This document shows positions 1-64,000 of a stretch of DNA of 64,000 nucleotides, in pieces. Below the pieces are notes generated by a model. That model saw only the letters and a program-made list of their open reading frames with translations, ran no database searches and was not told the DNA's origin. Where the stretch lies: positions 136,660 through 200,659 of the forward strand of contig JAPLES010000005.1 in assembly GCA_026391075.1 (NCBI GenBank), written 5' to 3'. The translations under genes were made by a program, and so were the position numbers. This DNA is from Bacteroidota bacterium. Its GTDB lineage: Bacteria; Bacteroidota; Bacteroidia; Chitinophagales; LD1. Each line of letters begins with the position of its first letter. Within the stretch, counting starts at the first letter, position 1.

Positions 1-1225
1 TGAACCAACTGATGGCAAACCGTTTTCTGTCAATACAGAATTGGGTGAATGTCCGTGGAATCAAAATCATCGTTTGTTGCATGTGGGCATTCAGGGCAAG
101 CACATGGAAAAGAAAAATCTTCCTCCATCCAATCTTGTTTTCCTGATTGATGTTTCAGGTTCTATGGATATGCCCGATAAACTTCCGTTGGTAAAACAAT
201 CGCTGCGCATGTTGGTGAATGAACTTTCTGCGCAGGATAAAATTGCCATGGTGGTTTATGCCGGAAGTTCGGGTTTGGTTCTTCCTTCAACTCCATGTTC
301 GCAGAAAGAAAAAATTATTGAAGCATTAGACAGATTAGAAGCAGGTGGCAGCACCGCAGGTGCTGCAGGAATTAATCTGGCTTATAAAACAGCAAAAGAA
401 AATTTGCTGGAGAATGGAAACAACCGTGTTATCCTCTGCACCGATGGCGATTTTAATGTGGGCGTTTCGAGCGATGCAGAACTTACTTCACTTATTGAGA
501 AAAAGAGAGAAGAAGGAATTTTTCTTTCTGTGCTCGGCTTCGGAATGGGTAATTACAAAGATTCGAAAATGGAAAAGCTGGCTGACAAAGGAAACGGCAA
601 CTACGCTTACATTGACAACGCGAACGAAGCGAAGAAAAACCTGGTTACGCAAATGGGCGGAACGCTGCTGACGATTGCAAAGGATGTGAAAATTCAGGTG
701 GAGTTTAATCCGGCAAAAGTGAAAGCTTATCGGTTGATAGGTTACGAAAACCGCGCGCTGGCTGACAAAGATTTTAATGATGATAAAAAAGATGCAGGGG
801 AAATTGGTGCCGGAGTAAGTGTAACTGCCTTGTATGAAATTGTTGCCGATGAAAACGATGCCTCATTTAAAGAGATTCCGAAAACCGATGCATTGAAATA
901 TCAATCGAAGGAAAATAAAACTGTGGCGGCAAAAACCGATGAAATGCTGACTGTAAAGATTCGTTACAAGGAACCGAAAGAAAACACCAGCAAGCTGATT
1001 GAGTATGCGGTGAAAGACGAAACTATTCCATTGATAAAGACTTCTGACAATTTCCGTTTTGCTTCGTCAGTAGCTTCGTTTGGCATGTTGCTGCGAGATT
1101 CAAAATTCAAAGGCAACTTTACTTTTGAAAAAGTGAAAACGCTTGCCGAAGGAGCGAAAGGAAAAGATAAAGAGGGCTATCGCACCGAGTTTGTTTCGCT
1201 GATTCAGAAAGCGAAAACTTTGTAA
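1..1225 (+). CDS. YfbK-type von Willebrand factor A protein (5' end outside window)
   Basis: The reading frame is open to the first base of the window, so the N-terminus is missing; the TTG at 41 is only an internal codon. What remains holds a VWA domain with the MIDAS motif DVSGSMD near its start, the conserved stretches VVYAGSSG, GGSTAGAAG and CTDGDFNVGVSS, and then the C-terminal region seen in YfbK proteins (DUF3520) beginning around VKIQVEFNPAKV. The family is membrane- or envelope-associated and presumed to bind protein partners through a divalent metal; no enzymatic role is established. Homologues usually carry an N-terminal CarboxypepD_reg or signal region, which would lie outside the window. 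The next gene is convergent, 33 bases away. Confidence 0.9.
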   Translation, partial: EPTDGKPFSVNTELGECPWNQNHRLLHVGIQGKHMEKKNLPPSNLVFLIDVSGSMDMPDKLPLVKQSLRMLVNELSAQDKIAMVVYAGSSGLVLPSTPCSQKEKIIEALDRLEAGGSTAGAAGINLAYKTAKENLLENGNNRVILCTDGDFNVGVSSDAELTSLIEKKREEGIFLSVLGFGMGNYKDSKMEKLADKGNGNYAYIDNANEAKKNLVTQMGGTLLTIAKDVKIQVEFNPAKVKAYRLIGYENRALADKDFNDDKKDAGEIGAGVSVTALYEIVADENDASFKEIPKTDALKYQSKENKTVAAKTDEMLTVKIRYKEPKENTSKLIEYAVKDETIPLIKTSDNFRFASSVASFGMLLRDSKFKGNFTFEKVKTLAEGAKGKDKEGYRTEFVSLIQKAKTL

Positions 1226-1258
1226 TGATTTAAAATAATGATGATTGAAGATTCGAAA

Positions 1259-2743
1259 TCAGCTCTTCGCTTTTTTCAAATGGTCTTCAATCATCATTAC
1301 TAAAGCCAGGTCAGCTTCTGTTGGTTGAAACTTCAGCGCATGAAGTTTGTTCAGATACACTTCGTTCAACGCAAGAAGTTTCTTTTCTTCTTTCGATTTC
1401 ATGGCTTCTTTCATGTAAGCAATCACAAAATCATGAACCGGTGAAGTGAAAAGATAATGCATAAAGAAGCGGTAAGTATTCTTGAGCAGGTAACTCAAAA
1501 ACTGATACTCTTTCATTTCATAACGCAACATCAGATTGATAATCTTTACGTGACCCACGTAATCTTTTCTCGTTTCTCCATTCGTTAATGCCATCAAATC
1601 ATTTACTTCAATCAAACACTTGTTAACGTCTTTCAATTTTAAATAACCATAAGCAATTATGCTACGTAGTGTATAGTTGAAAGTTTTACGAATGAAAGGA
1701 GAAAGGCGATGCAAGCCCTCGTTAGAATAATTAATGTAGTACAGAATTTTCTTTTCGTTATTCTGTTTAATAGCATAGAGCAAACCAAAAATACTCACCG
1801 TAGTAAACCTATCGGCATCATGAAAATGACTCTGCAATTCCATACTTTCTAAAAATTTCAATCGCGCTTCAAAATCTGTAAACTCATTGGTAAGCAGCGA
1901 AGCGGCAAGGCAATGATTGTAACCAAGTATCAGCCAGTTAGAAACCGTTGGTGGAAGTTTTTCCTGCTTAACGAACTCCAATTTTTTGTTTGCCCACTCC
2001 AAATATTTTTTGTAATCGCCAATAGCGCAGTAGTATAAAGTCCAGAAATTTAAAAACGTGTGCTTTGCTTTCGCTGAACTGAGTTCTTCTAATTTCCTGA
2101 GTGTTTTTTTCTTCCCTAAAGCTTCGATAGCTTTGCGAGCTTCATCAGGATTCGCAAGCATTTCATAATTCATCAAGCCATATAATTTGATTGATAAGTT
2201 CATCACCTCGCGCAACTGACGAATTTTTTCAATCACCAATTCCTCCTCTTCATCCAACACATCAAGATTCACTTCGGGCTGATGCCTATAATAGCCCATT
2301 GAGATAAGTCCACGCTGCATGGCTATCAGATTCACCACATCCATAAATTTTCCTTCTGTATTAGCCTCTTCTTTCAACTTCTCAATCATCTTTTTCGCCA
2401 TTCCGAAAAGCCCCTTTGCCATCAACCGTTTTACATCGAGAATAAATACTGTAAGATCGCGGTCTTCTCTTACCGTCAACTCACCGTGGCGTAAAGTTTT
2501 TACGATTAAATTTTTGAGGTAGTGTTTAGTTACAGCATAATTTTTTTTGAAAAGCGGATCTCTAAATTTTTTGAAAAGTTTTTCTTCATCGTAAGATTCT
2601 TCGAGATTGAAAAAATCAAACACCTGCAAATACATAGGGCTTGAACCTTTTTCATAAAGATTGACATACTGCGTGAAAAATTTTTTCTCGCTTTTGTTCA
2701 GCGCTTTTATCAACTGAAATAGTTCGTCTTGTTGCTGCTCCAT
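1259..2743 (-). CDS. helical-repeat protein of unknown function, paralogue of the gene at 15962
   Basis: I do not recognise a named family. The 494-residue product is all-helical in composition, rich in K, E and L, with no signal peptide or membrane segment, so it is likely cytoplasmic and TPR-like. Its opening (LFQLIKALNKSEKKFFTQYV) matches in layout that of the 497-residue protein at 15962-17455 (LYRLIHSLTVEEKGYFKKFA): both then have a Y/LQ-F-D block and a KNY/MKVYLKE..I block. The two are clearly paralogues. Start is ATG at 2743 (MEQQQDELF). It converges with the VWA gene. Role not inferable from neighbours. Confidence 0.75.
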   Translation of the reverse strand: MEQQQDELFQLIKALNKSEKKFFTQYVNLYEKGSSPMYLQVFDFFNLEESYDEEKLFKKFRDPLFKKNYAVTKHYLKNLIVKTLRHGELTVREDRDLTVFILDVKRLMAKGLFGMAKKMIEKLKEEANTEGKFMDVVNLIAMQRGLISMGYYRHQPEVNLDVLDEEEELVIEKIRQLREVMNLSIKLYGLMNYEMLANPDEARKAIEALGKKKTLRKLEELSSAKAKHTFLNFWTLYYCAIGDYKKYLEWANKKLEFVKQEKLPPTVSNWLILGYNHCLAASLLTNEFTDFEARLKFLESMELQSHFHDADRFTTVSIFGLLYAIKQNNEKKILYYINYSNEGLHRLSPFIRKTFNYTLRSIIAYGYLKLKDVNKCLIEVNDLMALTNGETRKDYVGHVKIINLMLRYEMKEYQFLSYLLKNTYRFFMHYLFTSPVHDFVIAYMKEAMKSKEEKKLLALNEVYLNKLHALKFQPTEADLALVMMIEDHLKKAKS

Positions 2744-3060
2744 ACCTTTTGATTTTTATCGACAGTAAATTTACGATTCGGCTTAAAAAAATGCTCAATA
2801 CTCGGGTCGCAGCCATTTTGGTAATTTCTAGTATTCATATCACTGATAACCAATTGGTAAGTTCAATAATAAGGTTTGCAATCCTAATAGACCCAATATA
2901 CTTGTAGATTCCCGAATTGTCAAGGATAAAAATACCTCAAGTACCTGATTATAAATAGAGTGCTTGTCTATTTACAGTTTACTATCCAAATTGAAATCGG
3001 GGTTTTGAGGAATCTAATGTGAAAGATGCTGCGTAAGTTTGTATAACAAAATCAAAAGCT
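2744..3060. other. intergenic region, no gene seen
   Basis: About 317 bases between a minus-strand gene start and a tiny plus-strand ORF. It is AT-rich with many stops in all frames. A short palindrome CCAATTGG lies near 2859-2866, and a -7-like box sits at 3034-3041 (separate entry). Nothing else recognisable. Confidence 0.5.
3034..3041 (+). promoter_or_regulatory. candidate -7 promoter box
   Basis: TAAGTTTG is an exact match to the Bacteroidota -7 consensus TAnnTTTG, 19 bases before the ATG of the 35-residue ORF at 3061. No good TTTG -33 element lies at the usual distance (nearest TTTG is 26 bases upstream), so support is partial. Confidence 0.4.
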
Positions 3061-3168
3061 ATGGAAAATCCTTCACTAAAACAATTGATATTTTTTGCCT
3101 TCGGCTTCTTTTACCTTACATGCTTAATGGTAGCAGGTGTAGCACTTATATATTACAGTGCTAATTAA
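3061..3168 (+). CDS. 35-residue single-pass membrane peptide
   Basis: ATG at 3061 to TAA at 3166-3168. The peptide opens MENPSLKQLIFFAFGFF, continues as one hydrophobic helix through LTCLMVAGVALIYY, and ends SAN. Layout: short polar N-terminus, one membrane span of about 20-24 residues with aromatic residues at both interfaces. A -7 promoter-like box lies 19 bases upstream. Bacteroidota genomes carry many such tiny conserved membrane peptides of unknown role. It may equally be a chance ORF, but composition, promoter box and isolation in an otherwise stop-rich region favour a gene. Confidence 0.5.
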   Translation: MENPSLKQLIFFAFGFFYLTCLMVAGVALIYYSAN

Positions 3169-3233
3169 GCGAAACTCGGTGGGTGTTTGTTATGGTGGCG
3201 GATGCTTCGGTGTCCGTCACCTTTCTTTAACTA

Positions 3234-3578
3234 CTAAGCCGCTCGTTTCTCCTTCAACAAGAAAATAAATCCTGCGGTAAGCATAATTACCGTGTAAATG
3301 CAAATCGCGTTCAACTTGTTCAACTCTGTATATTGAATATACGTGCACTGCGCGTGAATGAAATAAGGATAAATGCTGCCAATAACATAAAGGATAATTC
3401 CAAAATTGAGCCGTTTGAGAATCGTAAGCAAACATAAACTGTAACTCACTACATGAACGATATGCGAAAGCGGAGTTTCAGGTGAAAATGGTTTTACCAA
3501 ACCAATTACATGCACACTAACTGCGGTAATGAAAAACAAAACCAAGAAAATTTTGGGTAACGCGTTTATGTATTTCAT
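3234..3578 (-). CDS. small integral membrane protein, unknown function
   Basis: ATG at 3578 gives a 114-residue product beginning MKYINALPKIFLVLFF; an open frame extends 12 codons further upstream but would run into the RidA gene. The ATG overlaps the RidA stop as ATGA (3575-3578), indicating translational coupling. Three to four hydrophobic segments are visible (FLVLFFITAVSVHVIGLV, SHIVHVVSYSLCLLTIL, FGIILYVIGSIYPYFI, ICIYTVIMLTAGFIFLL), ending in a positively charged KEKRAA tail. No family recognised. It is the last gene of the kynurenine-type operon and may accompany the GT-C protein two genes upstream. Confidence 0.7.
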   Translation of the reverse strand: MKYINALPKIFLVLFFITAVSVHVIGLVKPFSPETPLSHIVHVVSYSLCLLTILKRLNFGIILYVIGSIYPYFIHAQCTYIQYTELNKLNAICIYTVIMLTAGFIFLLKEKRAA

Positions 3579-3973
3579 ACTTCTGCAATCACCTTTAATT
3601 CTATTGCAATGCAAGAAGGCAGAGCATTAACTTCTACCGTTGTTCTGCAAGGTTGATTGTCCTTAAAATATTCGGCATAAATGCGATTGTAAGTTTGAAA
3701 ATCGCGCTTAATATCAACTAGAAAAACAGTCACGTCCACAATTTTCTCCCAACTGCTTCCCGCACCTTCCAATGCAATTTTTACATTTTTAAAAACAGAA
3801 TGTACTTGCGCTTCAAAATCAAACTCCAAATAATTTCCGTGCTTATCCATTTTTAATCCTGGCACTGTATCACCAGCCGCTTCGCGGGAACCCATTCCGG
3901 ATACAAAAAGAAGATTACCCACTTTTCGAGTGGGGGGATACAGTCCCATTGGTTGTGGTAGTTTTTCGCTCAT
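3575..3973 (-). CDS. RidA/YjgF-family protein, probable 2-aminomuconate deaminase
   Basis: A 132-residue RidA-fold protein. Landmarks: GNLLFVSGMGS near residue 20, the conserved arginine R110 in PCRTTVEV, and the C-terminal glutamate in IAIELKVIAEV. The family is a homotrimer that hydrolyses enamines/imines, and one subgroup is the 2-aminomuconate deaminase of the kynurenine (2-nitrobenzoate/3-hydroxyanthranilate) route. The context with 3-hydroxyanthranilate dioxygenase and an aminomuconate-semialdehyde-like dehydrogenase makes that subgroup more likely than housekeeping RidA. Start codon overlaps the stop of the upstream GT-C gene as ATGA (3970-3973), and its own stop overlaps the next start the same way. 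Confidence 0.85.
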   Translation of the reverse strand: MSEKLPQPMGLYPPTRKVGNLLFVSGMGSREAAGDTVPGLKMDKHGNYLEFDFEAQVHSVFKNVKIALEGAGSSWEKIVDVTVFLVDIKRDFQTYNRIYAEYFKDNQPCRTTVEVNALPSCIAIELKVIAEV

Positions 3974-5226
3974 GATATTTGAATTCTATTTTTGAGAAAA
4001 TCTTGATAAAGGAAAAAATATAAGGAGGCTATTAGCACTGCAAATAAACTTGCTACGAAATAAGGATCAAAAATAAGAATGTTGTAATTGGGAAAAGCAA
4101 GTCCGTACAATCTAGGTTCCATGTTGCAAAAATAAGCAAAGCAAAAAAGCAGAAAAAGAAAGACACGCTTAGTGCGGAAGGAATATGCTGCTATAAAAAT
4201 CATTGCAGGATGACTATAGCGTTCATGCATTTCGGTATTGAAAAAAAAGAAAAGCAGAGGAATAAGTGAAAAGCTTAGTAATGCCAAATCACTGGTTAGA
4301 TTAATTTTTTTTCGAAAGAAAAATTTAGAAAGTGTTGTTAAGAATAAAGGAAGTAAAGCCAAAATAGACGCGGCAAAAAATAAAAGAAACCCGATTTGCT
4401 TGTAGGAGAATAATCCGAATTTTATTTCATCGCTCATGTCAAAGCATCCTTTACCCAGTAGAAATACCCAAGCGTTAAATGCAGCTACTGAAATTTTTGG
4501 ATGATACCCCACCGCATGGAGATAGACATTTATGATGCCGCTCATTTCTCCCTTTAAGATAAACGGTAGCAGAAGCGCAAGTTGAATAAATGCACAAGCC
4601 AAAATGGAGGTGACAATTTTACGCCAGGTAATCTTGCCATAAAGTTGAGATATACTTAATAATAAAAGCGGAGGAGCGAAAACGATTGCTTGCGGTTTTA
4701 AATTTAGGATAAGTAAAAAACATACAGATGCAGCAAGTAGGTTTTCTTTCAGCAAAAAATAAAGCGAGGCAAATGCAAAAAATGCTAAGATCGAATCTAG
4801 CTGTCCCCACAGGTATGAGTTGTAGATAAAAATAGGATTTGCAATCAAGAGCAATAGAAATAAAATTTCTAATTTTTTATTGTTCGCTAATCGAAGTACA
4901 AGCAGCGCTCCTGCAAAATCAAACAAAAGCCCGTACACTTTAAAAAATTGAAAGTAGTTTACAATGTGTTCATGGCTTCCTTGAAATTTCCCAAATAGCC
5001 AAAGCATATAACACATTAACGGAGGGTAATTCATTTCCGGGTCAGGACAATGGTAGGCTTGAGTTAAACCGTGTTCAAAAATGTAGAGGCACCAAGTTTG
5101 AAAGCAGTTTTTATCGTACGGCAGATAAACTGCAGGCATGTAAAAACAGATTAAGACGAAAAGGAAGAAGGCAACTTGATTTACCGGTGATGCAATTATG
5201 GTTTTCAGGCTTGACAATAGATTCAT
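3970..5226 (-). CDS. GT-C fold integral membrane glycosyltransferase (mannosyltransferase-like)
   Basis: A 418-residue polytopic membrane protein with roughly ten hydrophobic helices. It shows signature pieces of dolichol/polyprenol-phosphate-sugar dependent GT-C enzymes: an acidic residue in the first periplasmic loop (PYDKNCFQTW), NYPPLMCYMLW, LWGQLDSILAF and LNLKPQAIVF, and a late EMHERYSHPAM motif. Such enzymes transfer a sugar from a lipid-phosphate donor on the outer face of the inner membrane; acceptor unknown. Its start overlaps the aldehyde dehydrogenase stop (ATGA at 5223-5226) and its stop overlaps the RidA start, so it is translated inside a catabolic operon where a glycosyltransferase is not expected. 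Confidence 0.75.
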   Translation of the reverse strand: MNLLSSLKTIIASPVNQVAFFLFVLICFYMPAVYLPYDKNCFQTWCLYIFEHGLTQAYHCPDPEMNYPPLMCYMLWLFGKFQGSHEHIVNYFQFFKVYGLLFDFAGALLVLRLANNKKLEILFLLLLIANPIFIYNSYLWGQLDSILAFFAFASLYFLLKENLLAASVCFLLILNLKPQAIVFAPPLLLLSISQLYGKITWRKIVTSILACAFIQLALLLPFILKGEMSGIINVYLHAVGYHPKISVAAFNAWVFLLGKGCFDMSDEIKFGLFSYKQIGFLLFFAASILALLPLFLTTLSKFFFRKKINLTSDLALLSFSLIPLLFFFFNTEMHERYSHPAMIFIAAYSFRTKRVFLFLLFCFAYFCNMEPRLYGLAFPNYNILIFDPYFVASLFAVLIASLYFFLYQDFLKNRIQIS

Positions 5227-6674
5227 GATTTAATGAAAACATTCTTTGCTTCTGTGAAAAACCGTATTGCTTCCCATCCACCTTCTCTACCAACTCCGCT
5301 TGCTTTTACTCCGCCAAACGGAGTTCGCAAATCACGAACGAGCCAACTGTTTATCCAGATAATTCCTGCTTCCACTTTTTCGGCTACACGATGTGCACGC
5401 TTTAAATCGTTTGTCCATATGGTGGCTGACAAACCATACCTCACACTATTCGCCATCATCAAAACTTCTTCTTCATTTTCAAAAGGAGTAAACGTAACCA
5501 CTGGTCCGAAAATCTCTTCCTGATTTGTCCTGCAGTTGTAATCCAATCCTTCAATAACAGTTGGACAAATGAAGTAGCCGTTTTTAATTCGGTCTGACCT
5601 TTGGTCTGACCCGAGTTCATTTCCACCGCATAAAATTTTTCCTCCTTCTTCCTCTGCCAATTTTATGTATGAAAGAATTTTCTGTTTATGTTGTAATGAA
5701 ACAATAGCTCCCATAACAGACGTTTCATCATTCGGGTCACCAACTTTCAACGTTTTTACTCTAGCTACAAATGCTTCTTTAAATTTTTCGTAAAGAGATT
5801 TTTCAATAAAAATTCTTGAGCCGCATAAACAAATCTCTCCTTGATTGCTGAAAGAAGCCGTAACCACTTGTTTTACTGTTTCTTCAAAATCGCTATCAGC
5901 AAAAACGATAGTTGGATTTTTTCCACCCAATTCAAGTGATAACTTTTTGAACATTGGCGCAGCAATAGATGCAATTCGTTTTCCCGTTTCTGTTCCGCCT
6001 GTAAATGAAATTGCTTTTATGTTTTCATGCTCAACAATGGCTTGACCAACTTTATTCCCTAAGCCATGAACAATATTCAAAACGCCTTTGGGTAAACCTG
6101 CTTCCATGCAAACTTGCGAAAGCAAAAAAGCTGTATAGGGAGTAATTTCACTAGGCTTTGCTATCACACAATTACCAGTAGCGAGAGCAGGAGCAATTTT
6201 CCAACTGAATAAATACAAGGGAAGATTCCACGGAGAAATACAACCGACTACACCGATGGGTTGACGTAAAGTATAATTGATTCCAACGCCAGGCATGTGA
6301 TGCGATTCAGATGCGAAGTGTTGAATAGCGGAAGCATAAAATCTGAAATTAGAAACAGCACGTGGAATGTCTACCGCGCGAGCGAGCTTTTGTGGCTTGC
6401 CATTGTCTTTGCTTTCAGCAGCAACAAATTCATCCATTCGCTTTTCAATTCCATCAGCAACTTTCATCAAAATGAGCATTCGATTTTCTAATGAATTTTT
6501 GCTCCAAGTTGCAAAAGCATTTTTTGCTGCATCAAAAGCTAATTGAACATCGCTCTCATCACTATCAGGTATAAGCGAATATACCTCACCTGTAGCAGGC
6601 TCATAATTGTCGAGATATTTTTTCGAAACAGGTTCGACTAATTCTCCGTTGATGTAATTTTTGAGTTGTTCCAT
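5223..6674 (-). CDS. aldehyde dehydrogenase, 2-aminomuconic/2-hydroxymuconic semialdehyde type
   Basis: A 483-residue NAD(P)-dependent aldehyde dehydrogenase. The general base E248 lies in LELGGK and the nucleophile C282 in NQGEICLCGSRIF, the form of the motif found in ALDH8A1 and bacterial 2-hydroxymuconic semialdehyde dehydrogenases; NPWNLPL-type cofactor loop is SPWNLPLYL near 148. With 3-hydroxyanthranilate dioxygenase and RidA nearby, oxidation of 2-aminomuconate semialdehyde to 2-aminomuconate is the likely reaction. Odd feature: residues 355-364 (GSDQRSDRIK) are encoded by a palindromic repeat present elsewhere in the window. A 9-base gap separates it from the upstream SDR gene. Confidence 0.9.
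   Translation of the reverse strand: MEQLKNYINGELVEPVSKKYLDNYEPATGEVYSLIPDSDESDVQLAFDAAKNAFATWSKNSLENRMLILMKVADGIEKRMDEFVAAESKDNGKPQKLARAVDIPRAVSNFRFYASAIQHFASESHHMPGVGINYTLRQPIGVVGCISPWNLPLYLFSWKIAPALATGNCVIAKPSEITPYTAFLLSQVCMEAGLPKGVLNIVHGLGNKVGQAIVEHENIKAISFTGGTETGKRIASIAAPMFKKLSLELGGKNPTIVFADSDFEETVKQVVTASFSNQGEICLCGSRIFIEKSLYEKFKEAFVARVKTLKVGDPNDETSVMGAIVSLQHKQKILSYIKLAEEEGGKILCGGNELGSDQRSDRIKNGYFICPTVIEGLDYNCRTNQEEIFGPVVTFTPFENEEEVLMMANSVRYGLSATIWTNDLKRAHRVAEKVEAGIIWINSWLVRDLRTPFGGVKASGVGREGGWEAIRFFTEAKNVFIKS
5591..5611. repeat. two copies of palindromic 9-mer GGTCTGACC inside the aldehyde dehydrogenase gene
   Basis: GGTCTGACC occurs at 5591-5599 and again at 5603-5611, separated by TTT. 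Each unit is palindromic except for its central base. A near-identical pair, separated by TTC, is intergenic at 26817-26838. Here it is in frame and adds about ten residues to a surface loop. Confidence 0.8.
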
Positions 6675-6683
6675 TTCCCAATA

Positions 6684-7481
6684 TTATAGACTGCCTGTTC
6701 TGCCTCCATCTACCGGCACATTAATTCCATTGATGTAAGCAGCCGCAGGTGAAGCAAGAAACGCAACAGCCGCAGCAATTTCTTCGGGCTTACCAAAACG
6801 CTTCATCGGAATTTCGCGCAGCATTTCTTCTTTCACCATTTCTGAATCCCAACCGGTTTTGTCAACGCGGTTGGCTATTATGCTTTTCAATCTTTCTGTT
6901 TCAGTAGCTCCCGGTAAAACATTGTTCACCGTAATTCCAAACGCTCCTAACTCATTCGCCATTGTTTTACTCCAATTGGCAACAGCTGCACGAATGGTAT
7001 TACTCACACCAAGATTTACCAACGGCTGTTTGACTGATGTAGAAATAATATTGATTATTCTACCGTAACCATCGTGCTTCATTCCTTCTGCAAAAAGTTT
7101 TGTGAGCAAATGATTATTGAGCAAATGCGCCTCGAAAGTTTTTACAAATTCTTCTTCCTGCGCTTCCATTATTTTTCCGCTTGCCGGTCCACCCGTGTTA
7201 TTCACTAGTATGTGAAATGTTTTCCCGGTTTTTTTCAAATGCTTTTGAACAGCACTACGAACTTTTTCATGATTCGAAAAATCAACCGCTAAGGAATCGT
7301 GTCGCTGTTCCCCTTTGCTTATAAAACTTAAATCAATCAATCCCTGCACCAAAGCTGTTTCGTCTCTGCCAACGAGCGTGATATTTGCTCCGAGTTTTGC
7401 CAACTCCATTGCAACTGCCTTTCCAATTCCTTTACTGCTTCCGCCAACAAAGGCATTTTTTCCGGTGAGGTCGAGATTCAT
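6684..7481 (-). CDS. atypical SDR-family oxidoreductase lacking the catalytic Tyr/Lys
   Basis: A 265-residue short-chain dehydrogenase fold: nucleotide loop GGSSKGIG at 13-20, NNTGGP at 95-99 (normally NNAG), and the C-terminal PVDGGRTGSL. The catalytic serine is S147 in IISTS. At the expected position 13 residues later, where Tyr stands, there is S160, and four further on R164 replaces Lys (LGVSNTIRAAV). This Ser/Arg form is a recognisable SDR subgroup with uncertain chemistry. It leads the minus-strand operon followed by the aldehyde dehydrogenase 9 bases downstream and diverges from the 3-hydroxyanthranilate dioxygenase gene, so a role in the same route is inferred but not shown. Confidence 0.85.
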   Translation of the reverse strand: MNLDLTGKNAFVGGSSKGIGKAVAMELAKLGANITLVGRDETALVQGLIDLSFISKGEQRHDSLAVDFSNHEKVRSAVQKHLKKTGKTFHILVNNTGGPASGKIMEAQEEEFVKTFEAHLLNNHLLTKLFAEGMKHDGYGRIINIISTSVKQPLVNLGVSNTIRAAVANWSKTMANELGAFGITVNNVLPGATETERLKSIIANRVDKTGWDSEMVKEEMLREIPMKRFGKPEEIAAAVAFLASPAAAYINGINVPVDGGRTGSL

Positions 7482-7501
7482 TTCTTACATTTATTTCTGC
7501 A

Positions 7502-7529
7502 ATCTAAACTCTAAAATTAAAAATCTGAA
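7502..7529. repeat. degenerate heptad array (4 units) before the dioxygenase start
   Basis: Four 7-base units: ATCTAAA, CTCTAAA, ATTAAAA, ATCTGAA, ending three bases before the ATG at 7533. Part of the 51-base divergent intergenic region between the SDR and dioxygenase genes. Confidence 0.7.
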
Positions 7530-7532
7530 ATT

Positions 7533-8048
7533 ATGGCTATTACACGTCCTTTCAATTTCAAAAAATGGATTGATGAACACCGCCATTTGCTGAAGCCGCC
7601 AGTGATGAATCAAGTGGTTTACAAAGGCAACGATGATTTTATTGTAATGGTAGTTGGCGGACCCAACAAGCGAAAAGATTTTCATTACAACGAAACGGAA
7701 GAATTTTTTTATCAGTTGGAAGGAAATATTGTAGTGAAGATTGTTGAAGACGGAAAAATTGTTGACATGCACATTAACGAAGGAGATATTTTTCTTCTTC
7801 CTGCAGGCACTCCGCATTCTCCACGAAGAACCGAAGGCAGCGTTGGTTTAGTAATGGAAGTTACCCGACCAAAAGATGTGTTGGATGGTTTTCAATGGTA
7901 CTGCGAAAACTGCAACAATAAATTGTATGAAGAAAAAATGCGAGTAGATGATATTGTAAAAGATTTGCCGGGAGTAATGGAACGCTTCTACTCGAACAAA
8001 GATTTGTGCACTTGCAAAAAATGTGGAACGGTGATGGAAAAACCGTAA
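7533..8048 (+). CDS. nbaC: 3-hydroxyanthranilate 3,4-dioxygenase
   Basis: A 171-residue cupin dioxygenase that opens the ring of 3-hydroxyanthranilate to 2-amino-3-carboxymuconate semialdehyde. Iron ligands of the family are matched by H51, E57 and H95 (DFHYNETEEFFY and LPAGTPHSPRR). The bacterial enzymes carry a second, rubredoxin-like iron site, here two CxxC pairs at C124/C127 (YCENC) and C161/C164 (CKKC). Length is normal for the bacterial type. It is transcribed away from the SDR/ALDH/RidA operon across 51 bases holding a heptad repeat array, and ends three bases from the convergent DegT gene. Decarboxylase, KMO and kynureninase are not in the window. Confidence 0.95.
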   Translation: MAITRPFNFKKWIDEHRHLLKPPVMNQVVYKGNDDFIVMVVGGPNKRKDFHYNETEEFFYQLEGNIVVKIVEDGKIVDMHINEGDIFLLPAGTPHSPRRTEGSVGLVMEVTRPKDVLDGFQWYCENCNNKLYEEKMRVDDIVKDLPGVMERFYSNKDLCTCKKCGTVMEKP

Positions 8049-8051
8049 GGA

Positions 8052-9161
8052 CTATTTACGCTTGAAGAATTCCTTAATCATTTCACACACATAGCTCACC
8101 TGCTCATCGGTAATGCCTGCATAAATAGGCAAACTCAAAATTGTAGAACATAATTTTTCTGTGACTGGAAAATCATTTTGTGCGTAGCCCAAAAACGAAA
8201 GCGATTGTTGTAAATGATTAGGAATAGGATAGTGAATAAGTGTTTGAATATTTTTCTCCGATAGAAATTTTTGAAGCTCATTACGTTTATGTGTTCTAAT
8301 AACGTAGAGGTGAAAAACGTTTTCTGCATTTGCTATTTCATGCGGCAAAGCAATTTGTTCAACATGCTTTAAGTTCTCGTGATACAAAGCAGCAATTCTT
8401 CTTCTCTCTGCATTCCACTTATCGAGATGCTTTAATTTTTCTTTTAAAAACAACGCCTGAATTTCATCCATGCGCGCATTGTATCCCACAGATTCGTGAA
8501 TATATTTTTTAAGCGAACCAACATTACGCAACTCCATAGCAGCATCTGCTAAATCAGAATTATCAGTAGTAATTGCACCTGCATCACCTGCCGCTCCAAG
8601 ATTTTTTGCGGGATAAAAACTAGTGGCGTTGATGTGACCGTGACTTCCCGTTCTTTTGGTTTTAAATTTTGCTCCCTGCGCTTGAGCGTTATCTTCTATT
8701 ACAAACAATTTTTTTGCATCGGCAAGCGAACAAATACTTTCCATATCACAAGGTTGCCCGTAAAGATGCACGGGGATAACCGCTTTTGTTTTCGATGAAA
8801 TATGTTTTTCAATTTCAGCGGCAGTAATATTAAATGTAGATGAATCTACATCGGCAAACACGGGCTTCGCACCTGCATGAATCACGGCTAAAGCCGTAGC
8901 AATGTAGGTATGCGCGGGAACAATAACTTCATCGCCCGGTTTTAAATTTAAACAGCGAAGAGAAATTGTAAGCGCATCCAATCCGTTGCTCACACCAATG
9001 CAATGTTTCACTCCAATGTATTCGGCAAATTGTTTTTCAAATTGTTGAACAGCGGGACCTAAAATGAATGAACCCGAATCGAGTAATTGCGACACAGATT
9101 CGAGAAATCGTTTTTTTACTTCTCGATTAGTTTCAACTAAGGATACAAAGGGAACATGCAT
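8052..9161 (-). CDS. DegT/DnrJ/EryC1/StrS-family PLP aminotransferase
   Basis: ATG at 9161 (MHVPFVSLVETN) is preferred over the TTG nine bases upstream; the product is 369 residues. PLP-binding lysine is K186 in SFYPAKNLGAAGDAGA, with D157 in VIEDNAQAQGAK contacting the pyridine. The sequence is closest in motif to the sugar aminotransferases that act on nucleotide-linked 3-keto or 4-keto sugars (FdtB-like). It is the last gene of the run of PhyH genes, 41 bases after the final dioxygenase gene and on the same strand, so it probably aminates an intermediate of the same pathway. No nucleotide-sugar dehydratase or acetyltransferase lies beside it, so the substrate is open. Confidence 0.9.
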   Translation of the reverse strand: MHVPFVSLVETNREVKKRFLESVSQLLDSGSFILGPAVQQFEKQFAEYIGVKHCIGVSNGLDALTISLRCLNLKPGDEVIVPAHTYIATALAVIHAGAKPVFADVDSSTFNITAAEIEKHISSKTKAVIPVHLYGQPCDMESICSLADAKKLFVIEDNAQAQGAKFKTKRTGSHGHINATSFYPAKNLGAAGDAGAITTDNSDLADAAMELRNVGSLKKYIHESVGYNARMDEIQALFLKEKLKHLDKWNAERRRIAALYHENLKHVEQIALPHEIANAENVFHLYVIRTHKRNELQKFLSEKNIQTLIHYPIPNHLQQSLSFLGYAQNDFPVTEKLCSTILSLPIYAGITDEQVSYVCEMIKEFFKRK

Positions 9162-9202
9162 GGCGCGCAATAATTTTTACAATGATAATTGAAACGCGTT
9201 TA

Positions 9203-10054
9203 CTAAGCGCCCAGAAATGATTTTACTCGGTGAAGGAAAGATGGCGAGATAAAATTAGTCAACTGCGCTGCATCTACTTGCGGAAATTTGTAGTCAATTT
9301 TTTCGCGGCTCTTTAACCCTTTTGGTCCTTCAAAAATATTTCCGTACAGAAAAAATTCGGGATTTGATTCGAAAACCTCTACCGTGTTTTCATCGGCTTT
9401 GTGATAGTAAAGCATCTCAGCCCCTTGCGGAATAATTCCATACACCGCAGCTAAACGAATTTCGTTTGATGAATTTTCTCCCGATGCATGCAACAAACGA
9501 TGGTCATAAATAAGTGCTTCGCCTTTTTTCATGTACAACGAAATCATTTTTTGCCAGAGCAAATCGTTTGTTTTTTCGTAAGCCGAAGAAATATTTGCGC
9601 TGCGATAAGATTTAAGCCAGGCATGGCTTTTAGGTAAAACTTTTATCACACCGTTGTTATCATTCAAATCAACCAACGGCACCCAAATATTGAACGAGCG
9701 GAATTTTTTTTCATCTACAATATTCCAATCTTGGTGAGGCTGCAAAGTTCCTTTGCTGCCTTTGCCTTTTGCAATAAACGAACCACCAAGTGAATTACAA
9801 TTGGAGAAAATTTTCTGAATAGCGCGCGCAAAAACTTTTTTTATTTCCTCGTTCATTTTCATTCTGAACGAAATATCGGGAACGTGCGCAGTGGCATAAA
9901 TACCATCCTGCTCTTTTGCATGGTGTTCGTAGTAAAAATTCACCAATGAAGAAACTTCGTCAGCAGAAAGGAAAGGAACAACTACATAACCTTCTTCCAA
10001 CAACTTTTTATCCAGTTGCTCATCAAGCAAAATTTGTTGTAGAGAATTTGTCAT
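9203..10054 (-). CDS. PhyH-family Fe(II)/2-oxoglutarate dioxygenase (cluster member 1)
   Basis: A 283-residue single-domain phytanoyl-CoA-dioxygenase-like protein. Metal ligands H107, D109 (PHQDWNIVDE) and H189 (RLLHASGEN), 2-oxoglutarate arginine R200 (NEIRLA). Its ATG overlaps the stop of the gene before it (ATGA at 10051-10054). N-terminus GYVVVPFLSADEV and a short basic-amphipathic tail (FLHRVKSFLGA) follow the pattern of its four neighbours. Soluble, no signal peptide. The substrate is unknown; the family ranges from phytanoyl-CoA to ectoine and free or carrier-bound amino acids. Full catalytic set, so presumably active. Confidence 0.9.
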   Translation of the reverse strand: MTNSLQQILLDEQLDKKLLEEGYVVVPFLSADEVSSLVNFYYEHHAKEQDGIYATAHVPDISFRMKMNEEIKKVFARAIQKIFSNCNSLGGSFIAKGKGSKGTLQPHQDWNIVDEKKFRSFNIWVPLVDLNDNNGVIKVLPKSHAWLKSYRSANISSAYEKTNDLLWQKMISLYMKKGEALIYDHRLLHASGENSSNEIRLAAVYGIIPQGAEMLYYHKADENTVEVFESNPEFFLYGNIFEGPKGLKSREKIDYKFPQVDAAQLTNFISPSFLHRVKSFLGA

Positions 10055-10968
10055 TGGAAAACTTCGGCAATGCGTTTGAAAATATTTTTCTGTGTAATAG
10101 GTTTTGCAGAAGTAAAACCCGCATTTGTTTTCATGCGTTCAATTTCTTTTTGCAATTCTTCTCTGGAGAATGTTGCAGGATGATATGCTTTGAACCCTTT
10201 GCTTTCACCCATGGTTGGTCGCTGAAAAATATCGGTAGCAAAGTTTTTAAAGCTGATGAGAAAATCTTCCGGCATTTCAAACACCTCTACTTCATCGGCA
10301 TTTTTTGAATTGTCTTTATAGTTGAATTGCATAGGCGTTCCCTTCGATTTCACTCCTGCTGTAATTGCTTTGCGAATTTGATTAGAACGATTCGCCTTCG
10401 AATAATGGATTACACTTTGATTGAGAATTACTGCCTCGCCTGCTTTCACGCATATGGGAATAGATGCTTCAATTACCAAATCATCATTGCCTGTAAAGAA
10501 AAAAGGAAGTGTTGGTGCACGCAAAGTTTTCAGTGAGTTGTAGTGTGAACCCGGAACAATTTGCAAAGCGCCATTCGTTTCGTTTACATCCGTCAAAGGC
10601 ACCCAACAATTAAGCGCAACAAATTTTTCTTCGTCAACAATTGTCCAATCCTGATGGATGGCTAACTCACTATTTTGTGAAGGCATTTTGAAAAGAAACG
10701 CTGCACCGAACGGTTGGTAATCTACAAACAGTCTTTCGTAGTGCTTCGAAAAAACTTTCACGATTTCATCGCTTGCTTTTTTCTTGTAAGCGAAATCCTG
10801 CGAGTAACTTCCTGATACAAATCCTTCTGTCGGCAAATCGGGATGAAGCGAATCGAAAAAATGGTTGAGGTATTTTATTTCTTCTTCATCAATAAACGGC
10901 ACTACTAAAAAACCCTGCTTTTCAAAGCGGGTTTGCATGGCATCGTCTTTAAAAATTCGCTTGCTCAT
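10051..10968 (-). CDS. PhyH-family Fe(II)/2-oxoglutarate dioxygenase (cluster member 2)
   Basis: A 305-residue PhyH protein with H105, D107 (IHQDWTIVDEEKF), H188 (SVIHYSKAN) and R199 (NQIRKA), all in place. The start ATG abuts the TAA of the upstream PhyH gene with no spacer (10969), and its stop overlaps the next start, so translation is probably coupled in both directions. It ends in an amphipathic tail, NIFKRIAEVFQ, of the kind shared by all five proteins. Between the two metal motifs is a CWVPLTDVNETNGALQIVPGSH block typical in family layout. Substrate not predictable. Confidence 0.9.
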   Translation of the reverse strand: MSKRIFKDDAMQTRFEKQGFLVVPFIDEEEIKYLNHFFDSLHPDLPTEGFVSGSYSQDFAYKKKASDEIVKVFSKHYERLFVDYQPFGAAFLFKMPSQNSELAIHQDWTIVDEEKFVALNCWVPLTDVNETNGALQIVPGSHYNSLKTLRAPTLPFFFTGNDDLVIEASIPICVKAGEAVILNQSVIHYSKANRSNQIRKAITAGVKSKGTPMQFNYKDNSKNADEVEVFEMPEDFLISFKNFATDIFQRPTMGESKGFKAYHPATFSREELQKEIERMKTNAGFTSAKPITQKNIFKRIAEVFQ

Positions 10969-11925
10969 TTATGCCACTAATTCTTTAATGCGCTGAAAAA
11001 AACTTTTCTGCTCAGGTTGAATAGATTCTTGCGTTATCTTTTTAGGAGCAGCTTTTTCAATTAATTCTCTCGCATTTGTTTTTTGAAATCTGCTGTCTAA
11101 AAATGCTTTGTCAATAGTTGGAAAGTTGTAATCAATCAATCCGATTGGTTTGCCTACGGTTGGTCTGTCGCGAATGTTCTCACCAAACTGTTCGAAGTTG
11201 GTCATGAAATCATCGTCCTGTGCAAATGCTTCTACTTTATTTCCATACTCTTCTTTGTTCCAATAGTAAGTTCTGTATTCGGTGTCCTTATGCGTAAAAT
11301 ACGTGTTGGTTACAATGCGAATTTTATCGCTGTAGTTAGGCGGTGAAAAATGAATAATGCTTTGGTCGAAGAACACAGCTTCCCCAGCTTTTATTAAAAC
11401 CGGTTGCAGATAATCAATCATATCATTCATCACCGGTGAAAAAAATTCAGGAATGCTACTGCCACGATAAGTAGGAAAAACCCGATGGCTCCCCGGCAAC
11501 ACAAACAGCGCACCATTTTCTACGGTCAAATCAACTAGTGGCACCCAAATATTGATTCCTGTAAAACGGCTCTCATCTACCAAACTCATGTCTTGATGCA
11601 CACACATGCCACTTTCGGGTCCGGGGCTTTTTACAATGAATGAGCCGCAAACCACTTTTATATCGGTGCAATATTTTTCGATACTGCGGTTGCCTATTCT
11701 GCGAATTTCAGAATCCGCTTCGTTTCTATAATTTTTATCGTTCGAAAATGTGCTGGGGAAAAAACCCTTTTCGTCTTTCGGATGCAAGCGATGATAAAGC
11801 GATTCGAGAGTTTCAATTTCTTCGGGTGTATAGAAAGGTAAAACCACAAAACCGTTTTTTTCAAAACTGTCTTGGTGTTTTTCCTCTCGGAAAACCTTCA
11901 ACATTTTTTCTGGAAACTGAAACAT
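10969..11925 (-). CDS. PhyH-family Fe(II)/2-oxoglutarate dioxygenase (cluster member 3)
   Basis: A 318-residue PhyH protein. Iron ligands H110 and D112 (VHQDMSLVDESRF) and H192 (SIIHFSPPN), 2-oxoglutarate arginine R203 (KIRIV). Unlike the others, the residue after HQD is Met rather than Trp. ATG at 11925 is used here; a second in-frame ATG seven codons on (MLKVFREEKHQ) would give the same domain. Tail: KSFFQRIKELVA. It is 13 bases downstream of the two-domain gene and directly abuts the next PhyH gene. Confidence 0.9.
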   Translation of the reverse strand: MFQFPEKMLKVFREEKHQDSFEKNGFVVLPFYTPEEIETLESLYHRLHPKDEKGFFPSTFSNDKNYRNEADSEIRRIGNRSIEKYCTDIKVVCGSFIVKSPGPESGMCVHQDMSLVDESRFTGINIWVPLVDLTVENGALFVLPGSHRVFPTYRGSSIPEFFSPVMNDMIDYLQPVLIKAGEAVFFDQSIIHFSPPNYSDKIRIVTNTYFTHKDTEYRTYYWNKEEYGNKVEAFAQDDDFMTNFEQFGENIRDRPTVGKPIGLIDYNFPTIDKAFLDSRFQKTNARELIEKAAPKKITQESIQPEQKSFFQRIKELVA

Positions 11926-11938
11926 GATTCGTATTTAG

Positions 11939-13843
11939 TTAAGCACCCGCCACACGCTTTTTTATTTCACGTGCAATATTGAGTGGTGTATATTTTTGAA
12001 AAAAGTTTCTCTCGTCATTCCACTTCCAAACCTCCTGCACTGGCTCTACCCATTTCTCTTCTGCTACTTCTGGTTTCGGTTCTTCTTTTGCAGAACCATC
12101 CATATTGTAATTGAAAAGTTTAGCGAGGCGTTCGCACATAGGTACATTAAATTCATTGCCTGCCGCTTTAATCATTTCAATCAATTCTTCGGAACTATGA
12201 TGCGGAAATGTGTAGGCAATTTCTTCCAGCACTTCATAATCTTCAATCAGTTTTCCTTCATCAAACATTTTTGCTAGAAGAGAATTGTTGTACTTCAAAT
12301 AAAAATCCTCATCTATTTTATACTTGATGGCAGTTGATTTTTTGCCATCGGGCTTTAAGCTATAGTGAATGAGTTGCGCATCCTTTTGCGTTACCCCAAC
12401 TCCTGCGGCTAAACGAATTTCAGTTGAAGTATTTGGAGGTGAAGCATGAAAAGTTCTGTTGTCGAACATCAAGACTTCACCGGCTTTCATGTCCAATGTT
12501 TTGAGGTACGGGAAAATACTGAACATATGTTCGCTCAGGGGCACCGGTGTTTGCGGCGATGGCGATGGACGATGATTACCCATCATTTTGTGACTGCCAC
12601 GAATAACTCCCATTGCTCCGTTATCAATATTCGTTTCTACCAAAGCTGTCCAGCAAGTGATTGAACAAAAACCATCTTCTTCTTTGTCAACGAAACTCCA
12701 ATCCTGATGCGCAGGCACAACGCCTTTTGGGTTAGGGTCTTTCACCACATAACTTGCCACGAAAGGTTTGAAATCTTTCAAATGTTCACTCAACTTCGGC
12801 AACACAACTCCCCAAACTTTTTCGCGAACGCGCTTGCTGATGTCTTTATCTTTTTGGTCCATGCTTACATGAAAACCAAAACCCATTTCATCTTTTATTT
12901 GTAACGATTCATAAAACGATTTCAAATCATTCACCTCTGTTTCATTCAGCAACGGATAAACGATATAGCCTTCGCGCTCGAAGAATTTCTGTTTCTCTTC
13001 GTCTTTGAAAATTGATTTCATTTTAAATTCTTGCACGCTATTCATCATTTGTTTCAGTTGAAATTCGTTCACCGGCTTTATTTCATAATCGAACTCGTCT
13101 ATCTTTTCTCCGCAAATTGGTGGCGCACCAATGTTCGTGTATTTGCTGAACATATCATCGGGCATTGAATATTTTTCGAGTTTGCCTTTTTCATTCTTCA
13201 GGTAAAGATACAGTTTCGCTTCGCTCGGAATCAAACCGTATGTAACAGCAATGCGCGGTGAAGAAGATTGATTCAACCACGAAGCATGAAGAAGCGCATG
13301 ATTGAAAATAAACGCTTCGCCCGCTTTCATGTTCAGCGTTTTCATTTGCTTCGAAATCACTTCACTCAATCCATCAAATTCGTTGGGAATATTTGGGGAG
13401 CGCAAGGTTTTTGAAAAGCGATGGCTACCCGGCAAAACTTTTATTGCTCCGTTATTTTCATTCACATCTTGCAAAGGAACCCAAGCGGTTACGGAATAAA
13501 ATTTCTCTTCATCAACAACAGTCCAATCCTGATGAACAGGCATGGTGCCGGTAATACCAGTGGGTTTTGTGAGAAAACTACTTCCTAATTTTTTGATGTC
13601 GTGAAAAAGCGTTTCTGCTTTTGAGGAATAAATTTTTTCTACCTCATCATTTATTTTTTGCTTGAGAGCATCATCATTACTAAACGAAGTGGAATGAAAC
13701 GAGGCAGGGATTTGCGGGCTTACTTCCTCATACAATTTTTTCAGCCGCGTAACTTCTTCATTGGAAAGAAATGGGACAACGATATAGCCGTCTTTATCAA
13801 ACTGCTCTTGTAACTTCTTATCATTAAAAACAGAAACGCTCAT
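11939..13843 (-). CDS. two-domain PhyH-family dioxygenase (cluster member 4)
   Basis: A 634-residue protein made of two complete PhyH domains with a junction near residue 270-276. Domain 1: H104, D106 (VHQDWTVVDEEKF), H186 (LLHASWLN), R197 (SPRIAV). Domain 2: H379, D381 (AHQDWSFVDKEED), H466 (TFHASPPN), R477 (TEIRLA). Both sets are intact. After domain 2 comes a charged, Pro/Glu/Trp-containing linker of about 50 residues and the amphipathic tail IAREIKKRVAGA. Domain 1 resembles cluster members 1 and 2 most, domain 2 stands further off, so the gene looks like a fusion of two neighbouring cluster genes rather than a recent tandem duplication. It lies 12 bases after member 5. Confidence 0.9.
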   Translation of the reverse strand: MSVSVFNDKKLQEQFDKDGYIVVPFLSNEEVTRLKKLYEEVSPQIPASFHSTSFSNDDALKQKINDEVEKIYSSKAETLFHDIKKLGSSFLTKPTGITGTMPVHQDWTVVDEEKFYSVTAWVPLQDVNENNGAIKVLPGSHRFSKTLRSPNIPNEFDGLSEVISKQMKTLNMKAGEAFIFNHALLHASWLNQSSSPRIAVTYGLIPSEAKLYLYLKNEKGKLEKYSMPDDMFSKYTNIGAPPICGEKIDEFDYEIKPVNEFQLKQMMNSVQEFKMKSIFKDEEKQKFFEREGYIVYPLLNETEVNDLKSFYESLQIKDEMGFGFHVSMDQKDKDISKRVREKVWGVVLPKLSEHLKDFKPFVASYVVKDPNPKGVVPAHQDWSFVDKEEDGFCSITCWTALVETNIDNGAMGVIRGSHKMMGNHRPSPSPQTPVPLSEHMFSIFPYLKTLDMKAGEVLMFDNRTFHASPPNTSTEIRLAAGVGVTQKDAQLIHYSLKPDGKKSTAIKYKIDEDFYLKYNNSLLAKMFDEGKLIEDYEVLEEIAYTFPHHSSEELIEMIKAAGNEFNVPMCERLAKLFNYNMDGSAKEEPKPEVAEEKWVEPVQEVWKWNDERNFFQKYTPLNIAREIKKRVAGA

Positions 13844-13855
13844 CGCAAATGAATT

Positions 13856-14764
13856 TTAGGTGAGCATGGCTTTAAGTTTAGAAACAAACCCCACCGATTC
13901 ATCAAAGCGCGGTTGATGCAATTTTTTATCGAAGGTTTTAATATCCATCGGCTGAAATTTGAATTTGAATTTGTCCACGCACTTCGCCCCTTCAGGTTGT
14001 TTCCACGGATTGAACTGCATGTAAAACTCGGTATCTACTTCCAGCACTTCCACATCATCTTTACTTTTTTCCGGATTCATGTGATAATGAATAGATGGAA
14101 ATTCCTGCGGAATAAGAATGAGTTGTATAGCCAAACGCAAACCATCGGTTTTGTTGATGGCAGAATAATGCACGATACTATCATCCAACACAATTGCATT
14201 TCCGGCTTTCAAATTCATAGGCACTAAATAATCTTTTATGATTTCGTGCTTGATGTTTTCGAGTTCCCAGGGAATCATTGGCCCGCGAAATTCACCAAAA
14301 CGTTTGTGGCTGTGCGGCACTACTTGTAGTGTTCCGTTTTCTTCAAAACTATCCACCAGCGGACACCAGATAGAAACGGTAGTGCATTTGCGTTCATTGG
14401 CAAAAGCCCAGTTTTGATGAAGCGGCACTTCGCCACTTTCGTGTTGCTTGCGAATGTAGTTGGCAATGATGGGGCGAAAATCTGCCAGCCACTTTTTTAC
14501 ATGTGGCTTGAAATATTCGGTGATAACATCGTAAACCGCTTGCTTGTATTCTATGTTTTTGTCAATGAAAGTGAAGTCGTAAGTAATAGCGTTGCTTTCT
14601 GTTCCAAGGTCAGAAACAGTGATGTTGCCACCGCTCTTTGGCAGCAGGTCGAAGAATTTTTGTTTCAGCCCTTCTACTTCTTCGCTTGAAATAAATGGAA
14701 TTTCCACATAGCCATCGCGCTGAAATTTCTTTTCGAGTTCATCATCGTTTAGCACTCTTCTCAT
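13856..14764 (-). CDS. PhyH-family protein with HxN in place of the HxD metal motif (cluster member 5)
   Basis: ATG at 14764 (MRRVLNDDELEKKFQRDGY) aligns with the starts of the other cluster members; the frame upstream offers only a TTG. The 302-residue product keeps H116, H199 (SIVHYSAIN) and R210 (DGLRLA), but the metal-ligand aspartate is Asn: HQNWAFANE, codon AAC, at N118. The surrounding VDE is also changed to ANE. In 2-oxoglutarate enzymes this carboxylate is normally a ligand, so the protein may be inactive, regulatory, a scaffold, or an oxygenase with altered coordination. It is the first PhyH gene after dusB (83 bases from the dusB stop to this ATG) and 12 bases before the two-domain gene. 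Confidence 0.85.
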   Translation of the reverse strand: MRRVLNDDELEKKFQRDGYVEIPFISSEEVEGLKQKFFDLLPKSGGNITVSDLGTESNAITYDFTFIDKNIEYKQAVYDVITEYFKPHVKKWLADFRPIIANYIRKQHESGEVPLHQNWAFANERKCTTVSIWCPLVDSFEENGTLQVVPHSHKRFGEFRGPMIPWELENIKHEIIKDYLVPMNLKAGNAIVLDDSIVHYSAINKTDGLRLAIQLILIPQEFPSIHYHMNPEKSKDDVEVLEVDTEFYMQFNPWKQPEGAKCVDKFKFKFQPMDIKTFDKKLHQPRFDESVGFVSKLKAMLT

Positions 14765-14847
14765 GGTTGCAATTTGTGAGGTGAAGTTAAGTAAATCGAG
14801 TTTCAAATGTAATTCCCTACACGGCTTTATTCGCTGATAAAAATCAC

Positions 14848-15885
14848 TTAAGCATCGAGCCCTTCGTAAACAATTTTTTCGGCAGTGGCAAACTGCAAAT
14901 TCTCTTCGCGGTTGTAATATGTTTCCAGTTCATCAAGAATTGCAAAAATATCTGCGGGTGTATCTGCCGTTACTAATCGAGTGCGGAAAACTCTTGCATT
15001 TGGATATCCTGCAAAATAAGGCGCGTAATGTCTGCGCATTTCGAGTATGCCTAGCTTCTCTCCTTTCCATTCCACACTTTTTGTAAGGTGCAATTTGCAG
15101 GCATCTAATCTCTCTGCAAGCGTAGGTGGAGCAAGATGTTCTCCTGTTTTTACAAAATGTTTTATCTCGCGAAAAATAAACGGATGTCCTATTGATGCGC
15201 GACCAATCATTGCCCCATCAGCTCCATATTTGTTGACCACTTCCAATGCTTTTTCAGGAGTGGTGATATCACCATTTCCAAAAACAGGAATTCTAAGGCG
15301 CGGATTTTCTTTCACTTTTGTGAGCCATGCCCAGTTGGCTTTACCTGTATAAAGTTGATGCTTGGTTCGGCAATGAATAGAGATGGCGTGAATGCCCACG
15401 TCCTGTAAACGCTCAGCCACTTCTACAATACGAATGGAATTATCATCCCAACCCAAACGCGTTTTTACGGTAACGGGAAGTTTAGTTGCCTTAACAATAG
15501 CCGCAGTAAGTTTTACCATTTTATCAATGTCGCGCAAAATGCCCGCGCCTGCATTTCGACAAACTACATTCTTCACCGGACAGCCATAATTTATATCGAG
15601 CAGTTCGGGTTTTGCGGCTTCTACAATTTCGGCACTGCGCATCATGGCGTCTTCTTCGCCACCAAAAATCTGAATACCCACGGGGCGCTCATCATCATAA
15701 ATGTCGAGCTTCTTCATGCTTTTTTTTGCATCGCGAATCAAACCTTCGGAACTGATGAATTCGGTATAAAGCAAATCGGCTCCATACTTCTTGCACAGGT
15801 GGCGAAACGGAGGGTCGCTCACATCTTCCATGGGTGCCAGCAGCAAAGGCATGTCGGGTAATTCTATATGTCCAATTTTTATCAC
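14848..15885 (-). CDS. dusB: tRNA-dihydrouridine synthase B
   Basis: A 345-residue flavoenzyme that reduces uridine to dihydrouridine in the tRNA D-loop. TIM-barrel start with LLLAPMEDVSDPPFR, catalytic cysteine in NYGCPVKNV, KTRLGWD, SIHCRTKHQLYTG, FGNGDI and GADGAMIGRASIG are all DusB landmarks. Standard length. It is the first gene of the minus-strand run that continues into the PhyH cluster, so the cluster may share its promoter; an octad repeat array lies about 20 bases upstream of its start. Confidence 0.95.
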   Translation of the reverse strand: MIKIGHIELPDMPLLLAPMEDVSDPPFRHLCKKYGADLLYTEFISSEGLIRDAKKSMKKLDIYDDERPVGIQIFGGEEDAMMRSAEIVEAAKPELLDINYGCPVKNVVCRNAGAGILRDIDKMVKLTAAIVKATKLPVTVKTRLGWDDNSIRIVEVAERLQDVGIHAISIHCRTKHQLYTGKANWAWLTKVKENPRLRIPVFGNGDITTPEKALEVVNKYGADGAMIGRASIGHPFIFREIKHFVKTGEHLAPPTLAERLDACKLHLTKSVEWKGEKLGILEMRRHYAPYFAGYPNARVFRTRLVTADTPADIFAILDELETYYNREENLQFATAEKIVYEGLDA

Positions 15886-15905
15886 GGGCGTGAAGATAAA
15901 AAAAG

Positions 15906-15953
15906 GGGCATTAGGGCATTAGGACAATGGGACATTGGGTAATTGGGAAATTC
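15906..15953. repeat. degenerate octad array (6 units) upstream of dusB
   Basis: Six 8-base units: GGGCATTA twice, then GGACAATG, GGACATTG, GGTAATTG, GGAAATTC. Situated between the stop of the gene at 15962 and the dusB start at 15885, on the 5' side of dusB. Confidence 0.75.
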
Positions 15954-15961
15954 ACGGCAGT

Positions 15962-17455
15962 CTATTTTCCTCCAAATTGTTCTTGTAGCCCTTGTTGCAT
16001 GGTTCTGCCTCCCGAAATTTCTTCGAGCCAGTAAGTGTATCGAATCATAGCAAATGCTTTTCGATGAAATTTTTTATTGATGGTGTAGTATTCGTTTAGT
16101 TGTTGAAAAATCTTTTTTGCTTCCTGTTTATAGGTTGCTGGGGATGTTTTACTAAAAAAGGTAAGCAGCATATCATAAGTAGTTGATTGAATTTTGTTCT
16201 TCGAAAATTCGCGCCTTACTTTTGCTGCCATTGCTTTTACTAAATCGAAATTACCAAGCATAAACTGAGTCATCAGTTCAACCATTTTCAAATCGGCAAA
16301 ATCTACAGCTAAACGTTCGAGCGCTTTTTTCTGTTGAATATTTTGAATATCAAGCCACGTTTCGCGGTAATGTTTGTTTAGAAAAAGCACGATTATTTTT
16401 TTTAGCATAAATACATTTTGCCGCACTGTATCTTTTGTGGTGAGTGCTGCACTGTGAAACGACTTTTCCATCTGCTCGGTGTATTCGAGTGCTTCTTGAA
16501 ACTTGCCTAGATGTACTAGCGCACTGGTTTTAAAAATAATGCAACGAACCAACAGTTGCTGGTATTGGTTTTGATTTTGTCGCGGCTGTAGAAGTGTTTT
16601 GTTGCAAAAGGCAATAACCTCCTTAAATCTATTGTAAGTTGCCAGAGAATACAGATAGTTATTTATAGCAGGTATGTCGTTATATTCTGAATTGAAATCT
16701 CTTTTAAAAGTTTCTACAGAAAAAAAATACTGCTCTGCTGCGGTCATCAAATTTTGCTGATTCATTTCTGACCGATATAATTCATAAAGAACTTGTTGCT
16801 TAAGAATTTTACTTTGCTGAGAAGCACTTCCGGTTTTATTAATCACTTGAATGAGGTCGTCCTGTGATTTGGTATTGAACACATCAGCTTTCTTTGTTGA
16901 TGGCAGTATGGTTAAAGAACGCACTTCCCATTGTAACAAGTCATCTTCCAATTTCCCTATATCGTTCATATTGTTTTCATAATCCTTTGCTAATTGCTCG
17001 TATAACTGTGCATCGGGTACCGTTTTTAAAAGCAAATTCATTTGCAAGCGTTGCAAATATCTGCTCATTTCAAAAGCCTCTATCCTTTTTGTTTCCTTGA
17101 TGCATTTACGAAGAATTTTCAATGCTTCATCCTGCATTCCTTTCATGAGCAAAAAATGCACCTTTTGAATTTGGGTTAGTAAATCAATCTGCTGATTTTG
17201 GTGGCGATAATAGAGCAGCATACTCTCTACAATTGTTTCCTTGAGATACACCTTCATAAAGGCATAGGACTTAAATTTTTTTATCAGCGATTTTTCTTCA
17301 AAAACAGTTTGCTTATTGATGGCATCAAACAGCTGCAAATATTTACCTCCCTCGGAAGAATGGCGCGTGGCAAATTTTTTGAAGTATCCCTTTTCCTCAA
17401 CAGTGAGTGAATGGATTAAGCGATAGAGTTCGTTAGAGCCGGTGGTTCTTGCCAT
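15962..17455 (-). CDS. helical-repeat protein of unknown function, paralogue of the gene at 1259
   Basis: 497 residues, all-alpha in appearance, no signal peptide or membrane span. Start MARTTGSNELYRLIHSL; the first ~90 residues follow the same plan as the 494-residue protein at 1259-2743. Repeating helix pairs with Tyr/Leu/Ala spacing suggest TPR-like architecture and a cytoplasmic scaffold or sensor role. No catalytic motif seen. Followed by dusB after 76 bases containing the octad array. The divergent neighbour is the kelch protein gene. Confidence 0.75.
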   Translation of the reverse strand: MARTTGSNELYRLIHSLTVEEKGYFKKFATRHSSEGGKYLQLFDAINKQTVFEEKSLIKKFKSYAFMKVYLKETIVESMLLYYRHQNQQIDLLTQIQKVHFLLMKGMQDEALKILRKCIKETKRIEAFEMSRYLQRLQMNLLLKTVPDAQLYEQLAKDYENNMNDIGKLEDDLLQWEVRSLTILPSTKKADVFNTKSQDDLIQVINKTGSASQQSKILKQQVLYELYRSEMNQQNLMTAAEQYFFSVETFKRDFNSEYNDIPAINNYLYSLATYNRFKEVIAFCNKTLLQPRQNQNQYQQLLVRCIIFKTSALVHLGKFQEALEYTEQMEKSFHSAALTTKDTVRQNVFMLKKIIVLFLNKHYRETWLDIQNIQQKKALERLAVDFADLKMVELMTQFMLGNFDLVKAMAAKVRREFSKNKIQSTTYDMLLTFFSKTSPATYKQEAKKIFQQLNEYYTINKKFHRKAFAMIRYTYWLEEISGGRTMQQGLQEQFGGK

Positions 17456-17613
17456 TGAAAATTTGAATTTAAATGTTGAATACGCTTCAACGAATAAGGG
17501 GTAAGTTGTCCTTATTTCCGAGCGACACCTAATTTTTGAAAAAACTTGTCCTTTAAATTTTCGCAGCTAAATCTATTTTCGAATTCAATTATTTAAATCA
17601 TAAAACAATCAAC

Positions 17614-18870
17614 GTGAAAAAACAAAGTACACTAATCGCGCTCATTTTAATTTCGGTTTTATCGCAGGCACAGTTAGCCTGGTTAAAACTTCCCGATTTT
17701 CCCGGTGGTGAACGAATGCTTAGCACTGCTTTTTCAATCAATGGCAAAGGTTATATGGGCTTAGGTATTGATTCTAATTTTCAATATCACAACGACTGGT
17801 ATGAGTACGACCCTGTTGCTAATAGCTGGACTGCTAAAACATCTTTACCTGGTGTAGGAAGAGACCACGCCACAGGAATTGTAGTAGATAGTTTTGGATA
17901 TGTAGTTTGTGGTGAAATAAGTGGTGGTGCAACAGCCCAGGTTTGGCAATACAATCCATATGCCGATACATGGGCGCAAAAAAGCAGCTTACCTATTGCG
18001 CGCGAAAACGGAACCGGTTTTGCAGTGAATGGAAAAGCTTACTATGGAACAGGTTTTCAAGGTTCAACCAATTTGGTTGACTTTTATGAATACAATCCTG
18101 CTACTAATACATGGTTACAAAAAACTGATGTGCCGGGCGGGGTGAGAGCTGCGGGCATGAGTTTTTCTGTAAACGGAAAAGGTTATTTGGGCATGGGTGG
18201 CAATACCAATTCGCACACTTACTACTACGACTTTTATGAATACGACCCGTTGACTAATAACTGGACAGCAAGAGCTAATTATCCTATGCCAACACAAAAC
18301 GCAAATACCTATCACTCATCAAATGCAGGTTATGTTCTTTGTGGAGGTTTTTACCAATACAGCGGCATTACACAAAACCCATTGAACCTTTTATACAAAT
18401 ACACTCCTGTCGCAGATACATGGAATTTGGAAGGAAGTTTTCCGGGTTTGCCAAGAGGAGCGGCTGGTGGTTTTTCCATTGGTCAGGATATTTATATAGG
18501 AGCAGGTTCTCAGTCGGTAAACGGTTCAGACCTCATTCCTGGTCATACTCCGTTCTTAAATGACTTTTGGAAACTTGCGCTGGTTATTGATACCGTAGCG
18601 CTTACTATTGAAGATAATGGAGAGCGTCAGGAAAAAATGTTCAGAATATTTCCGAATCCCAGCCACGATTACTTAACCATTTCAACAGAAGTTTTGAATA
18701 CACTTTCGCGCATTCGCATTTATGATATTGCAGGTAAGTTGGTCAATGAAATAAGCGTAACAACTCAAAATACTCAACTCGATATTTCGAAACTAAGCAG
18801 TGCTACTTATTATGCTGAACTCGTAAATAAGAGCAATGAAATAATTACAGGCAGATTTGTGAAAGAATAG
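17614..18870 (+). CDS. secreted kelch-repeat protein with T9SS sorting domain
   Basis: Starts with GTG at 17614 (VKKQSTLIALILISVLSQAQ is the signal peptide). The 418-residue product carries about six kelch motifs of the form KGYMGLG...NDWYEYDPVANSWT, predicting a beta-propeller across residues 25-325. The last ~80 residues (FRIFPNPSHDYLTIS ... ISKLSSATYYAELV ... GRFVKE) are a type A C-terminal secretion signal for the type IX system, so the protein is probably exported and attached to the cell surface. Function of the propeller is unknown. A strong hairpin terminator follows at 18897. Confidence 0.85.
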   Translation: MKKQSTLIALILISVLSQAQLAWLKLPDFPGGERMLSTAFSINGKGYMGLGIDSNFQYHNDWYEYDPVANSWTAKTSLPGVGRDHATGIVVDSFGYVVCGEISGGATAQVWQYNPYADTWAQKSSLPIARENGTGFAVNGKAYYGTGFQGSTNLVDFYEYNPATNTWLQKTDVPGGVRAAGMSFSVNGKGYLGMGGNTNSHTYYYDFYEYDPLTNNWTARANYPMPTQNANTYHSSNAGYVLCGGFYQYSGITQNPLNLLYKYTPVADTWNLEGSFPGLPRGAAGGFSIGQDIYIGAGSQSVNGSDLIPGHTPFLNDFWKLALVIDTVALTIEDNGERQEKMFRIFPNPSHDYLTISTEVLNTLSRIRIYDIAGKLVNEISVTTQNTQLDISKLSSATYYAELVNKSNEIITGRFVKE

Positions 18871-18896
18871 CTAAGCCCTTAATGGTTTCAATATTT

Positions 18897-18939
18897 ACTC
18901 CCGAAGTTTTTTTTAAAAAAGCTTCGGGAGTATTTTTTT
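18897..18939 (+). terminator. rho-independent terminator after the kelch gene
   Basis: Perfect 10-base stem ACTCCCGAAG / CTTCGGGAGT; the loop itself is T8 then A6 and can extend the stem. A run of seven T follows. Confidence 0.9.
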
Positions 18940-18980
18940 GAAAGAAGATTATTTTCACCCGCTTTAAAACCAAAAACTAA

Positions 18981-19796
18981 ATGAAAAAACTTTACGCTTT
19001 AATTCCTGCAATCATTACAGTGCTTCTTATTGGCGCACAAAATCCTGTTCCCAATCCAAGTTTTGAAACTACCTGGACAGGCGGCAAACCAAACGGCTGG
19101 ACAGATTGCCAGGATATAAACCAGGTAGCACCCGGACAAGGAGGTGGTTCCGCAGCACAAGGCTATAAAACCGCTACTACATATCCGGCTTTTATTACCA
19201 GTTCAGGTGGTACAGGATTTTCTATTTCTGCGACTTACACGTATCTCAATTTATACTACAAATTCACTAGCGTTTCATCTGATGTAATGTTTGTAGGTGT
19301 AAGAATTAATAATGCTGCTCATAGCCAAATTGGTTCAGGAAACCAAATGATATCTACTTCTGTAAATAGCTATACTGCACTCAGCATTCCTATTTACTAC
19401 AGCGGCAGCGGTCCTGCTGAAGCAATTATTAGTGTACTCATGAATCCAAGTTCAGGTGTGGGCAATCCACATGTGGGTTCTAATTTTTTCATTGATAAGG
19501 TTTCGCTTAATACATCTGCATTAGCTGTGCAAGACATAGAAAAAGAAACTTCATTGCTTCATGTGTTTCCAAATCCTGCTACTACTTATGTTCAAATTTT
19601 TGCAGAAGGATTAAACGGCAAAACAGCTGATGTGCAGTTGATGGATATGAGCGGACGAGTAGTAAAAGAAATCAGCAACGTTACATTTTCAGGCAGCAGC
19701 TTTAATCTTGCTGTTGATTATTTACCTACCGGTAATTATTTGCTGGCTATTAAGAATAACGAAATGATACAGACTAAAAGATTGGTGATTGAGTAA
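18981..19796 (+). CDS. secreted protein with NPSFE-type N-terminal domain and T9SS sorting domain
   Basis: 271 residues. Signal peptide MKKLYALIPAIITVLLIGA, then QNPVPNPSFETTW...GWTDC, the opening typical of carbohydrate-binding-like beta-sandwich domains (residues ~20-180) found in surface proteins. C-terminal type A T9SS domain from about 195 (LHVFPNPATTYVQIF ... YLPTGNYLLAI ... KRLVIE). No catalytic residues recognised, so a binding or adhesive role is likely. It lies between two other T9SS cargo genes but each has its own intergenic gap. Confidence 0.75.
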   Translation: MKKLYALIPAIITVLLIGAQNPVPNPSFETTWTGGKPNGWTDCQDINQVAPGQGGGSAAQGYKTATTYPAFITSSGGTGFSISATYTYLNLYYKFTSVSSDVMFVGVRINNAAHSQIGSGNQMISTSVNSYTALSIPIYYSGSGPAEAIISVLMNPSSGVGNPHVGSNFFIDKVSLNTSALAVQDIEKETSLLHVFPNPATTYVQIFAEGLNGKTADVQLMDMSGRVVKEISNVTFSGSSFNLAVDYLPTGNYLLAIKNNEMIQTKRLVIE

Positions 19797-19891
19797 AAAA
19801 ACGCAACCTTAATTGCAAAATATCATTCTGTGAGGGACGAAAATTGTTGCGGTGGTTGTTGCAAATTCCAATTATTAGAAAAAAAACGGTT

Positions 19892-19920
19892 TTTGCATTT
19901 GGCAGCTTACCCTACTTTTG
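19892..19920 (+). promoter_or_regulatory. Bacteroidota-type promoter for the DNRLRE gene
   Basis: TTTG at 19892-19895 and TACTTTTG at 19913-19920 match the -33 TTTG / -7 TAnnTTTG pattern with a 17-base spacer. The start codon at 19953 is 32 bases beyond the -7 box. Confidence 0.6.
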
Positions 19921-19952
19921 AATTCTGAAATAAAACACAAACAAAAAAAACG

Positions 19953-21395
19953 ATGAAAAAAATTCTCCTCACGTTCATGACCTTATTCGCAGGTAATCTG
20001 CTTATTGCAAGTAATAGCATTACCTTAACTCCGGACGCTGTATCCGGAAAGGACGCTATGATTGTTGACTATTTACCTACGAACAATTTAGGCACTCATC
20101 CGGACTTACAGGCAAACGCGTGGACGTTCAGTCCCACACCAGGTGTTTTAAGAAGTCTGATTCAGTTTGATTATTCTTCTCTTCCCAATGGGGCTGTTAT
20201 TACTTCTGCTTACCTTTCTTTGTTTGAAAGTGTGGGCTCGAATAGTGGCGACCACTCTACTACCAGCGGTTCAAACGAAGCATGGCTTCAACGCGTTACC
20301 AGTAATTGGGATGAAACTACAGTTACATGGGCTAAACAACCATCTAATACTACAACAAACGAGATAACGTTGCCTGCTTCCACATCGGCAAATCAGAATT
20401 ATCCGAATATAGATGTAACACTTTTGGTGCAAGACATGGTAAGCAGCGGAAATAATTATGGATTCATGTTGCGCTTAGTTACTGAACAACACTACCGCAG
20501 ATTAAATTTTGCTTCGAGCGATAATTCTAATTCTGCTTTGCACCCTTCATTGGTAATTAACTATACGCTCCCTATCACCTGCTTTACATTACAACCCGAC
20601 CCTAAAGCAGGAGAAGATGCAATTATCATTGACATTCAAGGCACTTCAAATTTTGGAACACATCCCGATTTGCAGGCAAATGCCTGGACGTTTAGTCCTA
20701 CACCTGGTGTGGTAAGAAGTTTATTGAAGTTTGATTATTCGGCTATTCCGGCAAATGCAATAATAGATTCGGCACTTCTTTCTTTGTATGAATCTGTTGG
20801 TTCGGGTAGTGGTGACCATTCGCAGCAAAGCGGCTCTAACGAGGCGTGGGTACAACGTGTAACCGGACCATGGAGCGAACTAACAGTGAACTGGAGTACG
20901 CAGCCATCTACCACAACCGACAATGACGTTACGTTGCCTGCATCTACTTCTGCCAATGAAAACTACCTTGATATTGATGTAAAAAATCTGGTGGAGGATA
21001 TGATTAACAGCGATAACTATGGTTTCATGATTCGCTTAGTTACCGAGCAGCATTACCGCAGATTGAATTTTGCTTCAAGCGATAATGCGAATGCCGCACT
21101 TCATCCTTCATTGAAAATTTGCTATAACGATGTTACCGGCATTGTCGAAAACAAAATTCCTTTTGAGCAATTGATTTCTCTTTATCCCAATCCTGCTAAT
21201 GACAAATTATTTATTGAAGCAAACGGATTGGATGTAACGCAAATAAACATTTACAATACCACAGGTAATTTGGTAAACCAAATCAAACAACTGCAAAATA
21301 AAAGCGTTGGCATTAGCGAACTTTCAAGTGGAATTTATATTGCTGAAATTGTTTCAAAAGAAGCTAGCACCCGAAAGAAGTTTATGAAAATGTAA
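19953..21395 (+). CDS. secreted protein with two tandem DNRLRE domains and T9SS sorting domain
   Basis: 480 residues. Signal peptide MKKILLTFMTLFAGNLLIAS, then two DNRLRE (disaggregatase-related repeat) beta-sandwich domains at about 24-210 and 217-400. They share blocks such as GTHPDLQANAWTFSPTPGV and RLVTEQHYRRLNFASSDN exactly, so the second is an internal duplicate. A type A T9SS domain ends the protein (ISLYPNPANDKLFIEA ... LSSGIYIAEIV). DNRLRE domains are found in extracellular polysaccharide-active or matrix proteins of bacteria and archaea. A good promoter lies upstream. Probably a surface or matrix component. Confidence 0.85.
   Translation: MKKILLTFMTLFAGNLLIASNSITLTPDAVSGKDAMIVDYLPTNNLGTHPDLQANAWTFSPTPGVLRSLIQFDYSSLPNGAVITSAYLSLFESVGSNSGDHSTTSGSNEAWLQRVTSNWDETTVTWAKQPSNTTTNEITLPASTSANQNYPNIDVTLLVQDMVSSGNNYGFMLRLVTEQHYRRLNFASSDNSNSALHPSLVINYTLPITCFTLQPDPKAGEDAIIIDIQGTSNFGTHPDLQANAWTFSPTPGVVRSLLKFDYSAIPANAIIDSALLSLYESVGSGSGDHSQQSGSNEAWVQRVTGPWSELTVNWSTQPSTTTDNDVTLPASTSANENYLDIDVKNLVEDMINSDNYGFMIRLVTEQHYRRLNFASSDNANAALHPSLKICYNDVTGIVENKIPFEQLISLYPNPANDKLFIEANGLDVTQINIYNTTGNLVNQIKQLQNKSVGISELSSGIYIAEIVSKEASTRKKFMKM
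20030..21120 (+). repeat. gene-internal tandem duplication (DNRLRE units)
   Basis: Two ~540-base units, roughly 20030-20570 and 20590-21120, encode about 70 percent identical domains by eye. Divergence is spread over the units, with some long identical protein stretches. Confidence 0.8.
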
Positions 21396-21426
21396 ACAGA
21401 GAAACTTTCGAAGGCTTACTATTTGT

Positions 21427-22230
21427 CTACAAATAATATTTACCGCTGAACTCTTTCAAATGCTTTTCGGCATTTTGGTAATCGGGCATTACCTGCTCTA
21501 CAACTTTCCAAAAGCGTGGCGAATGGTCGTGATGAATTAAATGCGCCAGTTCGTGAATGAGCACATAATCCACCACTTTAGCAGGAGCAAAAAGCAAGCG
21601 AACAGAAATAACCAAATTGCCATTGCGCGAGCAATGTCCCCAAAAGCTGGTGGCATGTTTCATCTTCACACTCTTCACTTCTTTTCTAAAGTAACGGGTG
21701 TTGAGTTCATGAATGCGCTCGGTAATTATTGGCAGAAAGAATTTGCAAAGACATTTTGCTACCAAGTAAGAAGAAGCATTCGCTTCCACTTCTTTATTCA
21801 ACCCCTTCGAAACCGAAAGCACAATATTGTTTTTAAAAATCTTGGCGGTTGATTTAGCTAGGTCGTGATAGAAAATAGAAATCACAAATTCGTAATCACC
21901 TACCTTCAAAATTTCTCCGTTTCTGTATTGCCGCTGCGGAAGTGATTCGAGCAACTGTGGTTTATCGCCCAATTTTTCTTTTGCCCATTTCAAAAGCGTG
22001 TCCACGTTTTTGCGTTGTTCTTCTTTTGGTTGTCGGTCAGAAATGCGAATAAGTATTCCGTTTTTGTTCACCGTAACACGATTATTAAATCGCGATTCAA
22101 AAAGCAAACGTACGGGAACGTTTCCTCCATTCACCTCAATTTCAAACTCACGTTGCAAAGAAATTTCTTCTTCCAGTTTAGAAGGAGCAGGTTTGGTACC
22201 GGTAAGCGATTCAAAAAGGGAGAGCAACAT
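21427..22230 (-). CDS. YgjP-like (DUF45/WLM, M48-type) zinc metallopeptidase
   Basis: 267 residues. The C-terminal half carries HELAHLIHHDHSPRFW: HExxH plus the third histidine in the HxxxFW block, as in the YgjP/SprT-like group. Upstream are KMKHATSFWGHCSRNGNL and FAPAKVVDYVLIHELAH, family signatures. No signal peptide, so a cytoplasmic protease or DNA-associated metallopeptidase; physiological substrate unknown. It converges with the DNRLRE gene and diverges from the CarboxypepD_reg gene. Confidence 0.9.
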   Translation of the reverse strand: MLLSLFESLTGTKPAPSKLEEEISLQREFEIEVNGGNVPVRLLFESRFNNRVTVNKNGILIRISDRQPKEEQRKNVDTLLKWAKEKLGDKPQLLESLPQRQYRNGEILKVGDYEFVISIFYHDLAKSTAKIFKNNIVLSVSKGLNKEVEANASSYLVAKCLCKFFLPIITERIHELNTRYFRKEVKSVKMKHATSFWGHCSRNGNLVISVRLLFAPAKVVDYVLIHELAHLIHHDHSPRFWKVVEQVMPDYQNAEKHLKEFSGKYYL

Positions 22231-22350
22231 TTAAGCGCAAGTATGCAGCTAAGAATTTTTTCAGCGAGATGATTTTTTCAACAACACATCGATAGCAATG
22301 CCGTACATCAGTTTTTACCGTACCTCCGTTAAGTTTATAAATTCGTTCGT

Positions 22351-23583
22351 ATGAAAAGAGTAATCACCATTGCATTTGTTTTAGCCACTTTGATTTCGCT
22401 GGCACAGGAAAATATTTATCTGCGCGGATTTGTTTACGACAAAGACGCTAACAACGCTCCGCTTGGCACTGCTGCTGTGCAAATTAAAAACTCACAGCTC
22501 GGTGGTTTGACCGATGACAACGGCTATTTCGAAGTGCCCGTTCCGAAAGTGAATTTGAAAGACTCACTAAAGGTTTCGTATGTGGGTTATGTGGCTCAAG
22601 CCATGTCTATTACTACTTACAAAGAAGGCGATACGCTGCGCGTTTACCTTACCTCAAGTGCCGAAACAAAACAGGAAGTGGTGATTGTAGCTATGAACGC
22701 GAAAGGAATTTTGCTAAGAGCCATTGCCAACATGAAAAGGAATTTACTCTACGATTCACTCATTGCAACAGGCTTTTATCGTCAGAGCCATAAAGAAAAC
22801 GGAAAGTATGTGCGCCTGATTGAAGCCGATGCAAGCGTGGCGTTCAACTGTAAGAGCCCTTACAAATATTCGTTTCACGAACTGGTGCAAATAAACAAAC
22901 AACGAAGAGCCGAGAACTACGAAACCAATGGAGATATACATGGCGACCACATCGTTGATTTGCTGAAAGAAAATCCATACAGTTACAACAAGAATAATTT
23001 TCTGGACCCGAAGAAGTTAGATTTTTATTCGCCTAAAATTACAGGAGAAGACAGTATTGAGTACGTTATCAGTTTGCAATACAAAGAAAGTAGCAGCGCA
23101 AAATTAGAGCGCGCAAAAGTTTGGGTGCATAAAGAAACGTTTGCTATGACGCGTATGGAAATTGAAAAATTTCCCAATCCTTATTATGTAAAAACCCGTT
23201 ATGCTAACGACAGCCGTTGGAAATTAGTGAATGAAAAAGATGTAGTGGAAACCGAAAAAGTGAACGACAAGTACGTAGTTAAATCTATAACGCGTAGTTA
23301 CAACCATCACGTGCTTAACCTGAACACAGGCAACGTTGATTTTATTGTGGAAGAAAGTTTCGAGTTATACTTTGATGATTTCAATGCCGAAAATGCCGGT
23401 GAAGTTTTAAGTAAGGGAAGATTTGGTGCGTTTACTAATCTCTACTCTGATACTTACAAATACGATGATAAATTCTGGAACGATTACGATGCTTTAGACG
23501 ACCATCCGTTGAACGATGACATCAAAAAAGATTTAGAACATGCAAAACCGTTAACGCAGCAATTTGTTGGCAGCGGCAAATAA
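22351..23583 (+). CDS. CarboxypepD_reg-domain envelope protein
   Basis: 410 residues with a short signal peptide (MKRVITIAFVLATLISLAQ). Residues ~23-105 form a carboxypeptidase-regulatory-like (CarboxypepD_reg) beta-sandwich with GGLTDDNGYFEVPV and VSYVGYVAQ. The remaining 300 residues (AIANMKRNLLYDSLIATGFYRQS ... ) have the layout of the large Bacteroidota family of periplasmic proteins in which this domain precedes an unknown region. No catalytic site seen. Followed 21 bases later by the broken kinase gene. Confidence 0.8.
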   Translation: MKRVITIAFVLATLISLAQENIYLRGFVYDKDANNAPLGTAAVQIKNSQLGGLTDDNGYFEVPVPKVNLKDSLKVSYVGYVAQAMSITTYKEGDTLRVYLTSSAETKQEVVIVAMNAKGILLRAIANMKRNLLYDSLIATGFYRQSHKENGKYVRLIEADASVAFNCKSPYKYSFHELVQINKQRRAENYETNGDIHGDHIVDLLKENPYSYNKNNFLDPKKLDFYSPKITGEDSIEYVISLQYKESSSAKLERAKVWVHKETFAMTRMEIEKFPNPYYVKTRYANDSRWKLVNEKDVVETEKVNDKYVVKSITRSYNHHVLNLNTGNVDFIVEESFELYFDDFNAENAGEVLSKGRFGAFTNLYSDTYKYDDKFWNDYDALDDHPLNDDIKKDLEHAKPLTQQFVGSGK

Positions 23584-23604
23584 GGGAGCTCAACCAAACA
23601 AACA

Positions 23605-24858
23605 ATGTCAAGGAAATTGAAGATTGCCATCATCTGGACTTTTTATCTGCCGGTGGTCGTTTCTACTTGTTTCATTGTTTGGTTAGATAGAAAAATAAAA
23701 TTTCGCTTATCCTTTCCACGCGACTTGGATGAACTGGCAAAAAAAGAAAGTTGGTGCATCGCTGAATTGAAAACGAATGGAGCTTTGGCAAACGATGCCA
23801 TCGTAAATTCTTATCAAGTAATTCCACTTAATCAAGATCAAATATTTCGTTCCAATGCAGGAATAATTGAGATACATTATACCCATGAAGGCAAGCAAAA
23901 AACGTTGCGCTGCTTTGCCAAATTTGCGCCCATCTCAGGCAGCGTTTGGAACAAAGCAATTTTCAATTTGCAATTAAACCACATTAAGGAAATAGATTTC
24001 AATTACTGTTTCGGAGATTCTGCCAGCGATTTAATTCCGAAAGTATTTGTTGCAAAACTTGGGTTGGTTACCGGAACACAATGCCTCATCACCGAACTAA
24101 TGGACGACTGTATTGAATTCAAAGAAGCAGAATATGAAAACTTTACCCCTGCTCATCTAAATATGCTATTGAAAGGCTTGGCAACATTTCATGCCCGCTA
24201 ATGGAAAGAGGAATCGGAGCGCATGAAAAAAATTCTGCCGATTGATGATAATACTTTGCTGCTCTTTGATTCCATCGTTGCTTCTTCGTGGAGCGAAGCG
24301 GCTCGTAAAATTTTATTTAAAAGCTGGCACATCATGAATGAGTTTCAAACCATTCTTCATGGCGATGCGCGAATAGGAAACATGATGTTTCCTAAAGACG
24401 AAAACCATGGACGCTTTGTTTTGATTGATTGGCAGGCGGTAAGAAAAGGAAGAGCAGTTTACGATTTGGCTTATTTTCTAATCCTGAGTTTGACCATTGA
24501 AAATCGAAAACTTGTTAAAGAATCGTCAATAGAAAACTATTACAACTATTTGGTGACAAACGGAGTTAGTGATTACACAAAAGATGAATTGCTCGAAGAT
24601 TATAAACACGCTTGCTTATGCGTCTTGGTTCTACTCTCACTTCCGCTACTTAGTGGCGAAGCAAGTGTGGAGGGTGAAGGAACTAAAATATTTGTGTGGG
24701 GCATGAGCATCTGGCGCGAGCGTATGCAAATAAAATTTTCGGACTTCGATTATGCATGGCTTGCAAAAAACTATTCGCTTACCGAAACCAAAGCACGCGA
24801 TGCAGTCAACGAAATGCTGAACGTAATTGACGCGCGAGTAAAATCGTTGACGAATTAA
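23605..24858 (+). pseudogene. ecdysteroid-kinase/aminoglycoside-phosphotransferase-like gene interrupted by one stop codon
   Basis: Two open stretches, 23605-24201 and 24223-24858, lie in the same frame and are separated only by TAA at 24199-24201. The junction reads LATFHAR-stop-WKEESERMKK, where related kinases have an aromatic residue before Trp (FHAxYW), so a Tyr codon changed to TAA explains it. The second half keeps the catalytic loop HGDARIGNMMF and the metal-binding DWQAVRKGRAVYDLAYF. The N-terminus has a membrane-like hydrophobic segment. Whole length, 417 codons, is normal for the family. Either a recent pseudogene, a sequencing error, or two fragments; ATG at 24223 with GAGG nearby could allow reinitiation. 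Confidence 0.8.
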
Positions 24859-24870
24859 AGTCTCTCGAAT

Positions 24871-26232
24871 TTACTGATGCAATTCATCGCGCACACTATC
24901 TGCAGTAACTGTATCGCGAATGTTGAAAGCCCAGATAGCCACATAGTAAAGCAACGCGTTCACCGCCATAATTCCAGTGAATAGCCAGAAATAATCGGCC
25001 CCTTTATAGTGACTGAAAAATCCACCTGCCTGCGTGTTGTTGTTGATATAACTCACCAAAATATTTCCAAGAAAAACAGTGAACCAAAAAAGTCCCATAA
25101 TGGTACCTTTAATATTCTTTGGAGCTTGAGAAAATGCGTACTCTAAGCCTGTAATGGAAACAAAAATTTCGGCAATGGTTAACAGTACATAAGCAAACAA
25201 TTGCCAACCAATATTCAATTTTATGCCTTGATCAATTTGCGATTGAATCCAAGCAATTAAGGCAAAAGTGATAGTGACCATTACAAAACCCCAACCTATT
25301 TTTCGCAAAGCGGTTACGCGAATGCCAATTCGTTCAAGCCAGGGATAAATTCCAAAACTAAAAACAGGAATCAGAATTAAAATGAGCAACGCATTCACCA
25401 CTTGAATTTGTTCCTGCAACCAATCTATACCCATAAAATGCAAATCCATTTTACCCGCCTGTATGACCCATTCACTTCCGTTTTGGTCGTACAAAGCCCA
25501 AAAAATTGGGATGAACGAAAACACAACAAGCACTTTCCAAACTGACATAAATTGTTCTTTGAAAGAAATTTTTTCGGTGTTGCGCGTGTGCTTCGGCAAT
25601 TTGATTTTGTATTTGCTTTTGCCTAAATAAAAAATAACAAAGACAAAAAACATTAAGACTCCAGGCACACCAAAAGCGAGCGGGGCACCGTATCTTGAAT
25701 TTTTCAAAACAGGAGTAATGAGCATAGAAAAGAAGGCCCCCACATTTATTCCGAAATAAAAAATATCGTAGAGTTTGGCAATGTTAGCATCGTTTTCATT
25801 TTCAAATTGATCGCCCACCATTACCGAAACATTTGGCTTCACTCCACCGGCACCAATCGCAATCAAAAGCAAGCCCGCATAGAACAACTGATAGTTGGTA
25901 TCGAACATGGCGAGAAACGCGTGACCGATGCAATAAACTATGGAGAGAAATAAAATAGTGCGGTAACGACCCAGAAAATAATCTGCCAAGATTCCGCCTG
26001 CAATCGAAAGCAGATAAACCAACGCCACAAACAAATGTGTTATTTCATTGCTGTGCGCTTCCGCAGTTGCCTGCAACGCAGGATTATTGGTCGGATTAAA
26101 AAACTGCGAAATCAAAAACGTGGAGAGAATGGCTTTCATGCCGTAAAAACTGAAACGCTCGGCAGTTTCGGTTACCACAATGTAAGGTGCCGCCTTTGGA
26201 AAACTCTTGAACCGCTCGAGAATACCTGCCAT
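24871..26232 (-). CDS. POT/PTR2-family proton-coupled peptide transporter
   Basis: 453 residues, about 12-14 membrane helices. The family signature ETAERFSFYGMKAIL lies in the first helix, GGILADYFLGRYRTI in the following loop, and GAGGVKPNVSVMVGDQF corresponds to the second PTR motif. It imports di- and tripeptides with protons across the inner membrane. Shorter than some Bacteroidota homologues (500+ residues). Its start faces the lipoprotein gene at 26339 across 106 bases. Confidence 0.92.
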   Translation of the reverse strand: MAGILERFKSFPKAAPYIVVTETAERFSFYGMKAILSTFLISQFFNPTNNPALQATAEAHSNEITHLFVALVYLLSIAGGILADYFLGRYRTILFLSIVYCIGHAFLAMFDTNYQLFYAGLLLIAIGAGGVKPNVSVMVGDQFENENDANIAKLYDIFYFGINVGAFFSMLITPVLKNSRYGAPLAFGVPGVLMFFVFVIFYLGKSKYKIKLPKHTRNTEKISFKEQFMSVWKVLVVFSFIPIFWALYDQNGSEWVIQAGKMDLHFMGIDWLQEQIQVVNALLILILIPVFSFGIYPWLERIGIRVTALRKIGWGFVMVTITFALIAWIQSQIDQGIKLNIGWQLFAYVLLTIAEIFVSITGLEYAFSQAPKNIKGTIMGLFWFTVFLGNILVSYINNNTQAGGFFSHYKGADYFWLFTGIMAVNALLYYVAIWAFNIRDTVTADSVRDELHQ

Positions 26233-26338
26233 GAATTTTTATTTTTTGTGAAACTAAATGAATATGCGAATTGTAAAACTGGTTTTTTTTAATTGACTAT
26301 TCAAGCAACCATTATGTATTTTCATTCGTTATTAAAAT

Positions 26339-26806
26339 ATGAAAAACATTGCCATCCTTCTTCTCTTAATTCTCTTCATTTCTTCTTGTTGTAAAAAAGA
26401 AACTAAGACCATTCAAAACCTTTGTGCCGAACCCGAATTAGGAATTGGCGATTGCATTACCGATTCAAATTACGTGAAGCCATTGTTGCTTGGCAAATGG
26501 AACTGGACACAAACCATTAGCAGTTGGACACAACAAAAAACAAATCCTTGCACCGATACTTTCAACTATGCTTACGAATTTCTTATCAACGGGAATTTGA
26601 AAGTTTATGAGAACGGCATCTTTACTTCCAACGCGCATTACACCTTCTATCAAAGTTATGAATCGAGCATTTCCATTACTGATACTTTTACTTCCTCTCA
26701 TCCCGAAGCACACGGAGCTATTGGCGGTGTAAGAATTTGCGGCAACTATCTCATCATTGACAATTCGCCTGTAGATGGTCCTAAGATTATTTTCGTTCGC
26801 AATTAG
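26339..26806 (+). CDS. small lipoprotein, unknown function
   Basis: 155 residues. Signal peptide MKNIAILLLLILFISSCCKK with lipobox ISSC, so it is probably lipidated and anchored in the envelope. The mature region has GKWNWTQTISSW...YEFLINGNLKVYENG and GGVRICGNYLIIDNSPVDGP, the pattern of small lipocalin-like Bacteroidota lipoproteins. No active site seen. Followed by a GGTCTGACC repeat pair. Confidence 0.75.
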   Translation: MKNIAILLLLILFISSCCKKETKTIQNLCAEPELGIGDCITDSNYVKPLLLGKWNWTQTISSWTQQKTNPCTDTFNYAYEFLINGNLKVYENGIFTSNAHYTFYQSYESSISITDTFTSSHPEAHGAIGGVRICGNYLIIDNSPVDGPKIIFVRN

Positions 26807-26816
26807 ATTTCAAACG

Positions 26817-26838
26817 GGTCTGACCTTCGGTGCAGACC
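26817..26838. repeat. GGTCTGACC-type palindromic repeat pair, intergenic
   Basis: GGTCTGACC at 26817-26825, TTC spacer, then GGTGCAGACC at 26829-26838. Same element as inside the aldehyde dehydrogenase gene at 5591-5611. Located 11 bases after the lipoprotein stop codon. Confidence 0.75.
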
Positions 26839-26910
26839 AACGTGAAAGTTTTTCTCCAAAGTTTTATTTTTCTCTTTCACTCTGCTAAGTTCGCGCTAGC
26901 TTTTTGTATT

Positions 26911-26945
26911 TGTCTAATGTTCAAAATCTAAAGTCTAATGTCTAT
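26911..26945. repeat. degenerate heptad array (5 units) across the start of the Fe-alcohol dehydrogenase
   Basis: Units TGTCTAA, TGTTCAA, AATCTAA, AGTCTAA, TGTCTAT. The fourth unit ends on the A of the start codon at 26938, so the array runs into the gene. Confidence 0.75.
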
Positions 26946-28077
26946 CTCTCAATTCAATTTCCCAACCACCATTCGTTTTGGTGCTGGTGTAGTAAAAGAA
27001 CTTCCCGATTATTTAAAGAAGAACAACATCAGTCGTCCGCTCTTAGTTACCGACCCTAATGTGGCGCAGCTTGGTTTTTTCAAAGCTATAGTTGATGATT
27101 TAAAAGCAAAAGGATTTGCAGTTGAAACGTTCAGTAATATTCACAAGAACCCTGTGAAGGGCGATGTATATGCCGGTAGCGATGCGTATGATATTCACAA
27201 AGCTGATTGCATTGTTGGAATTGGCGGAGGTGCAGGATTAGATGTGGCACGTGCTATACTTCTCCGCATCAATCACCGCGAAGATTTATTTAAGTATGAC
27301 GATTTGATAGGTGGCGATATTTATGTGACGAATGATGTTCCGCATTTTGTAACTATACCAACAACTGCGGGAACAGGAAGCGAAGTTGGTCGCAGTGCAA
27401 TTATTGCCGATGATGAAACGCATCAAAAGAAAATTCTCTTCTCACCGAAGTTGCTCGCAAAAATTGTTTTTGCCGACCCTATGCTCACGATGGAACTTCC
27501 TGGTTTCATTACCGCAGCTACGGGTATGGATGCGCTAACGCATAACATGGAAGCCTTCCTCGCAAAAAATTATCATCCTATTTGCGATGGTATTGCACTC
27601 GAAGGAATGCGTTTAATTTCTCTTTCGCTGGAAACCGCAGTAAAGAATCCTGATGTGGAATCGCGTTCAAATATGTTGCTCGCTTCTATGATGGGAGCAA
27701 TTGCTTTTCAAAAAGGTTTAGGTGTTGTTCACTCATTGGCGCATCCGCTTTCGAGTTTGTTGGATACGCATCACGGTCTTGCGAATGCGGTAAACATTCC
27801 TTACGGAATGAAATTCAACATGGCGGGTTTTGAAGATAAATTCAAACGCATTGCACGCACGCTCGAGCTGAAAGATGAAACAGGAAACGGAGTGGTGAAT
27901 TATCTTTTCGATTTGAATACACGAATAAACATTCCGCATAAACTGCGCGACATTGGTGTGAAAGAAGAACATTTGGAAACACTGGCTGATTTGGCATTTG
28001 CCGATTTCGCGCATCCGAATAATCCGAAGCCCGTGAGCCGAGCAGATTTCAGACAACTGTATGGAGAAGCATTGTAA
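26938..28077 (+). CDS. iron-containing alcohol dehydrogenase
   Basis: 379 residues of the Fe-ADH family. NAD-binding GIGGGAGLDVAR, PTTAGTGSEV, and the metal ligands in DALTHNMEAF and HSLAHPLSSLLDTHHGLANA are present. Such enzymes reduce aldehydes or oxidise short alcohols, including 4-hydroxybutyrate/succinic semialdehyde. The next two genes (class-I amidotransferase and aldehyde dehydrogenase) are on the same strand after 121 bases of repeat arrays, suggesting a linked role in amine or aldehyde metabolism, but the substrate is inferred only. Confidence 0.9.
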   Translation: MSISQFNFPTTIRFGAGVVKELPDYLKKNNISRPLLVTDPNVAQLGFFKAIVDDLKAKGFAVETFSNIHKNPVKGDVYAGSDAYDIHKADCIVGIGGGAGLDVARAILLRINHREDLFKYDDLIGGDIYVTNDVPHFVTIPTTAGTGSEVGRSAIIADDETHQKKILFSPKLLAKIVFADPMLTMELPGFITAATGMDALTHNMEAFLAKNYHPICDGIALEGMRLISLSLETAVKNPDVESRSNMLLASMMGAIAFQKGLGVVHSLAHPLSSLLDTHHGLANAVNIPYGMKFNMAGFEDKFKRIARTLELKDETGNGVVNYLFDLNTRINIPHKLRDIGVKEEHLETLADLAFADFAHPNNPKPVSRADFRQLYGEAL

Positions 28078-28133
28078 ATTCGGAAATTCGGAAATTCGGA
28101 AATTCGAGAATTCGAGAATTCGGAAATTTGAAA
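28078..28133. repeat. octad array (7 units) after the Fe-alcohol dehydrogenase
   Basis: Seven 8-base units: ATTCGGAA three times, ATTCGAGA twice, ATTCGGAA, ATTTGAAA. Begins on the base after the stop codon. Confidence 0.9.
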
Positions 28134-28162
28134 ATAGAATACAAAAGGGTATTCTGTTTTTT

Positions 28163-28197
28163 CTCAATACTCAATACTAACTACTCAATACTTTCAC
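28163..28197. repeat. heptad array (5 units) directly before the amidotransferase start
   Basis: Units CTCAATA, CTCAATA, CTAACTA, CTCAATA, CTTTCAC, ending one base before the ATG at 28199. Confidence 0.85.
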
Positions 28198-28198
28198 T

Positions 28199-28903
28199 AT
28201 GAAAATAGGACTCACCTTCTCCGAAACACGTTACGAAAATTATCCAAAGTGGGTAAAAGACAATGACGAAAATATTGAACTGATTGAGTTGCATTGGGAG
28301 AAACACAACCTCGATGAAGTTTGGGATTTGGTAGAGGATTGCGATGGAATTGTGCTAACCGGTGGGGTAGATATTCATCCGCGTTTTTATGAAAACGAAA
28401 GAACAGAATTTCCGAATGGTGATGGAAAATTTAACGAGGAGCGCGATGAATTTGAAATGCATGTTTTTGAAACGGCATTAAATTTCAATCTGCCGGTTCT
28501 TGCAATTTGCAGAGGATTACAATTAGTGAACGTTGCGCTGGGCGGAGATTTAATTCAGGATTTAGAAGAAGTGGGAAAGAAAAATCACCGCAGAATGAAT
28601 GAGGTGGATGATGAGCATGAAATATCTATTTCCGAAAATTCTTTGATGAAAGAAATTGTAGGATGCACTTCGGGAAGTATAAACGGAGCACATCATCAGG
28701 CAATTGGAAAGTTGAGCGATGAATTAGTAGCTACAGCCACTTCACCCGATGGAGTAATTGAAGCAGTGGAATGGAAAAACAAAGAAGGTGAATCGTGGAT
28801 GCTGGCAGTGCAATGGCACCCCGAGAGAATGAAAGCAGATGCAGTTTGTTCAAAAAATATTAGAGATAAATTTTTAGAAGAAGTAAAACGAAACATGAAA
28901 TGA
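28199..28903 (+). CDS. class-I glutamine amidotransferase, PuuD-like (gamma-glutamyl-GABA hydrolase family)
   Basis: 234 residues of the peptidase C26 / PuuD family. Oxyanion-strand LTGGVDIHPRFY, nucleophile cysteine in LAICRGLQLVNVALGG, and the catalytic histidine-glutamate in QWHPERM. PuuD releases GABA from gamma-glutamyl-GABA in putrescine breakdown, but the family also contains other gamma-glutamyl hydrolases. The stop overlaps the start of the aldehyde dehydrogenase as ATGA, so the two are translationally coupled. Gamma-glutamylputrescine synthetase and oxidase are not in the window. Confidence 0.85.
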   Translation: MKIGLTFSETRYENYPKWVKDNDENIELIELHWEKHNLDEVWDLVEDCDGIVLTGGVDIHPRFYENERTEFPNGDGKFNEERDEFEMHVFETALNFNLPVLAICRGLQLVNVALGGDLIQDLEEVGKKNHRRMNEVDDEHEISISENSLMKEIVGCTSGSINGAHHQAIGKLSDELVATATSPDGVIEAVEWKNKEGESWMLAVQWHPERMKADAVCSKNIRDKFLEEVKRNMK

Positions 28904-30261
28904 AAGTTGTAAATCCTGCCACCGAGCAAGTTATAGCAGATTTAAAAGAGGATAATTCTGTATCGCTAAATGAAAAATTCATACGGCTTAAAGAAGGCCA
29001 GAAAAAATGGAACGCTGTTTCTTTAAAAGACAGAATTGCTGTGCTTCAAAAATTTTCTGTGCTGTTGAAAGAAAATATTGAAGAGTTAGCGCGTGTGCTT
29101 ACCAGCGAAGTTGGCAAACCATTGCAACAAAGCCGCAATGAAGTAAACGGTGCGTGCGCCAGAATTAAATGGCTGACCGATAACGCAGAAAAATTTTTGA
29201 GCGATGAAGTGATGAACGAAGATGCGAATATGAAAGAAGTGATTCGCTACGAAGCATTGGGCGTTATCTGCAATATCAGCGCGTGGAATTATCCCTACCT
29301 GGTTGGAACAAATGTTTTTGTTCCGGCTTTGCTGGCGGGCAATGCGGTAATGTATAAGCCTTCTGAATTTTCTTCGCTCACGGGTTTAGAAATTGAAAAG
29401 TTTTTGAAACAAGCTGGTGTGCCTAACGATGTTTTTCAGATTGCGATTGGTGCAGGTGAAGTTGGAAAAACTTTGCTCGAAATGAATTTCGATGGATATT
29501 ATTTCACCGGCTCTTACAAAACCGGTCAATACATTTATGAGAAGGTTGCCCATAAAATGGTTCCCTGTCAATTGGAACTTGGCGGCAAAGACCCGTTGTA
29601 TGTTGCCGATGATGTTGCCGATATAAAATCTATTGCAGCAGGTACAGCCGATGGTGCATTCTACAACAACGGACAAAGTTGTTGCAGTGTTGAACGCATT
29701 TATGTTCACGAAAAAGTTTACGATGCTTATGTAGATGAGTTTGTAAAAGAGGTGCAGAGTTGGGAACTCGGCAACCCGAATGATGATGTTTATTTAGGAG
29801 CAATTACGCGCAAACCACAATTAGAATTTGTTGAAGGACAAGTGAAGGATGCTGTTTCGAAAGGCGCAAAAGTTTTAAGCGGAGGAAAAAGAGTTGAAGG
29901 CAAAGGATATTTCTTCGAGCCGACAGTTTTGGTTGATGTAAATCACAACATGAGCGTAATGCGCAATGAAAGTTTCGGACCCATCATTGGCATTCAAAAA
30001 GTAAAAAGCGATGAAGAAGCTATTCAACTGATGAATGATACAGAGTATGGATTGACTTCTTCTGTTTATTCATCTTCACAACCTCGTGCAGAAAAAATTC
30101 TTTCTGCTATGAATAGTGGAACAGGTTATTGGAATTGTTGCGACCGTGTGAGCGCAGCCTTGCCATGGAGCGGAAGAAAGCATTCAGGCTTTGGAGCCAC
30201 GTTATCGCATACAGGTTTGCGTGCGTTTACGCATCCGAAGGGGCTTCATTTGAGAGCTTAA
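28900..30261 (+). CDS. NAD-dependent aldehyde dehydrogenase
   Basis: 453 residues. General base in CQLELGGKDPLYV, nucleophile cysteine in NNGQSCCSVERIYV, and NESFGPIIGIQ in the C-terminal part. Somewhat shorter at the N-terminus than the typical ~480-500 residue enzymes. It overlaps the PuuD-like gene by four bases. In a putrescine-type route it would oxidise gamma-glutamyl-aminobutyraldehyde or succinic semialdehyde; context fits but does not prove this. Confidence 0.9.
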   Translation: MKVVNPATEQVIADLKEDNSVSLNEKFIRLKEGQKKWNAVSLKDRIAVLQKFSVLLKENIEELARVLTSEVGKPLQQSRNEVNGACARIKWLTDNAEKFLSDEVMNEDANMKEVIRYEALGVICNISAWNYPYLVGTNVFVPALLAGNAVMYKPSEFSSLTGLEIEKFLKQAGVPNDVFQIAIGAGEVGKTLLEMNFDGYYFTGSYKTGQYIYEKVAHKMVPCQLELGGKDPLYVADDVADIKSIAAGTADGAFYNNGQSCCSVERIYVHEKVYDAYVDEFVKEVQSWELGNPNDDVYLGAITRKPQLEFVEGQVKDAVSKGAKVLSGGKRVEGKGYFFEPTVLVDVNHNMSVMRNESFGPIIGIQKVKSDEEAIQLMNDTEYGLTSSVYSSSQPRAEKILSAMNSGTGYWNCCDRVSAALPWSGRKHSGFGATLSHTGLRAFTHPKGLHLRA

Positions 30262-30313
30262 AAAATAAATTCTCTTTTACATTAGACTGTGCTACATTTA
30301 GTTTCAAAATTAC

Positions 30314-31729
30314 ATGGGCATGAGAAAATTTTTCCTCTTCGTTCTAATTTGCGGGTTCGTTTTATTTATATCTAATTGTAAAAAAGAAACCAAGGACGAC
30401 AACACTTACATTCCTCCTGCGGGAACTTCTGTTATTCCTTCTTCGGCACAACGCACCGGTAATGCCGCAACGGGGTATACTTATTTAACGCAAGGCAATT
30501 ATCTCAACTCGGGTGTTCCATACAACGTTTACATAAGCGCTTACGGAGCAGATAACGCGAATGTGTTGAATCGCGCGGGCGACAATGCTGTGGTAGCTCC
30601 GGGATTTACAGCGGTGGACGCTCCCAATGGAGTTCGTGTTGTAGCTCCTAATTGTATGCAGTGTCATGCTTCTTCCATCAACGGAAATTATATTGTAGGA
30701 TTAGGAAATGCAGGAGGCAATTTCACCAGCGACCAAAGCTCACTGGTTCCATTAATTGATTTTGCTGTTACCTCTACTTATGGAAACCCTTCCAACGAAT
30801 GGACAGCTTACGAACCATTCAGAAAAGCAACACTCGCTATCGGTTCAAAAGTAATTACAAAGGTAATTGGAGTAAATGTGGCTGACAAACTCGCTGCGGT
30901 TTTAGCCGCTCACCGCGATCCGCAAACGCTCGCTTGGATTGATAATGCGGCTATCACTATTCCCGATGAAGTGATACCAACGGATGTGCCGGCATGGTGG
31001 TTATTGAAAAGGAAAAATGCCATGTTCTTCAATGCTATGGGAAGAGGTGATTATTCGCGTTACCTCATGGCTTCGAGTTTGCTCACTATGGTTGATTCAT
31101 CAAAAGCCAACGAGGTGAATCAAAAATTTCCTGACATACTCGCCTACATCAACACGCTTCAGCCGCCTGCTTACCCGGGCACTATCAACACTGCTTTAGT
31201 TGAACAAGGCAAAACTATTTTCAACAATACCTGCTCTAAATGTCATGGCACATACGGCAGCGGTGGAACGTATCCAAATTTATTAGTTGAACTTTCTACT
31301 GTTGGTACCGATCCAAAATTGTCGAGCGCGTATGACCAAAGCATTTACAACGTGTTTAAAGATTGGTTCAATAACGGATGGTTTGGTAAAAATCCGAATG
31401 GTGCTAAGCTTGTTACAGGAAACGGTTACGTAGCGCAACCGCTCGATGGTATTTGGGCAACAGCACCCTACTTGCATAACGGTTCGGTGCCAACCTTGGA
31501 AGATTTGCTCAACAGTTCACAACGACCTGCTTATTGGAAACGCACGTTTGTCGACAATGATTACAACTACACCAAACTAGGGTGGAACTATACCAGCCCC
31601 GGATCTAAAATTGACAACTTCACTTACGATGTTTCCCTTTCGGGTTATGGAAATCAAGGACACACCTTTGGCGATGGACTTACTGCGGACCAAAGAACTG
31701 CTTTGATTGAGTATTTAAAAACCTTGTAA
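30314..31729 (+). CDS. di-haem c-type cytochrome lipoprotein, cytochrome c peroxidase/RoxA-like
   Basis: 471 residues (an ATG two codons in is an alternative start). Signal peptide with lipobox ISNC, then two CxxCH haem sites: CMQCH at about residue 115 and CSKCH at about 310. The segment LDGIWATAPYLHNGSVPTLEDLL is the signature of the cytochrome c peroxidase / rubber-oxygenase RoxA-like superfamily. It should sit in the periplasm or on the outer membrane and carry out haem-based oxidation or electron transfer. Immediately followed, 18 bases later, by the DUF3556 membrane gene, a pairing worth noting. Confidence 0.85.
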   Translation: MGMRKFFLFVLICGFVLFISNCKKETKDDNTYIPPAGTSVIPSSAQRTGNAATGYTYLTQGNYLNSGVPYNVYISAYGADNANVLNRAGDNAVVAPGFTAVDAPNGVRVVAPNCMQCHASSINGNYIVGLGNAGGNFTSDQSSLVPLIDFAVTSTYGNPSNEWTAYEPFRKATLAIGSKVITKVIGVNVADKLAAVLAAHRDPQTLAWIDNAAITIPDEVIPTDVPAWWLLKRKNAMFFNAMGRGDYSRYLMASSLLTMVDSSKANEVNQKFPDILAYINTLQPPAYPGTINTALVEQGKTIFNNTCSKCHGTYGSGGTYPNLLVELSTVGTDPKLSSAYDQSIYNVFKDWFNNGWFGKNPNGAKLVTGNGYVAQPLDGIWATAPYLHNGSVPTLEDLLNSSQRPAYWKRTFVDNDYNYTKLGWNYTSPGSKIDNFTYDVSLSGYGNQGHTFGDGLTADQRTALIEYLKTL

Positions 31730-31747
31730 GGAGGCATAAGTTTGCGG

Positions 31748-33394
31748 ATGAAAAATCACCCACTCTTATCTCCGAAACCGCTACCTTTTACTTTCGATGA
31801 CTGGATAAAAGAACCTTTTGCCAAACGCATTACCATGTTATGTGTGGCATGGACCACGCAGGGTTATGGCGCTCCTATTTTAATTTATGCTTTCTACCTT
31901 TTTAAAATTCTGTTGTACATAGCAGGTTGGTTTTTTTCCTGTTCCTTTTCAAATGCGTTTATTGGAGCAACACAAATAATACATTGGTGGTTTGCGCCAG
32001 AGGCTTTGGAAAAATTTCTTTTATGGAGCATACTATTTGAAGTGCTTGGATTGGGCTGCGGCAGTGGTCCGTTGACAGCGAGATACTTTCCACCCTTTAC
32101 AGCCGCTCTGCATTTTGCTCGCCCCGGCACCATTAAGATGCCGCTGTTTCCAAAAATTCCTTTCCTCGGCAGTGATACAAGAAACTGGTTTGATGTATTG
32201 TTATATCTCGCACTACTTTTCTTGCTGGTGAAAAATTTAATAGCACCACAGCTTACTCCCGAAATGCTAGTGCCTGTAATTGCTTTGGTAATTATTTTAG
32301 GCGTGCTTGACAAAACCATTTTTTTAGCCGCTCGTTCCGAACATTATCTTATTGCTCTGTTCTGTTTTCTTTTTGTCGGTGATGAAATTGCAGGTTTGAA
32401 ATTTGTTTGGTTGGCGATATGGTGGGGCGCGGCCACTTCTAAACTCAACAAACATTTTCCAACGGTGGTTGGCGTTATGCTCAGCAATCATGCTGTGCTC
32501 CGTTGGAATTGGTTCAAAAAGAAATTGTATAAAAATTATCCTACCGACCTTCGCCCCGGGCAACTCACCAACGTGCTTGCACACATCAGCACATTTGTAG
32601 AATATGCTTTTCCGCTGCTGTTAATTTTCGGAGATGGAGGTACGCTCACAACGTTTGCGCTCGTCAACATGTTTATTTTTCATCTCTATATCACCTCATC
32701 TGTTCCCATGGGCGTTCCTTTAGAATGGAATGTGATAATGGTGTATGGTGCATTTGTTTTGTTCGGTGCAAACGCTAACATTTCTATGTTGAGTTTGCAT
32801 TCACCAGTACTTATAGCTGTGCTGTTTTTCTCGTTGCTGATAATTCCACTGTTAGGAAATTTGTTTCCGCAATGGATTTCTTTCTTGTTATCCATGCGAT
32901 ACTATGCGGGCAATTGGGCTTACAGTATCTGGCTTTTTAAAGGTGATTCCGAAGAAAAACTAAACAGCTCCTTAATTAAATCTTGCCCAACGGTTATGCA
33001 TCAGTTGGATAAATTTTACGATGAAAAAACTGCGCGTCTTTTGTTCTCCAAAGTAATTGCGTTCCGTGCCATGCATCTTCATGGCAGAGCATTGCAATTA
33101 CTTGTTCCAAAAGCAGTAAATGATATTGAGCTGTATCAATGGCGCGATGGAGAATTAATTGGCGGAATTGTTTTGGGTTGGAATTTCGGTGACGGGCACT
33201 TACACAACGAACAACTGCTGAACTCCATTCAGAAACGATGCAAGTTTGAATCAGGAGAGTTGCGCTGCATTTTTGTTGAGTCGCAACCCATACATCAACT
33301 ACACATGGATTGGCGGATAGTAGATGCCAAAGATGGCGAAATTGAAAAAGGAAGAATAAGTATTAAAGAACTCATAGATCTTCAGCCGTATTAA
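31748..33394 (+). CDS. DUF3556 polytopic membrane protein
   Basis: ATG at 31748 is preferred over a TTG two codons earlier; 548 residues. Several hydrophobic helices, with conserved family blocks FEVLGLGCGSGPLTARYFPP, RPGTIKMP, TIFLAARSEHYL, WWGAATSKLNKHFP, NVLAHISTFVEYAFP and MGVPLEWNV. These match the DUF3556 family best known from actinobacteria; I place it there from motif memory. The last ~130 residues are soluble. Function is unknown. The tight linkage with a di-haem cytochrome suggests an oxidative membrane pathway. Confidence 0.75.
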   Translation: MKNHPLLSPKPLPFTFDDWIKEPFAKRITMLCVAWTTQGYGAPILIYAFYLFKILLYIAGWFFSCSFSNAFIGATQIIHWWFAPEALEKFLLWSILFEVLGLGCGSGPLTARYFPPFTAALHFARPGTIKMPLFPKIPFLGSDTRNWFDVLLYLALLFLLVKNLIAPQLTPEMLVPVIALVIILGVLDKTIFLAARSEHYLIALFCFLFVGDEIAGLKFVWLAIWWGAATSKLNKHFPTVVGVMLSNHAVLRWNWFKKKLYKNYPTDLRPGQLTNVLAHISTFVEYAFPLLLIFGDGGTLTTFALVNMFIFHLYITSSVPMGVPLEWNVIMVYGAFVLFGANANISMLSLHSPVLIAVLFFSLLIIPLLGNLFPQWISFLLSMRYYAGNWAYSIWLFKGDSEEKLNSSLIKSCPTVMHQLDKFYDEKTARLLFSKVIAFRAMHLHGRALQLLVPKAVNDIELYQWRDGELIGGIVLGWNFGDGHLHNEQLLNSIQKRCKFESGELRCIFVESQPIHQLHMDWRIVDAKDGEIEKGRISIKELIDLQPY

Positions 33395-33426
33395 AATTTA
33401 CTTTATCACTGAATCAAACATCAGGT

Positions 33427-34035
33427 GTGCAAACTTTCAAAATCATTACCGACCGTTTGGTTATTCGATGCTATAAAGAAGCAGATGCATGGTTACTCAA
33501 AAAATCTATTGACGAAAGTTTAGAGCATTTAAAACCTTGGATGCCTTGGGCAAAGGATGAACCACAAACGTTAGCGCAAAAAGTTATTCGCGTACAAAAA
33601 TTCCAGAAACAATTTGAGGAAGGCGAGGATTATGTACTGGGTGTTTTCAATAAAGAGGAATCGGAATTAATCGGCTCCACAGGATTTCATACACGCGTGG
33701 AATCAACGGCCCGCGAAATTGGCTATTGGGTAAATGTAAATCACACCAAGCAAGGAATAGCCACAGAAATTGTTTTTGCATTAACCAAAGTTGGTTTTGA
33801 AGTAGAGACTCTTGAACGATTAGCAATTCGCTGTCATAAAAATAATTTAGCCAGTATGAACGTGGCGAAGAGAGTGGGATTTGTTTTAAAGGAAACCGCT
33901 GAAGGCAATGTGCAGGATAACCAAAGTGAGCACGGAGAAATGACCATTTGGGAAATGACACGAGAAAAATATTTTCTCAATCCTTCTTCTCTTTCATTAC
34001 AAGCGTTTGATGCAGCGGGAAATTTGCTGAAATAA
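33427..34035 (+). CDS. GNAT-family N-acetyltransferase, RimJ/RimL type
   Basis: 202 residues from a GTG start; no ATG is available in frame upstream. Acetyl-CoA fold visible as ITDRLVIRCYKEADAWLL at the start, LIGSTGFHTRV, GYWVNVNHTKQGIATEIV (the pyrophosphate-binding loop) and LERLAIRCHKNNLASMNVAKRVGF. Typical substrates are ribosomal-protein N-termini or small amines. It converges with the efflux adaptor gene, five bases apart. Confidence 0.88.
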   Translation: MQTFKIITDRLVIRCYKEADAWLLKKSIDESLEHLKPWMPWAKDEPQTLAQKVIRVQKFQKQFEEGEDYVLGVFNKEESELIGSTGFHTRVESTAREIGYWVNVNHTKQGIATEIVFALTKVGFEVETLERLAIRCHKNNLASMNVAKRVGFVLKETAEGNVQDNQSEHGEMTIWEMTREKYFLNPSSLSLQAFDAAGNLLK

Positions 34036-34040
34036 AAGTG

Positions 34041-35417
34041 TTACTCCGAAGCTCCCGCGTTCTGCTCTTTGAATAAATCTTTTTCAGCTACCACTTTTAC
34101 AGCGTTGCCGTCTTTCAACGTTTTTGAAATTAATTTGAATGGTGCTTTTACAATTGCTTCTCCTTCGCTGATACCGGAAATAATTTCCATGTAATTTGCG
34201 TCCTGAATTCCGGTCTTCACTTGTTTAGCTTTCACTTTTCCTTTCTCTACTACAAAAACAATTTCTGCTAATTCTTTTTTGTCGCTGGCTGCGGCTTTCT
34301 CCGCTCTTTTTGTTTTTGCAAAATCTTCATCCTTCTCTTTCAAATCTTTTTCTTCTCGTGTGGTTACTGATTGAATAGGCACTGTAAGTACATTGTCGCG
34401 CGATTCGGTTTTAATATCTACCGTAGCACTCATGCCCGGACGAAACGGAAAATTTTTGCCCAACTCCGGCTTAATTAAATCGGCATAAGATTCTTTAAGC
34501 AATTTCATTTTCACCGTAAAATTAGTTGCCTGTGAAGTGCTGATAACCTGATTGATGGTATTGGTGGCTGAATAAGAAACCTGCGTAACCACTCCTTTAA
34601 ATTTTTTCTTGATATAGGCATCTACTTCAATATCGGCAGTATCGCCAATAGAAATTCGCAACACATCATTTTCGTTCACGTCAACTTCTGCCTGCATATT
34701 GTTGAGGTCAGCAATGCGAAAAATTTCTGTTCCTGCCATTTGAGCTGTGCCTACTACACGCTCACCCAACTTCACATTTACCAATGAAACTATACCACTT
34801 ATAGGAGCAACAATATTTGTTTTCTTTAAATTGTCGTTTGCTTGTTTCAGTTGAGCTTCAGCACTGTTTACGCTGAATGAAGCTGCGTTTACCTGTTCTT
34901 TTGCAGTTTCGTAATTTGAATTTGCCTGGTCGTATTGCAATTGCGATGCTTCGAATTCTGCATCGGAAATTACTTTGTCGTTGTGTAGCTTATCGTTTCT
35001 GTCTAAACTTCTTTTGGCTTGATCAAACGCTGCTTTTGCTTGAATAGAAGTGGCGCGTGAGCTGGCTAAATTTGCTTTAAACTGATTTAATCCTGCACTC
35101 GCTTGCGTAACAATAGCTTCGTAAATAGCTGGGTTTACTATAGCCATCAGTTTCCCTTTTTTAACCGAATCACCTTCGTGAACATTCAACTCAATTACTT
35201 CACCCGAAACTTCTGAACTCAGTTTCACTTCGGTCTGAGGATTTATTTTTCCACTGGCAGTTACCGTTTCAACTAATGAACGCTTCGCTGCTTTATCGGT
35301 TGCTACTTCAAGCACATCGCCTTGCCCAAACCATCCGAATTTTTTTCCGGCAACAGCAACAATAATGAGCAGCACTAAGGTTATTCCGAGTCCGACTAAA
35401 AGTCTATTGTTCTTCAT
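34041..35417 (-). CDS. HlyD/MacA-like efflux periplasmic adaptor
   Basis: ATG at 35417 (MKNNRLLVGLGITLVLLII), a signal-anchor start; 458 residues. Order: membrane anchor, lipoyl-like half (ASGKINPQTEVKLSSEVSGEV), coiled-coil hairpin (about 90-190, Ala/Gln/Lys-rich), second lipoyl half (VAPISGIVSLVNVKLGERV), beta-barrel and a membrane-proximal domain. It joins an inner-membrane pump to an outer-membrane TolC channel, and the upstream gene is TolC-like. A MacB-type or RND pump gene would be expected next but the following gene is convergent, so the pump is encoded elsewhere. Confidence 0.9.
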   Translation of the reverse strand: MKNNRLLVGLGITLVLLIIVAVAGKKFGWFGQGDVLEVATDKAAKRSLVETVTASGKINPQTEVKLSSEVSGEVIELNVHEGDSVKKGKLMAIVNPAIYEAIVTQASAGLNQFKANLASSRATSIQAKAAFDQAKRSLDRNDKLHNDKVISDAEFEASQLQYDQANSNYETAKEQVNAASFSVNSAEAQLKQANDNLKKTNIVAPISGIVSLVNVKLGERVVGTAQMAGTEIFRIADLNNMQAEVDVNENDVLRISIGDTADIEVDAYIKKKFKGVVTQVSYSATNTINQVISTSQATNFTVKMKLLKESYADLIKPELGKNFPFRPGMSATVDIKTESRDNVLTVPIQSVTTREEKDLKEKDEDFAKTKRAEKAAASDKKELAEIVFVVEKGKVKAKQVKTGIQDANYMEIISGISEGEAIVKAPFKLISKTLKDGNAVKVVAEKDLFKEQNAGASE

Positions 35418-35448
35418 AATTTCTGTTCTGATTTTTTGATCCAAAAAC

Positions 35449-36858
35449 TTATTGCTCTAATTTTAGTGGTTTCCCTTGATAAAAGTCAAGGACCTTCTTA
35501 CGGAAAACATAAGTGTATTTCGATTTTATCATTTCTGATTCTGCCACAGCCATGCTATTTTTTGCCTGCTGAAATTCATAAGAACCCAACATGCCCGCAT
35601 TGAATCTTTTTTCCATAGCCCCAAAAGATTTGTCGGCAGACTCCACACTTTTTTTGTTTGCCAGATAGCTTTGCACTGCCGCTTTTGCATTGGTATATGC
35701 CTGTTCAATATCGCTGCGCAATTGATTTTTTGTCCCTTCTAACTGCAACTCACGAATTTGCATTTGCAGTTTTGCATTTTGAATGTTAGTAACGCGCTGC
35801 CATTTGCTGAAAAGCGGAACGTTCATGCTCACACCAATTACTTTTCTGAAATTATCTTTCAACTGGTCGCTCAATGGTTTGTTGCCATAAATAGGCGATT
35901 GATATGGAATAGGAACGCCAAGCGAACTATCAATTTTAGTTTCGGTGCCAATAATTTTTCTATCCTGACTTGAATAACCTGAACTGATATTTCCAAACAC
36001 TGCAATAGTAGGACTCAATGCGCCAATCGAAATTTTGCGTGAAGCATTTGCGCTTTTTACTCTGGCATCGGCACTCATAATACTCGGTTGATTGCTCAAC
36101 GCATATTCATAAATAGATTGCGAAGAAAGAGCCGCCACATCTTCTACACTTTCAAATTTTACTTCCGGAGTTTCTACATCAAATTTTTCATCTACTATTT
36201 GAAGCAATTGACGAAGTTCCAACAAACCAAGGTCTATAGCACTTTTCGAATTCACTACGTTTACTTCGTCACGCGCTAATTGCGCATCCACTTCAAAGGC
36301 AGAAGTTTCGGGAAGTAAACCTGATTGTATTTTCGATTGAATGGTGCCGCGTTGTGTTTCGGTCAACTGTCTTTGCTTCTGCGCAACTTTTAAAATTTCT
36401 TTATTCAGCAACACCTGTAAATAAACGGAGGCAACAGATAAAGCTATGTTGCGCTTTGCATTTTCGTAATCAAATTTTGAAGCCAGTAATTCATACTTGG
36501 TTCGTTCTACATTATAAATCTGTTGTAAACCGGTAAACACCGGCAAACTTCCTTGCAAAGAAGTAGATGCCGATTGCGAATTGCCTGAAGTAAATGTGTA
36601 GGTCTGTGGATTGATACTATTACCATAATTGCTGTTGTAATTCAAATTGCCCTCTATGGCTGGAAGAAAATTCAGTTTGCTTTGAAGATTGTCGTTAGCA
36701 TAAATTTGAGAAGTAATAACCGTTTGCTTTACCTGAATATTGTTCTGCATGGCATAATCAATGCACTTTTCCAAAGTCCATTTTTCGGCCGTTTGAGAAA
36801 ATAAAATTGAGAAAGAAAAAAGCAGAGCAGATAAAACCGGTAATCGCAAAATATTCAC
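35449..36858 (-). CDS. TolC-family outer-membrane efflux protein
   Basis: 469 residues. Signal peptide MNILRLPVLSALLFSFSILFSQ, then EKWTLEKCIDYAMQNNIQVKQ and two tandem outer-membrane efflux repeats of long amphipathic helices. It forms the trimeric exit duct of a tripartite pump with the adaptor encoded 31 bases downstream. Substrate unknown. Confidence 0.93.
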   Translation of the reverse strand: MNILRLPVLSALLFSFSILFSQTAEKWTLEKCIDYAMQNNIQVKQTVITSQIYANDNLQSKLNFLPAIEGNLNYNSNYGNSINPQTYTFTSGNSQSASTSLQGSLPVFTGLQQIYNVERTKYELLASKFDYENAKRNIALSVASVYLQVLLNKEILKVAQKQRQLTETQRGTIQSKIQSGLLPETSAFEVDAQLARDEVNVVNSKSAIDLGLLELRQLLQIVDEKFDVETPEVKFESVEDVAALSSQSIYEYALSNQPSIMSADARVKSANASRKISIGALSPTIAVFGNISSGYSSQDRKIIGTETKIDSSLGVPIPYQSPIYGNKPLSDQLKDNFRKVIGVSMNVPLFSKWQRVTNIQNAKLQMQIRELQLEGTKNQLRSDIEQAYTNAKAAVQSYLANKKSVESADKSFGAMEKRFNAGMLGSYEFQQAKNSMAVAESEMIKSKYTYVFRKKVLDFYQGKPLKLEQ

Positions 36859-36910
36859 TTGACAAAAAATTTGAGTGCGCTAAAGTAAACGATTTGATGA
36901 AACAGAAATT

Positions 36911-37441
36911 TTACTTCAAGCCTATTCGCTGCTCAATTCTTTTCTTCTGCCGCAGGTGATGGCGAAAATGAATATTGCAAAGTTGAATCCATTCGGCTGT
37001 ATTGAGCCAACCGAGAAACGGATGTTTTATTTTTAGTGAAGGATCGCTTTCGGGAATTCTTTTGATGTAATCGGCCGATATTTTTTTTATCTCCTCCAAC
37101 TTATCAATCAACTGTTCTAATGATTCCGGCTGCTTAGGAACAACCGCTACTTGCTTTGGCATTTCATACTTTACAGGTGGAAGCATGCCGAAACTAAAGA
37201 TGAGATGGGCAGCAAATTTTTTCTTCTTGCCATTTTCGGTTCCTTCTTTATTCAAACACTTCTCGGCATTTTTAAAAAAGAACCCTTTGCCCGCCATCCA
37301 CAAATGAATGCCCACTTGCCCCAAACTCCATTCGTTCTCAGAAGGTTTTTCTATCACCTTCTGCCAATCGTGACGCTTGAATTCGGTAATCCAATAATCA
37401 ATAATGGCGTTGGTTTGCTTTTGTAATTTTTCGGGTTTCAT
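36911..37441 (-). CDS. DinB-like four-helix protein
   Basis: ATG at 37441 (MKPEKLQKQTNAIIDYW); 176 residues. The layout SENEWSLGQVGIHLWMAGKGF near the start and LNTAEWIQLCNIHFRHHLRQKKRIEQR near the end, with histidines at the ends of helices, is that of the DinB/YfiT metal-binding family. Members are thiol transferases or unknown-function proteins in Bacillota and Bacteroidota; a bacillithiol-linked role is possible because bshA is present in this genome, but this is inference. Confidence 0.7.
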   Translation of the reverse strand: MKPEKLQKQTNAIIDYWITEFKRHDWQKVIEKPSENEWSLGQVGIHLWMAGKGFFFKNAEKCLNKEGTENGKKKKFAAHLIFSFGMLPPVKYEMPKQVAVVPKQPESLEQLIDKLEEIKKISADYIKRIPESDPSLKIKHPFLGWLNTAEWIQLCNIHFRHHLRQKKRIEQRIGLK

Positions 37442-37562
37442 AAATAAAATTTTATTGAAGCGCAAAATAGATAAATGCTCGGCACGTTGCGAAGTAGGGT
37501 TTTTACTACTAACCGCTTTTATCCCCCGCTTATTTCCTTACATTCGCGCCCTTTAAATAATT

Positions 37563-39380
37563 ATGAGAAACCAGAACATTCGCAACATTGCCATTATTGC
37601 TCACGTTGACCACGGCAAAACAACTTTAGTAGATAAAATTCTTCATCAGTGCTCGTTGTTTCGCGACAATCAGCAAACCGGTGAATTGATTCTTGACAAC
37701 AACGATTTAGAAAGAGAGCGTGGTATTACCATTCTTGCTAAAAACGTTTCGGTTGAATACAAAGACATTAAGATTAACATCATTGACACTCCCGGTCACG
37801 CTGATTTTGGTGGCGAAGTGGAGCGCGTGCTTAATATGGCTGACGGTGTTCTGCTTCTTGTAGATGCTTTCGAAGGACCAATGCCGCAAACGCGTTACGT
37901 GCTTTCAAAAGCATTGGCGCTGGGAAAAAAACCGATTTTGGTTATTAATAAAGTGGATAAAGAAAATTGTCGTCCCGAAGAAGTGCACGAAAAAGTTTTC
38001 GACTTAATGTTTCACCTGAACGCAACTGAGCAACAGTTAAATTTTCCGACAGTTTATGGTTCTGCAAAACGCGGATGGATGGGTGCTGATTGGAAACATC
38101 CGGCAGAAGATGTAACGTTCTTGCTCGATGAAATTATTGGTCACATTCCTGCGCCACAAATTGCAGAAGGAACGGTGCAAATGCAAATCACTTCGCTCGA
38201 TTATTCATCGTATCTCGGTCGTATTGCCATTGGTAGAATAACTCGTGGAAGTATTACTTCGGGTCAGCAGGTGATGTTGATGAAACGCGATGGATCTAGA
38301 GTAAAGTCAAAGGTGAAAGAGCTATATATTTTTAGCGGGCTTGGAAAATTGAAAGTGGAAAAAGTAAACTGTGGAGATATATGCGCAGTAATGGGAGTTG
38401 AAGGTTTCGACATTGGCGATACCATTGCCGATATTGAAAACCCCGAAGCTATGGCGCCAATTCATATTGATGAGCCGACCATGAGCATGATTTTTACCAC
38501 GAATACTTCACCGTTTTTTGGTAAAGAAGGGAAGCACGTTACCTCACAAAAAATTCGTGAGCGTTTATATAAAGAATTGGAAAAAAATCTTGCACTTCGT
38601 GTAGAAGATACCGAAGCACCTGAAAAATTCAATGTGTTTGGCAGAGGTATTCTTCACTTGAGCGTTTTGATTGAAACCATGCGCAGAGAAGGATATGAGT
38701 TGAGCATTGGTAACCCACGCGTGCTAATCAAAGAAATTGACGGAGTAAAGTGTGAACCTATAGAGGTGCTTACCATTGATGCACCAGAAACTGTTGCAGG
38801 AAAATGTATTGAGTTGGTGACACAACGCAGAGGCGATATTTTGGTGATGGAACCGAAGGGCGATATGATGCATATTGAATTTGAAATGCCATCGCGCGGA
38901 TTGATTGGTTTAAGAACTTTAATTTTGAATACTTCGGCAGGTGAAGCTGTAATGGCGCATCGTTTTAAAGAATACCAACCCATGAAGGGCGATATTCCTG
39001 GGCGTATCAACGGAACTATTTTGGCTAAAGAAGCTGGACGTGCTACTGCTTATTCAATGGACAAACTTGCCGACCGCGGTAAATTCTTTATTGAACCTGG
39101 CGTTGAAATTTATGAAGGACAGATTATTGGTGAATACACTAAGAACGGAGATTTAGTCGTGAATGTGGTGCAGGCAAAACAGTTGACGAACTTCCGTGCA
39201 GCAGGTACCGATGATAAATCGAATCTTCCTCCTCCAATCAAAATGAGTTTAGAAGAAAGCATGGAATACATTCAGGAAGATGAATATGTAGAGGTTACCC
39301 CTTTGTCTATTCGTTTGCGCAAAGTGTATCTTACAGAGAATGAGAGGAAACGTTTTTCAAATAAGGCGCTTGTGATGTAA
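37563..39380 (+). CDS. typA: ribosome-associated translational GTPase TypA/BipA
   Basis: 605 residues. G1 [10 protein letters not shown], switch region [12 protein letters not shown]3 [14 protein letters not shown] and G4 NKVDK at the N-terminus; the elongation-factor-like domains follow and the C-terminal TypA-specific domain ends with a basic tail. It binds the ribosome under stress or low temperature and helps 50S assembly. Typical length. Followed by a strong terminator and tRNA-Arg(CCT). Confidence 0.97.
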
Positions 39381-39403
39381 GGCAAAACATTTTTTGTCGA
39401 TAA

Positions 39404-39437
39404 AGAAAAGGGCTGTTCGTACAACAGCCCTTTTTTA
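39404..39437 (+). terminator. rho-independent terminator after typA
   Basis: Stem AAAAGGGCTGTT / AACAGCCCTTTT around a short loop (CGTAC), followed by a T-rich run. Lies 24 bases past the typA stop codon and just before tRNA-Arg. Confidence 0.9.
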
Positions 39438-39453
39438 TTTTCGTGTAATACCT

Positions 39454-39525
39454 GGCCACGTAGTTCAACGGATAGAATAGAAGTTTCCTAAACTTTTGAT
39501 AGCAGTTCGATTCTGCTCGCGGCTA
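39454..39525 (+). tRNA. tRNA-Arg (anticodon CCT)
   Basis: 72 nt without encoded CCA. D arm GTTC/GAAT, anticodon arm GAAGT-TTCCTAA-ACTTT with anticodon CCT (reads AGG), T arm AGCAG-TTCGATT-CTGCT, discriminator A. The acceptor arm GGCCACG / CGCGGCT pairs except for A at position 5 opposite C68, and a G-T pair at the end. Confidence 0.9.
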
Positions 39526-39633
39526 CTTAAATCCACGCGCATCAAAATTAGGTGCACTAAAAAAATAGTTCACCTTACTTTATTTTAAACATTTCACTTA
39601 CCCTTTTTAAAACTTTCGTAACCCCTTTTAATT

Positions 39634-40617
39634 ATGAAAATAGCTGTAACCGGTGCTAGCGGGCAAATTGGAGTTTGCCTTGTAAAAGAATTATTGAAAG
39701 AAGGTCATGAGGTGAAAGCATTGATCTATGATTCAAAAAAGGGTCTCGAAGATTTGAATGTTGAGTTTGTTGATGGAAATATTTTAAAGGAATCGGTTTG
39801 TATTCAATTGTGCGCTGACGTGGATGTGGTTTTTCATTTAGCGGCCATCGTTTCTATCAATGGCGACCCCAAGGGAAATGTATGGAATGTAAATGTGAAC
39901 GGCACGCGAAATATCTTGAACGCATGCATAAAGCATAAGGTAAAAAAATTAGTTCACTTCAGTTCTATTCATGCTTACAGCACACATCCGGTTGATGAAC
40001 CGCTTGATGAAAATCGTCCGCTTGCCGGTGGTAAAGCGTTTCCTTACGAAAAGTCAAAAGCCGAAGCGCAAAAAATGGTTTTAGATTATGTGCGCATTCA
40101 TCAATTAGATGCTTCCATTATAAATCCTACCGGAGTTTTGGGAATAGAAGATCATCTGCCTTCGATAAAAGGAAAACTGCTAATTGATTTTTACAATGGT
40201 AAAATTCCAATGCTAATGCCTGGTGGATTTGATTGGGTGGACACGCGCGATTTGATACAAACTTCTATTGCCGCTATGCATCGTGGCGATGCGGGTGAGT
40301 GCTATCTTGCCTCCGGAAAATATTATACGTTGGTAGAGCTCGCTGAAATTATCGGACTAATTACACAAAAGAAAATGCCTTCGTTAGTTGCTCCCATTTG
40401 GCTGATGAAATTGTTTTTGCCTTTCATTTATTCCTACGGAAAAATTACTAGAACCGAACCGCTATATACGATTGAATCGCTGAAGTCGTTGATAGAAGCG
40501 AGCAAAAAAATTGTGTATGAGAAAGCGGCTGTTCAGTTAGGGCATTCCCCTCGTCCTATTCATGAAACCATTGCCGATAGTTATGATTGGTTTAGAAAAG
40601 AAGGATTCATTAATTGA
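39634..40617 (+). CDS. NAD-dependent epimerase/dehydratase-like extended SDR
   Basis: 327 residues. Rossmann loop TGASGQIG at 7-14, then FHLAAIVSI, HFSSIHAYS and the catalytic YEKSK (Tyr-x-x-x-Lys). C-terminal domain has IESLKSLIEASKKIVYEKAAVQLGHSPRP, the form seen in dihydroflavonol-4-reductase / 3-beta-hydroxysteroid-dehydrogenase-like proteins. The downstream gene is a sterol-desaturase-like hydroxylase, 79 bases away on the same strand, so they may act on the same lipid-like substrate; this is inference. Confidence 0.85.
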   Translation: MKIAVTGASGQIGVCLVKELLKEGHEVKALIYDSKKGLEDLNVEFVDGNILKESVCIQLCADVDVVFHLAAIVSINGDPKGNVWNVNVNGTRNILNACIKHKVKKLVHFSSIHAYSTHPVDEPLDENRPLAGGKAFPYEKSKAEAQKMVLDYVRIHQLDASIINPTGVLGIEDHLPSIKGKLLIDFYNGKIPMLMPGGFDWVDTRDLIQTSIAAMHRGDAGECYLASGKYYTLVELAEIIGLITQKKMPSLVAPIWLMKLFLPFIYSYGKITRTEPLYTIESLKSLIEASKKIVYEKAAVQLGHSPRPIHETIADSYDWFRKEGFIN

Positions 40618-40696
40618 TTTTTTGAAACATTTAATACCAGTGCCAGAAAAGGAAATTACCGTCTTCTAATATTTAGAATCTTTTAAACAAACACTT

Positions 40697-41548
40697 ATGC
40701 AAACACTCGTTTCTTCTTCCAAAATTTTTCGTGCCGATACAATAGCATTTGCCATAGATTGGTTAGTGTTTGCGCTTGTTTTTCTTTCGGGGTTTTTACA
40801 TCCCAACCCAAAAATATTTTATGAAAGTGTGGTTTATATTTTCCTAATCATTTTCGTGCCTTTGATTATTTCAAGTTATTTGGTTTATTACTATTCCGAA
40901 AATCATGGGTTAAGAATTCAGGGCGAAAGAAAAAAAACCCCGCCTTTGAAGCGCGAAATTATTGGCGAAATGCAAGCGGTGTTTTTAGTTGCTTGTATAG
41001 GCGCATGGCCTGTAGGTTTGTATCGCGCGGGTTTGCCTACCGGTTTATTTTGGTCGCTGAGCGAGATGGGATTAAGCTGGTGGATGGTGATTCTTCAAGT
41101 GTATGCAGGCATCATAGCTGTTGATGCTATCACCTATTGGAAACATCGTTTGCTGCACACGCGTTTGTTTTTTCCATTCCATAAATTTCATCACACCTTT
41201 CGCGACCCAACTGCATTTGCAAGTTTTACGCAAGGGCCGGTAGAAATCATTCTAACTTTTTGGCCGATACTGCTCATTTGTTTTCCGTTGGCAAAACATT
41301 TTGCGCCTTTGTATTTTACTTCCATCACCGGTTTTGTGGTGCTCAATCTTTATTTGCACTGCGGAGTAACTTTTACTTGGCTCGAAAAAATTCTGCCGCG
41401 TATTGGTTTAAATACTTCTTCATGGCACAATATTCATCACAGCGATGTGAATGCAAACTACGGTGAGGTTTCTTCTATCTGGGATAAAATTTGTAAGACC
41501 ACGAAAGCAGATTATATCAGGAGGAAAGCGAGTGCAAATGCGCAATAA
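40697..41548 (+). CDS. sterol desaturase / fatty-acid hydroxylase superfamily membrane enzyme
   Basis: 283 residues with four or more membrane helices. The three histidine boxes of the di-iron hydroxylases are HRLLH, HKFHH and HNIHH. The family oxidises or desaturates membrane lipids, sterols or carotenoids. It follows the epimerase gene and converges with the ExuT-like transporter. Substrate unknown. Confidence 0.88.
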   Translation: MQTLVSSSKIFRADTIAFAIDWLVFALVFLSGFLHPNPKIFYESVVYIFLIIFVPLIISSYLVYYYSENHGLRIQGERKKTPPLKREIIGEMQAVFLVACIGAWPVGLYRAGLPTGLFWSLSEMGLSWWMVILQVYAGIIAVDAITYWKHRLLHTRLFFPFHKFHHTFRDPTAFASFTQGPVEIILTFWPILLICFPLAKHFAPLYFTSITGFVVLNLYLHCGVTFTWLEKILPRIGLNTSSWHNIHHSDVNANYGEVSSIWDKICKTTKADYIRRKASANAQ

Positions 41549-41571
41549 TATTTGTCGCCAACAGTCGCAAA

Positions 41572-42927
41572 TTACAAATTAGTTATCGGCTTGTATTTTG
41601 GAACTAGTGATTTCATTACCATCCATGCCAGGAGATATGCCACTGCGCAAAATGAAAACATGATGGTGTATCCCGTTTCAATATGACCGGCAGCTTTATA
41701 AAAATCGAAAAGAGCCCCACCTGTTTTTGTAATAATCACTCCACCAATTCCACCCGCCATTCCACCAATTCCTACCACAGAACCAATTGCTTTTTGCGGA
41801 AACATATCCGACACTGTTGTAAATAAATTTGCACTCCATGCCTGATGTGCCGATGCACCAATACCAATGATAATTACCGGCAACCAAAAACTAATTTGTC
41901 CTAATGGTTGCGCTGCTAATACTGCGAGCGGAATTACTGCAATTAGCAGCATCGCTTTCATTCGCCCATCATAAGGTGCGTATCCTTTATTGATAAAATA
42001 CATGGGGAACCAACCACCGTTTATACTGCCGAACATGGTCATAGTGTAAAGCACTGCAAGGGGAATCATGATGTCGGTTCCTGTAATTCCGTATTGATCT
42101 TTTAAATAAGCGGGAAGCCAAAAAAGAAAAAACCACCACACGCCATCGGTCATAAATTTTCCGAAGGCAAAAGCCCATGTTTGTTTGTAGTTTAATAATT
42201 TGAACCACGCTACTTTTTCTGTAGAGGAAGAAATAATTTCTTCTGTATCGCTAACGATGTAGTTTTTTTCAGCAGTTGAAATTCGTTTTTGTGTATCGAG
42301 CGAATCATAAAACTGAAGCCAATAAATCAACCACACAAATCCTAATGCGCCAATGATAATGAAGGCAGATTCCCATCCCCAATTTTTCGCCATCCATGGC
42401 ACCGTGAGTGGCGCAAGAATAGCACCCACGTTAGCACCCGAATTAAAAATACCGGTGGCAAGCGACCTTTCCTTTTTCGGGAAATATTCCGCAGTTGTTT
42501 TAATGGCCGCAGGAAAATTTCCTGATTCACCAATTGCAAGTATGGCGCGCGAAAACATAAAGCCAACAACTGAAATTGGTAATGCAGCAATACCCATCCA
42601 TCCGAAAAAAGAAATCAAATTTTTTCCGATTGGGATTGCGAGCGCATGAATAATTGCACCTATCGACCAGATAATAATTGCCCACGCAAATCCTTTTTTT
42701 GTACCCAATTTATCAATGAACCTGCCCGCAAATAACATACTGATGGCATAGGTAAATTGGAAAACGGAAGCGATGCTTGCATAGTTGCTGTTAGTCCATC
42801 CGAATTTTTCTTCCAGCATTGGTTTGAGCAAACTCAATACTTGTCGGTCGAGGTAATTGATGGTGGTGGCAAAAAATAAAAGCGCGCAAATTGTCCATCT
42901 GTATTTCCCGATATTCTGCACAATCAT
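41572..42927 (-). CDS. MFS hexuronate transporter (ExuT-like)
   Basis: 451 residues, 12 membrane helices. MFS-A signature FAGRFIDKLGTKKGFAW after helix 2, and the start RWTICALLFFATTINYLDRQVLSLLKP is typical of the anion:cation symporter/hexuronate group. Translation probably follows the KDPG aldolase gene closely (2-base gap). In this operon it would import unsaturated or saturated uronates. Not verified for substrate. Confidence 0.88.
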   Translation of the reverse strand: MIVQNIGKYRWTICALLFFATTINYLDRQVLSLLKPMLEEKFGWTNSNYASIASVFQFTYAISMLFAGRFIDKLGTKKGFAWAIIIWSIGAIIHALAIPIGKNLISFFGWMGIAALPISVVGFMFSRAILAIGESGNFPAAIKTTAEYFPKKERSLATGIFNSGANVGAILAPLTVPWMAKNWGWESAFIIIGALGFVWLIYWLQFYDSLDTQKRISTAEKNYIVSDTEEIISSSTEKVAWFKLLNYKQTWAFAFGKFMTDGVWWFFLFWLPAYLKDQYGITGTDIMIPLAVLYTMTMFGSINGGWFPMYFINKGYAPYDGRMKAMLLIAVIPLAVLAAQPLGQISFWLPVIIIGIGASAHQAWSANLFTTVSDMFPQKAIGSVVGIGGMAGGIGGVIITKTGGALFDFYKAAGHIETGYTIMFSFCAVAYLLAWMVMKSLVPKYKPITNL

Positions 42928-42929
42928 TT

Positions 42930-43592
42930 TTATTGCGTTATGGCTTGAATTAATTCCATTGCTCTGCGCGTTTCATTTTCGATAGCAGAAAAATCTTTTG
43001 CATCCATTAACTTTTTGCTGATGAGTTTACTGCCCATTCCCACTGCACACACACCGGAAGCAAACCATGCTTCCAGATTTTCTTTATTCACTTCCACTCC
43101 TCCGGTTGGAATAAAATCTACGGCAGGAAATAATTCTTTGATGGCGTTTACAAAAGATGGTCCCAATAAATTTCCCGGAAAAAGTTTTATCAATTGGCAT
43201 CCTGCATTTTCGGCCACATGAATTTCAGTAGGTGTCATGCAGCCGGGAATCAAAAGTTTTTTATGACTATCTGCCACAGCGCATACTGCCGAGTCAAAAA
43301 CGGGGCTGATTAAAAAATCGGCACCGGCTTCACTAAATGAATGCGCTTGAGCTGCAGTGCGAATAGTTCCCACACTCAACAGCAAATCTTTCATGCTTTC
43401 ATTTCTAACTGTCACCAACGCTTTGAAATTTTTGAGCGCAGCATCGCCTCTATTGGTGAACTCAATTATTCGAATGCCCGCTGCATACAAAGCATTCATT
43501 ACTCCAAGGCAAACCATTTTATCGCTATGGTAAAATAGCGGTAAAAGTTTTTGTTGCTTCAGTCGCTGAATTATGATTTCGTTTGGGTTCAT
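42930..43592 (-). CDS. eda: KDPG / KHG aldolase
   Basis: 220 residues. Class-I aldolase barrel: Glu of IIEFTNRGDAALKNF, Lys of the Schiff base in GCQLIKLFPGNLLGPS, and PGCMTPTEI. It splits 2-keto-3-deoxy-6-phosphogluconate to pyruvate and glyceraldehyde 3-phosphate, the last step of the uronate route encoded here. Its start overlaps the stop of the kinase gene (ATGA, 43589-43592). Confidence 0.93.
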   Translation of the reverse strand: MNPNEIIIQRLKQQKLLPLFYHSDKMVCLGVMNALYAAGIRIIEFTNRGDAALKNFKALVTVRNESMKDLLLSVGTIRTAAQAHSFSEAGADFLISPVFDSAVCAVADSHKKLLIPGCMTPTEIHVAENAGCQLIKLFPGNLLGPSFVNAIKELFPAVDFIPTGGVEVNKENLEAWFASGVCAVGMGSKLISKKLMDAKDFSAIENETRRAMELIQAITQ

Positions 43593-44587
43593 GCGGTGAA
43601 ATTATTTTTTATTGATGATATGGTTTGATTAGTTCCATCTCCCTGTTCTAACATTTTTCCCACTGCTGCAGCACTAGCAAAATCAATAATTTCCTGAGGT
43701 TGATGTTGGTGAGATAATCCATAAATCAATCCTGCCATAAAGCAATCGCCACTTCCCACTTTGTTGATTGTTTTTTGCAATGAAAATTCTTTTGACACTG
43801 TAATAAAATCACGCTCGTGCAGGACACTAAAATAAGTTTGCTGTAAGCGAAAAGTGTGAGCCACCGTAGTTGTTTTTGGATACGCCTGTTGCAAATGCTT
43901 CATGCTGTTTTGCGCGGCTGTTATCAATTCATCGCGCGATTTTTCTTCACTGTTTTTGAAAGGGCATGGTATGTCAAGAAGTTGTTCTGCCGCCCAAATA
44001 TTTCCCATCACCACATTGCAATACGGCAATAATTCCGACATCACTTCTACCGGTCGCTTACCATATTTCCAAAGCTGCGCGCGAAAATTTAAATCAATAG
44101 ATATGGTAAGCCCTTTTGCCGAAGCAGCTTGCAATGCTTCTTTACAAACGAGTGCAATGTTTTCGTTTAATGCAGGATTGATTGCGCTAAAGTGAAACCA
44201 ATCACAATCTTTAAATGCTTCATCCCAGTTTATTATTCCGGGTTTTAATTCTGCAAAAGAAGAATGCGCGCGGTCATAAATAACTGCGATGTTTTTTAAA
44301 TCTAAGCCTTGCGGCAAATAATAAATTCCAATTCTGTTTCCTGAAATTAGGATGGATGAGGTGTCAATATTTTTCTCTTTCAGTTCATCAATAATTTCTT
44401 TTGTCAAAAAATTATCGGGCAGCGCGGTGCAATATTTAGTAGGTAAATTCCATTTTGCCAGAGCGGTAGCTACATTCAATTCAGAACCGCCTAAAAAAAA
44501 TGCAGCCTTTAATTCATGAATCCATTGTCGTTGTAATTCTGGCGATATTCTCAATAACAATTCTCCGAAACAGAATATTTTTTTCAT
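43589..44587 (-). CDS. kdgK: 2-keto-3-deoxygluconate kinase (PfkB family)
   Basis: ATG at 44587 (MKKIFCFGELLLRISPE); the frame extends upstream but that overlaps KduI. 332 residues of the ribokinase/PfkB fold: LGGSELNVATALAKWN near the start and the C-terminal signature NKVGSGDCFMAGLIYGL with the catalytic aspartate. It phosphorylates 2-keto-3-deoxygluconate. Two bases separate it from kduI. Confidence 0.92.
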   Translation of the reverse strand: MKKIFCFGELLLRISPELQRQWIHELKAAFFLGGSELNVATALAKWNLPTKYCTALPDNFLTKEIIDELKEKNIDTSSILISGNRIGIYYLPQGLDLKNIAVIYDRAHSSFAELKPGIINWDEAFKDCDWFHFSAINPALNENIALVCKEALQAASAKGLTISIDLNFRAQLWKYGKRPVEVMSELLPYCNVVMGNIWAAEQLLDIPCPFKNSEEKSRDELITAAQNSMKHLQQAYPKTTTVAHTFRLQQTYFSVLHERDFITVSKEFSLQKTINKVGSGDCFMAGLIYGLSHQHQPQEIIDFASAAAVGKMLEQGDGTNQTISSIKNNFTA

Positions 44588-44589
44588 GC

Positions 44590-45420
44590 TTATTTTAATT
44601 CGGAAAGCGCGAGCGCATCCATATCGGTAAATGCTTGATTCTCTCCTGCCATACCCCAAATAAAACCATAGTTAGAAGTGCCGCAACCAAAATGCACTGA
44701 CCACGGAGGAGAGATAACCGCTTCGTAATTTGCAATCAGCAAGTGCCTTGTTTCCTTCGGCTCACCCATAAAATGGAATGTGCGCTGTACTTCGGGCAAA
44801 TCGAAATAGAAATAAATTTCTGTTCTGCGCGTATGTGTATGCGGTGGCACAGAATTCCAAACACTGCCTGCATCCAATAAAGTTAAGCCCATTACCAACT
44901 GACAACTTTTGATTCCGTCTTCATGTATGTATTTGTAAATGGTTCGAAGATTCGCTGTTGCTGCATCGCCTAATTTTATTGGCGATGCTTCTTCTTTATT
45001 CATTTTTTCATTGGGGAAAGTATGATGTGCGGTGGTTGACATTAAAAAGAAAAATGCAGGATTGTCTTTTGCATTACTCTGAAAAGAAACCGACTTAGTT
45101 CCTTTGCCCAGATATAAAGCATCGAGTTTTTTCAATTCATATTGCACACCATCTGCTTCAACCACACCATCACCACCTGTATTTATAATTCCAATTTCTC
45201 TTCGCTGCAAAAAATAATCTGCTTTCAATTCAGTCTCATTCGGCAGAAATATTTTTTGCTCTAAAGGATTTACACCACCCAAAATTATGCGATCGAAATG
45301 TGAATACACCAATGAGATTTCATTCGGTTTCATCAATGAAGAAATTAAGAAGTTCGCCCGCAGTTCATCGGTGCTCATGCCTTTTACTTCTTTGGCACTT
45401 GATTGAAATCGTATTTCCAT
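44590..45420 (-). CDS. kduI: 5-keto-4-deoxyuronate isomerase
   Basis: ATG at 45420 gives 276 residues (MEIRFQSSAKEVKGM), the normal KduI length; a longer frame reaches 45468 but overlaps kduD. Cupin with the zinc ligands in NSVPPHTHTRRTEIYFYF and SPPWSVHFGCGTSNYGFIWGM. It isomerises 5-keto-4-deoxyuronate, the spontaneous product of unsaturated uronates, to 2,5-diketo-3-deoxygluconate. Confidence 0.95.
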   Translation of the reverse strand: MEIRFQSSAKEVKGMSTDELRANFLISSLMKPNEISLVYSHFDRIILGGVNPLEQKIFLPNETELKADYFLQRREIGIINTGGDGVVEADGVQYELKKLDALYLGKGTKSVSFQSNAKDNPAFFFLMSTTAHHTFPNEKMNKEEASPIKLGDAATANLRTIYKYIHEDGIKSCQLVMGLTLLDAGSVWNSVPPHTHTRRTEIYFYFDLPEVQRTFHFMGEPKETRHLLIANYEAVISPPWSVHFGCGTSNYGFIWGMAGENQAFTDMDALALSELK

Positions 45421-45452
45421 TGGTTCAGTTTTTATTTCATTTCGAATTTCAA

Positions 45453-46217
45453 TTAGCGTCCCATCCATCCGCCATCCACAGTCAGAATTGTTCCATGCAC
45501 ATAATTAGATGCGGCAGAAGAAAGGAAAACAACAGCGCCTTTCAGGTCTTCAGGTTTTCCCCATCTGCCAGCCGGTATTCTTGAAAGTATCGCAGCACTT
45601 CGTTCCTTATCGTTACGCAATGCTTCGGTATTATCAGTGACAATATAGCCCGGAGCAATGCCGTTTACATTTACGCCTTTCGCTGCCCACTCGTTAGCAA
45701 GTGCTTTAATTAGACTTGCTAAAGCACCCTTGCTTGCAGCATAACCCGGAACATTTACACCACCTTGAAAGCTTAGTAATGAACAAGTGAAAATTATTTT
45801 TCCGCTGCCTCGAGCTATCATTTCTTTTCCAATTTCTCGTGCTAAAATAAATGGCGCATCCAAATTAATGGATTGCACTTTGTCCCAATATTCATCTGTA
45901 TGTTCCGCTGCAGGCGCGCGCATAATTGTTCCTGCATTGTTGATGAGAATATCAATGACTGAATTTTCTGCAATCACTTTTTTTATAAATAAATGCAGCG
46001 CACCGCGGTCCGAAAAATCTGCGGCATAAGCCTTGAAATTTCTACCCAATGCCTTTACTTCATTTTCAATATCGCTACCTAATAATTCTAAGGAAGAGGA
46101 AACGCCAATGATATCTGCACCGGCTTCGGCTAAGCCAATGGCCATTGCTTTTCCAATTCCTTTACTACATCCGGTTACCAAAGCAGTTTTGCCGGTAAGA
46201 TTAAAAGTTGATGTCAT
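45453..46217 (-). CDS. kduD: 2-dehydro-3-deoxy-D-gluconate 5-dehydrogenase
   Basis: 254-residue classical SDR. TGCSKGIG loop, NNAGTI, and an intact catalytic Ser and YAASKGA (Tyr-x-x-x-Lys). It reduces 2,5-diketo-3-deoxygluconate to KDG. Followed by kduI after 32 bases. It contrasts with the catalytically altered SDR at 6684. Confidence 0.93.
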   Translation of the reverse strand: MTSTFNLTGKTALVTGCSKGIGKAMAIGLAEAGADIIGVSSSLELLGSDIENEVKALGRNFKAYAADFSDRGALHLFIKKVIAENSVIDILINNAGTIMRAPAAEHTDEYWDKVQSINLDAPFILAREIGKEMIARGSGKIIFTCSLLSFQGGVNVPGYAASKGALASLIKALANEWAAKGVNVNGIAPGYIVTDNTEALRNDKERSAAILSRIPAGRWGKPEDLKGAVVFLSSAASNYVHGTILTVDGGWMGR

Positions 46218-46295
46218 TTACTTTTCGAAATTGAGTGGTAATTTACTTTTTGAAAACCAAAAAATCTGTTTGCAAAATAGGATTCTTCATTTGTT

Positions 46296-46724
46296 TTATA
46301 AAACGAGTTTAACGGCTTGCCGCGCCAATAATTTCCATTTCCCCCTTTTTTTTTCAAATACCAAAAGCACTTTCAATTTTACAGTGCCGGGCTTTCCTCC
46401 ATTATTAGTTGCAGCAGTCAAAATATGCCGAACTACAGCTACGTTTTGAGTAATTGAAATTGTTTGTTCAGTCAAATCAATCGTAACAAAATCAGATTTA
46501 CCGGTCACAATATTTTCAATAAATTCTTTCTTGTTTTCCACTCTGCCACTGGAATGTCCGTAACTTAAACTATCTGCAGTTAATTGGTACAGCGAAGTTT
46601 TGTTCGCATCAACCATTGCCAGTCGCAATTCTTCCACCGCAAGTGAAACCGCCTTTGTATCTTTTGATTGACCAAAAGAGTTGATTGAAACTGTATAGAG
46701 AATTGTCAGCAATACGTATTTCAT
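46296..46724 (-). CDS. secreted NTF2-like (DUF4440) protein
   Basis: 142 residues with signal peptide MKYVLLTILYTVSINSFGQ. The rest is a compact NTF2/SnoaL-like cone: EELRLAMVDANKTSLYQLTADSLSYGHSSG, then NIVTGKSDFVTIDL and RKGKWKLLARQAVKL. Such small proteins often accompany uronate and rhamnogalacturonan loci in Bacteroidota; the function is not established. It precedes kduD by 78 bases. Confidence 0.8.
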   Translation of the reverse strand: MKYVLLTILYTVSINSFGQSKDTKAVSLAVEELRLAMVDANKTSLYQLTADSLSYGHSSGRVENKKEFIENIVTGKSDFVTIDLTEQTISITQNVAVVRHILTAATNNGGKPGTVKLKVLLVFEKKRGKWKLLARQAVKLVL

Positions 46725-46767
46725 AACTTTATTTTGAATAGAGGCGAGTCACTTATTTTCTTTGAAT

Positions 46768-47508
46768 TCAGTTATCCAGCACTACACGAAACCCGCAGTT
46801 TTGTTTGTGGTGGTCATAAATATTTCGATTGCGCGCTTTGTTGTAACAGCGCTCTTCACCACTTCGCCATGAACCACCGCGCACCACTCTTAATATTTCC
46901 TTTTTATCGTTTCGGGGATTTTCTGTTTTGCTCTTTTTGTAAAATGCAGCATTCCACCAATCACTACAAAGTTCCCACACATTTCCACTCATATCGTATA
47001 GGTTTAACTCATTTGATTTCTGCATTCCTACAGGGTGCGTTTTTGCTTCAGCATTTTTTTTTACCCATCCAACCTCTAACAAACTATCGCTGCCGCTATA
47101 ACGGTAATTTTTGCTTTGTTTTCCTCCCGCTGCTGCATATTCCCATTCAGCTTCGGTGGGTAAACGATAATGTTTACCCGTAAGTTTATTCAGTTCAACC
47201 AAAAATTCATCCACCATTTCAGGAGTAACTTCTTCCACCGGACAATCTTCGCAACCTTTAAAAAACGATGGATTGGTTTTCATCACTTGCATCCATTGGC
47301 GTTGTGTTACTTCATATTGCCCAATGAAAAAGCTGTTGAGCGTAACAGTGTGTTGCGGTTTCTCATTTTCTTCTCCGCTGTGACTTCCCATGGCAAAACT
47401 TCCGCCTTCTACAAAAATCATTTTGGGTGTTATAATATCGGATGATGCTGTAGCGCGAAAATAAAACAGCGCAGAAAGAAAAAGGTAAAGTGTTTTGGTT
47501 TTTGTCAT
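46768..47508 (-). CDS. SUMF1/FGE-like domain protein, secreted
   Basis: 246 residues. Cleavable or anchored N-terminus (MTKTKTLYLFLSALFYFRA), then the formylglycine-generating-enzyme-like fold: MIFVEGGSFAMGS, YEVTQRQWMQVM, RLPTEAEWEYAAAGG, LYDMSGNVWELCSDWW and VVRGGSW. In true FGE two cysteines in the last block make the copper site; here the first is replaced (GGSWRSGEERCYN), so it is not expected to make formylglycine. A ligand-binding or structural role is more likely. Divergent from the GH105 gene across 57 bases. Confidence 0.85.
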   Translation of the reverse strand: MTKTKTLYLFLSALFYFRATASSDIITPKMIFVEGGSFAMGSHSGEENEKPQHTVTLNSFFIGQYEVTQRQWMQVMKTNPSFFKGCEDCPVEEVTPEMVDEFLVELNKLTGKHYRLPTEAEWEYAAAGGKQSKNYRYSGSDSLLEVGWVKKNAEAKTHPVGMQKSNELNLYDMSGNVWELCSDWWNAAFYKKSKTENPRNDKKEILRVVRGGSWRSGEERCYNKARNRNIYDHHKQNCGFRVVLDN

Positions 47509-47565
47509 TCGGGTTTCGGCTGAGATAATATCTTCGGCAGCAAAATAAATATTAGCTGTAATAAC

Positions 47566-48714
47566 ATGTTTAACAAATTGAGAATCATTTCAGTTTTTCT
47601 TCTGCTTACATTTTCCCAAAACAGTTTTGCACAAACTTGGGCTGACAGTTTAGATGCTTATGCGCGCGAATCTTTTTTGCCCGCTAAGAATTATAAATGG
47701 CGATGGACGCACGCGGCATTGCTAAACACCATGATGAAGCAATATGATTTAGCTGCGCCTGCACAAAAGCAGCTGTATTTCGACTACATAAAAACTGCGA
47801 TGGATAAAACCTATGAATTGGCTAATGGCAAAACACCAAATTCGGTGGCATCGGCAATGGGACTTGCATTTTTATATAACGTTACAAAAGATGAAAAATA
47901 TAAAACCAAGGCAGAGAAAGTTTACAACGACTACCTGAAAATAAGGCGAACGAAAGATGGTGGAGTTTCGCACCTGATGCTTTTTACCGAATTATGGGAC
48001 GACACCATTTTTATGATTGGCGAATTTCTTTTGAAGATGTATACCGCCACCGGTGATGAAAAATATTTGGATGAATTTGTAAAACAGTTTCGCCTGCATC
48101 GCGAAAAATTACAGAGTAAAGAAAACGCTTTATGGGTGCATGGTTGGGATAGCGATAACAAAACGCATTGCACTTTTTGCAGCCAAATGTATTGGGCAAA
48201 TAAAGAAAGCAGAAGGAGTTCAGAAATTTGGGGCAGAGGTAATGGATGGATAGTAGTTACACTCACTGATGCGCTGGAGATAATTCCACAGAATAATATT
48301 TACTGGAATGAATTAGCAGGGTATCTAAAAGAAATGATTCAACATTTACCAGCCTTGCAGGATAAGAAAACCGGACATTGGTTTCAATTGCCTGCAAGAA
48401 ATACAGATGCAGAAAATTGGATAGAAAGTTCGAGCACTGCCATGTTTGCCTATGGAATAAATACCGCATTGCATTTTAAACTGGTGAGCGATTCATCCTT
48501 TACCGCCAGTGTAGCAAGCGCCTACAGCGGGTTGAGAAAATACAGCATTATATCTGCGGGTAAACATTATCTAACTGTAAATAATGTTTGCGTGGGCACC
48601 TGCATTGGCAATAAGAATTATTATTTCAAGCGCAAAACAAAAACGGGAAGTCCCTATGGAATTGGAATGGCAATTCAGTTTGGAAGAAAGTATGAATTGC
48701 GAAATGGCAACTAA
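47566..48714 (+). CDS. GH105-type unsaturated glycuronyl hydrolase
   Basis: 382 residues. Signal peptide MFNKLRIISVFLLLTFSQNSFA. Alpha/alpha-barrel with the conserved aspartate/tryptophan pieces: WRWTHAALLNTMM, ELWDDTIFMIGEFLLKMY, VHGWDSDNK, RGNGWIVVTLTDALEIIP and GSPYGIGMAIQFGR. GH105/GH88 enzymes hydrolyse the vinyl ether of unsaturated uronic acids left by polysaccharide lyases. It is divergent from the kduD/kduI operon, which metabolises exactly this product. Confidence 0.9.
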   Translation: MFNKLRIISVFLLLTFSQNSFAQTWADSLDAYARESFLPAKNYKWRWTHAALLNTMMKQYDLAAPAQKQLYFDYIKTAMDKTYELANGKTPNSVASAMGLAFLYNVTKDEKYKTKAEKVYNDYLKIRRTKDGGVSHLMLFTELWDDTIFMIGEFLLKMYTATGDEKYLDEFVKQFRLHREKLQSKENALWVHGWDSDNKTHCTFCSQMYWANKESRRSSEIWGRGNGWIVVTLTDALEIIPQNNIYWNELAGYLKEMIQHLPALQDKKTGHWFQLPARNTDAENWIESSSTAMFAYGINTALHFKLVSDSSFTASVASAYSGLRKYSIISAGKHYLTVNNVCVGTCIGNKNYYFKRKTKTGSPYGIGMAIQFGRKYELRNGN

Positions 48715-49108
48715 TCATGCGCTGAAAAAAGAAAGTATTTCAACAGAAACTTCACTTCAAATCTTTCGGGTGTAAGTTTAGGACTGTATTAAATGGAGTC
48801 AAGATGCTTGCAACCGGTAAGGTAAATCAGCGGAAATATGCAGCACAAAAAATATTTCAACTGTTTGTTCAATTCAATAATTTAGACCAATGAAAGATGT
48901 ATTGCCTTGCAAGAAATGAAAACATAACCTACCTGTCGAGCAAAAACGCATTGTTTGTTACAAGTGCTGCTAACACCCGCTATAATTTATCGGGCACTAG
49001 GGTTTGATACTTTTAAAAGCAATTAGTTATTTAGCTCAAAATTCATCCGTTGATTATCATTTAAACACAACCAGAACACCATCCATTACAAAGCAAAATA
49101 AAAACAGC
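48715..49108. other. intergenic region, no gene seen
   Basis: About 394 bases between GH105 and the small membrane-anchored protein. An open frame reaches 48775 in another phase of the GH105 tail, and an upstream extension from 49004 exists for the next gene, but neither is convincing. No promoter of good quality or hairpin seen. Confidence 0.4.
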
Positions 49109-49750
49109 ATGAAAAAAATTCTTGTCATCATTCTTCTAGCTATCCTCAACACTGCAGGAGTTGTTATTGGTTATATTAAAGGAGCTGAAAAAGTGCGCAA
49201 TGGTTTAGTAGCCAATTTTCCCACCGTTAAAAATTTGGTGCAGGGAACAACTGTTGAATTTGATTCTGTTGTTTCTATTTCACTAACCCGAGGAGATGAT
49301 GAAACACTTTTTAATTTACTCAAAGCAGATTCAAAAGTGGATTCCGTGTTATTCAGCATTCCATATTACGCTCGATATGGAGTTGATTTAACCGTGCGCA
49401 ATTTCAGATTATTCAGAAACGAAGAGACGGTGGAAGTGTGGTTGCCCGATACCAAACTTCAATATTGTGAATTGAAATTTGATAGGATGTTATTGAACGG
49501 AAAGACAACATCAAACTGCACCGCAACGCTTAGAACCAAGTTATATGAATACATCATTCCATTGCTGGAGAAAAACAAAACTAATCGTAAGATTTCTAAA
49601 ACGGCTACAGTCAAAACGTTGATGTATTATTTCATGCCATACAAATTTGAGTTGAAAGTATATATAGCCGAAGAGCAACAAACACTTCCTTCGGTACCAG
49701 GAGTAAATCAAACAGTGGACGAAGCCATCAATCAAATGCTGGGCAAATAA
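49109..49750 (+). CDS. membrane-anchored protein, possibly DUF4230-like
   Basis: ATG at 49109 (MKKILVIILLAILNTAGVVIGY) after a long upstream open region; 213 residues. One N-terminal membrane helix, then a soluble region with SIPYYARYGVDLTVRNFRLFRN and VEVWLPDTKLQYCELKFD, reminiscent of DUF4230 proteins (helix plus beta-rich domain), but I am not sure of the family. No catalytic motif. Isolated between two unrelated genes. Confidence 0.55.
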   Translation: MKKILVIILLAILNTAGVVIGYIKGAEKVRNGLVANFPTVKNLVQGTTVEFDSVVSISLTRGDDETLFNLLKADSKVDSVLFSIPYYARYGVDLTVRNFRLFRNEETVEVWLPDTKLQYCELKFDRMLLNGKTTSNCTATLRTKLYEYIIPLLEKNKTNRKISKTATVKTLMYYFMPYKFELKVYIAEEQQTLPSVPGVNQTVDEAINQMLGK

Positions 49751-49818
49751 AATTTGCGGTTCTTCTTTTATATACAGCTAACATTTTTTTCAGAAAATAA
49801 TTTGCTCTTGTTTCGCTG

Positions 49819-49861
49819 ACACATAACGAACTATGTGTAGTTTTAACCGTAAATAATTTTG
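49819..49861 (+). promoter_or_regulatory. inverted repeat and -7-like box upstream of the collagen-like gene
   Basis: A perfect 7-base inverted repeat ACACATA / TATGTGT with a 6-base spacer lies at 49819-49838, possibly an operator. TAATTTTG, an exact match to TAnnTTTG, is at 49854-49861, 29 bases before the ATG; no clear TTTG -33 element is seen. Confidence 0.35.
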
Positions 49862-49889
49862 ACGGGTTAGTTGAGCAAAATTTAACGCC

Positions 49890-52373
49890 ATGAAATCGAA
49901 GATTCACGAGTTCCTTTTTTCAAACAAAAAAGCGACTGCCCTACTTGTTCTTATCCTGATTGCACAAAGTATTTGGTCGCAAGTACCTCATAAATTTAAC
50001 TATCAAGCAATAGCGCGCGATGGATCGGGCACCATCATCACCAATCAAAACATTAGCGCTCGTTTTTCTATTCGCGATATTGCAGCCACCGGCCCTATTA
50101 TTTATCAAGAAACTCAACATCTTCAAACGAATCAATTCGGATTGTTCACCGCTATGATTGGTGATGGTCCTGCAGGAATTGGGAATTTTTCAAGCATTAA
50201 CTGGGGCAGCGGTTTAAAATATTTACAAGTAGAGTTTGATGCACAAGGTGGCAACAATTATTTGATTGTTGGTTCATCGCAACTACTTAGCGTGCCTTAT
50301 GCATTGTATGCAGAAACTTCGGGTAATGGCGGAGGTGGTGCAACGGGCGCCACTGGTGCAAATGGAAATAACGGCATAACAGGAGTTACAGGTGCAAATG
50401 GATTGAATGGACTAACAGGACCTACAGGGGCAAAAGGAAGTACGGGCGCTACAGGAGCCAATGGATTAAATGGAGCTACCGGTGCAACAGGCTTAAAAGG
50501 AAGCACAGGCTCAACAGGTGTTACGGGAGCAGCAGGAGCTGGTCATGCTTCAGGCACATTAAACTACGTGGCCAAATTCACACCCGATTCTATTTCGTTG
50601 GGGAACTCTTCCATTTTTGATAACGGAACCAATGTGGGCATTCATACTTCTGCTCCACAAAGCAGTTTACAAATTCACAACGTTAACTCAACTACTCTTC
50701 AACTAACAACGGATAGTACGGGCAAAAATGCAGGAGATGGATTTTTAATTTCTGTAAATGATAGCAGCGAAGTAGGAATGATTCAGCAGGAGAATAAAGA
50801 TTTATTTATCAGCACTTCGGGTAACGAACGCATGCGATTTACTAAAAATGGTTTGGTGGGAATAGGCACTTCTTTTCCGCAACGCGATTTGGTGCTTATC
50901 AGTCAAACAGGTCTTCCTACTTCACAACAAATAGTTTCTGTGCTTACTGGTCAACTAGCAACAGATGGTTTGCTGGTTGGGCAAAGCGATGTTTTTGGAA
51001 CAGCACAATTAATGAATCAGGAAAACAAACCCTTGCTTTTTGGAACTAATTCGTTGGAGAAAATGCGAATTAACGAAGCAGGAAAAGTAGGAATCGGGAT
51101 GACAAATCCGCAGCGCGAACTGGTGGTGTCGGCAGGGTTTGACACTGCGGCTATTCAGTTGGCTTCTTCTGTAACCGGAACTTCAAAATTTGACGGCTTT
51201 GTAATTGGACAACGAAGCAACACAGGAGAAATTCAACTGATGAATTATGAAACAGAAAATGTTTCACTTGGAACAAGTGGAAAAGATCGACTAACTGTTT
51301 CGCAAGATGGGCAAATAGGCGTAAATGTTTCTTCACCTGTAAATGATTTGGTAGTGAAGAATGCCGCAGCTGTGCCTTCGCGTTTTCAAATTGCTTCTTC
51401 TGCCACAGGCGATGGTCCTTCTGATGGTTTGGTAATTGGTCACAGCAACTCTACAGGCGCTGCATTCATAACCAACTATGAAAACGAACCGTTGAGTTTT
51501 GGAACTTCTTCCACTGAACGAATAAGAATAACTCAAACAGGAAATATTGGAATTGGATTAGTTTCTTCTTCGCCTGCTTATAACATAGATGCGGCATTTA
51601 ACACCGATGCGGTTTTCAGATTGAAGGGACAAGGTGGAACTTTCAATCGTTCAATTTTTATTTTGGATAAAACCAGTGCAGCAAACGACCAGGCGGCTGT
51701 GCAATACAGTTTAAACAATTCGGCACAGTGGTTAGCGGGAACATTGAACAATTGCAACTACCGCATTTTTAATTTCAACACGGGCAACGATGCGCTCACC
51801 ATTGATTTCACCAATGATAATGTAGGCATAGGAACTCCCGCTCCCGCTGCAAAATTGGAAGTGAACGGACAGGTAAAGATTACGGGTGGCGGTCCTGCAG
51901 TTGGCAAAGTTTTGATTTCTGATGCCACTGGTTTGGCTTCGTGGGGAGAAGACAATCCAAAAAAAGGATTTAGTGCATATAGTCAGAACGGATTGCTCAG
52001 TGTGGCGAGCGGAGTAGAAACCCAAATTCTTTTCGACAACATAAATTTCAATGATGGCAATTATTACGATGTAGGGTTAGGAACGTTCAATGTTTATTCC
52101 GAAGGCTTGTATCATTTTGATGTAAAAATACTTTGGGAGAATTTTTCTTTAGCAGGCAATGCAATACTCGCACTTCGGGTAAACGGAATTATTACCGAAC
52201 AAACAAGGCAGAGTATTTCATCGGGCGCAACAGTTCAACAGATTTTGAACAGCAACTTCAAACTCTACTCAGGCGATGTGGTTGATGTGGTTATTTTGCA
52301 AAGTACAAGCTCTTCACAAAATGTAAACCTCAATCAACTGGAAAGTGTTTTTGAGGGATATAAGGTTTACTAA
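49890..52373 (+). CDS. collagen-like / repeat-module / C1q-like surface protein
   Basis: 827 residues. Signal peptide, then an N-terminal domain ([15 protein letters not shown] ... ) common to Bacteroidota fibre-like proteins. Residues ~150-218 are 23 Gly-X-Y triplets rich in GAT/GLN/GST, collagen-like. Then come at least four related ~75-residue modules, each built on DGFxIGQ, a central NYENxPLxFGTS block, and a GxxGIG turn. The last ~130 residues ([19 protein letters not shown] ... [12 protein letters not shown] ... ) have the layout of a C1q/TNF-like trimerising jelly roll. Likely a trimeric surface fibre, exported by an unidentified route since no T9SS domain is visible. The hairpin that follows belongs chiefly to the tRNA on the other strand. 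Confidence 0.8.
50337..50545 (+). repeat. collagen-like Gly-X-Y codon array
   Basis: About 23 consecutive codon triplets beginning with Gly, using mainly GCA, ACA/ACG, AAT and GGT/GGA/GGC codons. Encodes the triple-helix region of the surface protein. Confidence 0.85.
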
Positions 52374-52378
52374 ACAAA

Positions 52379-52406
52379 AAAGGGTTGCTCGTTTGAGCAA
52401 CCCTTT
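52379..52406 (-). terminator. terminator downstream of tRNA(CAT)
   Basis: Stem AAAGGGTTGCTC / GAGCAACCCTTT with a GTTT loop. Read on the minus strand the second arm runs into six T, so it fits the end of the tRNA transcript; it can also end the collagen-like gene on the plus strand. Confidence 0.8.
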
Positions 52407-52407
52407 G

Positions 52408-52481
52408 TGGTCCCACTTGGGCTTGAACCAAGGACCCCTTGATTATGAGTCAAGTGCTCTAACCAGCTGAGCTATGAGACC
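52408..52481 (-). tRNA. tRNA with anticodon CAT (Met or Ile2)
   Basis: 74 nt on the minus strand, no encoded CCA. Acceptor GGTCTCA / TGGGACC (one T-G pair), D arm AGCTCAGCTGGTTAGAGCA, anticodon arm CTTGA-CTCATAA-TCAAG, T arm CTTGG-TTCAAGC-CCAAG. The anticodon loop does not by itself separate elongator Met from lysidine-modified Ile2. Confidence 0.9.
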
Positions 52482-52509
52482 AATATTTTTTAAAAGAACA
52501 ATTCAACAA

Positions 52510-52572
52510 TCCCTGAACCAACGACCCTCCCGACTTGGGTCGGGATGCTCTAACCAGCTGAGCTATGAGACC
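52510..52572 (-). pseudogene. tRNA-derived remnant (5' half of the CAT tRNA with altered anticodon arm)
   Basis: On the minus strand the first 26 bases repeat the 5' half of the neighbouring tRNA exactly. The anticodon arm is replaced by a stronger hairpin, TCCCGAC ... GTCGGGA, without a normal 7-base loop, and after GGTCGTTGGTTCA the 3' half (T-loop end and acceptor) is missing. Therefore not a functional tRNA. It lies 91 bases upstream of the intact gene. Confidence 0.7.
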
Positions 52573-52652
52573 GTTGTTTCAAAATATAAAAAAGAACAAA
52601 CAATTTGAAACGAGGGGCGAAAGTAAATATTCGCGGTTATTTTCGAAACGGT

Positions 52653-53282
52653 ATGACAAAATTCAAAAACTTAATCTTCGATATTGGTGATGTAATTATT
52701 GATATTGACTACTTAGTTACCATTGGTGAATTTCAAAAACTTGCCGCGGTCGACTTCACCGAAATAGTTTCTTACTCTAAGCAACATCACATTTTCGATT
52801 TGTTTGAAACAGGCAAAATTACCGCGCAGGATTTTCGTAACGAACTCAAAAAGTTTTTGAAACCCGATGTGAGTGATGATGAAATTACCCGTGCATGGAA
52901 CTCCATTCTTATTAATTTTCCCGAACAAAAATTTGCGTTGCTCAACGAACTCAAATCTAAATACAACACTTTTGCCTTGAGTAATATCAACGAAATTCAT
53001 GTGGAGGCAATTAACGCTGCAGCAAGAGAAAAGTTAGGCGTAGAAGAGTTGGGTGATTTTTTTCACCGCGTTTATTATTCGAATGAAGTAGGTTTTCGAA
53101 AACCCGAGAAAGAGATTTATGAATTTATTCTGTCGAAGGAAAATTTAAATGCTAACGAAACGTTTTTTGTGGATGATAAAGCTGAAAACGTGGAAGCGGC
53201 AAAGCAAATGGGCATTCATGCCTATCAACTAAAAGACAGAAACCAATTGAATCAATTGTTGCTTGACCTGCAAATTCTATGA
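52653..53282 (+). CDS. HAD-family hydrolase
   Basis: ATG at 52653 gives 209 residues. Motif I FDIGDVIIDID, motif II region FALSNINE, lysine in GFRKPEKEIYE and motif IV FFVDDKAENVEAA, the layout of the epoxide-hydrolase-N / haloacid-like phosphatases (HAD IA, variant 3). Cytoplasmic, phosphatase on an unknown metabolite. Its TGA overlaps the ATG of the next gene (53279). Confidence 0.9.
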   Translation: MTKFKNLIFDIGDVIIDIDYLVTIGEFQKLAAVDFTEIVSYSKQHHIFDLFETGKITAQDFRNELKKFLKPDVSDDEITRAWNSILINFPEQKFALLNELKSKYNTFALSNINEIHVEAINAAAREKLGVEELGDFFHRVYYSNEVGFRKPEKEIYEFILSKENLNANETFFVDDKAENVEAAKQMGIHAYQLKDRNQLNQLLLDLQIL

Positions 53283-54225
53283 AAGCAAAACTCCTTTTGT
53301 ATTCACTATTTACTATTCACTGCTTACTGCTGGTAGCGGTTACGTCTTTCTAGCTGATACTTCGAAACTTTTCTTTGTAAACAACAATGAAATTTATTCT
53401 TCTAACAGAAAGCAACTGCTCTACTTTCAAAAGGGAAATATTTTTTTCAGCGGCACATCAGATGAACGACAGAATATTTTTCTTCTAACCACTTCTATGA
53501 ATCCGGCTTCCAAAAAACTGGAATCGGTTTATGAAAAGGATAGTCGCGAGGCAAGTTTTTCTTTTACCGCCAACAAATTTTATTCAGGCAAAACAGAATC
53601 GGATGATTTGCGACCACGAACAGAATTGATTCATGTTGAACGTTTGAAAAAGTGGCTCGCCTTCTACGCTTCGTATAACGATACGCTTTTAGCTTACTAC
53701 AATTTCGATTCACTTCCGCCTTATGCAGCAATAATTGTAGCTTATACCTTGGCCAAGAAATTTGAGCTGGAGAAAAAAATTGCTATACAACAAACCACGC
53801 AAAAGGTTTTTCAAAATAATACTTACGCTACCATTAAACCCTTTTGGGGAAACACTAGTGCTAATGAATGGATTTGGGATGGAAAAACATTTCACCCGAG
53901 ATGGAATGTTGATCCCAAACTAGCCTGGACCTTTGACGGGCAAACCGTAAAACAGTATTATGGCAACAACATAAATTTGCAATACAATTGGGATGGTGAA
54001 ACACTTAAACCTATCTGGCGAACTAATCGTGCCGAAGAATGGAGTTGGGACGGGCGGCAGATAAAACCCATTTGGGATACCGACTGGGCAAATCAATACA
54101 CGTTTGAAGATAGCCTGCTGAAACCTTGGAGCACTAATCACCCCGAGCGCGAATGGCAGATTGATGGCGATATACCCATGCCGCTTATCATTTTAGTCAT
54201 CAGCGGAATTGCAAAACCATATTAA
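53279..54225 (+). CDS. secreted WDG-repeat protein with a frameshift after the signal peptide
   Basis: ATG at 53279 overlaps the HAD stop and encodes a signal peptide, MKAKLLLYSLFTIHCLLLVA, which hits TAG at 53351-53353. The other frame continues at once with LADTSKLFFVNNNEIYSS, and a single added T in TCTTTCTAG restores SFLADTSK, so a one-base deletion (or read error) near 53350 is likely. The product would have about 315 residues. Its C-terminal third is six ~20-residue repeats with Trp-Asp-Gly cores (WIWDGKTFHPRW, YNWDGETLKPIW, WSWDGRQIKPIW). No catalytic motif; repeat function unknown. Confidence 0.65.
53302..53329. repeat. heptad array (4 units) inside the signal-peptide coding region
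   Basis: Units TTCACTA, TTTACTA, TTCACTG, CTTACTG. In the ATG-53279 frame they encode the hydrophobic core of the signal peptide (SLFTIHCLLL). Confidence 0.75.
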
Positions 54226-54252
54226 ACATGCTTGATTTTTTGCGAGGCGGTT

Positions 54253-54266
54253 CTCCCTTTGGGGAG
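54253..54266. repeat. small palindrome before the YHS lipoprotein gene
   Basis: CTCCC-TTTG-GGGAG, a 5-base perfect inverted repeat in an otherwise unremarkable 103-base gap. No T-run, so not a terminator. It may be a remnant of a dispersed Bacteroidota intergenic repeat. Confidence 0.35.
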
Positions 54267-54328
54267 TTAGTGGGTTGGGTAGCCATTTCAAATTATAACT
54301 TACATTCGCTCCCACTAAAACGCACAAC

Positions 54329-54616
54329 ATGAAAAATACCTTGCTAATCCTAAACCTTTGCGTTGCGCTAGTTCTTGTTTCCTGCAACCAAAATCCAACC
54401 GACAAGGTTACTACTACGCCCATTCCAGATGCTCAAACTATGGATATAAAAGTATCCCAACTTGCGGTGAATAAAGATTTCTTTTGCGGAATGGCTTTGG
54501 AGGAAGGTGACATTAGCGATACTGCTTCATACGAAAATAAAATCTATGGATTTTGCTCGGCCGAATGTAAAGCTGAGTTTTTGAAAAATCCTCAAACCTA
54601 TTTAGCTCAACAATAA
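54329..54616 (+). CDS. small lipoprotein with YHS-like metal-binding domain
   Basis: 95 residues. Signal peptide with lipobox LVSC at about residue 19, a Thr/Pro linker, then VNKDFFCGMALEEGDISDTASYENKIYGFCSAECKAEFLKNPQTYL: the YHS layout with cysteines FCGM and FCSAEC. YHS domains bind copper or other soft metals. The FabH gene starts 8 bases after its stop. Role in metal handling is inferred. Confidence 0.8.
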   Translation: MKNTLLILNLCVALVLVSCNQNPTDKVTTTPIPDAQTMDIKVSQLAVNKDFFCGMALEEGDISDTASYENKIYGFCSAECKAEFLKNPQTYLAQQ

Positions 54617-54623
54617 ACGGTTT

Positions 54624-55622
54624 ATGCTATCAAGTAAAATTATTGGCGTGGGAATGTACGTTCCCGAAACAGTGGTAACCAACGATGACCTTTCGAAAGT
54701 GATGGATACCACAGATGAATGGATTATAGAACGTACAGGAATTAAAGAGCGCAGGTTTTTTAAAGAAGGCGTAGATACCGTCTCAAGCATGGCCGCACAC
54801 GCTGCTGAAATTGCTCTCGAACGCGCGGGAAAAAAAGCGGAAGAAATAGATTTGATTGTAATGGCTACGCTTAGTTCCGACTATAATTTTCCAGGTTCAG
54901 GAGTGCTCCTGCAGCGTAAACTTCCGTTCCGGCAAATTCCTGCTTTTGATGTAAAAGCACAATGTTCTGGTTTTATTTTTGCCTTAAGCATAGCCGACCA
55001 GTTTATCAAAACAGGCATGTATAAAAATGCTTTAGTTGTAGGAAGCGAAGTACAATCCAACGTATTTGAGAAAAGCGACCGCGGCAGAAACATGGCCGTT
55101 ATTTTTGGTGATGGCGCAGGGGCAGTAGTGCTGGAAGCTACCGAAGAAAAGAACAAAGGAATTCTTACCACAAAACTTCATAGTGACGGGCATTTTGCTG
55201 AAGAACTTTATTTGGAACATCCGGGTTCAAGAAGAAAAGAAAGATTTAATGCCAAGATGATGGAAACTGGTGAACTGCTTCCTTATATGAATGGCAAACT
55301 GGTTTTTGTAAACGCATTGAAATATTTTCCGGAAGTAATTCGTGAAGCGCTGGCTTCGTGCAATTTAAAAGATGAAGACATTGACTTGCTTATTCCACAT
55401 CAGGCAAACGCACGTATTACTTCTGCCATTCAAAAAGAAATGAATTTGCCCGATGAAAAAGTAATTTCTAATATTCATAAATACGGAAACACCACAGCTG
55501 CTTCCATTCCTATAGGGCTTTGCGAAGCGTGGGAACAAGGCCGAATTAAAGAAGGCGACCTTATTGCAATTGCAGGTTTTGGCAGCGGGTTTATGTGGGC
55601 AAGCGCGCTTATTCGCTGGTAA
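54624..55622 (+). CDS. fabH: beta-ketoacyl-ACP synthase III
   Basis: 332 residues. Catalytic cysteine C114 in KAQCSGFIFAL, histidine in IPHQANARI and asparagine in KYGNTTAASIP complete the Cys-His-Asn triad. It condenses acetyl-CoA or another starter with malonyl-ACP. It is not in a plsX/fab cluster here, so a specialised (e.g. branched-chain or secondary) KAS III is possible. Eight bases after the YHS lipoprotein. Confidence 0.93.
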   Translation: MLSSKIIGVGMYVPETVVTNDDLSKVMDTTDEWIIERTGIKERRFFKEGVDTVSSMAAHAAEIALERAGKKAEEIDLIVMATLSSDYNFPGSGVLLQRKLPFRQIPAFDVKAQCSGFIFALSIADQFIKTGMYKNALVVGSEVQSNVFEKSDRGRNMAVIFGDGAGAVVLEATEEKNKGILTTKLHSDGHFAEELYLEHPGSRRKERFNAKMMETGELLPYMNGKLVFVNALKYFPEVIREALASCNLKDEDIDLLIPHQANARITSAIQKEMNLPDEKVISNIHKYGNTTAASIPIGLCEAWEQGRIKEGDLIAIAGFGSGFMWASALIRW

Positions 55623-55697
55623 ATTTTCAATTGTATTTTTTGTTTTTTCTATTTCCTTGAATGGTGTAGGTTTACACTCGTCAAAAACAGAACCCTT

Positions 55698-56279
55698 ATG
55701 TTGAACATTGCTTTATTTGGTCCACCGGGAAGCGGCAAAGGAACGCAAGCAACCAAACTGGTAGAGAAATACAATTTGGTGCACCTTTCTACTGGCGATA
55801 TTTTTCGTGCAAACATTAAAGGCCAAACCGAATTGGGCACACTGGCAAAAAGCTATTTAGATAAAGGGCAGTTAGTGCCCGATGAAGTTACCATTGATAT
55901 TTTACAATCCGAAGCAAGCAAACATACCGCTGCCGAAGGATTTATTTTCGATGGCTTTCCGCGCACTATTACACAAGCCGAAGCGCTCGATAAATATTTG
56001 GCTTCGCGAAACACTTCGGTTACCATGATGCTTTCGTTAGAAGTGCCCGAAGAAGAATTGAGAAAACGATTGCTGCTTCGCGGAAAAGATTCAGGCCGAG
56101 CCGATGACCAAAACCCTGAGGTCATTCAAAACCGAATTGATATTTATAATCGCGATACCGCACCGGCAAAAGAATTTTATACGGCTCAAAAAAAGTACCG
56201 CGCAGTAAATGGCGTAGGCGAAATAGAAAGTATTTTCCATGCGCTGTGTAGCGAAATTAATTCTGTACAACACAGCTAA
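55698..56279 (+). CDS. adk: adenylate kinase
   Basis: 193 residues. P-loop GPPGSGKGTQ at the start, then DGFPRTITQAEALD and RGKDSGRADDQNPEVIQNRI. It lacks the zinc or long LID insertion, the short form usual in Bacteroidota. Interconverts ATP, ADP and AMP. Confidence 0.95.
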   Translation: MLNIALFGPPGSGKGTQATKLVEKYNLVHLSTGDIFRANIKGQTELGTLAKSYLDKGQLVPDEVTIDILQSEASKHTAAEGFIFDGFPRTITQAEALDKYLASRNTSVTMMLSLEVPEEELRKRLLLRGKDSGRADDQNPEVIQNRIDIYNRDTAPAKEFYTAQKKYRAVNGVGEIESIFHALCSEINSVQHS

Positions 56280-56311
56280 CCCGATTGCGAAGGTGAACAG
56301 CAAGTCTGTAT

Positions 56312-56346
56312 TCAATCATCAATTTTCAATCATCAATTTTCAATTC
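56312..56346. repeat. heptad array (5 units) directly before the obg start
   Basis: Units TCAATCA, TCAATTT, TCAATCA, TCAATTT, TCAATTC. The array ends two bases before the TTG start at 56349. Confidence 0.85.
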
Positions 56347-56348
56347 TC

Positions 56349-57383
56349 TTGGCTACACGAAACTTTATTGACTACGTAAAAATTTATTGCAAAAGCGGCA
56401 AGGGCGGTCCGGGTGCTTCAAGTTTTCATCGCGAAAAATTTGTGGCAAAAGGCGGTCCCGATGGTGGCGATGGCGGCAGAGGCGGTCACGTTATCTTGCG
56501 CGGCAATTCTCAATTGTGGACTTTGCTCCACCTCAAATATCAAAAACACATTACGGCAGATGACGGTGCCAAGGGCATGGGTGCTTTGTGTTTTGGTAAG
56601 CAAGGAGCCGATAAATATATAGATGTGCCGCTGGGAACAGTTGCAAAAGATTACGAAACAGGCGAAACTATTGCCGAGATAAATGAAGATGGTGAAGAGT
56701 TTATTTTGTATGAAGGAGGCAAAGGTGGCTGGGGAAATAATCATTTTAAAACATCAACCAATCAAGCACCTACTTATGCGCAACCCGGTTTGCCTTCGTT
56801 AGAAGCCTGGGTAATTTTAGAATTGAAATTATTGGCCGATGTAGGTTTGGTTGGTTTTCCGAATGCGGGCAAGTCAACTTTAATTTCGGTGGTTAGCAAT
56901 GCGAAACCCGAAGTGGCAGATTATCCTTTCACTACGCTTGTGCCCAACCTGGGCATGGTGGCTTATAAAGGCGGAAAGAGTTTTGTAATGGCAGATATAC
57001 CGGGAATTATTGAAGGCGCCAGCGAAGGAAAAGGATTGGGCATTCGGTTTTTGAAACACATTGAGCGCAACTCTATTCTGCTTTTTATGGTGCCGGTTGA
57101 TTCAACCGATATTCTGCACGACTATAAAATTCTTATTTCTGAACTGGGCAAATTCAATCCCGAACTTTTGACGAAGGATAAAATATTGGCCATCACAAAA
57201 TGCGATTTAGCCGATGAAGAATTGCTGAAAATGATAGACAAAGATTTGAAGGCAGAAGCCAAGAAGGCGAAGTCTCCACTGAAAGGGTTGTCTATTGTTT
57301 TTATTTCAGCGGCATCTAATTTCAATATCGAAAAATTGAAAGATGCCATTATGAAACTGCTCGAGAAAAAGAATAAAGAGTAA
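56349..57383 (+). CDS. obgE: Obg-family GTPase
   Basis: Starts with TTG ([14 protein letters not shown]), no ATG being available in frame nearby. 344 residues: glycine-rich Obg domain ([16 protein letters not shown] ...), then the G domain with [26 protein letters not shown] and TKCDLA. Essential for ribosome assembly and stress control. The start codon is immediately preceded by a heptad array and the upstream neighbour is adk. Confidence 0.95.
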
Positions 57384-57393
57384 TTAGTTCTAC

Positions 57394-57414
57394 TCCTAAA
57401 TCACAAACTCTAAA
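57394..57414. repeat. short heptad array (3 units) at the obg-bshA junction
   Basis: Units TCCTAAA, TCACAAA, CTCTAAA, spanning the bshA stop codon. Confidence 0.5.
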
Positions 57415-58544
57415 TCGTTCTGCTGGCTAATTACCTTGGTGTAATACGCTTCGTATTGCGGTAAAATATTTTTGATGTCGAAAATCTTTGCCTGTGCTAA
57501 AGCATTTGCTTTGAACTCTTTTAAGCGAACTTCATCTTCAAGAATGTAAATGGCATTCTTTGCCATATCTTCAAAATCGCCCACGGTGCTCATGAAACCC
57601 GTTTTGCCCTGAATATTTATTTCGGGAATTCCACCGGCATTAGAAGATATCACTGGAACCTCCACCGCCATGGCTTCCAACGCAGCCAAACCAAAACTTT
57701 CTGTCTCCGAAGGCAGAATAAATAAATCGCTCACTGCGAGCAACTCTTCTACGGCATCTTGTTTACCAAGAAAACGAACATCATCACAAATGCCTAGATT
57801 ACGGCAAAGAATTTCTGTTCCCATTCGCTCAGGACCATCGCCCACTAAAAAAAGTTTGGAAGGAATTTTTTTGCGCACCAGGTCAAACATCTTCACCACA
57901 TCTTCCACGCGCTTTACTTTTCTAAAGTTCGAAACGTGTGTCAAAATTTTTTCTCCGTTTGGTGCAATCGCTTTTTTAAAATGGTCTTTATCTGTTTTTT
58001 TGAACCGCGAAAAATCAATGAAGTTTGGAATCACTTCTATTTCGCGGGTAATGCTAAAGTTCTGATATGTTTCGTCTTTCAAACTTTTAGAAACAGAAGT
58101 AACACCATCGCTGTGATTGATGGAATATTCTACCACCGGTTTGTAGCTCGGGTCTTTTCCTATCAGCGTAATATCAGTTCCATGCAGCGTAGTAACGAAA
58201 GGAAGATTGTAACCTTTTTCTTTCAAAATGCTTCGCGCAATCAATGCCGAGGATGCGTGTGGAATAGCATAATGCACGTGAAGAATATCGAGCCTTTCAA
58301 ATTTCGCCACATCTACAATTTTGCTGGCAAGCGCACTTTCATACGGCTGATATTGAAACAACGGATAATCCAGAGCCGAAACTTCGTGGTAAAAAATATT
58401 CTCGTGAAAAGAATCTAGTCGCACGGGCTCCTGATAAGTAATGAAATGAACCTGATGACCTTTCTTTGCTAGTGCCTTTCCTAATTCTGTGGCCACTACA
58501 CCGCTTCCACCATAAGTGGGATAACATACAATTCCAATTTTCAT
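57396..58544 (-). CDS. bshA: N-acetyl-alpha-D-glucosaminyl L-malate synthase (bacillithiol)
   Basis: 382-residue GT4 glycosyltransferase. CYPTYGGSGVVATELGKALA at the start, HVHYAIPHASSAL, TTLHGTDITLIGKDPSY, PNFIDFSRF and the C-terminal PSETESFGLAALEAMA sugar-nucleotide motif are the BshA pattern. First step of bacillithiol synthesis: UDP-GlcNAc plus L-malate. bshB/bshC are not in the window. Confidence 0.93.
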   Translation of the reverse strand: MKIGIVCYPTYGGSGVVATELGKALAKKGHQVHFITYQEPVRLDSFHENIFYHEVSALDYPLFQYQPYESALASKIVDVAKFERLDILHVHYAIPHASSALIARSILKEKGYNLPFVTTLHGTDITLIGKDPSYKPVVEYSINHSDGVTSVSKSLKDETYQNFSITREIEVIPNFIDFSRFKKTDKDHFKKAIAPNGEKILTHVSNFRKVKRVEDVVKMFDLVRKKIPSKLFLVGDGPERMGTEILCRNLGICDDVRFLGKQDAVEELLAVSDLFILPSETESFGLAALEAMAVEVPVISSNAGGIPEINIQGKTGFMSTVGDFEDMAKNAIYILEDEVRLKEFKANALAQAKIFDIKNILPQYEAYYTKVISQQNDLEFVI

Positions 58545-58645
58545 CTGAACACATTTGTTTTTTAAAGGACAGATGGAATGCTTCGCATTTCATTTTCCAA
58601 TTTCATTTAAGACGAAGCGAATGTAAACAGATTGTAAGAAGAGGT

Positions 58646-61624
58646 TTATTTGTTCAGTGCTTTGTATATCACTTCCTGCAAATCAGTTCTGATATTCATT
58701 TTCACCAACTGATTGTTTTCTGCATTAGGATAAACACGATTGCTCAAGAAAATATAAGTGAGATTATTTTCCGGGTCGCTCCAAACACAAGTGCCGGTAA
58801 AACCCGTGTGACCAAAAACAGAAAGAGGCACGCCATCGTAACAAGGCGAAGGTTTTGTTACATCCGGTTCGGGTTTATCAAAGCCAAAACCCCTACGCGA
58901 AATTTTTGATTGCCGCGAGGTGAAGTTGTGAATGGTACAGGAATCCAGCAATCTTTTTCCATTGTAAGTTCCGTTGTTCAGCAGCATTTGAAAAAGCGCA
59001 GCAAGGTCAAACGCATTGCTAAATACACCGGCATGTCCTGCTACACCTCCATACATGGCCGAACCGGGATCATGCACATAGCCACAAATAATTTGTTTGC
59101 GAAAAGCAGAATCATTTTCTGTTGGGGCAATTCGCGTAGCTGAAAATTTATTGCGCGGCTTGAAACCAATGCGCGTTAAACCCATTGGCTGATAGAAATT
59201 TTCGCTCACAAATTCATCCAACGTCTTACCCGAAACGCGCTCTACAATTTTTTGAAGAATGTAAAAATCATTATCGCTGTAAACATATTTAGGATGCTCT
59301 TCTATTGGAGAATGACTAATGATGCTCCACATGGTATCGGGATAATCACTGCGAATGAAAATAGAATCAGCAACTCGAATAGAAAAACTAGAATCAAAAG
59401 TATTACGATAATATTTTTCGAAGTTGCTATCGACCGTGTTTTTATAAAACATGAAAAAGGCTTTCAATCCCGCTTGATGCGTAAGCACATCGCGCAGTTT
59501 CAAATTTTTGATGGTGGCATCGCGCGGCAAGTCGAGATAATCACTAACAGTTTTATCGAGATTGATTTTTTTCTGCTCACATAATTTCATTACTGCAATA
59601 GTTGTGGCGGCAACTTTGGTTATAGAAGCCAAGTCATATAAATCAGTAGGCTTCACTCTGTCATCAGCTAATTCATAAATTTTTGTGCCATAGCATTTGT
59701 TCCAAATCACCTTTCCATTTTTCGCCATTAACAACTGGCAACCCGGAAACGCTTTGCCATCCATTCCTCGTTGAATAACTTCATCCACTTTTTTCAGAGC
59801 AGAAGTTTGCATTCCCACTTCTTCGGGCGAAGAAATTTTTAAACGATAAACAGAATCAGCAATAAATCCATTGCCGGCTACAAATGTTGGAGAAGCAGTA
59901 ACAGGCAACTTTCCTGAAATTTTTTCTGCCCCAAACAAAGCATTTGCCGCAGCAAGATTGGTGGCATCGTTATCTTCATACGCTTCCAAAATCCATGGAA
60001 TGTATTCGAAGTATTTGAGCGAATACGGATTTCCAAACACACACAAAACAACTTTTGTTCTTCCCGAAAGTGCTTCTACAAATTTTCTTGTTTCCTCTGT
60101 TACGTTATAGTTTTTGGCTGCTGAACGAATCATGGCATGCAAGTCAACGATTACTAAATCGTAACTCGCAAGTGTGTCAAGTAGTGGAGTAAAGAATTTT
60201 TCATTGTGTTCTAATGGCTGATTGAAAAAATCGAGTTCCACAAAATTGTTGATGTGCTGCTGAAACTGCGAACTGCCATTGTTGCCAATAGAAAGCGAAG
60301 CCACTCTTTTGTAATTCCAATCGCGTAGCGGTAATAAATTATTTTGATTAGCCGCAATCGTTATTGCCGCTTCATACAATTTTTGTCGAAGCAACTTTCC
60401 TTTTGCATTGTTTAAATCATCGCGCAGGTTTTCGAGATTAACATGTTGAGGTCTGTTCAAACCGAGCTTGTATTTGTAAGCCAAAACTTTCTTTACGCGC
60501 AGTTCTAATTCGTAAAGTGAAATACACGCACTATCAACCGAAGCTTTTATTTTTTCAATTCCTTTCGATGCGTCTTCACTAAAAACCAAAATATCGCAAC
60601 CTGCCATAAACGCCATTGAATCAACCGTGCCGGGTTTGTAATATTTGGCCACCCCTTTCATGTTCAACGCATCAGAAAAAACCAAACCGTTAAATGCCAA
60701 TGAATCCTGCAAATAATTTGTGGCTATGCGATAAGAAAGCGAAGCTGCCATACCCGTTGAATCAAGCGAGGGCACATTTAAGTGCGCCACCATTGCGCTT
60801 CCTACATTATTCTTAAAAAGAATTTTGAACGGATAAAATTCTAACGAATCAAAAGCAGCAGCACTTTTTGTAATCAACGGTAAATCATAATGTGAATCGG
60901 TATTTACATCACCATGCCCCGGAAAATGTTTGGCGCAGGCAAGCACGCCTTCATCCTGCATACCATCGGCATATTCGATTCCTTTGAGCGCAACTTTGTA
61001 TTTGTCTTCACCAAAACTTCTATCGTTTATAACCGGATTGTTCGGATTGTTGTTTACATCTACGTCAGGTGCAAAATTGATGTTGATGCCAATGCGTTTG
61101 CACTCGCGACCAATCTCTCTTCCCATTTCATAAATCAATTTATTATCAGCCACCGCACCCAATGCAATTTGATGCGGAAACGAAATGGTAGAATCTAAAC
61201 GCATGGCTAAACCCCATTCGCCATCAATGGCAACAAACGCTTTTACTATTGTTGAATCCTGAATTTTATTTGTCCATTCCGCTTCTGCTTCAGGCAATCC
61301 TTTGAAGAAAATTACCCCGCCCGCTTTGCCTTGTTTCATCCAACTCAACACGCTATCCATGTTGTAAAGTTTGCCTTCGGTGTAAGCAGGCAACATAAAG
61401 AACTGACCAATGCGTTCTTCGAGACTAAGCTGATTGAAAACGGAATCAACCCATGCTACACAGGCTTTGTCATTTTTCCAATTTCTGAAATCGGGGTTTT
61501 GAGAAGAAGACGATAGACAGTAGACGATAGACAATAGAAAAATACCTGCGCGTAGCGCAACAACCCGTTCCCATGAAGAAACACGGGATGAAACAAACCC
61601 GTAACCCGTAACCTGTAACTGCAT
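58646..61624 (-). CDS. secreted fusion of GH3 hydrolase and serine beta-lactamase-like domain
   Basis: ATG at 61624 (MQLQVTGYGF) is used; the frame continues further upstream with a TTG/ATG, but this start leads cleanly into a signal peptide with h-region FLLSIVYCLSSS. About 992 residues. GH3 N-terminal barrel with GHGDVNTDSHYDLPL and the nucleophile aspartate in VFSDALNMKGVA, a GH3 C-terminal part, then a beta-lactamase/serine-hydrolase domain with SxxK in SITKVAAT, YSDND and HAGVFSN. This architecture occurs widely in Bacteroidota peptidoglycan recycling or glycosidase proteins. Odd: repeat arrays form parts of the leader. Confidence 0.85.
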   Translation of the reverse strand: MQLQVTGYGFVSSRVSSWERVVALRAGIFLLSIVYCLSSSSQNPDFRNWKNDKACVAWVDSVFNQLSLEERIGQFFMLPAYTEGKLYNMDSVLSWMKQGKAGGVIFFKGLPEAEAEWTNKIQDSTIVKAFVAIDGEWGLAMRLDSTISFPHQIALGAVADNKLIYEMGREIGRECKRIGININFAPDVDVNNNPNNPVINDRSFGEDKYKVALKGIEYADGMQDEGVLACAKHFPGHGDVNTDSHYDLPLITKSAAAFDSLEFYPFKILFKNNVGSAMVAHLNVPSLDSTGMAASLSYRIATNYLQDSLAFNGLVFSDALNMKGVAKYYKPGTVDSMAFMAGCDILVFSEDASKGIEKIKASVDSACISLYELELRVKKVLAYKYKLGLNRPQHVNLENLRDDLNNAKGKLLRQKLYEAAITIAANQNNLLPLRDWNYKRVASLSIGNNGSSQFQQHINNFVELDFFNQPLEHNEKFFTPLLDTLASYDLVIVDLHAMIRSAAKNYNVTEETRKFVEALSGRTKVVLCVFGNPYSLKYFEYIPWILEAYEDNDATNLAAANALFGAEKISGKLPVTASPTFVAGNGFIADSVYRLKISSPEEVGMQTSALKKVDEVIQRGMDGKAFPGCQLLMAKNGKVIWNKCYGTKIYELADDRVKPTDLYDLASITKVAATTIAVMKLCEQKKINLDKTVSDYLDLPRDATIKNLKLRDVLTHQAGLKAFFMFYKNTVDSNFEKYYRNTFDSSFSIRVADSIFIRSDYPDTMWSIISHSPIEEHPKYVYSDNDFYILQKIVERVSGKTLDEFVSENFYQPMGLTRIGFKPRNKFSATRIAPTENDSAFRKQIICGYVHDPGSAMYGGVAGHAGVFSNAFDLAALFQMLLNNGTYNGKRLLDSCTIHNFTSRQSKISRRGFGFDKPEPDVTKPSPCYDGVPLSVFGHTGFTGTCVWSDPENNLTYIFLSNRVYPNAENNQLVKMNIRTDLQEVIYKALNK
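61509..61536. repeat. heptad array (4 units) encoding the h-region of the GH3 protein leader
   Basis: Plus-strand units GACGATA, GACAGTA, GACGATA, GACAATA. Read on the minus strand they code for the hydrophobic signal-peptide stretch LSIVYCLSS. Confidence 0.8.
61594..61621. repeat. heptad array (4 units) at the start of the GH3 protein gene
   Basis: Plus-strand units CAAACCC, GTAACCC, GTAACCT, GTAACTG, immediately after the ATG at 61624 on the minus strand. Confidence 0.8.
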
Positions 61625-61764
61625 AAGCGCGAATAGACAAAACATCTGCCAACAACTAGTATAAAGTGTAAACGCGTTTTCTACTATTTTATGTTGATTG
61701 AAAAAATGCAACGAATAAATTTGGCTAGGAAAAAAGGTTTTTGATTTGTGGGTGATAAAATCAT

Positions 61765-61794
61765 TTTGAGGAAATAGAAATTCATATAGGTTTG
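61765..61794 (+). promoter_or_regulatory. Bacteroidota-type promoter for the enoyl-CoA hydratase
   Basis: TTTG at 61765-61768 and TAGGTTTG at 61787-61794 with an 18-base spacer, an exact match to the TTTG / TAnnTTTG pattern. The ATG follows 19 bases later, so the leader would be very short. Confidence 0.7.
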
Positions 61795-61812
61795 CGCCTT
61801 CAAAATTTTAAA

Positions 61813-62595
61813 ATGAAGGAATACGCCACGCTGCTCACTGAACTCTCCGAAGGAATTTTACTCATCACCATCAATCGCGAAGACAAACTTAACGCCCTCA
61901 ACAAAACTGTTATTGGCGAGTTGGATGATGTGATTGATGAAGTTTACAACAATCCCGAAATCAAAGGAGTAATCATAACCGGCAAGGGCGCAAAAAGTTT
62001 TGTAGCAGGAGCTGACATTACTGAGTTCAGCGGTATGAGTGAGGAACAAGGCAAAGCACTTGCACGAAGAGGACACGATGTGTTCGACAAAATTGAAATG
62101 AGCCCGAAGCCGATTATTGCTGCGGTAAACGGGTTTGCATTAGGTGGTGGTTGTGAACTAGCAATGGCTTGTCACCTGCGCATTGCAAGTGAAAACGCCA
62201 AGTTCGGTCAGCCCGAAGTGAAGCTTGGAATTATTCCCGGCTATGGAGGAACACAACGCTTGACTCAATTGATTGGAAAAGGAAAAGCACTCGAACTTTT
62301 AATGACTGCCGATACAATTGATGCTACCTGCGCAGAGAAATTGGGATTGGTAAACGATGTAGTACAAACAGTGGAATTGCTTGAAATATGCAGAGCATTA
62401 GTTGCAAAAATTACGAGTATGGCGCCTTATGCCGTAGCACAGGTAATTCAAAGTGTGTATGCGCACTTTAAATCGGGTATTGACGGGTTCGATACAGAAA
62501 TTGATTTGTTTGGCAAGTGCGTTGCTACCAACGATTTTACGGAAGGCACTGCTGCATTTTTGCAAAAGCGCAAAGCAAAATTTTCAGGAGAATAA
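61813..62595 (+). CDS. enoyl-CoA hydratase/isomerase (crotonase) family
   Basis: ATG at 61813 (MKEYATLLTELSEG), 260 residues. Oxyanion-hole loops KSFVAGADITEFSGM and VNGFALGGGCELAMACHLRIASENAKFGQPEVKLGIIPGYGGTQRL, with both crotonase glutamates present. Catalyses hydration of enoyl-CoA, likely in beta-oxidation or a related route. A clean promoter precedes it and a strong terminator follows. Confidence 0.93.
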   Translation: MKEYATLLTELSEGILLITINREDKLNALNKTVIGELDDVIDEVYNNPEIKGVIITGKGAKSFVAGADITEFSGMSEEQGKALARRGHDVFDKIEMSPKPIIAAVNGFALGGGCELAMACHLRIASENAKFGQPEVKLGIIPGYGGTQRLTQLIGKGKALELLMTADTIDATCAEKLGLVNDVVQTVELLEICRALVAKITSMAPYAVAQVIQSVYAHFKSGIDGFDTEIDLFGKCVATNDFTEGTAAFLQKRKAKFSGE

Positions 62596-62606
62596 ATGCA
62601 GAAAAT

Positions 62607-62642
62607 AAAAAAGCCGCTCTGAAATTCAGTGCGGCTTTTTTA
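62607..62642. terminator. bidirectional terminator
   Basis: Stem AAAAAAGCCGC / GCGGCTTTTTT with an inner CTGAA/TTCAG stem. A-run before and T-run after serve both the crotonase gene and the convergent OmpA gene. Confidence 0.9.
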
Positions 62643-62661
62643 TTTGTGTTTAATTTAGCTC

Positions 62662-64000
62662 TTATTTTTTCGTAGCAGATTTTGTTTCTGTTTTCATCTC
62701 GGTAGGTTTTGCTGTAGTTGTTTTCGATTCTACTTTTGACATTGCAGATGCAGCAACTTTTTTAGGTTTTGACTTTGCTTCCTTTTCTGCTTTTATAGCA
62801 TCGTCAATTTGCTGTTGTGTAAGTTCTTGAGTAATCACAAACTCAGTTCTTCTGTTTTTAGTTCTACCTTCTGGGTTATCGGTGCCTGGTGGGTTTTCGT
62901 TCAACTCAACTGGTTTCGATTCACCATACGCTTTGCTTTCTAAACGGAACTTTGCAATTTTTTTGCTTGCTAAATAGCGCAACACCGCATCGCTTCTTCT
63001 TTGCGCAAGTTTCAAATTGTATTCTTCTGTTCCCTTGGCATCGGTATGGGAGCCTACTTCTAAAACATATTGAGGATTGTTGGTCATAAAACCAACAACA
63101 CGGTTTAAAGTATCCGGTGCTCCATCTGTCAAATAATCTTTGTTGAATTCCCAATAAACTGTTCCAATTCTCTCTCCCACTTTCGATAACATTTGTGGCA
63201 GCATAATAAGTGGAAAGTCAAAAGACATGGTATCATTTTGTCGTTTGCCTTTGGTGGAAATTGTTTTCATATAATCTTCAAACCCTTTTTTACGAGCCAC
63301 CAATTGGTAGTCATTTTCTTTCTCCAGGTCGAAAAAATATTTTCCGTTAGTAGCGTAAACGTTTTTCAATTCTTTACCTTCAGACATGCTGTAGAGTGTT
63401 ACTAGAGCATTGTCAATCGTCTTCATGTTGCTATCCATGTTTTGAACAAATCCTTTCACCGCCAAATACAATCGTGATTTCTCAACCTTGTAAACATCAT
63501 CGCAACAGGTTTCGCTTTTAGTTCCAAAACCACCACCGCGATTTGAAACCAAATATCCTTCCCCATCAAAGTCACTCCAGGAGTAATACATGTCATCAAC
63601 ACTTGAGTTGATAGGCATACCCAGATGTTGAGGCTGCCCCCACTCACCCCCGCTTGCATTTATTTTGTAAACATCGGCTCCGCCAATATTTATTTGTCCG
63701 TTTGAACTGAAGTAAAGCGTGTTAGTTTTAAAATCATAGCCGGGAGTAATTTCGTCTCCTTTTGTGTTGATGGCTGGTCCTACGCTTCTAGCTTTACTCA
63801 TAGAACCATCAGCATTTATTTTTGCGCAGAACAAATCCATTCCCTTTCCGGGATTTCTATCGCTTGAGAAATAGAGCACATCTTCACCCGCTTCGTTTCT
63901 TCCGAGAGCCGGATGAGTAGACGTAAATCCTTCAGCATTTACTTTGCTGTCTAATTTTGCTCCCGCACCCCAAATGTTGTTTTCCAATTTGCTTTTGTAA
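62662..64000 (-). CDS. OmpA-family protein with PD40-type repeats (5' end outside window)
   Basis: The frame is open to the last base of the window; the TTG at 63987 is internal. The visible 445 residues start in WD40-like beta-propeller (PD40) repeats (GRNEAGEDVLYFSSDRNPGKGMDLF, GYDFKTNTLYFSSNG), then a CarboxypepD_reg-like part, then the OmpA_C peptidoglycan-binding domain with EVGSHTDAKGTEEYNLKLAQRRSDAVLRYL and RTKNRRTEFVI. The last ~60 residues are Lys/Thr/Glu-rich. Outer-membrane protein bound to peptidoglycan; family members include T9SS- or gliding-associated PorE-type proteins, but that is not shown here. Confidence 0.9.
   Translation of the reverse strand, partial: YKSKLENNIWGAGAKLDSKVNAEGFTSTHPALGRNEAGEDVLYFSSDRNPGKGMDLFCAKINADGSMSKARSVGPAINTKGDEITPGYDFKTNTLYFSSNGQINIGGADVYKINASGGEWGQPQHLGMPINSSVDDMYYSWSDFDGEGYLVSNRGGGFGTKSETCCDDVYKVEKSRLYLAVKGFVQNMDSNMKTIDNALVTLYSMSEGKELKNVYATNGKYFFDLEKENDYQLVARKKGFEDYMKTISTKGKRQNDTMSFDFPLIMLPQMLSKVGERIGTVYWEFNKDYLTDGAPDTLNRVVGFMTNNPQYVLEVGSHTDAKGTEEYNLKLAQRRSDAVLRYLASKKIAKFRLESKAYGESKPVELNENPPGTDNPEGRTKNRRTEFVITQELTQQQIDDAIKAEKEAKSKPKKVAASAMSKVESKTTTAKPTEMKTETKSATKK

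Follow-up and report, generated by a model that had tools for sequence, protein, structure and literature searches.

What becomes of a 2-oxoglutarate (2OG) oxygenase when the acid of its metal triad is replaced by an amide? The question is raised by an operon in a stretch of 64,000 nucleotides from a Bacteroidota bacterium (contig JAPLES010000005.1; the whole stretch is referred to below as the window). It is by the signature HxD/E...H triad that a protein is recognised as a 2OG oxygenase and judged to be active, and the protein encoded by the first gene of this operon has HxN in the place of HxD. We followed this protein through its orthologues, its predicted structure and its gene neighbourhood, and we weighed whether it is more probably an atypical enzyme or a partner of other enzymes.

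The PhyH operon and its HxN protein

The HxN gene (13856-14764, minus strand, ATG start) encodes a PhyH protein of 302 aa and stands at the head of a tight co-directional run. The gene 12 bp downstream encodes a two-domain HxD PhyH protein of 634 aa, here called D1-D2 (11939-13843, minus strand), with two PF05721 stretches. It is followed on the same strand by three genes for HxD PhyH proteins that each match PF05721, namely those of 318 aa (10969-11925; HQDM), 305 aa (10051-10968; HQDWTI) and 283 aa (9203-10054; HQDWNI), and the operon ends with a member of the DegT/DnrJ/EryC1 sugar aminotransferase family (8052-9164, minus strand; PF01041, E=1.1e-119). The interval 9203-14764 holds six PhyH domains in one operon, with the DegT-type aminotransferase after them. 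Beside the PhyH operon, at 3575-8048, lies a set of genes resembling 3-hydroxyanthranilate/2-aminomuconate catabolism, whose members are a Rid-family protein, a hydroxymuconic-semialdehyde-type dehydrogenase, an SDR protein and a 3-hydroxyanthranilate dioxygenase.

The HxN protein matches PF05721 over residues 14-211 (E=5.7e-20; 72.9 bits against a gathering cut-off of 22). Its AlphaFold2 model is a double-stranded beta-helix (pLDDT 93.1, pTM 0.90) with SnoK (Z 19.0 over 219 residues, 3.3 A) and PHYHD1 (Z 18.3) as structural neighbours, and SyrB2 and CurA are also among these. The nearest named NCBIfam model, TIGR04324, gave 20.4 bits against a cut-off of 150, so the protein is not a member of that family. 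Within the motif LHQNWAFANE, His116 (14417-14419) is the predicted proximal metal ligand, and the place of the facial-triad Asp is occupied by Asn118 (codon AAC, 14411-14413). The predicted distal metal ligand is His199 (14168-14170), and Arg210 (14135-14137), at the 2OG-binding arginine position, aligns with the conserved Arg of PHYH (2a1x); all four codons are on the minus strand.

The first-pass annotation had contrasted HQN in this protein with HQD in the five remaining PhyH domains and had described His199 and Arg210 as kept, and direct reading of the codon and of the translation confirmed both points; the HQD domains are D1 and D2 of the 634-aa protein and the single domains of the 318-, 305- and 283-aa proteins. 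It had also pointed to ANE in place of the VDE that follows the motif elsewhere. This is true of the window protein but is not a trait of the family, in which position 123 is Asp in 29/40 HxN proteins and Asn in 6/40; since Asp prevails at this position in the clade, we rejected ANE as part of the metal-site change.

Conservation and origin of Asn118

Orthologues were searched for in the genus (18 genomes), the family (30), the class (395) and in named genome contigs. They are 53-97% identical to the HxN protein, with a clear gap to the paralogues, which lie below about 38%, and within the class they extend to at least four other families. The check proposed in the first-pass annotation, whether Asn is conserved in orthologues, gave a uniform answer: H[QE]N was read in every orthologue with the site covered, across independent assemblies and also outside the family, and the contrary case, orthologues with Asp at 118, did not occur. 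In an even draw of genomes over the phylum, searched at E<=1e-30, no further matches were found in 394 other genomes (own genome only, of 395). About 37 PhyH domains in an independent sample of other Bacteroidota were all HxD.

Profile extraction of all PhyH domains in the gathered loci yielded 41 HxN and 169 HxD domains with the site covered, and removal of fragments left 207 domains from ∼42 loci. Residue 118 is Asn in 40 of these and Asp in 167, and no other residue occurs; because the domains were gathered by similarity to the HxN protein and by neighbourhood, the 40:167 ratio is not a census. The HxN domains form one clade with a support of 100 by FastTree (SH-like, 207 rows, column 118 removed) and an SH-aLRT of 99 by IQ-TREE (LG+C20, 75 rows, columns 118 and 195 removed), and the trees contain one change to HxN. 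The most distant members of this clade (L074, L075 twice, L076, L101 and L102) are 26-31% identical to the window protein. Over a tree length of ∼15 substitutions per site, 17/286 positions are invariant in the 40-member clade. Asn118 is among them, encoded by AAC in 25 members and by AAT in 15, and its conservation, as judged from these alignments, is far beyond chance.

Measured against the three nearest full-length orthologues, dN/dS is 0.033-0.046, which shows that the protein is under purifying selection. Quantification of mean identity over 26 loci gave 62% for the HxN protein compared to 52, 58, 51 and 48% for the other operon PhyH proteins, so that of the five proteins compared it has the highest mean conservation. 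The dN/dS values and the conservation rule out a decaying pseudogene. Taken together, the alignments and trees indicate that HxN is an ancient, single-origin and strictly kept subfamily trait.

Some copies in the gathered loci are irregular. The HxN gene of L078 (8125-9211; G001 contig 31) is split over two overlapping frames by a frameshift or an assembly error. L072 (5301-10442; G016 contig 28) is a second, seemingly decaying copy of the battery, with an intact copy in L067; the first domain of its two-domain protein is truncated and lacks the proximal His (NQDWTVVDE), and its HxN copy reads HQNC. In L075 (7721-10620; G014 contig 6), two divergent HxN genes stand head to head, and one of them forms the N-terminal part of a 621-aa protein.

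The cofactor pocket and Asp195

The residues around the altered position are largely unchanged. H116, H199, R210, K106 and G144 are identical in 207/207 domains, and W133 and N204 are identical in 206/207, including all HxN; 40/40 HxN domains keep H116, H199, R210, W133, K106 and N204. The two His positions and those of R210, W133 and K106 correspond to positions in human PHYH (2a1x), which we take to be the histidines of the metal site, the residues that bind 2OG and their neighbours. A protein whose active site was wholly out of use would look otherwise.

One other position, which the first-pass annotation had not pointed out, does change together with residue 118. At position 195, which precedes the distal His by four residues, 40/40 HxN domains have Asp (Asp195; 14180-14182, minus strand, in the window), a clade-specific carboxylate that co-varies with Asn118. 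In the 167 HxD domains the same position is Gln (63), His (55), Asn (34), Ser (9), Glu (2), Pro (2), Leu (1) or Asp (1), so that Gln, His, Asn or Ser accounts for 161/167. In HxD domains, a carboxylate at 118 goes with what is mostly a hydrogen-bond donor at 195; in HxN domains, residue 118 is the amide and residue 195 the carboxylate. The HxD members of the operon battery carry Gln, His or Asn here, and other PhyH proteins of the phylum mostly have a small residue, with one Asp and one Glu, both in HxD proteins. An acid at this position also occurs in some HxD proteins (Asp in L009 and L137; Glu in L061, L098 and L142), so Asp195 alone does not force Asn118. Moreover, because HxN arose once, the association of 118 with 195 represents one event followed by long retention and not 40 independent gains.

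By DSSP of the model, residue 195 lies in a short turn that links strand 189-194 to the next strand, which begins at His199. From the jelly-roll topology we infer that it is located near the metal end of the barrel. We take the matching residue of SyrB2 to be Ser231, which lines the halide pocket (with His235 as ligand).

Partner protein, candidate functions and known systems

Among high-quality genomes of the family, 18/18 that encode the HxN protein also encode D1-D2, and the same 4 lack both. The co-occurrence holds when the genes are unlinked, as on different contigs in G006 and G028 and 42 kb apart in G018. In L098, L099 and L100, from two other families, HxN is N-terminal and fused to an HxD domain whose closest counterpart is D2, the C-terminal domain of the two-domain protein. 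Co-occurrence and fusion point to joint action of the HxN protein with D1-D2. A PhyH gene directly follows HxN on the same strand in 30/35 main-clade loci. On a far HxN branch (family f36), L101 and L102 (9535-13386) have a run with a 717-aa cytochrome P450 protein and not the HxD battery.

An ABC-2 permease of the polysaccharide-export kind (Pfam ABC2_membrane) precedes HxN in 18/35 main-clade loci, and an ATPase and glycosyltransferases are also found at some HxN loci; in the window, no permease lies next to HxN. Elsewhere in the same genome (L009, 1-18000, contig 12), a second PhyH group (HRD, HQD, HAD, HQD) is located inside a glycan locus that, by eye from the sequence, encodes two B12-binding-type radical SAM proteins, glycosyltransferases and a sugar kinase.

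Our preferred reading, which we hold tentatively and at a little under an even chance, is that the metal site was recast and is used, and that the protein works with D1-D2 on an ABC-exported glycan. The recasting would have happened once, the facial-triad Asp becoming Asn118 and a carboxylate being gained at 195. The site would still bind 2OG and Fe(II), or a different divalent metal, through His116, His199, Arg210 and the Asn118 amide oxygen. It is plausible that Asp195 holds the amide of Asn118 by its NH2 group, or that it takes the place of Asn118 as the relocated acidic ligand, and it would supply the lost charge. The HxN protein would then be a real but atypical oxygenase that tailors the exported glycan together with D1-D2. 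That the site is an active 2-His-1-Asn iron site, with the carboxylate shifted to position 195 and the Asn-Asp pair tuning the iron for a reaction other than plain hydroxylation, is possible but rather doubtful. Against an active site here stands the behaviour of characterised 2OG oxygenases, which as a rule become inactive or far less active once the carboxylate is lost. In FIH, replacement of the Asp by Gly kept some activity, whereas replacement by Ala or Glu did not (PMC10947486). We consider catalytic activity slightly more probable than a role that is only structural.

A purely structural role is nevertheless a serious possibility, though not the outcome that we would expect. The HxN protein would in that case oxidise nothing itself and belong to an obligate complex with D1-D2 (or with all of the battery), where any 2OG, metal or substrate that it bound would serve just to hold the active subunit or to regulate it, in analogy to TlxI and TlxJ. 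TlxI, which is without the 2OG Arg, is catalytically incompetent and yet required by TlxJ, and a fused counterpart, TalA, exists (PMC12141560, PMC11880133). The first-pass annotation had suggested such a pseudo-oxygenase partnering the paralogues, with altered chemistry as the alternative, and the half of the proposal that concerns partnership gains weight from the perfect co-occurrence with D1-D2, the D2-type fusion and the 12-bp gene spacing. Decay into a pseudoenzyme is unlikely, given the invariant pocket for 2OG and metal and the fact that HxN is on average the best conserved of the operon proteins. All pocket residues are kept here, which a mere scaffold would not need, whereas TlxI has lost its 2OG Arg. 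The model of the fused protein predicts no fixed packing of the HxN and HxD domains and is compatible with a fixed interface as well as with none: it has two good domains (pLDDT 88), but its pTM is 0.56 and the linker (residues 294-303) has a pLDDT under 50 and is predicted to be disordered.

The pocket could also serve another ligand, either a different metal or, with no metal, a sugar or carboxylate, and have a non-oxidative role as a binding protein, a lyase or an epimerase-like enzyme. The clade-specific invariant residues Y62, D68, N102, Q214 and P219 suggest a changed pocket, but the invariant H/H/R/W/K positions are the Fe/2OG set and nothing points elsewhere, and we consider this reading unlikely. 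Less likely by far is a halogenase-like site in which loss of the acid opens room for a halide: the carboxylate is absent as in SyrB2-type enzymes, and SyrB2 and CurA are structural neighbours, but halogenases have Ala or Gly and room for the halide, Asn fills that gap, the anionic Asp195 would disfavour a halide, and position 118 is Asn in all 40 members and never Gly, Ala, Ser or Glu. A sequencing or assembly error, or a recent mutation in one genome, found no support and can be set aside for practical purposes, since orthologues from separate assemblies and families all have Asn, written with two synonymous codons.

The fold and the family are already established. The open literature searched gave no description of the metal-site variant, of its single ancient origin, of the coupled Asp195 or of the obligate HxD partner. 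Within that scope, which leaves most subscription journals outside, no natural 2-His-1-Asn site was found, and the words "Asn" and "asparagine" were not found in the text of a 2013 review of atypical non-haem iron centres (PMC4019311). The HxN protein may have a naturally evolved iron site of a new type, or it may be dedicated to the role of a partner. With its Asn kept over deep divergence, the other cofactor residues intact and a co-varying Asp, the subfamily offers a concrete test of the need for the triad and of relocation of its acid.

The closest known systems are the PhyH 2OG oxygenases PHYH (2a1x), PHYHD1 (3obz), SnoK (5epa) and SnoN (5ep9), with which the HxN protein shares the fold and the His, His, Arg, Trp and Lys positions; all four are HxD, whereas the HxN protein combines HxN with Asp four residues before the distal His. 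SyrB2-type halogenases (HxA/G) and AspH (HxG) likewise lack an acid at the usual ligand position, but the HxN protein has Asn in place of Ala or Gly, the extra Asp195 and a gap that is not halide-sized. Methylphosphonate synthase (MPnS), with a 2-His-1-Gln site, is a working non-haem iron enzyme with a carboxamide ligand. It resembles the HxN protein in having a carboxamide at the usual carboxylate place; however, it belongs to another family, is not 2OG-dependent and uses Gln. TIGR04324, the "sporadic carbohydrate cluster 2OG-Fe(II) oxygenase" family, is alike in its carbohydrate-cluster setting, although the score is far below the cut-off. As a pair, HxN and D1-D2 are most like the TlxI/TlxJ heterodimer (7vbq): in both cases two paralogous Fe/2OG proteins are encoded in one cluster, one is unusual and one canonical, and a fused form is found elsewhere. 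The two differ in what the unusual member has lost, TlxI lacking the 2OG Arg and the HxN protein keeping R210 and lacking the metal carboxylate. HxN and D1-D2 may be a bacterial counterpart of such heteromeric oxygenase pairs, set among six PhyH domains together and often beside a glycan exporter.
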